Assembly (NCBI GenBank): GCA_001788835.1
Contig: MFXK01000025.1
Coordinates: 1 to 38,750, forward strand
Length of the DNA stretch: 38,750 nucleotides
Direction: 5' to 3'
From: Candidatus Peregrinibacteria bacterium RIFOXYB2_FULL_33_20
GTDB taxonomy: Bacteria > Patescibacteriota > Gracilibacteria > UBA1369 > GWF2-33-10
The position numbers and the translations under genes were made by a program. Position 1 is the stretch's first letter, and the number at the start of each line of letters is the position of its first letter. The notes beneath the pieces were generated by a model, which saw nothing but the letters and a program-made list of their open reading frames with translations, was not told the origin of the DNA and did not search any database. Below are positions 1 to 38,750 of this stretch, piece by piece.

Positions 1-154
1 AGCTTGGTATGCTAAATATGTTTTGAAAGCATATGCTCAGGCTGTAATACAAGGATATCAAGAACAGGATGGAGTATATTTCAAACCTGATAAAGCTATT
101 ACCAGAGCTGAAACTGCAAAAGTGGCTGTATCAATTAATGAACTTTTGAAGTAA
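1..154 (+). CDS. C-terminal fragment of an SLH-domain surface protein (5' truncated by window)
   Basis: The frame is open from base 2 and stops at TAA 152-154, giving about 50 residues that end in KVAVSINELLK. The pattern of Trp-Tyr near the start, then VIQGYQ, then F-KPDKAITRAETAKV, is the second half of an S-layer homology repeat (GY-D-G-F-P---ITRAE). SLH domains usually hold exported proteins to the cell-wall polymer, so this is probably a surface or S-layer protein. The rest of the gene lies outside the window. A strong hairpin with a T-tract follows 21 bp after the stop. The neighbouring M23 peptidase at 1714-3555 carries the same domain type. Confidence 0.75.
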   Translation, partial: AWYAKYVLKAYAQAVIQGYQEQDGVYFKPDKAITRAETAKVAVSINELLK

Positions 155-175
155 ATAGTTGAGATGTTTCGAATT

Positions 176-211
176 AAGCGCGGACTGGATAAAATTCAGT
201 CCGCGCTTTTT
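176..211 (+). terminator. Rho-independent terminator of the SLH gene
   Basis: A 12-bp perfect stem, AAGCGCGGACTG (176-187) pairing with CAGTCCGCGCTT (197-208), has a 9-nt loop and is followed by a T run. The downstream stem arm overlaps the stop codon and last codons of the leftward tgt gene, so the terminator lies partly inside tgt. Confidence 0.85.
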
Positions 212-1356
212 ATTATCAAATATTTTGCCAAAAAACTTTTTTTAAATTTTTCAAATTTACAATTAATAATATTCTCTCTAATATTTTCCATTAAATTGAT
301 TAAAAAATGAAGATTATGTAAAGTCATAAGTCTTATACCAAGAATCTCTTTTTCAATAAAAAGATGTCTAATATAACTTAAACTAAAATTTTTACAGGCA
401 TAACAGCTACAATTATCGTCAATAGGGGAGTTAAGATTTTTAAATTTTTCATTTCTTACATTGATTCTTCCATATTCTGTCCAGCAAGTACCATGTCTGG
501 CAAATCTTGTAGGCAAAACACAGTCAAACATATCAATACCTCTCTCCACCCCCTCAAGCAGATCTTCTGGAGTGCCAACACCCATTAAATAATGAGGTTT
601 GTCTTGAGGTAAATAAGGCTGAATTAGATCTAAAACATGATACATTGTATTTTTATCCTCACCTACGCTTAACCCTCCGATAGCTATACCAGCAGTATTT
701 AAATCTGAAATAAATTTTGTAGATTCAATCCTAAGATCATCAAACGTAACTCCTTGTATTATAGGAAAAAGAGCTCCAATCTCACTATTATTTTTCGCAA
801 GTCTGGCATGTTCTGTTAAACATCTTTTTGCCCAATCATGAGTACGTTTCATTGCAGATTTGGCATAACTTTTACTTGAATCTCCTGGGGCGCATTCATC
901 AAAAGCCATCATAATATCTGAACCTAAGTCAGATTGAATTTCTATTGCTTTTTCAGGCGTAAGGAAATGACTAGAGCCATCAATATGTGAATAAAATTCA
1001 ACACCTTCTTTTGTTATTTTTGGGGCTTTTAAAACTAAAGCTCTATCTTGTCCTTGCCCTAAAGAAAAAACCTGAAATCCGCCAGAATCAGTTAAAATTG
1101 GTTTATTCCAGTTCATCCATTTATGAAGACCCCCCATTTTTTTTATTAGTTTTTCTCCTGGACGTAAATGTAAATGATAGGTATTGCCTAAAAGAACCTG
1201 CACATTTAAAGATTTTAAATCATCTGGATCAAGACTTTTTACAGTTGCTTTTGTACCGCATGGCATAAAAACAGGAGTTTTGATCTCACCACTAGACGTT
1301 TTAATTAATCCTGCACGCGCATTTTTTTCATTAGCAATTATTTGGAAATCAAACAT
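196..1356 (-). CDS. tgt: queuine/preQ1 tRNA-guanine transglycosylase
   Basis: The 386-residue protein has the full length of bacterial Tgt (about 375). Tgt exchanges guanine-34 in GUN-anticodon tRNAs for preQ1, the first tRNA-level step of queuosine synthesis. Visible motifs are TDSGGFQ with the catalytic Asp near residue 90, GGLSVGE (228-233), DMFDCVLPTR (275-284) with the nucleophilic Asp, and a zinc site from C316, C318, C321 and probably H347. The ATG at 1356 lies only 9 bp from an extended -10 box (1365-1373), so the mRNA is probably nearly leaderless. The last codons fall in the stem of the converging terminator. No other queuosine gene is in the window, so the base or precursor may be salvaged (inference). 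Confidence 0.95.
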   Translation of the reverse strand: MFDFQIIANEKNARAGLIKTSSGEIKTPVFMPCGTKATVKSLDPDDLKSLNVQVLLGNTYHLHLRPGEKLIKKMGGLHKWMNWNKPILTDSGGFQVFSLGQGQDRALVLKAPKITKEGVEFYSHIDGSSHFLTPEKAIEIQSDLGSDIMMAFDECAPGDSSKSYAKSAMKRTHDWAKRCLTEHARLAKNNSEIGALFPIIQGVTFDDLRIESTKFISDLNTAGIAIGGLSVGEDKNTMYHVLDLIQPYLPQDKPHYLMGVGTPEDLLEGVERGIDMFDCVLPTRFARHGTCWTEYGRINVRNEKFKNLNSPIDDNCSCYACKNFSLSYIRHLFIEKEILGIRLMTLHNLHFLINLMENIRENIINCKFEKFKKSFLAKYLIIKSAD

Positions 1357-1364
1357 TTTTGGAA

Positions 1365-1373
1365 ATTATAACA
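1365..1373 (-). promoter_or_regulatory. extended -10 promoter for tgt
   Basis: On the minus strand the bases read TGTTATAAT, an extended -10 box (TGNTATAAT), ending 9 bp before the tgt ATG. No convincing -35 was found. A start site about 7 nt downstream would give an almost leaderless transcript. Confidence 0.5.
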
Positions 1374-1450
1374 ACATCAATTTACATTGAAGCTTTCAAT
1401 TTTCATAGAATTTATTTAAGATATTTTTGATTTTAATTTTAATTTAGTTT

Positions 1451-1675
1451 ATGAAAAAAAATACTACTTTATATAAAATTTTTGTAACAATTGTTGTTGT
1501 TATATTAATTTTATTAGTACTTGCACCTGCAGTCAGTGTTTTAACAACAAAAAAATACCAAGCTGATCAACAGCCTAGTCAAACCGAACAAACCCAACCT
1601 GTTGTTCAAGACAATAATGGCTTAACAATTAAAGATGTAACACTAACACCAGCTGGGGAGGAGAAAAAGAACTAA
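1451..1675 (+). CDS. small single-pass membrane protein, unknown function
   Basis: The 74-residue product has a short basic N-terminus (MKKNTTLYK), one strongly hydrophobic segment at about residues 11-31 (IFVTIVVVILILLVLAPAV), and a Gln/Thr/Pro-rich hydrophilic tail ending in EEKKN. This suggests an N-terminally anchored protein with an outside tail. No family is recognised. The gene stands alone between leftward tgt and the leftward M23 gene. No Shine-Dalgarno sequence is seen upstream. The hydrophobic profile and an ATG in an otherwise empty stretch support it being real. Confidence 0.6.
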   Translation: MKKNTTLYKIFVTIVVVILILLVLAPAVSVLTTKKYQADQQPSQTEQTQPVVQDNNGLTIKDVTLTPAGEEKKN

Positions 1676-1680
1676 AAACG

Positions 1681-1710
1681 GTAATCAGTGGTCAGTGATC
1701 GGTAGTCTGT
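1681..1710. repeat. TCAGT-type short repeat, copy 1
   Basis: The stretch is built from variants of GTAATCAGTGGTCAGTGATC. Its first 12 bases (1681-1692) recur exactly at 11675-11686 inside uvrC. It fills the gap between two convergent genes. Confidence 0.4.
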
Positions 1711-1713
1711 TTT

Positions 1714-3555
1714 TCACAACAAACCCTTAGCCTTATAGATAATATCCACAACCTGGCCTCTATTTAATGATTTTGACGGGTCGAAATTTTCATCAACTAA
1801 TTTATTTTGTTCTGCATAATCAAGAAATTTTTGATACCATTCGCTATTTGTATTTTCATTTTGAATATCTGCAAAAGCAGTTAAGAAAATTTTCAAATAT
1901 TCAGCGCCGTTAACAGTATTTTCCAACTTAACAGTACCATCAGGATAACCTTGAATCATGCCTTCTTCCATAGCTTTCGCCAATAATCCCGCATACCATT
2001 CTTTATCGTTTGCATCAGGTAAATCAAAATTAGGATCAGCAATTGGATTTAAGTCCAAAGTTCGTAAAATAAAAGCAACCGCTTCAACTCTTTTTACATC
2101 ATTTTCAGGTCTAAATGTACCGTCTGGATAACCTGTCGTAATGCCATTTACAAAAGCATATTCAATCGCTTTATACTCTTTCGAAGATTTATTTACATCT
2201 TTGAACTCAAATTTATTTATTTCCAGCGATCCTTTTATCAAATGTATAGGATCATGAGCATAAAATGTTATTAATCCAGTATTTTTTTCACTTGGAGTGA
2301 AATTAATTTTTGCACAACCCTGTTCAAAATTCTGTCTTTTTATTTTATTTTTTGAAAACGTCCCTTCGCCCTGCTCTAATTCAATAAATATTTCATTTGT
2401 TGGTGTCCTTTCAGTTAGCTCTCCATTGCCATCAATAGCACAAATTTTCAATTCCTGTTCTTTATTTGGATAATAATCTGTTGTTGAAATCTGCAAAGAT
2501 TTAACATCATTTATATTATTAATTTCTTCTGTATCAGTAGTTTCGATTATATCATTTGTATTTTGATCATTTTGTTGATTTGTATTATCTATTACAATGT
2601 CTATTGTTTGAGTGTCATTCTTAATTTCATTATTCGTGGTTTCTGTGTCTATAGTGTCTGTATTTGTAAGTGTAATAGTTTCTTGATTATTTGTATTATT
2701 ATTCTGTTTATCCGCCAAAATATATGGTGCATCAACTAGATTATTTTGAATAAAATCCATTGGATCAATTGTATATTTTTTCAAATTTTCTAGTCCAAGA
2801 CCAGCATTTACAGCTTCAACAAATCCAAGACCAGCATCACTTGCTTCTTTAGTGGAAAAAGGCCAATACGGATGCCATGGAGCATCTGCTCTATCTATTT
2901 GAAGATGAAGGTGTGGAGTTGTTGCAAAACCTTTATCGCCAACACCACCGATTTGCTGGCCAATTTTGACGACATCACCTTCTGAGACAGTTCGAAAATC
3001 CATATGCAGATAACATGCATATAAATCCTGTACATTATTTTCATACTTTACATTTGGAATTTTGATACAAACAGTTCCATCACTATCTTTTACTTTTTCT
3101 ACAATTCCATTACTGATGCTAAAAACAGGAGCATCTTTAACATTTCTTATATCCATACCTGGATGGCTTCCAACATAAGGATCATCCAAATTATATGGAA
3201 AAGCCCAAGGAACAAGATAGGTATTCCAATATTCCGATGAATCAGCATCGGTCTTGCCTAAACTTTTGATATAAGTATTCCTATCAAATGGGAACATCGA
3301 TTTTTTAATATCATTTATATTATAATTAGCTTCTACAGTGTTTAAATCTGTCTTCCAATCTTTATAATTCATTTCTGACCATTTGTAAGTTGTATCAAAT
3401 GGATAAACAGCACCATTAAATACAACAGTTTCTTCAAAAGACCCCAACAAATTAACCTGCATGCTTTTTTGGTTAAAAGTCACAGCAGTCATTGATATTA
3501 CAAATAAAACAAAGATAATAAACCAATGTTTATGATGGTGAGACTTAAATTTCAT
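1714..3555 (-). CDS. secreted M23 (LytM-type) peptidase with three SLH domains
   Basis: The 613-residue protein is probably a wall-anchored peptidoglycan endopeptidase. A signal or anchor segment lies at residues 11-26. The M23 domain at about 128-232 has the zinc ligands H131 and D135 (HPGMD), plus H184 (YLHM) and H215-x-H217 (PHLHLQ). A low-complexity Asn/Thr/Asp linker spans about 285-350, followed by a beta-rich Ig/invasin-like stretch (about 352-450). Three SLH repeats end the protein (about 456-505, 515-566, 570-613), the first two with GYPDGT motifs. The family cleaves peptide cross-links, and the SLH repeats would hold it at the cell surface. It is transcribed divergently from the coiled-coil gene at 3649, with its own promoter at 3584-3612. 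Confidence 0.9.
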   Translation of the reverse strand: MKFKSHHHKHWFIIFVLFVISMTAVTFNQKSMQVNLLGSFEETVVFNGAVYPFDTTYKWSEMNYKDWKTDLNTVEANYNINDIKKSMFPFDRNTYIKSLGKTDADSSEYWNTYLVPWAFPYNLDDPYVGSHPGMDIRNVKDAPVFSISNGIVEKVKDSDGTVCIKIPNVKYENNVQDLYACYLHMDFRTVSEGDVVKIGQQIGGVGDKGFATTPHLHLQIDRADAPWHPYWPFSTKEASDAGLGFVEAVNAGLGLENLKKYTIDPMDFIQNNLVDAPYILADKQNNNTNNQETITLTNTDTIDTETTNNEIKNDTQTIDIVIDNTNQQNDQNTNDIIETTDTEEINNINDVKSLQISTTDYYPNKEQELKICAIDGNGELTERTPTNEIFIELEQGEGTFSKNKIKRQNFEQGCAKINFTPSEKNTGLITFYAHDPIHLIKGSLEINKFEFKDVNKSSKEYKAIEYAFVNGITTGYPDGTFRPENDVKRVEAVAFILRTLDLNPIADPNFDLPDANDKEWYAGLLAKAMEEGMIQGYPDGTVKLENTVNGAEYLKIFLTAFADIQNENTNSEWYQKFLDYAEQNKLVDENFDPSKSLNRGQVVDIIYKAKGLL

Positions 3556-3583
3556 TTTTTATTTTTATTTTTGTATTCCTATT

Positions 3584-3612
3584 ATTTTACCATTTTTTCT
3601 TTAATTTAACAA
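3584..3612 (-). promoter_or_regulatory. sigma70-type promoter of the M23/SLH gene
   Basis: On the minus strand, TTGTTA (3612-3607) is followed 17 bp later by TAAAAT (3589-3584). The -10 is preceded by TGG, making it an extended type. It lies about 28 bp before the ATG at 3555. Confidence 0.6.
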
Positions 3613-3619
3613 AAATTTC

Positions 3620-3628
3620 TGATATAAT
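3620..3628 (+). promoter_or_regulatory. extended -10 promoter of the coiled-coil gene
   Basis: TGATATAAT ends 20 bp before the ATG at 3649, leaving a leader of about 13 nt. The same core TGATATAAT recurs at 13855 and 25452. Confidence 0.6.
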
Positions 3629-3648
3629 TATAAGATTTAATCAATTAT

Positions 3649-5232
3649 ATGTCTCAACCAGAACTACAACAATCAACCCTTGATCAAGCATGTACACTAC
3701 TTAATGGCTTTGAGCCTAGATATGGGAACGACAATCTTGATTCTCAAATAAAAATAGCTGATTTAGCTTATTTCCTTGAAGAAATATTATTGTTATTCCC
3801 TGATACAGAGGTGAGAGATTTAACTAATCAATTCAAACAAGGAATTAAAGGGGCTAATAACTGGAATCATCCAATGTCATTAGATGAACCTGTAGCACGT
3901 GAACTTAGTTTAAATATTGCTAAATTAATTATCGGATATAACCTTGAGCATTTTCATTCTATAGTAAGAGAATTAGACAGAATTGTAAAAGAAACAACAA
4001 CAAAAGATAGAGGAGTAGATACAACTACTGTAAAAGATAGAATAACTCCACTTATTAAATTAATTAATCGTGCTTTAGCCGCAAGAAGTATTTTATTGCC
4101 TAGAAAAAAGAATATGGGGGAAGAAATAATGGAAAAACTAGCAGGATCTAAAATTAATATAAGCAAGCAGGTCAAGTCATTACGTCAACTAACAAGATCA
4201 AATGATGTAGACACCTCAGAAAGAGCAGAAGCTCTTCAAAATAGATTAGCTTTAATTACTGCTAAATTAGTTGATTCTCATCATAAATATATAGAACCAG
4301 AAATATTAGGTCTTTTAATAGTAGATGAAGTAAATCATAAGGAATCCCATTCTTCTGAGGCTGAATTACTAGATTTTTATGAAGATCAAATTACTTATTT
4401 TGAAGGGCTTGTAGAAAGGAATGAAGCTAAAAAAGCAATAGAAGAAGTCGCAAAACAAGCTGAATTGGAAAAATTAAAAACAGAAGCTAGGCAGGTGGTA
4501 ATAAACATTAGAACATTAGTTCGGGAATTAGAGTGTTTAACTGGACAAGCACCTGATAGCACTACACCTGAAGAACATCCAAGAACTCTCTCCGTAAAAG
4601 ATATGAGAGCTCAAGCAGAAGAAGCAGTCTTCAATTATTGTAAGGCACAACAATTAATTGAAACTTGTATTGCAGAATTAGAAAGACAGCCAGTTCCAGG
4701 GTTTTTGACAAGTCAAACTACTGCTATCAATACTGCTTTAGATATAATTGATGAAGCAATGGAAATGTTTAAATCATTACTGCCGGAATCATTATATGAT
4801 GCAATAAATGCTCATTTTGAAAGGAAAAATAAAAGAAAAGGAGGAAAATCACTTGAAATTAATCTGTTTGATGTTGACCTCAAAAAAGATAATGTTCATC
4901 TTAACTGGCATCCTCTAAATGAATTAAATTTATCAGTTAAATTACTTAGCGACAGAGAAATAGATACAGATCCAAATAGCATCCTTTCAGCTTGCAAAAG
5001 ACAAAAAGCCGATCTTGAGATTGATAAAAGACACCTTAAAGAGGAGTTAAGTATTGCAGAAAAAATAAAACAAGAAAATACTGGAAAAACTATGAAACTT
5101 TCACAAGCATTAGTGAATTTACGAGATCATTTATCTGATACTTTAAAAACTGTAAAAAAAGCGGAGATATATACTGAAACTGCTAGAGCGGTGACAAGAG
5201 ATGTGAAGTCAATTTATGAAACAAGATCTTAA
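3649..5232 (+). CDS. large soluble coiled-coil protein, unknown function
   Basis: The 527-residue product has no signal peptide or membrane segment and no recognised catalytic motif. It is rich in Glu, Lys, Ala and Leu. Probable coiled coils lie at about residues 250-300 (a run with EAKKAIEEVAKQAELEKLK) and near the C-terminus (about 450-520), suggesting an elongated alpha-helical, perhaps oligomeric protein. The gene has its own extended -10 promoter, and its 3' end overlaps the convergent glycosyltransferase gene by 50 bp. I do not recognise the family; it may be restricted to the lineage. Consistent codon use and a visible promoter support it being a real gene. Confidence 0.8.
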   Translation: MSQPELQQSTLDQACTLLNGFEPRYGNDNLDSQIKIADLAYFLEEILLLFPDTEVRDLTNQFKQGIKGANNWNHPMSLDEPVARELSLNIAKLIIGYNLEHFHSIVRELDRIVKETTTKDRGVDTTTVKDRITPLIKLINRALAARSILLPRKKNMGEEIMEKLAGSKINISKQVKSLRQLTRSNDVDTSERAEALQNRLALITAKLVDSHHKYIEPEILGLLIVDEVNHKESHSSEAELLDFYEDQITYFEGLVERNEAKKAIEEVAKQAELEKLKTEARQVVINIRTLVRELECLTGQAPDSTTPEEHPRTLSVKDMRAQAEEAVFNYCKAQQLIETCIAELERQPVPGFLTSQTTAINTALDIIDEAMEMFKSLLPESLYDAINAHFERKNKRKGGKSLEINLFDVDLKKDNVHLNWHPLNELNLSVKLLSDREIDTDPNSILSACKRQKADLEIDKRHLKEELSIAEKIKQENTGKTMKLSQALVNLRDHLSDTLKTVKKAEIYTETARAVTRDVKSIYETRS

Positions 5233-6292
5233 ATTTTTCCTTTGAGAATTGTTCTGCATGTTTCGCGATTTTTTGATAATCATAATTATTTTCATTGAGC
5301 ATTAGCCTGGAAAGACCATCTTCAATGCTTTCCAAGGTGTTGTGTCCAAAAAATTCTCCGGTTTTGTTGGAAATAACAGTTTCAAGTAAACCGCCTTTGG
5401 CATAAGCCAACACAGGTTTACCGCAAGCCATTGCTTCCACTGGACTAATACCAAAATCTTCCTCGCCAGGAAAAATGAAAGCACGACAGTTCTGCAGATA
5501 TTCAGCTACTATTTCATCAGGTTTAAAGCCTAAAAATTCAATATTAGAGGCGGAAATTGATTCCAAATAAGTTTTTTGCGGGCCATCGCCAATGATAACT
5601 AATTTCCGGCCAATTTTGTTAAATAAATTAATAGCCAGTTCAATATTTTTGTATGGAGTTAATGTTGAGACTATTAGAAAATAATTTTCATGTTCTTTTT
5701 GTGGCTTAAATCGTTGCAAGTCAATTGGTGGATAAATAATTTGTGAATCCCGATGATAGTATTTTTTTATTCTTTCCTGAACATTTTTTGAATTTGCAAT
5801 ATAAATTTCAGCTCTTTTACTAGCATAAAAATCCCAAATCCGTAGTTTGTTTGTAATATACTTAATACCAATATTGGTGATAAAATTTTTCTTTTGTTCG
5901 ACAAGATATTCACTATGCCAATCCCATAATGACCGCATAGGGGAGTGAGAATATACAATATGTTTAGTCTTTAAATTAGTTACAATTCCATGAGCAAAAG
6001 CTGAGCTTGAACTAATTACAAGATCATATTCAGAAAAATCCCATTTTTCTACTTCTGTTGTAAGAAAAGGAAGAAAATATTTAATCCTATTTTTAAAAAA
6101 ATTTGGAAATTTTTGAATGCTTGAAAATCTTATTTTTTTTTGGGGGAAAACCTTGCCAACTTTTGTTTCATCATACAACAAAGTATAAATTGGAGCAGAA
6201 GGGAAGATTTCAGATAAAGTTTGCAAAACCCTTTCCGCCCCCCCCAAACGATTCAAAAAGTCATGTACTAAAGCAACTTTCAAATTTTTCAA
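5183..6292 (-). CDS. GT4-family glycosyltransferase
   Basis: The 369-residue protein has GT-B architecture. An N-terminal acceptor domain begins KVALVHDFLNRLGGAERVL with the glycine-rich loop. The C-terminal nucleotide-sugar domain has YFLIVSTLTPYKNIELAI, VIIGDGP and the donor-binding motif EDFGISPVEAMACGKPV, where the E-x7-E glutamates sit. GT4 enzymes retain anomeric configuration and transfer sugars such as mannose or glucose in surface-polysaccharide synthesis. It lies last in a leftward run with the coiled-coil ORF at 6301 and the O-antigen ligase, fitting a glycan role. Its 3' end overlaps the convergent gene at 3649-5232. The exact donor and acceptor cannot be told. Confidence 0.9.
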   Translation of the reverse strand: MKNLKVALVHDFLNRLGGAERVLQTLSEIFPSAPIYTLLYDETKVGKVFPQKKIRFSSIQKFPNFFKNRIKYFLPFLTTEVEKWDFSEYDLVISSSSAFAHGIVTNLKTKHIVYSHSPMRSLWDWHSEYLVEQKKNFITNIGIKYITNKLRIWDFYASKRAEIYIANSKNVQERIKKYYHRDSQIIYPPIDLQRFKPQKEHENYFLIVSTLTPYKNIELAINLFNKIGRKLVIIGDGPQKTYLESISASNIEFLGFKPDEIVAEYLQNCRAFIFPGEEDFGISPVEAMACGKPVLAYAKGGLLETVISNKTGEFFGHNTLESIEDGLSRLMLNENNYDYQKIAKHAEQFSKEKFKILFHKLTSHLLSPL

Positions 6293-6300
6293 ATTAAAAA

Positions 6301-6615
6301 TTATTTTGATCTTGCCAGCATTCTATCATTTAAATTATCAAGTCTGAAATCATGAGCATTTAAAGACTTTTCCATCTCTATAATATCATTATTGATTATT
6401 TCTAAACTTTCAAATAATCTCTCAAAAGTATATTTACAATCTTTAGTAGTAGGATAATCCTCAAATTTAAGCATAATTCTATCTTCAAGTCCTTTTAGAT
6501 CATCTTTTGTGGCAAATACTTTCAAATCTTCTTTAGTTGGGAGATCTTTTAGTCTCTCATCAAATAGCCTATTAAATGTTAATTCCAGAATTTTGATAAA
6601 CTGTTTTTCTGTCAT
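6301..6615 (-). CDS. small coiled-coil protein with TKEDL/TKDDL repeats
   Basis: The 104-residue product is hydrophilic and mostly helical. Short repeats (LPTKEDLKVFATKDDLKGLE, then YPTTKDCKYTF) are followed by a heptad-like segment (LFESLEIINNDIIEMEKSL). Small TKEDL-repeat coiled-coil proteins are common in CPR genomes, with no assigned function. It ends with LARSK. It starts 8 bp upstream of the glycosyltransferase start, so the two are probably co-transcribed. There is no signal peptide or membrane segment. Confidence 0.7.
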   Translation of the reverse strand: MTEKQFIKILELTFNRLFDERLKDLPTKEDLKVFATKDDLKGLEDRIMLKFEDYPTTKDCKYTFERLFESLEIINNDIIEMEKSLNAHDFRLDNLNDRMLARSK

Positions 6616-6738
6616 AGGAAAAAATTAGAGAATATAAACTTATTCTCTTATAAGATAGTATTCTGGATTTTTGATGGAAGAAAGTTAAAAAAATGGATAA
6701 ATTAGATGATTTTTGAAAAATTTATGTTTTAATATTGA

Positions 6739-6824
6739 AAACTCACCCTAAATCCCTCTCTTCAAAGAGAGGGACTTTTTTTACCCCCTCTCTTTCAAGA
6801 GAGCGGGGGCAGGGGGGTGAGTTT
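6739..6824. repeat. 86-bp palindromic REP/MITE-like element
   Basis: Terminal inverted repeats are AAACTCACCC (6739-6748) and GGGTGAGTTT (6815-6824). Inside is a perfect hairpin, TCCCTCTCTT (6753-6762) with AAGAGAGGGA (6765-6774), followed by a T run. A second hairpin pairs CCCCC (6784-6788) with GGGGG (6805-6809). The element encodes the last residues of the overlapping O-antigen ligase ORF. The half-sites flanking the IS110 element (37486-37503 and 38682-38695) belong to the same family. Confidence 0.85.
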
Positions 6825-8143
6825 AAAATTCCAAGTAAAGTAAATAAAGTCAGAACCGTAGATGAATCTTCAAAATTGTGTAGAAATATTGAAGCAGTTG
6901 CAAGCCCAATCAAACTTAGTGCTATAAATAAATTTTCATTTAAATATTCTTTTTGTTTCAGAGAATTTTTTAAATTTTGAAATATTATCTGTCCTAAAAT
7001 AATCATAAATAAAATCATTCCAATTATTCCTAACTCAACAGCAAGCTGAAGATACCAATTTTCGGTTATTATTGCTTTATTATTTTCATTTTCAAATCTA
7101 TATGAAGCAGGTCCAGCCATTCCAAGACCAATGCCAAAAGAATTTTCTTTAATAATTCGTATGGCATTTTGCATAAGTTCAAAATGTTGTGAAGTTGATT
7201 CTGGCTTCAAAATACTGTTTTGGAATTTTGTAAATTTTACTAATGGGAATAAAATTAATAAAAAAATGATAATTATTGATAAAAATATAGTAAAAAATTT
7301 CTTCAAATTAATTTTAAATTCATATTTTTTATAAATATAAATTATAAGCAAAATTAAAATTTCCGTAACAAAAGCAATCCATGCACTTCGAGAAAAAGTT
7401 AGGACCAAACTAATCAAAGCTAAAAATCCAATTGAAAACCAAAATTTAGATTTTTTCTCCAAAAATTTCCAAATTATCAAAGGTAAAACGACAATCAAAT
7501 ATGCTCCATACTGATTCGGCCCTGCAAATGTGCCTGATAATCGACAAAAGTCTGAATTTTCGATTTTTTGACAAAATGCAAGCGCCTGATTTGGATACCA
7601 TGTGCTCCAGTCATTACGAAAACCAATAAGAATTAAATTTTCTGGTCTAATAACAAAAATTATCAATCCTAATAAAATTGCAATTGCAGATGAAAATAAA
7701 GCTATATTAATTAATTTATAAATTTCTTTTTTATTGAATGTATTTAAACTAAAAATTAAAAAAGTAATTAAAAAGAAAAAATCATATCTAAACCCCCAAA
7801 CCCATTGAGAAATTCCAAAGGCTGGTTTTGCATAACAATAGGAAAGGAAGGCGAGAAAAGCAAATCCTCCAATTGTCATTCCTGTGAAAACAGGAATCTT
7901 CTTGTTTAAAAAATTAAGATTCCTGTCGGAGTTTACCCCATACTTCGATATGGGGCAGGAATGACAGACGGTCAAAATTCCTATCAAAACAATCAAAATT
8001 TCTTTCCATGAGCTTAAAGATAAACTCAAAATTTTAAATTGTTGCAAATTAAGTCCGTAATTCAAAAAAGTTACAACAATAGCATGAAAGGGAAGTAATG
8101 CTAGTAATACAATTGATGATCTGGATATTATTTTTTCAAGCAA
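6743..8143 (-). CDS. O-antigen ligase/polymerase-like membrane protein (Wzy/WaaL family)
   Basis: The 466-residue protein is strongly hydrophobic, with about ten predicted membrane segments. The conserved Wzy_C region is seen in LTFSRSAWIAFVTEILIL and, after a large loop, ENWYLQLAVELGIIGMILF. Such proteins join or polymerise lipid-linked glycans at the membrane. The start is TTG at 8143, 10 bp after the rpsT stop; no ATG is suitable. Two palindromic elements are read through in frame. Residues 59-90 (including SCPISKYGVNSD) come from the element at 7874-7966, and the last roughly 25 residues come from the repeat at 6739-6824. The native C-terminus has therefore probably been replaced. The substrate is unknown. 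Confidence 0.85.
   Translation of the reverse strand: MLEKIISRSSIVLLALLPFHAIVVTFLNYGLNLQQFKILSLSLSSWKEILIVLIGILTVCHSCPISKYGVNSDRNLNFLNKKIPVFTGMTIGGFAFLAFLSYCYAKPAFGISQWVWGFRYDFFFLITFLIFSLNTFNKKEIYKLINIALFSSAIAILLGLIIFVIRPENLILIGFRNDWSTWYPNQALAFCQKIENSDFCRLSGTFAGPNQYGAYLIVVLPLIIWKFLEKKSKFWFSIGFLALISLVLTFSRSAWIAFVTEILILLIIYIYKKYEFKINLKKFFTIFLSIIIIFLLILFPLVKFTKFQNSILKPESTSQHFELMQNAIRIIKENSFGIGLGMAGPASYRFENENNKAIITENWYLQLAVELGIIGMILFMIILGQIIFQNLKNSLKQKEYLNENLFIALSLIGLATASIFLHNFEDSSTVLTLFTLLGILNSPPCPRSLEREGVKKVPLFEERDLG
7874..7966. repeat. in-gene palindromic element, family A (copy 1)
   Basis: Perfect 11-bp terminal inverted repeats, TGTCATTCCTG (7874-7884) and CAGGAATGACA (7956-7966), bound a 93-bp element. 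Nested stems include CCTG/CAGG (7881-7894), CAGGAATCTT (7891-7900) with AAGATTCCTG (7916-7925), and CCCCATA/TATGGGG (7936-7955). It is read in frame within the O-antigen ligase gene. A related hairpin lies in uvrC at 12337-12363. Confidence 0.85.
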
Positions 8144-8153
8144 AATTTAAAAT

Positions 8154-8426
8154 TTATTTTTTTACTTGAGTGCTATTAACTAATTTAGCAATTCTTGATT
8201 TTTTTCTGTCAGCATTTTTTTTATGAATAATGCGTTTTTTGGCAGCGGTGTCGATCACTTTATAAGCAGTTTGAAGACTTTTTTGAGCTTCTTCAGTTTT
8301 TTTCTCTTTAACCGCATCAATAACACTGCGAATTGAAGCTTTCAGTTTGCGTCTGACTTCATAGTTTCTTTTTTGATGCTTTTCAGCTTGTCGGACTTTT
8401 TTGATAGCTGATTTAATAATTGGCAT
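8154..8426 (-). CDS. rpsT: 30S ribosomal protein S20
   Basis: The 90-residue, highly basic protein matches S20 in length and sequence character: MPIIKSAIKKVRQAEKHQKR, then LKASIRSVIDAVKEKK, and KKRIIHKKNADRKKSRIAKL. S20 binds 16S rRNA early in small-subunit assembly. It is the first gene of a leftward unit reading into the O-antigen ligase 10 bp downstream. A sigma70-type promoter lies at 8477-8505, leaving a leader of about 45 nt with a short CTCG/CGAG hairpin. S20 autoregulates its translation in other bacteria, but whether this leader does so is unknown. Confidence 0.95.
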   Translation of the reverse strand: MPIIKSAIKKVRQAEKHQKRNYEVRRKLKASIRSVIDAVKEKKTEEAQKSLQTAYKVIDTAAKKRIIHKKNADRKKSRIAKLVNSTQVKK

Positions 8427-8476
8427 GTTGTGAAAAGTGAATAAATAAACCCTCGAAAAGCTACGAGATCGGATGA

Positions 8477-8505
8477 AGTATAGAGTATTAACTATTTACT
8501 ATCAA
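8477..8505 (-). promoter_or_regulatory. sigma70-type promoter of rpsT
   Basis: On the minus strand, TTGATA (8505-8500) and TATACT (8482-8477) are separated by exactly 17 bp. The promoter lies about 50 bp upstream of the rpsT ATG. Confidence 0.7.
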
Positions 8506-8512
8506 TAAAATT

Positions 8513-9268
8513 TCAAATTATAGTTAATCCATTTTGAAAACTTCTGTTTTTTGGATCAAAAGAAACAAAAATTAATTTTATCGCCCAAGCAGGTAAAGGT
8601 ATACGGTCAGAAACATATCCTAAATATGGCCCTTTATCTGTATTATATACAGAAAATTCAAATGTTACTGTTTTTCTTTGAGTGTGGAAATTATTACACA
8701 CTAACCGTAATTTTTTATCTCTAAAAAAGAACAGCGTGGCTTGATGATCTTGTTGCTTACATAAATTTACAGCAGTACATAAATCGCCTTTTTCTCTTGT
8801 GTCCAAAAAAACCTCATAAATACCAGGATTTATTTCTCCTTCTTTTGATTTTAAAAGTCCGTTCTGAATTAAGGCAAAATTTGATACCTGAATTTGGCCA
8901 ATTCTCATAGGATCGATGGTCGCGTCTTTTAGTTTTAGAGGCTCAGCCATCATTACATCTTGAGTTAATATTGAATTATGGTCAAAACTATACGCTCTTA
9001 AAGCATTGTCATCTTGTAATAATAGTTCTCCTAAAACTTGTCTTATAGCTTCTTTTTCTAAATCAATCAAACGCCCTCCGCCTATGATGTCCAATTGAGT
9101 ATTATCTGCAGTTAATACCTCAAGCTGCGTTAACTTATCATGGGCAAAGTTTATAACTACTTTTAGTAGATAACTTTCAGATGGTGTTAATCTATTTAAA
9201 GCCTTTCTATCATTTTCAGTAATAGGAAATGGCAAATATTCCACTACACTAACTAATTTCGAATCCAT
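8513..9268 (-). CDS. hypothetical soluble protein
   Basis: The 251-residue protein has no signal peptide, membrane segment or recognised motif. The N-terminal half looks helical (NRLTPSESYLLKVVINFAHD; LEKEAIRQVLGELLL). The C-terminal half looks beta-rich (ATLFFFRDKKLRLVC; RKTVTFEFSVYNTDKGPYLG) and ends FQNGLTII. The ATG at 9268 follows a short AT-rich leader. The gene lies upstream of rpsT on the same strand, but rpsT has its own promoter. I do not recognise the family. Confidence 0.7.
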   Translation of the reverse strand: MDSKLVSVVEYLPFPITENDRKALNRLTPSESYLLKVVINFAHDKLTQLEVLTADNTQLDIIGGGRLIDLEKEAIRQVLGELLLQDDNALRAYSFDHNSILTQDVMMAEPLKLKDATIDPMRIGQIQVSNFALIQNGLLKSKEGEINPGIYEVFLDTREKGDLCTAVNLCKQQDHQATLFFFRDKKLRLVCNNFHTQRKTVTFEFSVYNTDKGPYLGYVSDRIPLPAWAIKLIFVSFDPKNRSFQNGLTII

Positions 9269-9320
9269 ATTGTTTTTTTAAAATAGGTTAAATCATAATT
9301 TATTGTTTTTAATTGTCAAT

Positions 9321-9335
9321 AAAATCGGATGATCC
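9321..9335 (+). promoter_or_regulatory. candidate operator AAAATCGGATGATCC, copy 1
   Basis: The 15-bp motif begins 30 bp before the -35 hexamer of the secreted-orphan promoter. A copy with one mismatch lies in the same orientation just upstream of the -35 of the gene at 36449-37330 (37422-37436). It may bind a shared regulator. Confidence 0.45.
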
Positions 9336-9350
9336 ATAAAATCGTCCTGC

Positions 9351-9378
9351 TTGACAAATTTTAAAAAATGATTATACT
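9351..9378 (+). promoter_or_regulatory. strong sigma70-type promoter of the secreted orphan
   Basis: A perfect -35 TTGACA (9351-9356) is followed after 16 bp by TATACT (9373-9378), 30 bp before the ATG at 9409. This is among the best consensus promoters in the window. Confidence 0.75.
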
Positions 9379-9408
9379 TCAAAAGTGTATTTGTTAAAAA
9401 TTTGTTAA

Positions 9409-9945
9409 ATGCGAAATTTCTCTGACTTGTCAGGATTATTATTAATTGGGACTTTGGTAGCTGGCGGGCTTCATACCTGCGATACCAAAACATCAGATTC
9501 AGATAATCAGCAGGGGACAATAGTAACAACAAATACTCCTAAAAGAGAAGACGAGGAGACTTGTATTCAAGTGAATCATGCTAATATTAGAGGTTTAGAG
9601 GGAGCTTTAATTTCTGATGTTTCAGTTTGTGTGAAAGTAAGAGGTGATCTTAATGGAGTATTGTCATTTCGTGATTCAGATACTGGTTTACCTATCTGTG
9701 ATTTTTATGGGGGGAGTAAAGTAATAGAAGGTGGCGATTTTGGGATTAAATTACCTAGAAATGGAGGGTTAAGAAATTTAGGAGTGAATAGAGGACAAAA
9801 TAGAATAGCTGAGAAATGTTTAGAAGCAGCAATAGTGGCAGGAAGTAAAAATAATGCCCCTGATGTATTACGAAATAATGTTGCATCTTTAGGGGTTTTG
9901 AAGTCAAAAATTGCTATAGCAGAAAATAGAGGTCCATGTAGTTAA
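9409..9945 (+). CDS. exported cysteine-containing protein, unknown function
   Basis: The 178-residue product starts with a short hydrophobic segment (LLLIGTLVAGGLHTC, residues about 10-24) that looks like a signal peptide. LHTC is a poor lipobox, so lipidation at C24 is doubtful. A Thr/Asp-rich spacer follows, then a compact domain with about five further cysteines (including ETCIQV, VCVKVRG, PICDFYG and the terminal GPCS) that could form disulfides. The family is not recognised. It has a near-consensus promoter and a candidate operator upstream, which suggests regulated and possibly strong expression. It stands alone, followed by a hairpin at 9958-9985. Confidence 0.75.
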   Translation: MRNFSDLSGLLLIGTLVAGGLHTCDTKTSDSDNQQGTIVTTNTPKREDEETCIQVNHANIRGLEGALISDVSVCVKVRGDLNGVLSFRDSDTGLPICDFYGGSKVIEGGDFGIKLPRNGGLRNLGVNRGQNRIAEKCLEAAIVAGSKNNAPDVLRNNVASLGVLKSKIAIAENRGPCS

Positions 9946-9957
9946 TATTTTCGATTA

Positions 9958-9985
9958 ACTTTGCACAAGATACATTGTACAAAGT
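9958..9985 (+). terminator. possible 3' hairpin after the secreted orphan
   Basis: ACTTTG-C-ACAA pairs with TTGT-A-CAAAGT around a 6-nt loop, giving about 11 bp with one mismatch, 13 bp after the stop codon. The following bases lack a strong T-tract, so termination is uncertain. The rest of the gap to uvrC (9986-10221) is AT-rich and I see no gene in it. Confidence 0.4.
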
Positions 9986-10221
9986 GTGTTTAATCCGTGA
10001 TTTCCCTCTTCTTAGGATTTTTTTGCCAACCAGAACGATAGATCATCCATTGTTAGTCAATATCTCTGCGTTATTTTTGATTTAAGGCGTTTTTTGGAGC
10101 TGAGAGATGCTTTGATACCTTTTTATAAAACTGTTTGATTTAGATTTTTGATAGTTTTAAAATTAACATAGTTTTATAGATATTTAGATGGAATACTGAA
10201 ATTATTGATTAATTTGACAAG

Positions 10222-12642
10222 ATGCCTAAAAAATCAAAATTTACGATAAAAAATATCAAAATTCCCGGTTGTCCAGGCATTTATAAAATGATTGATAAAG
10301 AGGGAAGAGTTTTGTATATAGGCAAAGCCAAAAATCTCAAAAAACGAGTTTCATCATATTTTCGACAAAGTAAAGATAAAGGTGTGCGCATCAATAAAAT
10401 GATTCAACAAATCACTGATATTCAATTTATTACGGTTGATTCAGAATTAGAAGCCATTTTGCTAGAAACTAATTTAATTAAAGAATTAAGACCTAAATAC
10501 AATATTTTAATGAGAGATGATAAAAACTTTGTTTATATCAAAATCAATCAAAATGAGGACTTCCCCACCCTGGAAATTGTTCGAAAAGTACAAAAAGACG
10601 GTGCTAAATATTTCGGGCCAAAAACTGCCAAATGGAAGGTGGAAAAGACGTTTGATTTACTTCATAAAATTTTCCTTTTCCGAAATTGTCAGTTGGGCAT
10701 TTTTTGGCGAGGTGATCATCAGATAGATATTACCAACAAGGTCATTAAATATCCGTGCTTGGAATACCATATTAAGAGGTGTTGTGCCCCATGTATAGGA
10801 CTAATCAATAAAGAAGAGTACAAAAAAATGATTAATTCTATTATTGATTTTTTGAACGGCAAATATGAGGATGTTTTGGAAAAATTGAAGGAAGATATGA
10901 TGCAAGCAGCGGCAGAAAAGAAATTTGAAATTGCGGCAAAGTTGCGTGATCAATTACTAGCTGTTCAGGATATTATGCAAAAACAAAAAATTTCTTCTCC
11001 AGATCAGATAAATCAAGATTTGATTAGTTTTGTCGTCAAAAATGCAAAAATATTTTTTAATTTATTTATGGTTCGTGATGGCAAATTGATCAATCAGGAA
11101 AATTTTATTTTTGAAACAACAGTTTTAACGAAAGATTCTGGACTAGGTGGAATGACAATTGATGCTGAAATTTACGAAGCTTTTATTGAGCAATATTATG
11201 TTACTGCGGCAGATATACCAAATGAAATTTTGATTTCAGAAGATCTTGAAGAAAAAGATCTCATGGAAGAGTGGCTATCTAATATCAAAAATTCAAAAGT
11301 TAAAATTACCATCCCGCAAAAGGGTAAAAAAAATAAGTTATTGGAATTATCACAGAGAAATGCGGAAAATTTTGCCACCCAAAATCAAGCTAAATTTGAA
11401 TTAGAAAAAACCAGAACTGTTGATGCGATGGAATTTTTGAAAAATATTTTGACTGAGAATGGATTGAAAATTGAACGGTCTCTAAATCGTATTGAATGCT
11501 ATGATATTTCTCATCTAGCCGGTACGCATACAGTCGGATCAATGGTGGTTTTCGAGAAAGGCAGAGCCAAAAATTTTGATTATCGGCATTTTCAACTTAA
11601 AACTCTAAAAAAAGGTGAGATTGATGATTTTAAATCTATGGCAGAAGTTTTGGAAAGAAGGCTTAAATATTTAAGTAATCAGTGGTTAACAATCAGTCAA
11701 CACTCTGCAGAAGCTTTACCTCAGAGGATAGATGGTCAGTATAAAGTACGAAAAGCGAAAAAAGATGATTTAAAAGATATCTTTAAATTAAGAAAAGCTT
11801 GGGGGCGCCAAAATGACTGGATTAAGTCACCAGAAGGTTTTTTTGTTTTGGAGATGGAAAACAAAACAGGAAAAAAAATTATTGGTGTTATTGCTCTTCT
11901 TGAAAAAGATAAAACTCACTTTGAAATTACCTCTTTTTTAATTAATAAGAAATATAAGGATAAATCATTGGAAGATTTGCTGCTTAAAAGGATTCTAGAA
12001 GAATGTCCACAGTCAAAAGTTTATGTCCTCTGCGTGGAGGATGCCAAAGATTATTATCTTAAAAAAGGCTTTGAAGAATTAAACATTATGCCAAAAGTTT
12101 TTGAAGGCGGTGCGCAGATTTGTAAGAAAGAATATAATGGAAACTGCCTTGCTTTAATTTATGACAAATATAAACACGCCAAAGACCAGGATTCTTCTTT
12201 CAGCTCCAAACCTGATTTAATTGTGATTGATGGTGGTAAAGGCCAACTTAGTAGCGCCCATCACGCCATGAAAAATTTAAATATAGATATTCCGATGATT
12301 GCCCTCGCCAAGAAAGAAGAGGAAATATTTTTCTTATGTCATTCCCATGAAAACGGGAATCTTAAACTTTCAAAAGACTCCCCTGCTTTGCAATTACTGC
12401 AAAGGATCAGAGATGAAGCTCATCGTTTCGCTATTACTTTTAATAAACATAAAAGAATTAAAGCCATGACTCATTCTGTACTTGATGAAATTCCTGGTAT
12501 TGGACAAGAAATCAAAATGCAATTATTGCAAAATTTCGGATCAATTGATGGAATCAAAAAAGCTGATTTTCAAGATTTAAGAGCTATAATCGGCGAAAAT
12601 AAAGCCATAGTTTTGCAGGAATATTTGTTAGCAAAAAATTAA
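10222..12642 (+). CDS. uvrC: excinuclease ABC subunit C with an inserted GNAT-like domain
   Basis: UvrC makes both incisions in nucleotide excision repair with UvrA and UvrB. Order of parts: GIY-YIG nuclease (about 15-95; CPGIYKMIDKEGRVLYIGKAK), a Cys-rich segment (CLEYHIKRCCAPCIG), a UVR motif (AAAEKKFEIAAKLRDQLL), then an RNase H-like nuclease starting at CYDISHLAGTHTVGS (about 426). The family's VIDGGKGQL block follows only at about 668, and EAHRFAITFNKHKR and C-terminal HhH motifs (DEIPGIGQEIKMQLL) end the protein. At 806 residues it is about 200 longer than usual. Residues about 505-650 resemble a GNAT acetyltransferase (YKVRKAKKDDLKDIFKLRKA; YYLKKGFEELN), placed inside the RNase H fold. 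A palindromic element adds residues around 706-714. A TCAGT repeat lies at the left edge of the insert. Confidence 0.93.
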   Translation: MPKKSKFTIKNIKIPGCPGIYKMIDKEGRVLYIGKAKNLKKRVSSYFRQSKDKGVRINKMIQQITDIQFITVDSELEAILLETNLIKELRPKYNILMRDDKNFVYIKINQNEDFPTLEIVRKVQKDGAKYFGPKTAKWKVEKTFDLLHKIFLFRNCQLGIFWRGDHQIDITNKVIKYPCLEYHIKRCCAPCIGLINKEEYKKMINSIIDFLNGKYEDVLEKLKEDMMQAAAEKKFEIAAKLRDQLLAVQDIMQKQKISSPDQINQDLISFVVKNAKIFFNLFMVRDGKLINQENFIFETTVLTKDSGLGGMTIDAEIYEAFIEQYYVTAADIPNEILISEDLEEKDLMEEWLSNIKNSKVKITIPQKGKKNKLLELSQRNAENFATQNQAKFELEKTRTVDAMEFLKNILTENGLKIERSLNRIECYDISHLAGTHTVGSMVVFEKGRAKNFDYRHFQLKTLKKGEIDDFKSMAEVLERRLKYLSNQWLTISQHSAEALPQRIDGQYKVRKAKKDDLKDIFKLRKAWGRQNDWIKSPEGFFVLEMENKTGKKIIGVIALLEKDKTHFEITSFLINKKYKDKSLEDLLLKRILEECPQSKVYVLCVEDAKDYYLKKGFEELNIMPKVFEGGAQICKKEYNGNCLALIYDKYKHAKDQDSSFSSKPDLIVIDGGKGQLSSAHHAMKNLNIDIPMIALAKKEEEIFFLCHSHENGNLKLSKDSPALQLLQRIRDEAHRFAITFNKHKRIKAMTHSVLDEIPGIGQEIKMQLLQNFGSIDGIKKADFQDLRAIIGENKAIVLQEYLLAKN
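11675..11700. repeat. TCAGT-type short repeat, copy 2 (inside uvrC)
   Basis: GTAATCAGTGGT (11675-11686) is identical to 1681-1692 and is followed by a diverged AATCAGTCAA. It encodes the linker just before the GNAT-like insert of UvrC (SNQWLTISQ). Confidence 0.45.
12337..12363. repeat. in-gene palindromic element, family A (copy 2, short form)
   Basis: A 27-bp hairpin unit matches 7874-7900 at 24 of 27 positions. The stem ATTCCC/GGGAAT spans 12341-12346 and 12355-12360. One U-A pair in copy 1 is C-G here, a compensatory change. It encodes CHSHENGNL in place of the short loop normally found before DSPALQLLQRIRDEAHRF in UvrC. Confidence 0.75.
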
Positions 12643-12698
12643 ATAACAATAATCATGGGCTAATTACAAGCTGTTTAGTGAAAAATGTCCTTAGACCA

Positions 12699-12707
12699 TG
12701 GTATAAT
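12699..12707 (+). promoter_or_regulatory. extended -10 promoter of clpP
   Basis: TGGTATAAT precedes an upstream in-frame ATG (12710) by only 2 bp. Transcription should therefore begin at about 12712-12716, and the real clpP start must be a later ATG. Confidence 0.65.
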
Positions 12708-12748
12708 GAATGAGACAATTTTTTATATATTTTTATAAATTTAATTTC

Positions 12749-13417
12749 ATGCAACATTTACATAGTATGTTTGGAGGCAATCAAGGCCTACAACAAAACG
12801 CTTTCCAGCAAAGCCCAAAAGCTTCATATCTAATTCCGACAGTGATTGAAAAAAGCCATGAAGGTGAAAGAGCTTATGATATTTATTCTAGATTGTTAAA
12901 AGATAGGGTGATATTTTTGGGTACAGCTATTGATTCATCGGTAGCGAACGTCATTGTGGCGCAAATGCTTTTCTTGGAGAAAGAGAATCCTAAAAAAGAC
13001 ATTATTATGTACATCAATTCTCCGGGAGGACACGTTACCGCCGGTTTGGCTATATATGACACGATGCAGTACCTTTCTTGCGACGTGGTTACCATTTGCG
13101 TAGGCATGGCGGCTTCCATGGGTGCAGTGCTTTTAACTGGCGGCACTAAAGGCAAAAGATATGTTTTGCCATACAGTGAAGTTATGATTCATCAGCCCCT
13201 TGGCGGAGCGGAAGGTCAAGCCAGCGATATCAAAATTGCGGCTGATCATATTGGAAAAACCAAAGATACTTTGAATCATATTATTGCCAAACATAGCGGA
13301 CAGGATTTGAAAAAAGTGGAGAAAGATACGGATAGAGATAATTTTATGAGTGCGGAACAAGCTCTTAAATATGGTTTGGTAGATAAGATTATTGAGAAAA
13401 ATGTTACTAAGAACTGA
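12749..13417 (+). CDS. clpP: ATP-dependent Clp protease proteolytic subunit
   Basis: ClpP forms the tetradecameric serine-protease chamber that works with ClpX or ClpA/C. With the ATG at 12749 the product has 222 residues, and the catalytic triad is S123 ([11 protein letters not shown]), H148 (MIHQPLGG) and D197 ([11 protein letters not shown]). The oxyanion segment [11 protein letters not shown] is present. An earlier in-frame ATG at 12710 would add 13 hydrophobic residues, but it falls at the transcription start implied by the extended -10 at 12699-12707, so 12749 is preferred. It follows uvrC on the same strand with its own promoter. Confidence 0.95.
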
Positions 13418-13489
13418 GAAAATTCGTTTTGCGTCAGGTGTTTTGAGTTAGCGTATAAGCGCAAACCGAACCACGCATGTCGCATATCT

Positions 13490-13804
13490 CTAGTAGCTTC
13501 CCACATATTTTTTTACTCGCACTAACTTTTTTTGTGATTCTGCTGGATCAATGTTTGTTTTATTTATGTTTTGAGGTGCTTGCGCTTCAATTCTTTGCCA
13601 ATTAAGAACGGTTTGTGGCAATAAATAATTGCCAACTTCATAAATTTTGTCCTGATTTCCAATTACTGCCTGACCAGGTGCTGTTTCCAAAATATTAGCC
13701 TGTAAAGATTTATTAATGTTATTTACAGAATAAAGTGAAGCAGTGAAGCTAAATATTGTTAAAGCCATCATAATGCCAGTGATTTTGGAGATGGATAAAG
13801 CCAT
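13490..13804 (-). CDS. small exported or membrane-anchored protein, unknown function
   Basis: The 104-residue product has an N-terminal hydrophobic segment (residues about 7-27, ITGIMMALTIFSFTASLYSV) that could be a signal peptide or single anchor. A polar Gln/Asn-rich domain follows, containing YLLPQTVLNWQRIEAQAPQ and a basic C-terminus (LVRVKKYVGSY). No family is recognised. It is driven by the left half of the palindromic divergent promoter at 13833-13870, shared with the orphan at 13907. The two genes may be co-regulated. Confidence 0.65.
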   Translation of the reverse strand: MALSISKITGIMMALTIFSFTASLYSVNNINKSLQANILETAPGQAVIGNQDKIYEVGNYLLPQTVLNWQRIEAQAPQNINKTNIDPAESQKKLVRVKKYVGSY

Positions 13805-13832
13805 TTGGTTGGGGGGGAGTTTTAGAAATTTA

Positions 13833-13870
13833 TCTTTTAATTATATCAAATTTTTGATATAATTAAAAGA
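13833..13870. promoter_or_regulatory. palindromic divergent promoter pair
   Basis: An 18-bp perfect inverted repeat, TCTTTTAATTATATCAAA (13833-13850) and its complement (13853-13870), has a 2-bp spacer. Each arm contains an extended -10, TGATATAAT: 13848-13840 on minus and 13855-13863 on plus. These face the genes at 13804 (leftward) and 13907 (rightward). A second palindrome, AATTTTTTAAAAAATT (13870-13885), lies in the rightward leader. Confidence 0.65.
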
Positions 13871-13906
13871 ATTTTTTAAAAAATTAATACATAATTATAT
13901 CTACAA

Positions 13907-14605
13907 ATGTTTACCCCATCAGAAAATCCAAGAGAAATGTCTCCAAATGATGCTTTAGATAGATTACAACAGATGAGTGTCCAAAGAGTTTATGAACGTC
14001 CAGATATCGAATCAGACATAACCAAATTCGGCATAAATAAATTAGAATCAGCTTTATTGGTTAACGATAAAGGTATTGACATTAAAATCGCCCAACAAGG
14101 GACTGAAAATCCCCGTAATGTTAATCTGGTGTTATTCTTAAAAAATACAAATACTGGTGTTTATACTATAGCAAGATTAACGACACAAAATTCGTGGTTC
14201 AAAAACGAACAATTAAGACAAGCGGCTATATCGTCATTAATAGATGCAGGATTAACAAATTTCCGATCAGGCAATAATTTAAAACAAGTTAAAAAAGATA
14301 AAGAAAATGATTTAGAGGCTCCTGTTGATTTAAATGTTCAAAAATCGAACCAACCGCCAAGTATGAGGCAATCAGGAAGAACTTTTAAAAGAGGTCATCC
14401 GAATACCGAAACTTATACTGACTCTGATGGAGAAGAAATTGTCATTGATTATAACACTTTAAGAAATAAAGTTCTTATAAAAGGAAAAGATGGAGAGGGA
14501 AGACCGACAATTCAATGGGAAATAAATAAAGACCAAGTTGCAGAAGCTAAAAAAGTATTACATTTAGAACAAGATCAAGGATATCAAAATAGAGATAACG
14601 TCTAA
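13907..14605 (+). CDS. hypothetical soluble protein
   Basis: The 232-residue protein has no signal peptide or membrane segment. The N-terminal part (residues about 20-125) has mixed alpha/beta character with VNLVLFLKNTNTGVYTIARL. A charged, Pro/Gln-rich linker follows at about 130-165 (SNQPPSMRQSGRTFKRGHP), then a short beta-rich segment (EEIVIDYNTLRNKVLIKGK). It ends hydrophilic. The family is not recognised. Its promoter is the right half of the palindrome at 13833-13870. Its stop codon overlaps that of the convergent reductase gene by 4 bp. Confidence 0.7.
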   Translation: MFTPSENPREMSPNDALDRLQQMSVQRVYERPDIESDITKFGINKLESALLVNDKGIDIKIAQQGTENPRNVNLVLFLKNTNTGVYTIARLTTQNSWFKNEQLRQAAISSLIDAGLTNFRSGNNLKQVKKDKENDLEAPVDLNVQKSNQPPSMRQSGRTFKRGHPNTETYTDSDGEEIVIDYNTLRNKVLIKGKDGEGRPTIQWEINKDQVAEAKKVLHLEQDQGYQNRDNV

Positions 14606-15327
14606 ACATGAAACATTTCTGCATGCAGATTTTCCGGATTGAAGTTTGACTTGAGAAACATTTCTTTGATTTCATTGACCATCGCCCCGCTACCGCATAA
14701 ATAAACGGCGGTGTTGTTTCTATCGTATTTATTCACATCCAAATGACTGGTAATGCGTCCGTGCCAGCCTGAATAATTTTCTTTGGCGCGGGAAACGGTA
14801 ATGTGAAATTGGAAATTTGGATAAGTTTTAGCAAAATTTTCCAACATATCTTGATAAAAAATGTCTTCTTCATATCTGACACCAAAGAATAATTCGATTA
14901 TCCTATGATTCGTTGCTGTTTTGTCCATTGTTTGAAAAATTTGTTTTGTCATGGCAATAAATGGCGCCAAACCAGTGCCGGTAGCTATAAACAGTAAGTT
15001 TTTATGATCTCCCTCGTGTAAAACAAATCTTCCCAAAGGCCCCTGAAAAGTAACGAAGTCCCCTACTTTCATCTTTTTTAAATAAGCGCTGGCAAAACCA
15101 CCCTCAATGAATTTGATTATAAAAATTAATTTATTTTTTTCATATTCCGGTGAAGCAATTGAATAAGCTCTTTTTTGCAGAAAACCCTTCTCAGTTGGGA
15201 TTTGTAACATCACGAATTGTCCGGTCTGGAAAATAATTTCTTTTGGTTCAATTAATTCGAATATGAATTCATATACGTCATGAGTTAAGGTTTTTTTCGA
15301 GATTAAATGGACTTGGAATAGATTCAT
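14602..15327 (-). CDS. FAD/NAD(P)H oxidoreductase of the ferredoxin-NADP reductase family
   Basis: With the ATG at 15327 the protein has 241 residues (MNLFQVHLISKKTLTHDVYEF). A longer TTG start at 15387 adds 20 residues unlike the family and is rejected. The FAD domain has the RAYSIAS motif (R-x-Y-S) and a phosphate-binding GGFASAYL segment. The nucleotide domain has ATGTGLAPFIAMT and the C-terminal YLCGSGAMV and EMF motifs. FNR-like enzymes move electrons between NAD(P)H and a one-electron carrier. No ferredoxin or iron-sulfur partner is encoded nearby, and no Cys cluster is present in the protein itself. The partner is unknown. Confidence 0.88.
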   Translation of the reverse strand: MNLFQVHLISKKTLTHDVYEFIFELIEPKEIIFQTGQFVMLQIPTEKGFLQKRAYSIASPEYEKNKLIFIIKFIEGGFASAYLKKMKVGDFVTFQGPLGRFVLHEGDHKNLLFIATGTGLAPFIAMTKQIFQTMDKTATNHRIIELFFGVRYEEDIFYQDMLENFAKTYPNFQFHITVSRAKENYSGWHGRITSHLDVNKYDRNNTAVYLCGSGAMVNEIKEMFLKSNFNPENLHAEMFHV

Positions 15328-15517
15328 GTTGTGAATTGTTAATTGTTGGTGCTGATAGTAATGATTGGGAAGAGAGATTCCGGTCAAGTCGGAATGGCCT
15401 TATTGTGCACAACCAAAATCACATTAAAAGAATTGCAGTAAAATTACAAGAAATGTAAGATAAAGTTAAGAAATTTAAAATTTTTCTCTTTAATTGTCAG
15501 TTTCTAGTTCTATACCT

Positions 15518-16015
15518 ATGAAATTTGTTATTAAGTTTTTACTCGCATTTTCGATTATAAATATATTATTTAGTTTTACTGCCTTTTGTGCCGGCACCAC
15601 TTTATTACCTCAGCCAGTTTATAACACCGGGGACCAAAGCAACGAAGAATATTGCCTTGAAACCATGAAAAGATTTAATAGTAGTGATCCCACGCTAGAA
15701 GAAAGATTTAATAAATTCAGTGAAGATCAAAAACAAACTTTTCTTTCCTGCGCTATTACTACTGGGGAAATCCATTTATGGATGCTCCCGTATTATATAG
15801 TGTACTGGATTGAATTTATGATCCAAATGTCGGGAATTCTGGCGGTGTTGATGTTTGTGGTGGGCGGGATATTTTATATTCTTGGCGGTGGAATGCTTGA
15901 ATCTATTTCCAAAGATAAAGGCAAGAAATACATGACTTGGGCTCTAACTGGAATGGCTTTATGTTTCTTAGCTTGGGTTATTGTGAATATTGTTTTAAAT
16001 TTTTTGAGCCAATGA
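15518..16015 (+). CDS. T4SS pilin-like (VirB2/TrbC-type) membrane protein
   Basis: With the ATG at 15518 the product has 165 residues. Its cleavable-looking signal peptide (FVIKFLLAFSIINILFSFTAFC, then AGTT) marks this start over the upstream TTG. Two C-terminal membrane helices follow: MSGILAVLMFVVGGIFYILGGG, a short basic loop (SKDKGKKYMTW), then a second helix ending VNIVLNFLSQ. The GG-rich helix, basic loop and helix form the pattern of the T4SS pilin family common in CPR genomes. A long acidic extracellular loop (about 25-100) has two cysteines. No VirB4 or VirB6 is in the window. It is the first gene of a rightward five-gene run. Confidence 0.75.
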   Translation: MKFVIKFLLAFSIINILFSFTAFCAGTTLLPQPVYNTGDQSNEEYCLETMKRFNSSDPTLEERFNKFSEDQKQTFLSCAITTGEIHLWMLPYYIVYWIEFMIQMSGILAVLMFVVGGIFYILGGGMLESISKDKGKKYMTWALTGMALCFLAWVIVNIVLNFLSQ

Positions 16016-16060
16016 AAATAATTATTAATTGTTGGTTCTAAATTTTAAATTAAATTAAGA

Positions 16061-17284
16061 ATGAAAAATTATTTTAAAAATCTTGTATCGTTTGGCTTGA
16101 AAAATTTTGCCAATTTAAAAAATGAAATCGCCAAAAAACATCAAGAAGAATTAAACAAAAGTGAAAAAATTACCAAACCTGTTTCAAAAAGCAATAAAAA
16201 CCAGCATATAATGATTGAATTTTCACTATTAAGTGTGTTCAAAGCTACAATTCTGGTGCTGATTATTATCGCTTTTTCAAAATTTATTAGTGAAATTAAT
16301 ACCATTATTGTTCTTCTTTTTATTTCCTTATTATTATCATCCATTCTTGATCCAACCGTTAATGCTCTGCAAAAAAAAGGTTTACCCAGGGGCTTAGGAA
16401 TGATTTTTATTTATTTTTTAGCGTTATTGATGCTGACAGCCTTCATTTCCACTTTGATACCGCTGATTGCCAGTCAGTTAAGTGAGTTAGCATCAAGATT
16501 AACAATTATTTATCATCATATCACCAATAATGGATTCAGCGACATCCCTTTCTACGAACAATTAAAACCTTATCTTGAGCCATATATCAGCAATTTGCTG
16601 ACCATTGGGAATCAAGACTTGATCATCACTAATCTGCAAGGCGCTATTAATAATATCGCCTCCAAACTAAGTTATACTGCCGGTAATGTTTTTTCTTTGT
16701 TAATTATGTTTTTTGATGGACTGCTTAATTTAGTTTTAGTGTTGGTTTTAACTTTTTTTATGACGGTAGAGGAAAAAGGTATTGAAAATTTCATTAAATC
16801 ATTATTCCCCACCAAATATGGCGAGTACATTGTGCAAAAGAGCAATGACGTCAAGGTCAAAACAGGCATGTGGCTGAGAGGACAAATATTGCTGTCTTTG
16901 ATTATGGGCACTGTAGTTTTTATTGGTTTATCAATAATTGGGGTGGAGTTTGCTTTAACTTTAGGTTTTATTGAAGTATTGGCGGAATTTGTACCGATAA
17001 TCGGGCCATTTATCACTGCTTGCGCCGCGGCTTTGATTGCTTTGAATGAAGGCGGTTGGCATTTCTTTGGTGTGATTATCTTCTTTATTTGTTTGCATTT
17101 AACGGAAGTCAATTTGATATTGCCCTTTTTGATGGGAAAAGTTGTAAATTTGAATCCAATTGCTATTATTACTGCCGCGTTTATAGGATTTCATTTTTTG
17201 GGAATTCCTGGGCTTTTATTGGCTATTCCTGCTGCTACTGTAGTCAATATTTTCGTTAAAGATTATATTGAAAGCCAGAAGTAA
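16061..17284 (+). CDS. AI-2E family transporter (PerM/UPF0118-like permease)
   Basis: The 407-residue protein has a basic cytosolic N-terminus of about 50 residues, then the family's eight-helix arrangement. Family marks are LLSSILDPTVNALQKKGLPR after the second helix, GMWLRGQILLSLIMGTVVFIGLSIIGV, and ALTLGFIEVLAEFVPIIGPF followed by NPIAIITAAFIGFHFLGIPGLLLAIP near the end. Members export diverse small molecules or act as Na+/H+ antiporters; the autoinducer-2 role was shown for only a few. The substrate here is unknown. It begins 45 bp after the pilin-like gene and ends 23 bp before the GspF-like gene, consistent with an operon. Confidence 0.92.
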   Translation: MKNYFKNLVSFGLKNFANLKNEIAKKHQEELNKSEKITKPVSKSNKNQHIMIEFSLLSVFKATILVLIIIAFSKFISEINTIIVLLFISLLLSSILDPTVNALQKKGLPRGLGMIFIYFLALLMLTAFISTLIPLIASQLSELASRLTIIYHHITNNGFSDIPFYEQLKPYLEPYISNLLTIGNQDLIITNLQGAINNIASKLSYTAGNVFSLLIMFFDGLLNLVLVLVLTFFMTVEEKGIENFIKSLFPTKYGEYIVQKSNDVKVKTGMWLRGQILLSLIMGTVVFIGLSIIGVEFALTLGFIEVLAEFVPIIGPFITACAAALIALNEGGWHFFGVIIFFICLHLTEVNLILPFLMGKVVNLNPIAIITAAFIGFHFLGIPGLLLAIPAATVVNIFVKDYIESQK

Positions 17285-17307
17285 TAAATAATTTTTCACA
17301 CTTTAAA

Positions 17308-18663
17308 ATGCAGTTTCATTATTTAGCTATCAATCAAGAAAATCAACAGTTAAATGGTAATATTCATGCTGATGATGAACAGGCCGCCAGGAAAGAACTA
17401 AATAAATTAGGCTTTTCTGTTTTATCGGTAAAACTTGTTAACGATGAGGAAACGTCTGTTCACAATGAACAGTTTGATCATTTACTTAAATTTAAATTTT
17501 CCGCTATTGATAGCACTGGTAAAAAAATTATTGGCACTATTTCCTCAAAGGATAGTAAACATGCCTATGTGAGATTAATTCAAGAATATCATTTCAAGGT
17601 AGAGTCAATGATTAACGTTAATACCCCAAATAATTATGAAAATTTAACCGAATTAGCGCAATTCTATGAATCTATGTCAGCGCAGAACAAACAACCCGCC
17701 AAAGATAACAATATTAATCCTGAAGAAAATAAATTATCATCGATGCAAGCCAGCTTCATAAAAGAAATTGATAACATTCTGCATTCTACTGATGACATTT
17801 ATGGCAAATACAATCGCAATTTAAGCATGGAAGGCCGCAAAAAAATTTCTGAATCAAAAGAAACCCTTATGCGTATTAAAGGTAGTTATAACTTAGATTA
17901 CGTTAAACAAGTGGCTCAATCATTGCTGAACATCTTGGTAGATCAAAATAATTTTGAACATGATGCCGAGAGTAAAGACATTCAAAATAAAATTGCTTTA
18001 GAAAGCCAAAAAATGTTGCTTAAAATTAATCAATTAAGTACTTCCAATACTGCTATTAATGACATATCTTCTAGTTTCTCCAGTTTCATGCAGCATAAAG
18101 ATAATAAACAAGAAACACCATCAAAAATCATCAAAAACAAAGAAGCGGCTACTTTGGCGGAAAATTTGCGACAAAACTGGCAGGAAATTAAAAATGATCT
18201 AGTCCTGTGGTTTAGAAGTTCCGCGCAAAATCGAGCAATTTTACAAAATGATATTAAAGAATTATTCAAAAAACGTAAAAATTTGAAAAAAAATTGGGCT
18301 TCTTCGCCGAAAATCACGCCACAATCAATAAATAGGACTAAAAATGAAGTTAGTATAGAAGCTGGACATAATTTATGGCTGGAAATTTATTACTTTTCCG
18401 GATGGCTGACTTTATTTTATCTGATATATTATTTTGTATCTTATTATATTTGGACAAAGACAATTAATTTCAGCGTTGAGATGACTAAATTTATTGCTGA
18501 TCCCTATGCGCCTTCATTAATTAGAAACGTTACCTTACTATTATTTTCAGTCCACTGTTTTATGAGCATTCAAAAAAATTGCTTATTAGCCAATAAGAAG
18601 CATTTATGGATTGGAGCCTTAAGTGGTAGCGTTTTTACTCTTTTATTAATAAGCAATTTCTAA
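17308..18663 (+). CDS. membrane protein with two GspF/PilC-like N-terminal modules and a coiled coil
   Basis: The 451-residue protein opens with two related modules. The first is residues 1-45 (FHYLAINQENQQLNGNIHAD, then EQAARKELNKLGFSVLSV) and the second about 50-95 (KFKFSAIDSTGKKIIGTISS). This is the F-Y-A-D--G--G-I-A signature found at the N-terminus of type II secretion/type IV pilus inner-membrane proteins. The GspF transmembrane domains that should follow are absent. Instead a long helical, probably coiled-coil region (100-340) leads to about three C-terminal membrane helices (from about 365). Function is unknown. The stop codon directly abuts the ATG of the Lgt-like gene. Confidence 0.7.
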   Translation: MQFHYLAINQENQQLNGNIHADDEQAARKELNKLGFSVLSVKLVNDEETSVHNEQFDHLLKFKFSAIDSTGKKIIGTISSKDSKHAYVRLIQEYHFKVESMINVNTPNNYENLTELAQFYESMSAQNKQPAKDNNINPEENKLSSMQASFIKEIDNILHSTDDIYGKYNRNLSMEGRKKISESKETLMRIKGSYNLDYVKQVAQSLLNILVDQNNFEHDAESKDIQNKIALESQKMLLKINQLSTSNTAINDISSSFSSFMQHKDNKQETPSKIIKNKEAATLAENLRQNWQEIKNDLVLWFRSSAQNRAILQNDIKELFKKRKNLKKNWASSPKITPQSINRTKNEVSIEAGHNLWLEIYYFSGWLTLFYLIYYFVSYYIWTKTINFSVEMTKFIADPYAPSLIRNVTLLLFSVHCFMSIQKNCLLANKKHLWIGALSGSVFTLLLISNF

Positions 18664-19416
18664 ATGTATCCAATATTAATAGAAATAGGCCCATTTGCTT
18701 TATCTTCCTTATATTTTTTTGGCATAATTGGCATTATCCTTGCTACTAAAGTGTTTTTACACATGGCACAGAAACGCAAACTTAAGCTTAATCTTTTTTT
18801 CGAATATCCATTAAGACTGATTTTATGGCCGATTATTATTGGAAAAGCTATAGCTTTAATGCCTGATATTTTTACGTTAGATATATTTTATTTTTGGGAT
18901 CAACGCTATTCTTTTTGGGCGGCGTTAATTACTTTTGTACTTTTAATATTTCTGTTGTTGCATAAAAAGAAAGAATCATTTTTACCCTGGGCTGACGCTT
19001 TATCAATCCCCTTTTTAATTGAATTGATATTTGGAAATATTGGTAAATATTTAGATGGTGCTGGTTATGGACAGCCTACGGCTTTGCCTTGGGGAGTAAC
19101 TTTTGAAAATATTAGCGTTTCTTATACAGTACCTATTCATCCTACACAGATTTATCAATTAATTTATGTGTTATTAATCTTGTTCTCCAGCATATATATA
19201 TCCAAAAAATATCAATATTTAAATAGAGATGGTGACCTGTTTTTTTATTGCACTTTTGCTTATTCCGCCTGCCGATTTATTGAAGAATTTTTTAGGGGTG
19301 ATAATGTGTTGATGATTGGATCATTACGCCTAAATCAAGTTATTGCTTTATTAATAGCCATTTTCATTGCTATTTTCTTTTTTACAAAAAATAAAAACAA
19401 ATTATCTATATGGTAA
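18664..19416 (+). CDS. divergent Lgt-like protein (prolipoprotein diacylglyceryl transferase family), probably not canonical
   Basis: The 250-residue, seven-helix protein follows the Lgt layout: FGNIGKYLDGAGYGQ (the signature region), PIHPTQIYQ, and RFIEEFFRGD near the end. Lgt transfers diacylglycerol from phosphatidylglycerol to lipobox cysteines. Several residues needed in E. coli Lgt differ. The motif WDGGMSFHGG is here WDQRYSFWAA, so His103 is Trp85. Arg143 of GRLGNFINGE is Asn125 and the following Glu is Ala. The HPSQLYE and R-x-EFFR elements remain. It may be a repurposed paralog or a much diverged enzyme. It is translationally coupled on both sides: it abuts the previous stop, and its own stop overlaps the next ATG. 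Confidence 0.75.
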   Translation: MYPILIEIGPFALSSLYFFGIIGIILATKVFLHMAQKRKLKLNLFFEYPLRLILWPIIIGKAIALMPDIFTLDIFYFWDQRYSFWAALITFVLLIFLLLHKKKESFLPWADALSIPFLIELIFGNIGKYLDGAGYGQPTALPWGVTFENISVSYTVPIHPTQIYQLIYVLLILFSSIYISKKYQYLNRDGDLFFYCTFAYSACRFIEEFFRGDNVLMIGSLRLNQVIALLIAIFIAIFFFTKNKNKLSIW

Positions 19417-19733
19417 ACATTTTAGTAACGATCTTAAATGCGTTGCAGAATCAAAATATCTATACCTTGCTTTGCTACACAGCGTTAGTTTATTTAATAT
19501 TAGTTTTTATAGCAGTAATTTTTTGGACAGTCAGAGATGTGTGTAATCGATCACAAAGCATATTATTTAAGTCCTTCAGTATTCTACTGGTGTTGTTTTT
19601 TAATATCTTCGGATTCCTGATATATATCATTATCAGACCGCAAAAGACTTTAAACGAATTAGCCTTAGAACAAAGTGAACTGGAAATTTTAAAAAAATAC
19701 AAAAAACATCGCCAGCTTAAGAAAAAGCTTTAA
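19410..19733 (+). CDS. small two-helix membrane protein with basic tail
   Basis: The 107-residue protein has two membrane segments, about 18-40 (LLCYTALVYLILVFIAVIF) and 52-75, joined by a basic loop (WTVRDVCNRSQS). It ends with IIIRPQKTLNELALEQSE and a Lys-rich tail (KKYKKHRQLKKKL). Small proteins with FW-RD...R and a GFLIYIIIRP-T motif recur in CPR genomes and resemble the membrane segment of PLDc_N proteins; no function is assigned. Its start overlaps the end of the Lgt-like gene by 7 bp, making it the last gene of the operon. It ends 6 bp from the convergent greA. Confidence 0.7.
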   Translation: MVNILVTILNALQNQNIYTLLCYTALVYLILVFIAVIFWTVRDVCNRSQSILFKSFSILLVLFFNIFGFLIYIIIRPQKTLNELALEQSELEILKKYKKHRQLKKKL

Positions 19734-19739
19734 TGAATT

Positions 19740-20402
19740 TTATTCTATTTTCAAAATTTTATATTCGATGACTCCTCGAGGCGTGTTAGCTTTGACTTTT
19801 TCACCAGCAGGGACACTAAGTAAAACTTTGCCCACTGGAGATTCATTAGAGATCATACCCTTCAAAGGATCAGCTTCTGTGGACCCTACAATAGTATATT
19901 TTTCGTCTCTTTTGAAAGTGATATTATTCAAATGAACAGTTGATCCTAACTCAACCACATTGGCATGAGCATGTGCGGCGCTAATAATTTGAGCTTTTTC
20001 AAGAATTTGTTGTAATTCAGCAATTCTCATTACCACAAAAGCTTGTTCATTTTTTGCTTCATCATATTCAGCATTTTCAGATAAATCTCCATAAGAAATT
20101 GCATTTTGTAATTTTTTAGCAATTTCTTCTCGTTTTGTAGTTTGTAAATAATCCAATTCATCTTGGATTTTTTTTAAACCTTCTTTTGTCAATAAAACAG
20201 CTGGCTGTTCGGCTATAGGAGAGACTACGGTGGTTTTTGTAGAGATCTCTTTTTTCGGTTCTTCCTTTGAGATTTTTGAGGTTTTTTCTAAATCTTTTTT
20301 GACAATTTTAACTTCTTTTTTTAGATCTTTTGGTGCTTTGGTAGGTTCTTTTTTAATCATTTTAACTTGGGTTTTTTTTGTAACGGTCTTATTTTTTGGC
20401 AT
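19740..20402 (-). CDS. greA: transcription elongation factor GreA with a lysine-rich N-terminal extension
   Basis: GreA enters the RNA polymerase secondary channel and stimulates cleavage of backtracked RNA. The canonical part starts near residue 70 (LLTKEGLKKIQDELDYLQTT). The coiled-coil tip with the required acidic residues is present (DLSENAEYDEAKNEQAF), followed by the FKBP-like C-terminal domain (SPVGKVLLSVPAGEKVKANTP). The protein has 220 residues against about 158 for the family. The extra roughly 65 at the front are low-complexity and very rich in Lys, Thr, Pro and Glu. No later Met fits the classic start, so the extension appears to be translated. It may add nucleic-acid affinity (inference). 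Confidence 0.92.
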   Translation of the reverse strand: MPKNKTVTKKTQVKMIKKEPTKAPKDLKKEVKIVKKDLEKTSKISKEEPKKEISTKTTVVSPIAEQPAVLLTKEGLKKIQDELDYLQTTKREEIAKKLQNAISYGDLSENAEYDEAKNEQAFVVMRIAELQQILEKAQIISAAHAHANVVELGSTVHLNNITFKRDEKYTIVGSTEADPLKGMISNESPVGKVLLSVPAGEKVKANTPRGVIEYKILKIE

Positions 20403-20441
20403 AATTTATATTTTATGAATAATTTAGTATATGTAGGAGAA

Positions 20442-21611
20442 TTAATAAGGTCTGATTTTGACACTTCTGGGATGTTGCCTTAATTTTTCTAATACTTTTG
20501 CTTCAATTTGTCTGATACGTTCGCGTGTTACTCCAAATTCCGTGCCAACCTCTTCCAAAGTGTGTCCAACACCGTCTTTTAGTCCAAAGCGTAATTCAAT
20601 GATTTTTCTTTCTCTAGGCGTTAAATATTGAAGCATTTCCTGTATATATTCTTTTAGAAGCCTCAAATTAGTTTCATCTACGGGACTGCTGGCAGTATCT
20701 TCAATAAAATCACTTAACTTACTATCTTCTTCTGAGCCAACTGGCGCTTCCAAAGAAATAATGTCCTGGGAAATTTTCAAAATATGCCTAACCTTTTTGA
20801 TATCCATATCCATTTCCGCCGCTAACTCTTCCACTAACGGCTCTCTGCCAAGTTCTTGCACTAATTGCCTATGACTATGAGTGAGCTTATTGATGGTCTC
20901 CACCATGTGTACCGGAATCCTGATCGTTCTAGCCTGATCTGCAATAGCTCTTGTAATTGCCTGTCTTATCCACCAGGTCGCGTAAGTGGAAAATTTAAAT
21001 CCTCTGTCAGGGTCGAATTTTTCTACCGCCCTAAATAGACCAATATTACCTTCCTGAATCAAATCCAAAAAAGACAATCCCCGTCCAATATATTTTTTAC
21101 AAATACTAACCACTAACCGCAAATTCGCTTCTGCTAATTTTCGTTTAGCGGACTGATCACCCTGCCTAATTTTTTTAGCCAACATTGTTTCTTCCTTGGC
21201 GGTAAGTAAAGGCACTGTACCGATTTCTATCAAGTATTGCCTAATTGAATCAGAGGTTACTTCGTGAAAATTCATTTCCGCACTTTCTTTTTTTTCTTTA
21301 CCTTCTTTCTTTTTAGAAGTTTTAGCGTTTTTCTCGGGTTTTTCATTTGATTTCACTTTTTTGGTGTCCCAAATCAGAGAAGCCCTTTCGCTGGAATCTA
21401 TTACATCCACGCCAATCTGATCTAATAAATCATACAATTCATCCAGAATTTCGACATCAAATTCTTTTTCAGGAAAAGCCACCAAAATTTCCTGTTGCGT
21501 GACAAATCTCTGGGTAATGCCTTTTTTGATTAACCCCCTGACTTTTTCAGGAAACTTTGCTAAGACTTCTTCAGGTGGCAGGGTGATAAACTTGCGAGTT
21601 TTTTTGGCCAT
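20442..21611 (-). CDS. rpoD: primary sigma factor (sigma-70/RpoD)
   Basis: The 389-residue protein has region 1.1 (about 10-75), a Lys-rich linker (about 85-112), and region 1.2 ([22 protein letters not shown]). Regions 2.1-2.4 include [20 protein letters not shown] and [19 protein letters not shown]. Region 3 and region 4.2 ([20 protein letters not shown]) are complete. It recognises -35 and -10 promoters, and the many TATAAT-type boxes in the window fit this factor. It lacks the large non-conserved region of E. coli RpoD. It starts 3 bp after dnaG, reproducing the conserved dnaG-rpoD arrangement of the macromolecular synthesis operon. Confidence 0.97.
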
Positions 21612-21614
21612 AGA

Positions 21615-23372
21615 TTAATCTTTCTTAAGAAATTTTAATTTATAATACTCTAACGCCTCAGGTGAGGAAAAATCTTTAGTTGATTTGATATCTAATCGTT
21701 CTTTAAAATTTATTCTATCTTTTAATTTAGAGATAGCGTCATTAAAAATTTTCTCTTTCTGACTATTTGTGAAGTTATCACCAAATTTAAGCTGTAATAC
21801 TTTTATATATTGGGTTTGCTCTCTATCTAAAAAAGAAAAATTTATAATTTGATGGACAGGAGCCCCAGAATTATAGTACTCTATAATTTTATTGTAAATG
21901 CCTTTTGAAATATCGTTTAGATCTAAATTTGGGATTTTTTTTATTATCTCCAAAAAATCAGGTATTTTGGCGGAAAAAAGTTCGCAAAAAGCCAAAATAT
22001 ATCCAAAAGCTTCATCATTAGCTTTGGTATTTAAAACCACATTTTGATCGTCAATTTTGTGGTGATGATATCTCATCGATTGAGAAAAACTATCTACTTT
22101 ACCTGTCAAATGTTTTTTGGACATACGCAAAATCAAGGCTGATTTAGTGACAATTGATTCTTTTTCCCAGGGATCTTTTATACCGGCAATAATTGGTATT
22201 ATCTTGTCCTGAGCTAGCTTGTTTCCTTTCATATTACTTAAATCAAATTCCTGCTGAATACTTTGTAAATAAAAATCAATGTAAAGGGTTTTAGTCTTAA
22301 TAAGCTCTACAAAATTAGACTTGTTTTTTACCGCATACTCTCCTGGATCCTTGACTCCAGGCACTGTCACGATAAAAATATTAAAATCAAAATTTTGCGC
22401 TAAGCTAATTGCTCGATAAACAGCATTTTGACCAGCCACATCACTATCAAAGCAAAGTACCAAATTATTAGTTAATCTTTTAAGTATTTTTAGCTGATTA
22501 TCGGTTAAGGCTGTACCACTGGTGGCAACGACATTTTTGACGCCGGCCTGATAACTAGCAATTAAATCCATGTAACCTTCCACCAGAACCACCTCATTTT
22601 TTAATTTGATTTCATTTTTGACTAAATTCAAGCCATACAAAATTTTCCCTTTATAATATATATCTGTTTCCGGTGAATTTAAATATTTAGGTTCCTGATC
22701 TTTCGATAAAGCCCGACCACCAAAAGCCACAATTTTGGCATTAATGTCTGTAATGGGAAACATTAACCTTAATCTAAATTTGTCATAGACATTATTACTT
22801 TGTGTATCTTTGGCGCTAATTAAACCGCTATCAATTAAATCTTTTTTTTGAAAATTTCTACTAATCAAGAAATCATACAAAGCCTCAAATGAATCTGGAG
22901 CGAAACCCAAAGAAAAAAACTTAATAAATTCATCTTCTATTCCTCTGCTTCGCACATAATTTAATACTTTCTGACCTTTCTCCGTATCCCACAGTTGTTG
23001 GATATAAAATTTTTCTGCTTCCTCATGAATTTTATATAAAACTTCTTTTTTATCTTTAGTTATGTAAGCACTTTTTACCTGATTAAATTCCGCACTATGG
23101 ACATCAACTCCTGCTTTATCGCCCAAAATTTTGATCGCTTCTTTAAAATCACAGCTTTCTATTTCCTGAATAAAACCAAAAATATCGCCACCCTTTTGAC
23201 AGCCAAAACACCAAGCAATTTGTTTTTCCGGAGAAACAATGAAACTAGCGGTTTTTTCTTGATGAAAAGGACATAATCCCTTCAAATTTCTACCGGCAGG
23301 TTTAAGTTGAACATATTGAGAGACTAACTGTTCAATGGTTAAATGAGATTTAATTTTTTCTAGAATATCCAT
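21615..23372 (-). CDS. dnaG: DNA primase
   Basis: The 585-residue DnaG makes RNA primers at the replication fork. The CHC2 zinc finger is C34, H37, C55, C58 (CPFHQEKTASF ... WCFGCQKGGD). The catalytic core carries AFGGRALSKDQEPKYLNSPET, and the TOPRIM domain has VLVEGYMDLIASYQAGVKN with the key Glu and CFDSDVAGQNA with the metal-binding Asp residues. The C-terminal helicase-interaction domain is weakly conserved, as is usual. The 5' end overlaps the upstream wecA/mraY-like gene by 23 bp and the 3' end is 3 bp from rpoD, so these genes are probably translationally coupled. Confidence 0.97.
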   Translation of the reverse strand: MDILEKIKSHLTIEQLVSQYVQLKPAGRNLKGLCPFHQEKTASFIVSPEKQIAWCFGCQKGGDIFGFIQEIESCDFKEAIKILGDKAGVDVHSAEFNQVKSAYITKDKKEVLYKIHEEAEKFYIQQLWDTEKGQKVLNYVRSRGIEDEFIKFFSLGFAPDSFEALYDFLISRNFQKKDLIDSGLISAKDTQSNNVYDKFRLRLMFPITDINAKIVAFGGRALSKDQEPKYLNSPETDIYYKGKILYGLNLVKNEIKLKNEVVLVEGYMDLIASYQAGVKNVVATSGTALTDNQLKILKRLTNNLVLCFDSDVAGQNAVYRAISLAQNFDFNIFIVTVPGVKDPGEYAVKNKSNFVELIKTKTLYIDFYLQSIQQEFDLSNMKGNKLAQDKIIPIIAGIKDPWEKESIVTKSALILRMSKKHLTGKVDSFSQSMRYHHHKIDDQNVVLNTKANDEAFGYILAFCELFSAKIPDFLEIIKKIPNLDLNDISKGIYNKIIEYYNSGAPVHQIINFSFLDREQTQYIKVLQLKFGDNFTNSQKEKIFNDAISKLKDRINFKERLDIKSTKDFSSPEALEYYKLKFLKKD

Positions 23373-24429
23373 GAGGAAATTTTAAATTACTTTTTTTGTA
23401 AACCCATGCTCCGAATCCAATCATGGCTAGAATCATTAAAAAAATTGCTAGTAATTTTTGACTTGAATTTTGGGTAAATAAGGCTATTGCCCCAAAACTG
23501 GCGCAAATCAAATATAAAACCAGCAAAGTTTGCCGCTCAGATAATCCTGCCTTCAGGAATCGATGATGAATATGGGTCAAATCACCTTTGAAAGGAGATT
23601 TTTTATCTATAAAAATTCGCCTGAAAATTATCCAGACAAAATCCAGCAAGGGGAAGCCAAAAACTAAAGCTGTGGTAGCAATTTTCGCGCCAGAAAATAC
23701 TGCTAATACAGCCAGCATAAATCCCAAAAACATACTACCGGTATCTCCCATCAAAATTTTGGCTGGATAAAAATCAAACATCGCAAAAGCCAGGCAACAG
23801 GAAGCTAAAATAATACTTAAATAGGCTGTAACCGTTTGATCAACAATATTAAAATTTCTGGTACTTAAAACAAAAATAACCAGCGCCGCGATCACCGTGA
23901 TCCCGCTTGGCAAACCGTTTACTCCATCCATCCAGTTCATAGCATTCATCATTATAACCATCCAAAACATGACAAACAAATCCGCTAACAACAAAATTTC
24001 TAAATTTTTGTTAAATATCATAAAAGGAATTTTAATCTGATTCAACAAAATTGCGCCACCAAAAGGATTGGAAATTTCAAATATTTTAAGGCCTGCTAAA
24101 ATTACGATAATAGCTACTAAAAATTGCGTAGCTAATCTCAAATACCATTTCAGATTCAAAAAATCATCCAAAAAGCTAATAATCACCAAAAGCAAAGAAG
24201 CGATAAATACCGTAATTAATTTAAAATCAAATTTTATAAAAAAATAAGCGCAGAACCAAAAACTTGAAAAAATCACGAGTCCTCCATAGTAAGGGATAGG
24301 CTTCCTTTTTAGTCCGTATTTCCATGGCCTGTCCAGTAAATTTAGTTTGGGAAAAATTTTCCAAGCTAACCATGTCGCTACAAAACAAAGTAAAAAAGAA
24401 ATTAATGATAGCCAAAGAAATTTTTCCAT
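23350..24429 (-). CDS. polyprenyl-phosphate sugar-1-phosphate transferase (WecA/TagO/MraY superfamily)
   Basis: The 359-residue protein has about ten membrane helices. Catalytic motifs are SFLDDFLNLKW (the Mg-binding Asp pair), NAMNWMDGVNGLPSG, GDTGSMFLGF and the HIHHRFLKAGL loop. The HIHH loop and DGVNGL motif favour the WecA/TagO branch, which moves GlcNAc-1-P to undecaprenyl phosphate and starts surface-glycan or teichoic-acid synthesis, over MraY. This matches the glycosyltransferase and O-antigen-ligase genes elsewhere in the window. It lies between truB (adjacent starts and stops) and dnaG (23-bp overlap) in one leftward unit. Confidence 0.9.
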   Translation of the reverse strand: MEKFLWLSLISFLLCFVATWLAWKIFPKLNLLDRPWKYGLKRKPIPYYGGLVIFSSFWFCAYFFIKFDFKLITVFIASLLLVIISFLDDFLNLKWYLRLATQFLVAIIVILAGLKIFEISNPFGGAILLNQIKIPFMIFNKNLEILLLADLFVMFWMVIMMNAMNWMDGVNGLPSGITVIAALVIFVLSTRNFNIVDQTVTAYLSIILASCCLAFAMFDFYPAKILMGDTGSMFLGFMLAVLAVFSGAKIATTALVFGFPLLDFVWIIFRRIFIDKKSPFKGDLTHIHHRFLKAGLSERQTLLVLYLICASFGAIALFTQNSSQKLLAIFLMILAMIGFGAWVYKKSNLKFPHGYSRKN

Positions 24430-25397
24430 TATACAAAATTTTTATATACTTTTAATGAATTATGATCTTTTTTCAAAATCGACACCAGTTTTGACTCAAA
24501 AAATCCAGCTATTAATGTAGCATTTAATGTAAATCTATCAAGAATTTCTTTACCAACTTTGATCCTATCAAATTCTACCTTATTTAAATCGATTTTTAAA
24601 AATATTTTTTGAACCATTTCGTCAATTGATATTACCTGTTCTCCAGAAACACTGGGTTGCAACGTAGTGTTTCGGACTATTTCTTCTAGCTTTTCTAAAG
24701 TCACGGCCTGATTTATGGTAAAAATTCCAATCTTTGTTCTTCTTAAATTACTCATCACTGCTCCACACCCTAATTTTTGTCCAATATCGTGAATTAGAGA
24801 ACGAATATAAGTACCGGAGGAGCAGTGGACAGTAAATAAAGAATATGGAATAGAGCATATAGGATGTGGAATATCAAAATTTAGAAGATTTGGGAATTTT
24901 TTTATAAATGATTCCATGTTCCATATCCCATATTCTATGCTCTCTATTTTAAAGATCTTCACTATCCTGCTTTTCATTTGAATCTCCTCCCCTGCCCTTA
25001 CTCTGTCTGAAGCTCGTTTGCCATTAATTTTTAAGGCGGAAAATTTCGGCGGAATCTGCTCAATTTTTCCTTCAAAACTTTGTAAAATATGTAATAAATT
25101 TTCCATCGTTACATTTTCCAATTTTAACTTTTCATTTTTAATTTTGCCAGTAATATCATATGTATCACTTTCCATTCCCAAAATCATCTCTGCTTCATAG
25201 ACTTTATCCAAACCAATCAAAAATTCCAAAAGTTTCAAAGCTTGCTTGCCAACGGCCACTAAAAGCAAGCCAGTAGCAATTTTATCCAAAGTGCCGGCAT
25301 GACCAATTGATTTTTCGTTCAAGATTTTCCTTAACTTAAAAATCACATCAAATGAAGTGAGTCCTTTTGGTTTATTGATTAATAGAAAACAATTCAC
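24429..25397 (-). CDS. truB: tRNA pseudouridine-55 synthase with an in-frame palindrome-encoded insert
   Basis: TruB converts U55 to pseudouridine in the T-loop of tRNAs. Motifs are LLINKPKGLTSFDVI, GHAGTLDKIATGLLL with catalytic D38, and CSSGTYIRSLIHDIGQKLG. The protein has 322 residues. Between VKIFKIESIE and FTVHCSSGTYIRSL, where about ten residues are usual, lies an extra stretch (about residues 149-186, including EYGIWNMES and PHPICSIPYSL). It is encoded by an imperfect inverted repeat (24839-24950). The catalytic parts are intact, so the enzyme is probably active. It heads the leftward unit continuing into the WecA-like gene. Confidence 0.93.
   Translation of the reverse strand: MNCFLLINKPKGLTSFDVIFKLRKILNEKSIGHAGTLDKIATGLLLVAVGKQALKLLEFLIGLDKVYEAEMILGMESDTYDITGKIKNEKLKLENVTMENLLHILQSFEGKIEQIPPKFSALKINGKRASDRVRAGEEIQMKSRIVKIFKIESIEYGIWNMESFIKKFPNLLNFDIPHPICSIPYSLFTVHCSSGTYIRSLIHDIGQKLGCGAVMSNLRRTKIGIFTINQAVTLEKLEEIVRNTTLQPSVSGEQVISIDEMVQKIFLKIDLNKVEFDRIKVGKEILDRFTLNATLIAGFFESKLVSILKKDHNSLKVYKNFV
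24839..24950. repeat. in-gene inverted-repeat element in truB (family B)
   Basis: The left arm (24841-24875) carries GAATATGGAATAGAGCATA and the right arm (24910-24945) carries CCATATTCTATGCTCT. AGAGCATA pairs with TATGCTCT, and AATATGG and TGGAAT blocks recur inverted. The arms are diverged and enclose about 35 bp. The unit is read in frame in truB. Confidence 0.6.
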
Positions 25398-25451
25398 AAT
25401 TTATATTTAAATATGTGTACAGTATTTTTTATAGCATTAAATTCATATTTT

Positions 25452-25460
25452 TGATATAAT
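25452..25460 (+). promoter_or_regulatory. extended -10 promoter of the phosphoketolase gene
   Basis: TGATATAAT, preceded by a T run, ends 31 bp before the ATG at 25492. It is the same extended -10 as at 3620 and 13855. Confidence 0.65.
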
Positions 25461-25491
25461 TTTATGAAATTATAAATTTTAAATTTTAGTT

Positions 25492-27873
25492 ATGGGGAAA
25501 AATAATAAAAAAGAGGTCATTTCTTGGTTGAATAAATTTTTACGATATACTGATTATATCAGCGCTTCTCAATTATATTTGCAAGATAATTTTTTTCTGG
25601 AAAATAAATTAACTTTTGATCATATCAAAAATCGTATTTTAGGTCATTGGGGGACAGTACCAGGTTTAAATGTAATTTACGCTCATTTAAATTATTTAAT
25701 TTACAAGCATGAATGTGAAATTTTGTTTATTTGTGGGCCAGGGCATGGAGCTCCAGCAGTGCTTGCAAATCTTTTTATTGAAGGAACTTTAGAGAAATTT
25801 TATCCAGAATTAACTCTGAATAAAAAAGGGACAAACGATTTAATCAAAAGATTCAGTTGGCCAGGTGGTTTTCCTAGCCATGTCACCCCCTTATTACCAG
25901 GTTCGATTCTGGAGGGTGGAGAATTAGGCTATAGTTTATCCACTTCTTATGGAGCGGCTTTTGACAATCCTGATTTGATAGTGGCTTGTGTAGTAGGAGA
26001 TGGCGAAGCGGAAAGCGGGCCAATGGCGGCTTCATGGCATGCTAATAAATTTTTGAATCCCAAAACTAGCGGTGCTGTATTGCCGATCTTGCATGTTAAT
26101 GGCTACAAAATCTCGAACCCTACCATTTACGGTACGATGGATGATAACGAATTGAAAAATTTATTTATTGGTTATGGTTATGAACCAATTTTCGTGGAAG
26201 ACAATGACACAATCCATGATGACATGATAGCGGCATTAGAAAATGCTTATCAAAAAATTCGAAATATTCAAAAACTAGCCAGAACAGAGAATAAAATGAT
26301 TAAATCTAAGTGGCCTATGATTATTTTCCGTAGTTTAAAAGGACAAACTGGTGTCAAGACCTATCATGATAAAAAAATTGAAGGCACTTATCGATCGCAC
26401 GGTATTCCTTTAGCTAACCCTAAAACTGATAAAGAACAATTAACTTTGGTTGAAACGTGGTTGAAAAGTTATAAGTTTACGGAACTTATTGATGAAAATG
26501 GATCGCCATTTCCTGAAGTTACCACTTATTTGCCAAAAAACAAACTAAGAATGGGCTTAAATCCGCATGCCTTAGGTGGAAACATCAGAAAAGAATTAAA
26601 TTTACCAGATCTTAAAGATTATGAAATTAAACCTCTAAATAGAGGTGAGACTATTGCTGGAAATACTAGTATTGGGGCCCAATATTTACGAGATATTTTT
26701 AAGTTAAATGCGAAAGCAGCTAATTTCAGGTTTTTTTGTCCTGATGAAACTGAATCAAACAAAATGGAGGCGATGTTTGAAGCTACCAAAAGAGGCTATG
26801 TCTGGCCAATTAAAAGTTATGATGACAATATTTCCACCGACGGCCGAGTTACTGAAATGTTGAGTGAACATACTTTGCAAGGAATGTACGAAGGATATTT
26901 ATTGACTGGCAGACATGGTTTTTTTGCTACTTATGAAGCATTTGCCCCTATCGTCTCTAGCATGGTTGATCAATACGCCAAATTTCTTAAACAGGCTATG
27001 AGAGTTGATTTTCGACCGCCAGTTTCTTCTATGAATTTTATTTTAACTAGTCTTGGCTGGAGGCAAGATCATAATGGATTTTCACATCAAAATCCAAGTT
27101 TTATTAGTAATGTTTTAGAAAAACATGGTGAATTTTGCAGTGTCTATCTGCCCGCTGACGCCAATATGTTGATTTTAGTTTTGGAGGATTGTTTGAAACG
27201 CACCAATGCCATTAATGTCATCGTATCTTCTAAACAGCCTATAGCACAATGGTTGACCCTTAATGAGGCTCGTCAACAAATGAAAGAAGGTATCATGGCC
27301 TGGGATTTTATTGACCCAGAAGGGACTAAAAACCCAGATATTATTATGTCTTCAGCTGGTGATCATATTACTGAGGAAACTTTAGCCGCCATCTGTTTGT
27401 TGAAACATTATATTCCTGAACTCAAAATTAGATATGTAAATGTTTCTGAATTAACCGCTCTTGGCGTTGGTGATGAATGTCATTCCCTTGGCCTTTGTGA
27501 AATAAATGGGAAAAATTTTTATAAATATTTTACGGAAGACAAGCCGATTATTTTTAGCTTCCACGGTTATCCTGCCACTATACACAAACTCACCTGGGGG
27601 CATGAAGTTTCACATCGTATGAGCATACATGGATACCTAGAAGAAGGCACCACTACCACTCCTTTTGATTTATTAGTTGATAATAAAATTAGTCGATACC
27701 ATTTAGCAATTGATGCGATTCAACGAACAATCGATATTAATCCCTACGTCAAAGCCAAAGCTAATGAATTAATCACCTTATTTGAACAAAAAATTAAAAA
27801 CCATGAAGCTTACATTGTGAAATATGGGAAAGACAGCAAGGAAATCGAGTGTTTCAAATTCCACAACAAATAA
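25492..27873 (+). CDS. xfp: xylulose-5-phosphate/fructose-6-phosphate phosphoketolase
   Basis: The 793-residue protein has the standard phosphoketolase length. This ThDP enzyme splits xylulose-5-P (or fructose-6-P) with phosphate into acetyl phosphate and glyceraldehyde-3-P (or erythrose-4-P). Family marks are GHWGTVPGLNVIYAHLNYLI, FICGPGHGAPAVLANLFIEG, and the ThDP/Mg motif GDGEAESGPMAASWHANKF near residue 169. HVNGYKISNPTIYGTM, FRSLKGQTG and the C-terminal HGYLEEGTTTTPFDLLVDN are also present. Acetyl phosphate would give ATP through acetate kinase, which is not encoded in this window. It is a single gene with its own extended -10 promoter, ending 3 bp from convergent rplY. Confidence 0.96.
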   Translation: MGKNNKKEVISWLNKFLRYTDYISASQLYLQDNFFLENKLTFDHIKNRILGHWGTVPGLNVIYAHLNYLIYKHECEILFICGPGHGAPAVLANLFIEGTLEKFYPELTLNKKGTNDLIKRFSWPGGFPSHVTPLLPGSILEGGELGYSLSTSYGAAFDNPDLIVACVVGDGEAESGPMAASWHANKFLNPKTSGAVLPILHVNGYKISNPTIYGTMDDNELKNLFIGYGYEPIFVEDNDTIHDDMIAALENAYQKIRNIQKLARTENKMIKSKWPMIIFRSLKGQTGVKTYHDKKIEGTYRSHGIPLANPKTDKEQLTLVETWLKSYKFTELIDENGSPFPEVTTYLPKNKLRMGLNPHALGGNIRKELNLPDLKDYEIKPLNRGETIAGNTSIGAQYLRDIFKLNAKAANFRFFCPDETESNKMEAMFEATKRGYVWPIKSYDDNISTDGRVTEMLSEHTLQGMYEGYLLTGRHGFFATYEAFAPIVSSMVDQYAKFLKQAMRVDFRPPVSSMNFILTSLGWRQDHNGFSHQNPSFISNVLEKHGEFCSVYLPADANMLILVLEDCLKRTNAINVIVSSKQPIAQWLTLNEARQQMKEGIMAWDFIDPEGTKNPDIIMSSAGDHITEETLAAICLLKHYIPELKIRYVNVSELTALGVGDECHSLGLCEINGKNFYKYFTEDKPIIFSFHGYPATIHKLTWGHEVSHRMSIHGYLEEGTTTTPFDLLVDNKISRYHLAIDAIQRTIDINPYVKAKANELITLFEQKIKNHEAYIVKYGKDSKEIECFKFHNK

Positions 27874-27876
27874 AAT

Positions 27877-28554
27877 TTATTCTTTATCCTTGGTAGGAGC
27901 GCCAGTAGTAGGTTGATCTTTTGAAGCTTCTGTAGGAGTAGCGCCTTCAACAGTTGTAGTGGCCGCTGTTGTTTCCTCTGCTTTAATTTCTTCTTCGGCT
28001 TTTGGCTTAGTAGCAGTCACAATTACATCGTCCAATGAATCTAAAATTTCTATTACAGGATTCACAACAATATCTCTAAGGTGAATGCTGGTATGAAAAT
28101 CTTTAACAGGAGTTACATCAACTTCGATTTCGTGAATAAGATCTTTTGGCAAGCATTTTATATTGACTTCTTTTTTCTGATATTCCAAAGTACCGCCAAA
28201 CTCTGTTACCGCCGCGGCCTTACCAACAAAAATGAATGGCACTACTGCGTGAATTGGTTTATTCATATCCACCATTACTAAATCAACGTGTTCAATTGTT
28301 CCATTTACTGGGTGATATTGCACATCTTGCACCATTACATCTAATTGATCAGCAAAATCTTCTGTTTGAAGTTTTAATACAGTGCTATAACCAGCGTTTT
28401 TAAAAATTTTACGAAATTCTTGATAATCAATTTGTATAGGCATAGCGTTTTTTTTGTTGCCATAACAAATGCAAGGAATAAGTGATTTAGCTCTTAAATA
28501 TTTTGCTTTCACAGCAAGATCACGTTTTTTGGCAGTAAGAGTAAGGGTTGACAT
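27877..28554 (-). CDS. rplY: 50S ribosomal protein L25 (general stress protein Ctc type)
   Basis: With the ATG at 28554 the protein has 225 residues (MSTLTLTAKKRDLAVKAKYL). A longer TTG reading from 28608 adds residues unlike the family and is rejected. The N-terminal 5S rRNA-binding domain (RAKSLIPCICYG ... VQDVQYHPVNGTIEHVDLV) is followed by the TL5/Ctc C-terminal beta domain (GGTLEYQKKEVNIKCLPKDL). An acidic, Thr/Ala-rich tail follows (KAEEEIKAEETTAA to the end), a common low-complexity tail in this family. A promoter with 17-bp spacing lies at 28648-28676, giving a leader of about 85 nt. Confidence 0.95.
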   Translation of the reverse strand: MSTLTLTAKKRDLAVKAKYLRAKSLIPCICYGNKKNAMPIQIDYQEFRKIFKNAGYSTVLKLQTEDFADQLDVMVQDVQYHPVNGTIEHVDLVMVDMNKPIHAVVPFIFVGKAAAVTEFGGTLEYQKKEVNIKCLPKDLIHEIEVDVTPVKDFHTSIHLRDIVVNPVIEILDSLDDVIVTATKPKAEEEIKAEETTAATTTVEGATPTEASKDQPTTGAPTKDKE

Positions 28555-28647
28555 TGTAAAAGTTTTAAATTTTAGATTTTCAGATTCAAAAGAGTTTAAA
28601 GTCTCCAAAAAAAGTTTAAGGAAGCAGTAAACTCAAAAGCAAAAGGA

Positions 28648-28676
28648 ATTTTATGGTAATAGGCTTAAAAATGCAA
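28648..28676 (-). promoter_or_regulatory. sigma70-type promoter of rplY
   Basis: On the minus strand, TTGCAT (28676-28671) and TAAAAT (28653-28648) are separated by 17 bp, about 94 bp upstream of the preferred ATG. Confidence 0.5.
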
Positions 28677-28724
28677 GAATTTTTTTTAGAGTTAGATCAG
28701 GCAATGCTTTTCTAGGAGGTATTA

Positions 28725-29948
28725 TTATTCATACCTCAACGCTTCAATCGGATTTAATTTTGCCGCTCTTCTGGCCGGGTAATAACCAAATACTATGCCA
28801 ATGCCAGCAGATACGCCAAAAGCTAAAAGAACTGAAGATAGTGATACAACGGTAGTGACACTAAATAGTTTACCAACTAAAATTGAGATGCCCCAACCTA
28901 ATATTATTCCAAATAAACCTCCTAGAAAAGTTAACATAATAGATTCCACTAAAAATTGTTTGGATATGTCGCTTTTTGTTGCTCCAATTGCTTTACGTAA
29001 ACCAATTTCCCTGGTTCTTTCGGTCACGCTGGTCAGCATCATGTTCATGATGCCAATTCCTCCCACTAGCAAAGAAATACTGGCAATGGCTCCTAATAAG
29101 ATAGTAAAAGTACCAGTGACTGAAGAAGCAGTGGAAACAATATCAGCCTGATTCATGGTACTAAAATCAGCCAAAGCAGGGTCTTTTATTTTATGTCGTT
29201 TTAAAAGAATATTAGTCACCTCTGTTTGTACTTGAGTCATGGAGTTAGAATCCTGAACTTGAATGTTAATAGTACTCAGATAACTATTGCCAATTAAAAA
29301 GCGTTGAGCGGTAGATAATGGTATAAATACACGATCATCTTGATCGCCAAAACCTGTACCTCCTTTTGACGCGGTAATGCCAATTACTGTAAAAAGTATG
29401 CCGTTAATTTTAATTTGCTTGCCAACTGCTTCAGCGCCTTCACCAAATAAGTCATCTCTGGTAGTTGTCCCCAAGACCGCTACCTTGGAAAAATTACGAT
29501 TTTGTTCGTTAGTAAAAAAATAACCGCTATCAATTTCTAGATTACGAACACTAGTATAATTATTTGTTGTTCCTATAACCTGAGTGTTAGTGTTTTTATC
29601 TTTAGCGGTAATTTGATAACGAGAATCAACTTCAGGAGCCACTGCTCTGACGCCATTAACATCTGATTGTATGACTTCACTGTCTTCTAAAGTTAAACTT
29701 TGAGCACTACCTCTGCCACTACTCACTGGTCCGCTTACACCTCGACTCTGGCCTGGCATTACCAAAATCAGATTAGATCCAATGGATTCGATACTGGTTT
29801 GAATAGATTGTTGAGCGCCTTGTCCGATAGATATCATGCCAATCACCGAACCTATGCCAATAACAATACCAAGCATAGTTAGTCCTGATCTAACTTTGTT
29901 GGCAGTAATGGCTGTATACGTTTCATGTAGTAGGTCTTTGATGTTCAT
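28725..29948 (-). CDS. MacB-like ABC transporter permease
   Basis: The 407-residue protein has the MacB/FtsX layout. One N-terminal helix (SGLTMLGIVIGIGSVIGMIS) precedes a large extracytoplasmic domain (about 50-265, with SLTLEDSEVIQSDVNGVRAV and FGDQDDRVFIPLSTAQRFL). Three C-terminal helices follow, with the family motif MNMMLTSVTERTREIGLRKAIGA. The nucleotide-binding domain is a separate protein encoded immediately upstream (16-bp gap). Such systems use ATP to drive mechanotransmission, pushing substrates through the adaptor rather than across the membrane. It is the last gene of the leftward adaptor-ATPase-permease operon. Confidence 0.93.
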   Translation of the reverse strand: MNIKDLLHETYTAITANKVRSGLTMLGIVIGIGSVIGMISIGQGAQQSIQTSIESIGSNLILVMPGQSRGVSGPVSSGRGSAQSLTLEDSEVIQSDVNGVRAVAPEVDSRYQITAKDKNTNTQVIGTTNNYTSVRNLEIDSGYFFTNEQNRNFSKVAVLGTTTRDDLFGEGAEAVGKQIKINGILFTVIGITASKGGTGFGDQDDRVFIPLSTAQRFLIGNSYLSTINIQVQDSNSMTQVQTEVTNILLKRHKIKDPALADFSTMNQADIVSTASSVTGTFTILLGAIASISLLVGGIGIMNMMLTSVTERTREIGLRKAIGATKSDISKQFLVESIMLTFLGGLFGIILGWGISILVGKLFSVTTVVSLSSVLLAFGVSAGIGIVFGYYPARRAAKLNPIEALRYE

Positions 29949-29964
29949 AAGAGAAAGCTAAGAG

Positions 29965-30651
29965 TTAAGAGCTGAGAGTGTTGTCTTCCAAAATATTTCC
30001 ATCTCTAATTGTTATTATTCTGTCAGCATGTTGTGCTATTTCTTGATCATGTGTAATTAAAATAATTGTGTGTCCTTTTTCTTTATTTAGCCTAGAAAAA
30101 GTTGCTAATACAATCTCTCCTGTTTTCGTGTCTAAATTGCCAGTCGGTTCATCTGCCAGTATTAAACTAGGATCATTGACTAATGCTCTAGCAATGGCTA
30201 CTCTTTGCATTTGCCCGCCGGAAATTTGGTTGGATAGGTTAAGCCATCTATCTTCGTCTAAACCAGCCGCTAACAAAGCTTTTTTTGCCTTTTCCAGTCT
30301 TTCATTTTCAGGAATATTAGCATATATAAGAGGTAGCATAACATTTCTAAGCACAGTTGTCCTAGGCAGTAAATTAAAAGCCTGAAATACAAAACCGATT
30401 TTGTTTTTACGAATATGAGCAAGTTTGTCTTCAGATAACTGAGACACATCTTCTCCACCTAATAAATATTGCCCGCTGGTTGGGCTATCCAAAGCTCCTA
30501 AAATATGCATTAGCGTAGATTTACCAGAACCAGATGGCCCAGTAATAGCCACAAATTCTCCTTCATTGATAGTAAATGATACATTTTTCAGAACCTGGGT
30601 TTCAAGGTTAGCAGTTTTATAAATCTTATTAATATTTAGACATTGAATCAT
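29965..30651 (-). CDS. MacB/LolD-type ABC transporter ATP-binding protein
   Basis: The 228-residue ATPase has Walker A GPSGSGKSTLMH (38-49), a Q-loop (FVFQAFNLLPRTT), the signature ISGGQMQRVAIARAL, Walker B LILADEPTGNLD and the H-loop ILITHD. The sequence class matches the lipoprotein and macrolide exporter group. It pairs with the permease encoded downstream. It begins about 60 bp after the adaptor gene, so the three genes probably form one operon whose substrate is unknown. Confidence 0.95.
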   Translation of the reverse strand: MIQCLNINKIYKTANLETQVLKNVSFTINEGEFVAITGPSGSGKSTLMHILGALDSPTSGQYLLGGEDVSQLSEDKLAHIRKNKIGFVFQAFNLLPRTTVLRNVMLPLIYANIPENERLEKAKKALLAAGLDEDRWLNLSNQISGGQMQRVAIARALVNDPSLILADEPTGNLDTKTGEIVLATFSRLNKEKGHTIILITHDQEIAQHADRIITIRDGNILEDNTLSS

Positions 30652-30710
30652 GATTAATTATTTAATTGATAGAGACATATTATAATGCGTCTGTACTGAC
30701 ATTTAAAATT

Positions 30711-32705
30711 TTATTGAGCCCTGAAATTACCGCCGCCTTCTCCACGCAATAAATTTAAAGGCGAAGCGGAACTTGGCGTATTTGTTAGACTTGTAGTAAC
30801 AATTCTTAAAACTATCGAATCCCCTTCTTTTAAACCGCTGGTGATTTCCGTATTATTATCATCAGCGAGCCCTGTTTCTACTGTTTGACGTTGAGGTCTT
30901 TCGTTAGAAGTCACTTCGTCAGTTATTTTGTCAATTTTTTTATAAACACTGTAATCAGTTAAAGTTTGGATAAATTGATCGTTATTAGTTGATTTAATTG
31001 CTTCTGTTGGTACTAGCAAAATATTTTCTTTAGAATCAATAATAATTTGAACTGTAGCGCTCATGCCCGGCTTAATACGTTCATCTTGCCCATTCAGTGA
31101 AATTTTAACATTGTAGCTAACTACTCCCTGACTAACGGTACCAATGGTATCAATTTCCGCTACCTGTCCATCAATAGTTAGCCCATCAATAGCGTCTAAT
31201 GATAAGATAGCTTTTTGTCCTACTTTAACTTTCGCCGCATCAACTTCATTGAGAGAAATTTGAGCCATTTGATTTTCCGTCAATAAAGTAGCTATGGCAG
31301 TTGAAGATGACACTACATCACCTTGTTGTACGCTAAGATTAGTAATTATCCCATCAAAATTAGCTTTAATATAATATTGTAGCAAATTATTTTTGGCGTC
31401 AGCTAAATCGCTAGTTCTTTGTTGGATAGTCAGCTTTTGTGATTTAATGTCCAAAGGATCAGTGCCGTTTTTTAGTTCATCGAGATTAGCTTGAGCTTGT
31501 GCCAATTTCTCTTTAGCGCTGGCAATATCATCATTACTGGCTCCATTTTTAAGGTCTTCTATGGCGTTTTTTTTCTCACCTAGTGTTTCCTGAGCCGTAT
31601 CAATAGCATTTTGAGCCTTGGCTAAATTAATCGGCAAATCCTGTTTGATGGTATCAATGGTGTCCTTATCACTTTGTAAAGTATTGATCATGCCGTTAAT
31701 GGTAGAAATATCGCTTTGTATTATAGAATACATGGCATCAATAACACTTGATATTGAGTACTGTTTGTAGTTTTTTAATTCAATGGCATCAAACATATTT
31801 TTGACGTCCTCTAAAGTTTTGGAAATTATTTTAACTGTATTTAAAGTTTCAGAAATTAATTGATATTTAGTGTCATTATCACTAGTAGTGTTGGCATTCT
31901 GAAAATCAAGCACATTTGCATCATAGAGTGCTGTAGCCGCGCCATAATCATTATTGAAATTTATTATGTAAATAGAATTATCGCCTAATATCAATTCATA
32001 ATCTCCTATATATTCACCTGGTTTAGCATCTGTACCTCGCACATTTTTCAAATCATTCATTAATTGCGGTAATTGTAAAAAAGTATTAGATACAGCGGTA
32101 TAGCCATAATCATAAGAATTTTGTAAATCTAAGATGGCATTAGATTGGATTTGGTTGTAATTATTTTTAGCATCTTCCAGGTCCCTAGTAGCTTGCTCCA
32201 TCGTATTTTCTGCGGCTGTAATATCATTTTGATCAGCCGGAGCTAACAAGGTATTTAAAGCCCGTTGCTCATTATTAACCGCGTTTTCAGCCTGAATCAA
32301 AGAACTCTGGCTGGGTGGTTGCGTCATTTTACTAAGCGCTATTTGAGCGTTAGATAAACTGATTTCATTATCACTAATTTGTTTCTCGGCATCTTTACTG
32401 TCTATTTTCCCAATAATATCACCAGCTTTAACTTTATCACCATTTTTTATTGATAAATGTTGAAGTCGTCCTGACTGTTCGGGTTTAATATCGATTTGAT
32501 TAGTCGGTATCACTTGACCTGTGCCTGAAACAGAAATTTCTATATTGCCAATAGTAACTTTAGTAATTTCATAATGAGGAATAGTAACTGTTGGAAATAT
32601 TTTACCATAACTGTAATATCCAGTTGATAGCAAGATAATCCCAATAAAAACACTGTGTATTTTATGCGTGACAATTAAATGTTTTAAATATTTCAATTTT
32701 TCCAT
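30711..32705 (-). CDS. MacA/HlyD-type membrane-fusion adaptor with an unusually long helical hairpin
   Basis: The 664-residue protein has one N-terminal anchor helix (about 15-30). A split lipoyl domain (IDIKPEQSGRLQHLSIKNGD ... ANFDGIITNLSVQQGDVVSS) flanks a very long helical region (about 100-440), followed by beta-barrel segments (PGMSATVQIIID) and a C-terminal membrane-proximal domain. MacA adaptors are about 370 residues; here the hairpin region carries about 250 extra, including a Tyr/Asn-rich stretch (GDYELILGDNSIYIINFNND). Without an outer membrane the adaptor may span the wall or S-layer (inference). The gene heads the exporter operon, divergent from the response regulator. Confidence 0.9.
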   Translation of the reverse strand: MEKLKYLKHLIVTHKIHSVFIGIILLSTGYYSYGKIFPTVTIPHYEITKVTIGNIEISVSGTGQVIPTNQIDIKPEQSGRLQHLSIKNGDKVKAGDIIGKIDSKDAEKQISDNEISLSNAQIALSKMTQPPSQSSLIQAENAVNNEQRALNTLLAPADQNDITAAENTMEQATRDLEDAKNNYNQIQSNAILDLQNSYDYGYTAVSNTFLQLPQLMNDLKNVRGTDAKPGEYIGDYELILGDNSIYIINFNNDYGAATALYDANVLDFQNANTTSDNDTKYQLISETLNTVKIISKTLEDVKNMFDAIELKNYKQYSISSVIDAMYSIIQSDISTINGMINTLQSDKDTIDTIKQDLPINLAKAQNAIDTAQETLGEKKNAIEDLKNGASNDDIASAKEKLAQAQANLDELKNGTDPLDIKSQKLTIQQRTSDLADAKNNLLQYYIKANFDGIITNLSVQQGDVVSSSTAIATLLTENQMAQISLNEVDAAKVKVGQKAILSLDAIDGLTIDGQVAEIDTIGTVSQGVVSYNVKISLNGQDERIKPGMSATVQIIIDSKENILLVPTEAIKSTNNDQFIQTLTDYSVYKKIDKITDEVTSNERPQRQTVETGLADDNNTEITSGLKEGDSIVLRIVTTSLTNTPSSASPLNLLRGEGGGNFRAQ

Positions 32706-32771
32706 ATACTTAATAAGTAGGCATTAATAGCATTTTTACTCTAACAGAGTCATCTGAAGATAACATGTTAC

Positions 32772-32793
32772 TTAAGTGAAGATTAAGTGAAGA
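32772..32793 (+). promoter_or_regulatory. tandem 11-bp direct repeat, probable OmpR/PhoB-family operator
   Basis: TTAAGTGAAGA occurs twice without a gap (32772-32782, 32783-32793). A partial copy, CTGAAGA (32754-32760), lies exactly 22 bp upstream of the matching GTGAAGA. OmpR/PhoB-family dimers bind head-to-tail sites with 11-bp pitch. The repeat ends 3 bp before the -35 of the regulator promoter and lies between it and the divergent exporter operon. Confidence 0.65.
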
Positions 32794-32796
32794 TTT

Positions 32797-32825
32797 TTCA
32801 CAATTTGGAATTTACATAATATAAT
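32797..32825 (+). promoter_or_regulatory. promoter of the two-component system
   Basis: TTCACA (32797-32802) and TATAAT (32820-32825) are separated by 17 bp. An in-frame ATG at 32824 overlaps the -10, which excludes it as the start and favours 32854. Confidence 0.65.
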
Positions 32826-32853
32826 GATCTTGTTGAATTTCTCTAAAAAACAC

Positions 32854-33537
32854 ATGTCCAAAAAACACATATTACTGGCGGATGATAGTGAAGCGATTGC
32901 TGAAAGTCTGATCGCTTATTTGAATAAAGAAGGCTTTGAGGTTAGTTATGTAAAAAATGGTTTAGATGCTGTACATGATTTCAAATCCAAAAAATTCGAT
33001 TTAGTTATTTTAGATTGGATGATGCCTGGGATGTCCGGCCCAGAAATAATTAAAGAAATTCGAAAATCATCAGAAGTGCCAATCTTAATGATCAGTGCTA
33101 GATCTGACGAGTCGGATGTCGTTATCGGTCTTGATTTTGGGGCGGATGAATATATTACTAAACCGTTCGGTCCAAGAGAGCTGATAGCAAGAGTAAAAGC
33201 AATGTTTAGAAGAATAGATAATTTAAATAATAAAAATTCATATGTGGTTATCAGGAATTTGAAAATTTCTTTTACGCAAAGAGAGATTATAAAGAATAAT
33301 CAAGAAGTCAGCTTAACACCAATAGAGTTTAACATTTTAGAATGCTTAGTGGAACAAGAAGGTAAAGTCATATCCAGAGATTATCTAATGGAACATGCTT
33401 TGGATTATACCAATGCTTGGAAGGATAGAACTTTGGATACTCATATAAAAAATTTACGAAAAAAACTGGAAGATAATCACGAGAGTCCTCAATTAATCAA
33501 AACTGTCAGGGGAGTAGGCTTTAAATTTATTAATTAA
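32854..33537 (+). CDS. OmpR/PhoB-family response regulator
   Basis: With the ATG at 32854 (MSKKHILLADDSEAIAESL) the protein has 227 residues. The receiver domain has the acidic pair D10/D11, phospho-acceptor D54 (LVILDWMMPGMSG), the conserved Ser/Thr region (MISARSD) and K103 (TKPFG). The C-terminal winged helix (about 130-225) has LTPIEFNILECLVEQEGKVI and the recognition part DRTLDTHIKNLRKKLE. It precedes its kinase by 10 bp. The tandem operator at 32772-32793 suggests autoregulation and control of the divergent MacAB-like exporter (inference). Confidence 0.95.
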   Translation: MSKKHILLADDSEAIAESLIAYLNKEGFEVSYVKNGLDAVHDFKSKKFDLVILDWMMPGMSGPEIIKEIRKSSEVPILMISARSDESDVVIGLDFGADEYITKPFGPRELIARVKAMFRRIDNLNNKNSYVVIRNLKISFTQREIIKNNQEVSLTPIEFNILECLVEQEGKVISRDYLMEHALDYTNAWKDRTLDTHIKNLRKKLEDNHESPQLIKTVRGVGFKFIN

Positions 33538-33547
33538 AACAATAACC

Positions 33548-34672
33548 ATGAAACTTAGAACAAAATTAGGAATCAGTTATCTTCTTTTAGTAGTGATAGT
33601 GGTGACTTTTTGGTTTGTGTTTTTACATTTTCAAACTCAAAATGCTTTTAATAATTTTATTGAAAGAAGAAAAGAGATGTTAATAGAAAATATTGATAAT
33701 CAGCATTTTATTGAAGAACAAAGACGGTTTTTGATGGATAGCGAACACTTCCCGCCAAAAGCTCCGGAAAGAATTTTTATGGATAATATTAATAATTCAT
33801 TTTTAATCGCTATGTCGTTTGGTTTTATAATAGCGATTTTATTATCCTATGTGGCTGTTCGTTTCTTTTCCAAAAGGATTGATAATATTACTAACTCAAT
33901 GAAAGAATATGAAAAAACAGGCAAACCAATTAAAATTAGCGATAAAAACGATGATGAAATTTATGAATTAGAAAGAGCTTACAACGCTTTAATTTATAAA
34001 ATTGACAAGCAAGAAAACATTCGCAAGCGGTTTTTTACTGATCTGTCTCATGAACTACAAACTCCAATTACCGCCATTTATGGTTATTTACAAGGACTTA
34101 GTGATGGAATTTTCAAACCAACTAAGAAATTTATTCAAAAACCAATTTCTGAAATTGAAAGAGTCCAGAATATGCTTAAAGAAATGATTGCCTTAGTAAA
34201 ACTGGAAGCCACTGAATTGAAAATTCATAAAGATATGGTTGATCTAAGACCCATGACCTTAGATGTCATTGAAACTTTTTCTAATATCATCAAAGATAAA
34301 AATATCCATTACAAAATTGAAGGCGATTTAAAAGTCGAAGTCGATAAGCAAAAATTCAAGCAAGTATTAATTAATTTGATCAAAAATGCCGTGCAATATG
34401 GCGATGAAAAATCGCAAATCACTATATTCATGGATGACAAAAATGATGGTAAATATTGGCAAATAAAAAATCAAAATAAAAGTTTCGACGTGAAAAATTT
34501 AGAATTTTTATTTGATAGATTTTTTCGTACTGATCAAGTCAGATCACATCTGAAATCATATAACAATCTAGGCATAGGATTAAATATCGTGAAAAAAATT
34601 ATTGAAGCTCATAATTTTATGATAACTGCTGAATTTGAAGCGCCGTTTTTTATCATCACTGTTAAAATGTGA
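33548..34672 (+). CDS. sensor histidine kinase
   Basis: The 374-residue kinase has two membrane helices (about 8-27 and 84-106) enclosing an extracytoplasmic sensor of about 55 residues. A HAMP-like linker follows, then HisKA with the phospho-acceptor H168 (FFTDLSHELQTPITAIYGY). The HATPase domain has the N box (LINLIKNAVQYGDE), F box (LEFLFDRFFRTDQ) and G2 box (NLGIGLNIVKKIIEAH). The G1 Asp of the usual D-x-G-x-G is Asn (IKNQNKSFD), as in some Gram-positive kinases of the VanS/BceS type, so activity is still likely. The signal sensed is unknown, perhaps an envelope stress or the exporter's substrate. Confidence 0.93.
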   Translation: MKLRTKLGISYLLLVVIVVTFWFVFLHFQTQNAFNNFIERRKEMLIENIDNQHFIEEQRRFLMDSEHFPPKAPERIFMDNINNSFLIAMSFGFIIAILLSYVAVRFFSKRIDNITNSMKEYEKTGKPIKISDKNDDEIYELERAYNALIYKIDKQENIRKRFFTDLSHELQTPITAIYGYLQGLSDGIFKPTKKFIQKPISEIERVQNMLKEMIALVKLEATELKIHKDMVDLRPMTLDVIETFSNIIKDKNIHYKIEGDLKVEVDKQKFKQVLINLIKNAVQYGDEKSQITIFMDDKNDGKYWQIKNQNKSFDVKNLEFLFDRFFRTDQVRSHLKSYNNLGIGLNIVKKIIEAHNFMITAEFEAPFFIITVKM

Positions 34673-34688
34673 AATTTTAACTGCAAAA

Positions 34689-35912
34689 CTACAAAAACGA
34701 GAGATATATGCTGATGTTTTTAGCTTTGGAATCAACAGCTTCAAGGTAGAATTGATATTCATTAGGCGCAAATTTAGTCAAATACCCTTTAATAGTTTGT
34801 TTTTGGGAGGCGGAAATTAAATATTTTGTCCATTGTCCCCTTTCGTCAACAAGATAAATATATAAGTTCCCACTTCCTGAAGTGATATCCAAAGAAACCA
34901 ATGGAGTACTTGGCGCAGTTGATTTGTTTAATTTGATATAATTGGCATATGTGCCATTTAAACTTTTAATAGAAAGTTGATAATTACCAGATATACCCAA
35001 TCCATAACTTAAATTATACGTTTCTGATTTTCCGCTTATGTATCCACTAGCGCTAGGCATAGCGGTATTTTCACCCTCATTCTCTGCAATTGCTTCTGTG
35101 GGAGACTTTTCCACTTCTTTGATAGGATTATTATTGACATCAAAAGTTTCTAACCTATTGGTCCATTCTGGGACATAGTTAATTTGATTATTAGATAAAA
35201 AAACATGCTTTAACGGACCTATATTTTTTAACGCCTCAATGTTACTGATTTTATTAGTATTCAAAGATAACGTTTCTAGAGCAGTTAAGTTCTGCAGGTC
35301 AGTGATTTGATTAATATTATTGGCATCCAAATTTAATAAAATGAGCGAATGAAGATTATCTAAATTTTCTATTTTGGTAATTCCTGGAGAGTTTTGATTC
35401 TCTAGATGTAGACTGGTTAAATTAACCAAAGAATCAAGACCAGTGATTACAGTTAGATTATTAGCAGTTAGAACTAATTCCTTCAGATTAATTAAATTTT
35501 CTAAATTTTCAATTTTTGATATCTGATTATTAGATAAATAAAGGCTTTCTAAAACAGAAGCATTATCTAAGTCTTGCAGTCTGTGAATTTGATTAGAAGA
35601 TAAATCAAGGTAGCGTAAGGCAAAAAAAGCAGAAATACCTGACATGGAATCCAAATTGCTATTATTTATACGTAATTCAACTATGTGGTTATTCTCAATG
35701 CTGATATAATTATCGGCTAAAGGCATATATTCGTCTATAAAAACTGTCATATTCTTATTATCAATTTTAGCGCTATTAACAATTGCTAATATTGATTCTT
35801 GCTCTTTTGAATCCAGCTTGATCTTATTCTTAATAAGATCATTAATGTCAGCTTTACCACAACCAAAAAACAATAAGGCAACAATACTGATAGCAATAAT
35901 CCGTTTGGACAT
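34689..35912 (-). CDS. leucine-rich-repeat (internalin-type) lipoprotein
   Basis: The 407-residue protein starts with a lipoprotein-like signal peptide, MSKRIIAISIVALLFFGCG, with the candidate lipid-bearing Cys at 18. About eight 22-residue LRRs of internalin type span about 80-265, repeating L-x-x-L-x-L-x-x-N-x-I (YLDLSSNQI, SLYLSNNQI, LLNLDANNI, TLSLNTNKI, HVFLSNNQI). A short linker and a C-terminal beta domain (about 295-407, YNLSYGLGISGNYQLSI) follow. Such proteins usually bind other proteins or surfaces and could serve contact with a host or partner cell. It is convergent with the histidine kinase gene and divergent from the receiver protein at 36064. Confidence 0.85.
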   Translation of the reverse strand: MSKRIIAISIVALLFFGCGKADINDLIKNKIKLDSKEQESILAIVNSAKIDNKNMTVFIDEYMPLADNYISIENNHIVELRINNSNLDSMSGISAFFALRYLDLSSNQIHRLQDLDNASVLESLYLSNNQISKIENLENLINLKELVLTANNLTVITGLDSLVNLTSLHLENQNSPGITKIENLDNLHSLILLNLDANNINQITDLQNLTALETLSLNTNKISNIEALKNIGPLKHVFLSNNQINYVPEWTNRLETFDVNNNPIKEVEKSPTEAIAENEGENTAMPSASGYISGKSETYNLSYGLGISGNYQLSIKSLNGTYANYIKLNKSTAPSTPLVSLDITSGSGNLYIYLVDERGQWTKYLISASQKQTIKGYLTKFAPNEYQFYLEAVDSKAKNISIYLSFL

Positions 35913-36044
35913 AATAATAAATTTAGAAATCAGGCTTTTTTAATGTACTATGATTTTCTAAAATGCACCACTAATAGCAAAATAACTGTACAATTAATCC
36001 AGCCAACTTTCTTGCCAAATGCGCGTTAATCAATTAAATTTAAC

Positions 36045-36050
36045 TATAAT
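36045..36050 (+). promoter_or_regulatory. -10 box of the lone receiver gene
   Basis: TATAAT lies 13 bp before the ATG at 36064, giving a leader of only about 7 nt. No clear -35 is seen at 16-18 bp spacing. Confidence 0.45.
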
Positions 36051-36063
36051 CTAATAGATTTAC

Positions 36064-36435
36064 ATGAAAAAAATTTTACTGCTTGAAGACGAAGAGGCTC
36101 TAGGACGCATTTATAAAAAAAGATTAGATATGGCTGGCTATGAAACTTTGTGGACAAGAACCGCAGAAGAAACTGAAAAAGTAATTCCCAATTTTCCAGC
36201 AGATGTAATCTTGATTGACCACGCTATCAAAGGCCATGAAAAATCAGGTTTAGATATAGTGCCAAACTTAAGAAAGCACATACCAAATGCAAAATTAATT
36301 GTTTTATCGAATTATGACAAAAGCAACTTACAGGAAGAAATTAAAGGTTTAAATATAGATGATTTTCTACTCAAAATTGAGACACCTCCCAGTCAGCTAG
36401 TTAAATATTTGGACAAAATGTTTGTAACGTCCTAA
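36064..36435 (+). CDS. single-domain response regulator (CheY-like receiver)
   Basis: The 123-residue product is a receiver domain alone: MKKILLLEDEEALGRIYKKR with the acidic pocket, phospho-acceptor Asp in VILIDHAIKG, IVLSNYDKS and the conserved Lys in DDFLLKIETPP. No output domain is present, so it acts by protein contact or as a phosphate sink. No kinase adjoins it; the nearest is at 33548-34672. It is divergent from the LRR lipoprotein gene and ends 13 bp from the convergent orphan. Confidence 0.9.
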   Translation: MKKILLLEDEEALGRIYKKRLDMAGYETLWTRTAEETEKVIPNFPADVILIDHAIKGHEKSGLDIVPNLRKHIPNAKLIVLSNYDKSNLQEEIKGLNIDDFLLKIETPPSQLVKYLDKMFVTS

Positions 36436-36448
36436 ATCAAAGTCACCA

Positions 36449-37330
36449 TCATTCTGCAGTTATTGTCGCTATAAGTGCTAAAAAATTCCTACGGATAGCT
36501 AATTGATCTAATCCAATTTCTCCTAATTCTCCAAGCCTAGCACCAACTGTTAAACTATCTCTAAGTCGATAAAGCATTACGGTTCCTAAATCCTCTGAAC
36601 TCCTTAAATTAACTTCACTATGTCTATTCAACAAATCACGAAGCCAATCTCGAGTATCATCTGAAGTAATACCTTCTCTATCTAGTTTAGCCTGTACCGC
36701 TTCTGGGAATTGAGGATCTGCTATTTCATTATGTCCAATTAACGCGTTTATAGCGTTTACAGCTTGGTCTCTTGTGACATTAAGCTCAGATAAGGTGTGC
36801 GTAATTATTGCTTGGATATCTTCATCGGTTGGCAAGGTAAAACTAACAGTATTTCCTTCTCGTCCTCCTCTTTCGATTATCCAAAGACTAGCTGATTTAC
36901 CTTTTAAATAATACAGCAAACTTTCCGCTATGGTACCTTTTGTATGTATAGGATCCCTAATTAAATCCTGCTTTGAAATATCGCCAAATGTATCTCGTGC
37001 TTGTCCATCTAAGGCAACTGCCAAATAACTACTAAAATAAGTGCTGAAAGGCAATGCCTGGTTCTGATAATATCGCAATGCCGCTAAAAATGCTGTATCT
37101 TCTCCGTTAGCCTCCTCATTACGATCTCTGCCCATAATTAATCGACATAATTCTTCTGATTGTCTTTTTATCATAGCTTGTGCTGCTTGTGATTCAGGCG
37201 ATTGTTCTCTTTTAAATGCCATAGGATCTTTTGTTTTAAGTTCATCACGTTCAGCTTGAAAAGATTTCATTTTTTGTATAACTTCAATGGTAGATACTGT
37301 TTGAACTTCTGGTCCAGAAGAAAGTTTCAT
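36449..37330 (-). CDS. hypothetical protein with faint sigma-factor-like layout
   Basis: The 293-residue soluble protein is mostly helical and has no signal peptide. I do not recognise a family with certainty. Residues about 79-108 (AFLAALRYYQNQALPFSTYF then SSYLAVAL) resemble sigma-70 region 2.2-2.4 ([20 protein letters not shown] in RpoD here). Residues about 165-195 recall region 3, and the C-terminal LGELGEIGLDQLAIRRNF recalls the region 4.2 helix-turn-helix. The resemblance is by eye only. It has a good promoter at 37381-37409 with a candidate operator upstream, and lies next to the IS110 element. Other possibilities include an unrelated helical regulator. Confidence 0.6.
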   Translation of the reverse strand: MKLSSGPEVQTVSTIEVIQKMKSFQAERDELKTKDPMAFKREQSPESQAAQAMIKRQSEELCRLIMGRDRNEEANGEDTAFLAALRYYQNQALPFSTYFSSYLAVALDGQARDTFGDISKQDLIRDPIHTKGTIAESLLYYLKGKSASLWIIERGGREGNTVSFTLPTDEDIQAIITHTLSELNVTRDQAVNAINALIGHNEIADPQFPEAVQAKLDREGITSDDTRDWLRDLLNRHSEVNLRSSEDLGTVMLYRLRDSLTVGARLGELGEIGLDQLAIRRNFLALIATITAE

Positions 37331-37380
37331 GTTTTTTTAATTTAAAAAATAATAAATACATTTAATAAGTGCGGTTTTTA

Positions 37381-37409
37381 ATTATACAATGTAATTTTAC
37401 ATCTGACAA
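37381..37409 (-). promoter_or_regulatory. sigma70-type promoter of the orphan at 36449-37330
   Basis: On the minus strand, TTGTCA (37409-37404) and TATAAT (37386-37381) are separated by 17 bp, about 50 bp upstream of the ATG. Confidence 0.65.
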
Positions 37410-37421
37410 GAGAATAAAATC

Positions 37422-37436
37422 GGATCATCTGATTTT
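37422..37436 (-). promoter_or_regulatory. candidate operator AAAATCAGATGATCC, copy 2
   Basis: Read on the minus strand, the motif begins 27 bp upstream of the -35 of the orphan promoter. It differs at one base from the motif at 9321-9335, which has nearly the same position relative to its own promoter. Confidence 0.45.
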
Positions 37437-37485
37437 TAGTTTGAAGAAATTCATAAAAAAGCCAGAAAAGAAGAATATTCTTTTG

Positions 37486-37503
37486 AAAACTCACCCCGTC
37501 CCT
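37486..37503. repeat. left half of the palindromic repeat interrupted by the IS element
   Basis: AAAACTCACCCCGTCCCT matches the left part of the repeat at 6739-6762 (AAACTCACCC, then TCCCT). The right half follows the element at 38682-38695. Confidence 0.65.
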
Positions 37504-37507
37504 CTAC

Positions 37508-37513
37508 TATAAG
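37508..37513 (+). promoter_or_regulatory. candidate -10 box for the bridge RNA
   Basis: TATAAG lies just inside the left end. In the circular form, TTGTTA (38658-38663) in the right end would lie 20 bp upstream. In the inserted form, TTGAAA (37483-37488) in the flank lies 19 bp upstream. Both spacings are longer than ideal. Confidence 0.35.
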
Positions 37514-37537
37514 GAAGTAAAAGAAATAATGTATATT

Positions 37538-37691
37538 AAGTAAGGACTTTCGAGTAGTGGTGATCAACCATCCCTTTCACTTTTAAGTGACGAAGAGAGA
37601 CTTTCACCACTACATATTGAAACTCTTGGTCAATTAACTTGTTTCCCTGCTAATGGGACTATAAATAAGTAGGATACCAATTGAGTTTCAG
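37538..37691 (+). ncRNA. predicted bridge RNA with target-binding and donor-binding loops
   Basis: Loop 1 has the stem GTAGTGGTGA (37554-37563) with TCACCACTAC (37604-37613) and the apical hairpin TCACT/AGTGA (37577-37590). Its left strand CCATCCCTTT (37568-37577) resembles the left target CCGTCCCTCT (37496-37505), 8 of 10. Its right strand GAAGAGAG (37592-37599) is the exact complement of the right junction CTCTCTTC (38680-38687). Loop 2 has the stem TGAAACTC-TTGGT (37618-37630) with ACCAA-TT-GAGTTTCA (37676-37690) and a TCCC/GGGA hairpin. Its left strand TAACTTGTTT (37635-37644) matches the left donor TAACTTGTCT (38672-38681), 9 of 10. Its right strand AGTAG (37668-37672) complements CTACT (37504-37508). 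The outer limits are uncertain. Confidence 0.82.
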
Positions 37692-37723
37692 AAAGTTTTT
37701 CTATTTTTTTATTTTTTAAACAT

Positions 37724-38674
37724 ATGATAGAAAAAACTTATGTTGGAATAGATGTTTCAAAAGCCAAATTGGATATTGCTATTAGAAGGGAAGGGTTGAG
37801 GAAAATAGCTACATTTATAAATTCTCAGGAAGGTATAGAAGAATGTAGAAAATGGCTTAGTGATAACAATGCTAAAGAAGCTATCATTGTAGTTGAATCA
37901 ACTGGATCATTGCATTGGCTTGTTTGTTTATTATTAACAGATTATGGATATGATGTCCGTTTAATTAATCCACTCATAACAAAAAAATATCAAAAATCAT
38001 CTATTCGTGATGCAAAAAATGATAAAATAGATGCTATAAGATTAGCTGAAATAGGAAGAATAGAAGAAAATTTACCTCAATTTTTTGATTCTCGTGAAAC
38101 ATTAAAAATAAAAAGATATGAATCTCTTTTAGCTAAACTGGTACATGCAAAACAACAAATAAAAAGAGCGTATGAAGATGCTATAGAGGCTAGTACAATT
38201 ATTGATGTTTCATTAAATTTAGATTGTATTCTGGAATGTATAGAATTATTAGATACAGCCATTGATGTTTTAAAAAAAATGATTACAGATACAGCAGATG
38301 ATTTAGCTAAAGAAATATCACAAATTAAAGGTGTTTCCATATTTCAGGCAACAGTATTAAGTACTGCAATTAAAGGAAGATCTTTTGAGAATAGAGATCA
38401 AATGATTGCGTTTTTTGGATTAGATATAAGAGTTAGGCAAAGTGGTACATGGGAAGGGAAAGGATGTTTATCTAAAAGAGGAAATCCATTTTATAGAAAA
38501 ATATTATTTCAGATTGGATGGAGTTTATGGAGACACAATGAAGAATACAAAGCTTATTATGATTCAATTCATGGAAGAGGAAAGCATTATTATACTTGCA
38601 TATTGGCCACTGCTCGAAAGTTCTTACGTTATTTCTTTAGAGTTTATAAATTTTCCCTTGTTAATTCCTTATAA
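37724..38674 (+). CDS. IS110-family transposase (bridge-RNA-guided recombinase)
   Basis: The 316-residue protein has an N-terminal RuvC-like DEDD domain with D10 (YVGIDVSKAKLDIAI), E58 (IIVVESTG), D100 and D103 (RDAKNDKIDAIRLAE), then a coiled-coil linker (about 125-200). The C-terminal Tnp domain has KGVSIFQATVLSTAI, AFFGLDIRVRQSG with the probable catalytic S240, and KRGNPFYRKILFQIGWSL. Residue spacing closely follows IS621 (D11, E60, D102, D105, S241 as I recall). It would join donor and target under guidance of the RNA encoded upstream. All catalytic residues are present and the frame is intact, so the element may be active. The stop codon lies within the left-donor sequence. Confidence 0.95.
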   Translation: MIEKTYVGIDVSKAKLDIAIRREGLRKIATFINSQEGIEECRKWLSDNNAKEAIIVVESTGSLHWLVCLLLTDYGYDVRLINPLITKKYQKSSIRDAKNDKIDAIRLAEIGRIEENLPQFFDSRETLKIKRYESLLAKLVHAKQQIKRAYEDAIEASTIIDVSLNLDCILECIELLDTAIDVLKKMITDTADDLAKEISQIKGVSIFQATVLSTAIKGRSFENRDQMIAFFGLDIRVRQSGTWEGKGCLSKRGNPFYRKILFQIGWSLWRHNEEYKAYYDSIHGRGKHYYTCILATARKFLRYFFRVYKFSLVNSL

Positions 38675-38681
38675 CTTGTCT

Positions 38682-38695
38682 CTCTTCAAAGAGAG
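38682..38695. repeat. right half of the palindromic repeat interrupted by the IS element
   Basis: CTCTTCAAAGAGAG, followed by GGGG, matches the right arm of the hairpin at 6758-6773. Joined to CCGTCCCT-CT on the left it would rebuild a hairpin with an AAGAGAGGG arm. Confidence 0.65.
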
Positions 38696-38720
38696 GGGGA
38701 TTTCTTACGAATAAATACAT

Positions 38721-38750
38721 ATGGATAATAGACCAGATCTGAAAGCTACA
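38721..38750 (+). CDS. possible start of a gene cut by the window end
   Basis: An ATG at 38721 opens a frame of ten codons (MDNRPDLKAT) that runs off the window. There is too little sequence to identify it or to be sure that it is coding. Confidence 0.25.
   Translation, partial: MDNRPDLKAT

Follow-up and report, generated by a model that had tools for sequence, protein, structure and literature searches.

In the 38,750-nucleotide stretch of DNA analyzed here (the window), uvrC (10222–12642, + strand; PF08459, PF22920, and PF01541) contains a 27-bp hairpin that closely resembles one end of a palindromic element in an O-antigen ligase family gene (Wzy_C; 6743–8143, − strand; PF04932). We asked what these hairpins are, how their host proteins accommodate them, and which enzyme might move them.

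Two intragenic hairpins and their repeat family

The preliminary description had reported that the two 27-mers match at 24 of 27 bases, that one stem pair is compensatory, and that both host frames stay open. All three points held: the copies differ at three positions, one pair is T-A in the ligase and C-G in uvrC, and both genes read through. The uvrC copy (12337–12363, + strand) is a single TGTC-tagged REP unit with a CTT tail and a 4-nt loop; an A×C mismatch at the pair next to the C-G pair leaves seven of eight stem pairs, and the element encodes C706-H-S-H-E-N-G-N-L714. The ligase copy is a head-to-head dimer of 93 bp (7874–7966, no strand assigned) that encodes 31 residues and is bounded by TGTCATTCC and GGAATGACA. 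Its short-loop unit (7874–7900, + strand; hairpin 7874–7897) has an 8-bp stem, a 4-nt loop, and a CTT tail. The loop of its long-loop unit (7919–7966, − strand) contains a second hairpin, CCCCATATCGAAGTATGGGG; long-loop relatives occur elsewhere in the genome (C10:36171 and C13:76206) and at one end of a GIY-YIG element of the kind described below. A DNA-level search of plasmid records with the 93-bp element gave no match. Exact matches to TGTCATTCC-N-GGAATCTT in the window are confined to 7874–7900 and 12337–12363, with 0 expected from 100 dinucleotide shuffles.

The genome search proposed in the preliminary description, run with TGTCATTCC-N6–20-GGAATC, gave 58 matches in the 1.5-Mb assembly versus 0 in the reversed control, and a looser hairpin pattern gave 105 versus 0. 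The TGTC tag is present in both window copies and in nearly all genome units, the main tail classes are CTT(AA) and CCAGTA, and several copies form head-to-head dimers or inverted pairs of about 69 bp. Pairing holds in 97.7% of stem cells across 27 distinct units (8 pairs, 4-nt loop), and 20 stem changes are double-sided; the covariation score was reached by none of 500 shuffles, and sliding the partner destroys the signal. These data confirm a dispersed palindromic repeat family of more than 50 copies, with the uvrC and ligase hairpins among its members. Single units and head-to-head dimers would have spread through the chromosome of this CPR genome. The host was placed as a Gracilibacteria-type CPR bacterium by the nearest named uvrC relatives, which are Peribacteria and Peregrinibacteria MAGs.

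CGTC-tagged REPs (Di Nocera et al., 2013; PMC3733652) have a CGTC or TGTC tag, an 8- or 9-bp stem starting AT, a 4- or 5-nt loop, and a short tail; they are mostly head-to-head dimers, and they also lie within genes, many of them for replication and genome repair, including uvr. The super-family takes in Neisseria dRS3, RPE-4, and RPE-6; its CGTC-1 family includes dRS3 and Rickettsia conorii RPE-6, with a CCA tail in most members but not all, and the published survey found no transposase adjoining CGTC REPs (PMC3733652). On their sequence features, the uvrC and ligase hairpins fit the published definition of TGTC/CGTC-tagged REPs and appear to be of the CGTC-1 type. They share with CGTC-1 REPs the tag, the 8-bp stem starting AT, the 4-nt loop, head-to-head dimers, dispersed copies, and sites within uvr and other genes. 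RAYT association is likewise absent: a profile search of the host genome for RAYT/Y1_Tnp (PF01797) found none, and Y1_Tnp loci are unflanked. The differences are the tail (CTT for intragenic units, CCA for those at GIY-YIG element ends), the CPR host, and a GIY-YIG partner, which the published survey does not describe.

The suggested resemblance to Rickettsia palindromic elements (RPEs) is supported, because RPE-4 and RPE-6 are classed as CGTC-tagged REPs, a class assignment in PMC3733652 on which the comparison rests. In both cases peptides are inserted in frame in many conserved proteins and are absent from orthologues; most RPE families are longer, however, and only RPE-4 and RPE-6 fall within the CGTC super-family. 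The further proposal that the family is of an undescribed kind was not supported, since its features fit a published super-family already known inside uvr genes, and the idea of a novel RPE-like family confined to CPR bacteria was rejected because the features match CGTC-1 REPs. Like REPINs mobilized by RAYTs (GTAG REPs), the system described here would combine non-autonomous inverted hairpin pairs with an autonomous copy that has one small enzyme gene, but the tag is CGTC/TGTC rather than GTAG, and the enzyme is a GIY-YIG nuclease rather than a Y1 tyrosine transposase. No paper on such REPs in CPR bacteria was found by titles and abstracts in the open-access literature, and their heavy use in a CPR genome seems to be unreported.

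A second repeat family is present in the window as a CTCTCTTCAAAGAGAGGG-type palindrome at 6745–6810 and 38680–38708, and also in MurD (L006); the encoded peptides are SLEREGV-like and lie at the C terminus of the ligase and within MurD. The end of a transposase-like ORF (37724–38714), IS110-type by eye, adjoins one copy, and the palindrome could be the target of this ORF. An HlyD-like protein ends in NTPSSASPLNLLRGEGGGNFRAQ (about 30711–30790), which looks like another repeat-derived tail.

In-frame insertions in host proteins

When copies were mapped to coding and intergenic DNA, another check proposed at the outset, 27 of 35 CTT-tailed units lay in frame within ORFs of at least 150 amino acids, whereas none of the 25 CCA-tailed units did. 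A unit has six reading frames, five of them open, and host genes use these five; the stop-containing frame is used in no host ORF. Many units may therefore survive inside genes because five of six frames are open and a short insert is tolerated in loops. Multiple units are found in GuaA (two copies), DHFR (two or more), and a CsaB-type pyruvyl transferase (three), and dimers in glucose-6-phosphate isomerase (PGI), PdxT, and PrmC. Besides UvrC and the O-antigen ligase, further hosts are dihydroorotase (PyrC), MurD, HisIE, a HisH-like amidotransferase, FtcD, an ATP-grasp protein, WecG-type and GT4-type glycosyltransferases, and a TsaC-type protein with the repeat in a C-terminal extension. The encoded peptides CHSCE.RN, VIPA.AGI, IPA.AGMT, and DSC.RRND recur across approximately 20 unrelated proteins.

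When aligned to solved homologues, GuaA, PGI, PdxT, and MurD each carry additional residues at the repeat, and the DHFR alignment has gaps around both repeat clusters. The check for precise absence in sister genomes gave a clear result for GuaA: the 14 extra residues of the first repeat have no counterpart in 17 of 17 alignable order relatives, namely same-family G001 (68% identical) and 16 others, in an alignment that leaves out two further fetched fragments whose span does not include the repeat site. One relative (G020) has six unrelated extra residues in the same loop.

In uvrC, the preliminary description had allowed that orthologues might carry the same residues as ordinary sequence; the uvrC genes of about 28 order relatives lack them. 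The net gain in the loop is +3 residues relative to most relatives and about +5 relative to T. maritima UvrC. The uvrC copy is therefore not a clean +9-residue insertion; the small gain means that the loop lost native residues or had them replaced. The contig of same-family G001 (G001:C14; L032) breaks in uvrC at the REP position, as expected if a repeat interrupts assembly at that point. Residues about 500–620 of UvrC form a GNAT-like acetyltransferase domain inside the RNase H endonuclease region; Pfam matches are weak (PF00583 and PF13673), and several order relatives align across the region.

The 31 element codons of the ligase replace a loop that is unrelated in relatives, which points to loss or replacement of native residues as in uvrC. 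The corresponding loop of the ligase from another family of the order (G023; L072) carries a different repeat-like peptide, HTPVTLSLSKGESES, and this one loop can be read as repeatedly invaded.

Hairpin-flanked GIY-YIG nuclease genes

A 432-bp element in the host genome (G000:C10:60562–60993) has a single ORF of 95 amino acids, a GIY-YIG nuclease (PF01541; E = 7e-19), and its ends are two tagged, CCA-tailed hairpins. The genome also contains a second full-length GIY-YIG ORF and several fragments; its copies have CCA-tailed ends, whereas the uvrC and ligase units are CTT-tailed. Two ORF-less copies (L025 and L189) keep both subterminal sequences of the full element and are MITE-like.

Thirty usable Patescibacteria loci were chosen by protein similarity only. 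An outward-tagged hairpin lies within 150 bp of the GIY-YIG ORF in 26 of them, on both sides in 17, and hairpin density is 6.56/kb near the ORF versus 0.23/kb further off. Control loci rarely had a flanking hairpin: 0 of 23 for distant GIY-YIG genes of the order, 0 of 5 for Y1_Tnp (RAYT-type) genes, 0 of 22 for the ligase, and 1 of 29 for uvrC. By eye, the four loci outside the count have oppositely oriented palindromes (L145) or related but divergent ones (L129, L139, and L149). Stem sequences vary between genomes yet remain paired, and in unrelated genomes the gene sits 10–90 bp from both hairpins, whose tags point outward. Flanking hairpins with the CTT tail of the uvrC class occur at four loci (L128, L138, L145, and L146). 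The most likely autonomous form is a roughly 430-bp element in which two outward-tagged hairpins surround one nuclease gene of about 95 codons.

Hairpin load was compared with nuclease presence in 380 Patescibacteria genomes, with tables compiled by hand and a strong nuclease match defined by a cut that we chose (E below about 1e-18). Strong matches were present in 101 genomes, where the median number of REP-pattern matches was 24, versus 1 in the others. At least five REP-pattern matches were found in 85 of 101 nuclease-positive genomes versus 33 of 279 others (odds ratio 39.6; Fisher p = 1.7e-40, kinship ignored). Y1_Tnp genes, present in 177 of the 380 genomes, are weakly linked to hairpin load overall (odds ratio 3.2), and the link vanishes within nuclease-positive genomes. 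There were exceptions: no strong nuclease match was present in 12 genomes that have at least 20 pattern matches, and the pattern count is below five in 16 of the nuclease-positive genomes. The 16 other sampled genomes of the window's order have 0–2 matches and no strong nuclease match, versus 105 hairpin matches in the host genome. Two order members outside the sample gave three strong nuclease copies with 8 matches (G023) and 7 matches with no strong nuclease match (same-family G001, 73% complete).

Beyond CPR bacteria, tblastn detected the nuclease in 35 plasmid records, including A. lipoferum, S. meliloti, Sphingobium, N. aromaticivorans, and Neisseria, which are taxa or genera among the CGTC-REP carriers (PMC3733652). 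Inverted tagged hairpins or related palindromes surround most of these genes in alpha-, beta-, and gamma-Proteobacteria, Planktothrix, and Spirosoma, so that Proteobacteria, Cyanobacteria, and Bacteroidota join Patescibacteria as phyla with flanked GIY-YIG genes; a Radiobacillus UPF0213-type gene and a Sphingomonas paeninsulae gene are unflanked. The strict hairpin detector scores 8 of 19 non-CPR loci, because several loci use other stem starts or a CCTC tag, and the remaining flanks were read by eye. In A. lipoferum (Azospirillum), the element lies between sufB and sufC and is absent from three close relatives. A Sinorhizobium allele without GIY-YIG elements keeps a solo symmetric palindrome (L155 and L190), which may be the original target or the remnant of a deletion between the two ends. 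Neither comparison yielded an exact junction or a target duplication. An empty-site search in Rhizobium CIAT894 mostly matched IS4 fragments.

The catalytic residues Y8, Y19, R29, and E66 show no variation among 35 proteins from several phyla. The nearest structural neighbor of the AlphaFold model of the nuclease (pLDDT 88) is UPF0213 BH0048, followed by Slx1, the latter with a weak E value. Slx1 is a nuclease of branched DNA. UPF0213/YazA-type proteins and Slx1 have their catalytic fold and catalytic residues in common with the small nuclease; Slx1 differs as a larger eukaryotic protein, and hairpin flanks are absent from both the UPF0213-type Radiobacillus gene and the distant GIY-YIG genes of the order. 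Given these structural neighbors, it is plausible, as a reading of the predicted fold, that the nuclease cuts at a hairpin it recognizes.

A candidate mobilizing enzyme

Hairpin flanking of nuclease genes in several phyla suggests that the nuclease is the long-missing engine of these REPs. We consider it probable, with moderate confidence, that the repeats are REPs of the CGTC-1 type and that the GIY-YIG element is the autonomous form, which moves ORF-less derivatives in trans. Movement of the hairpins by the nuclease, and each step of the reaction, is what we infer from these patterns: the enzyme would recognize the extruded hairpin (tag, stem, and tail) and cleave there, host repair would copy or join the element at a new site, native target DNA would often be partly lost at that site, and dimers and MITE-like copies would be ORF-less derivatives mobilized in trans by the GIY-YIG element.

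Chance similarity between uvrC and the ligase as ordinary coding sequence has a vanishingly small probability in our estimation. The length of the uvrC loop varies and the net gain there is slight, which would suit this reading, but shuffling predicts no matches, the genome-wide pattern and its covariation are those of a family, and identical peptide types recur in unrelated proteins; with the GuaA insertion absent in relatives, this reading was rejected. The main rival takes the GIY-YIG protein as a homing-type selfish nuclease that uses existing REP hairpins as landing targets and does not mobilize them, the REPs being old or spread otherwise. GIY-YIG enzymes are classically homing nucleases, the solo palindrome of Sinorhizobium is a possible target, and some REP-rich genomes are without the gene. 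Homing nevertheless accounts poorly for a gene so close to both outward-tagged hairpins in unrelated genomes with differing stems, for ORF-less copies whose subterminal sequences match those of the full element beyond the hairpins themselves, and for a REP load that strongly follows the gene, and we regard it as rather unlikely.

We find it improbable that a third enzyme, whether a RAYT or some other transposase, carries both the REPs and the GIY-YIG gene as passengers. RAYTs do serve GTAG-type REPs, and Y1_Tnp genes are common in the sampled genomes; against this, the host genome has none, none of the five Y1_Tnp loci is flanked, Y1_Tnp has no effect among nuclease-positive genomes, and no transposase lies beside CGTC REPs (PMC3733652). 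A RAYT partner was rejected on the first three of these grounds. Returning to the nuclease as mobilizer, it seems somewhat probable that hairpin-flanked small GIY-YIG genes are widespread, unrecognized minimal mobile elements in several phyla, and that CGTC REPs (dRS3, RPE-6, and the intragenic ones described here) are their non-autonomous derivatives, with the nuclease as the enzyme that mobilizes this super-family.

No paper linking GIY-YIG to REP-type hairpin repeats was found by titles and abstracts in the open-access literature, preprints excluded. The hairpin-nuclease link is the new part of this work, a candidate for the mobilizing enzyme that the published survey could not find (PMC3733652). 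CGTC REPs are found in many bacteria and have been described as lacking a dedicated transposase; the hairpin/GIY-YIG/hairpin layout offers a concrete, testable candidate. Annotation can mark VIPAKAGI, IPAFAGMT, CHSCEGRN, and DSCFRRND as repeat-derived peptides. The genome itself is a natural experiment on the insertion tolerance of proteins: peptides from a single repeat family have entered approximately 20 conserved enzymes.
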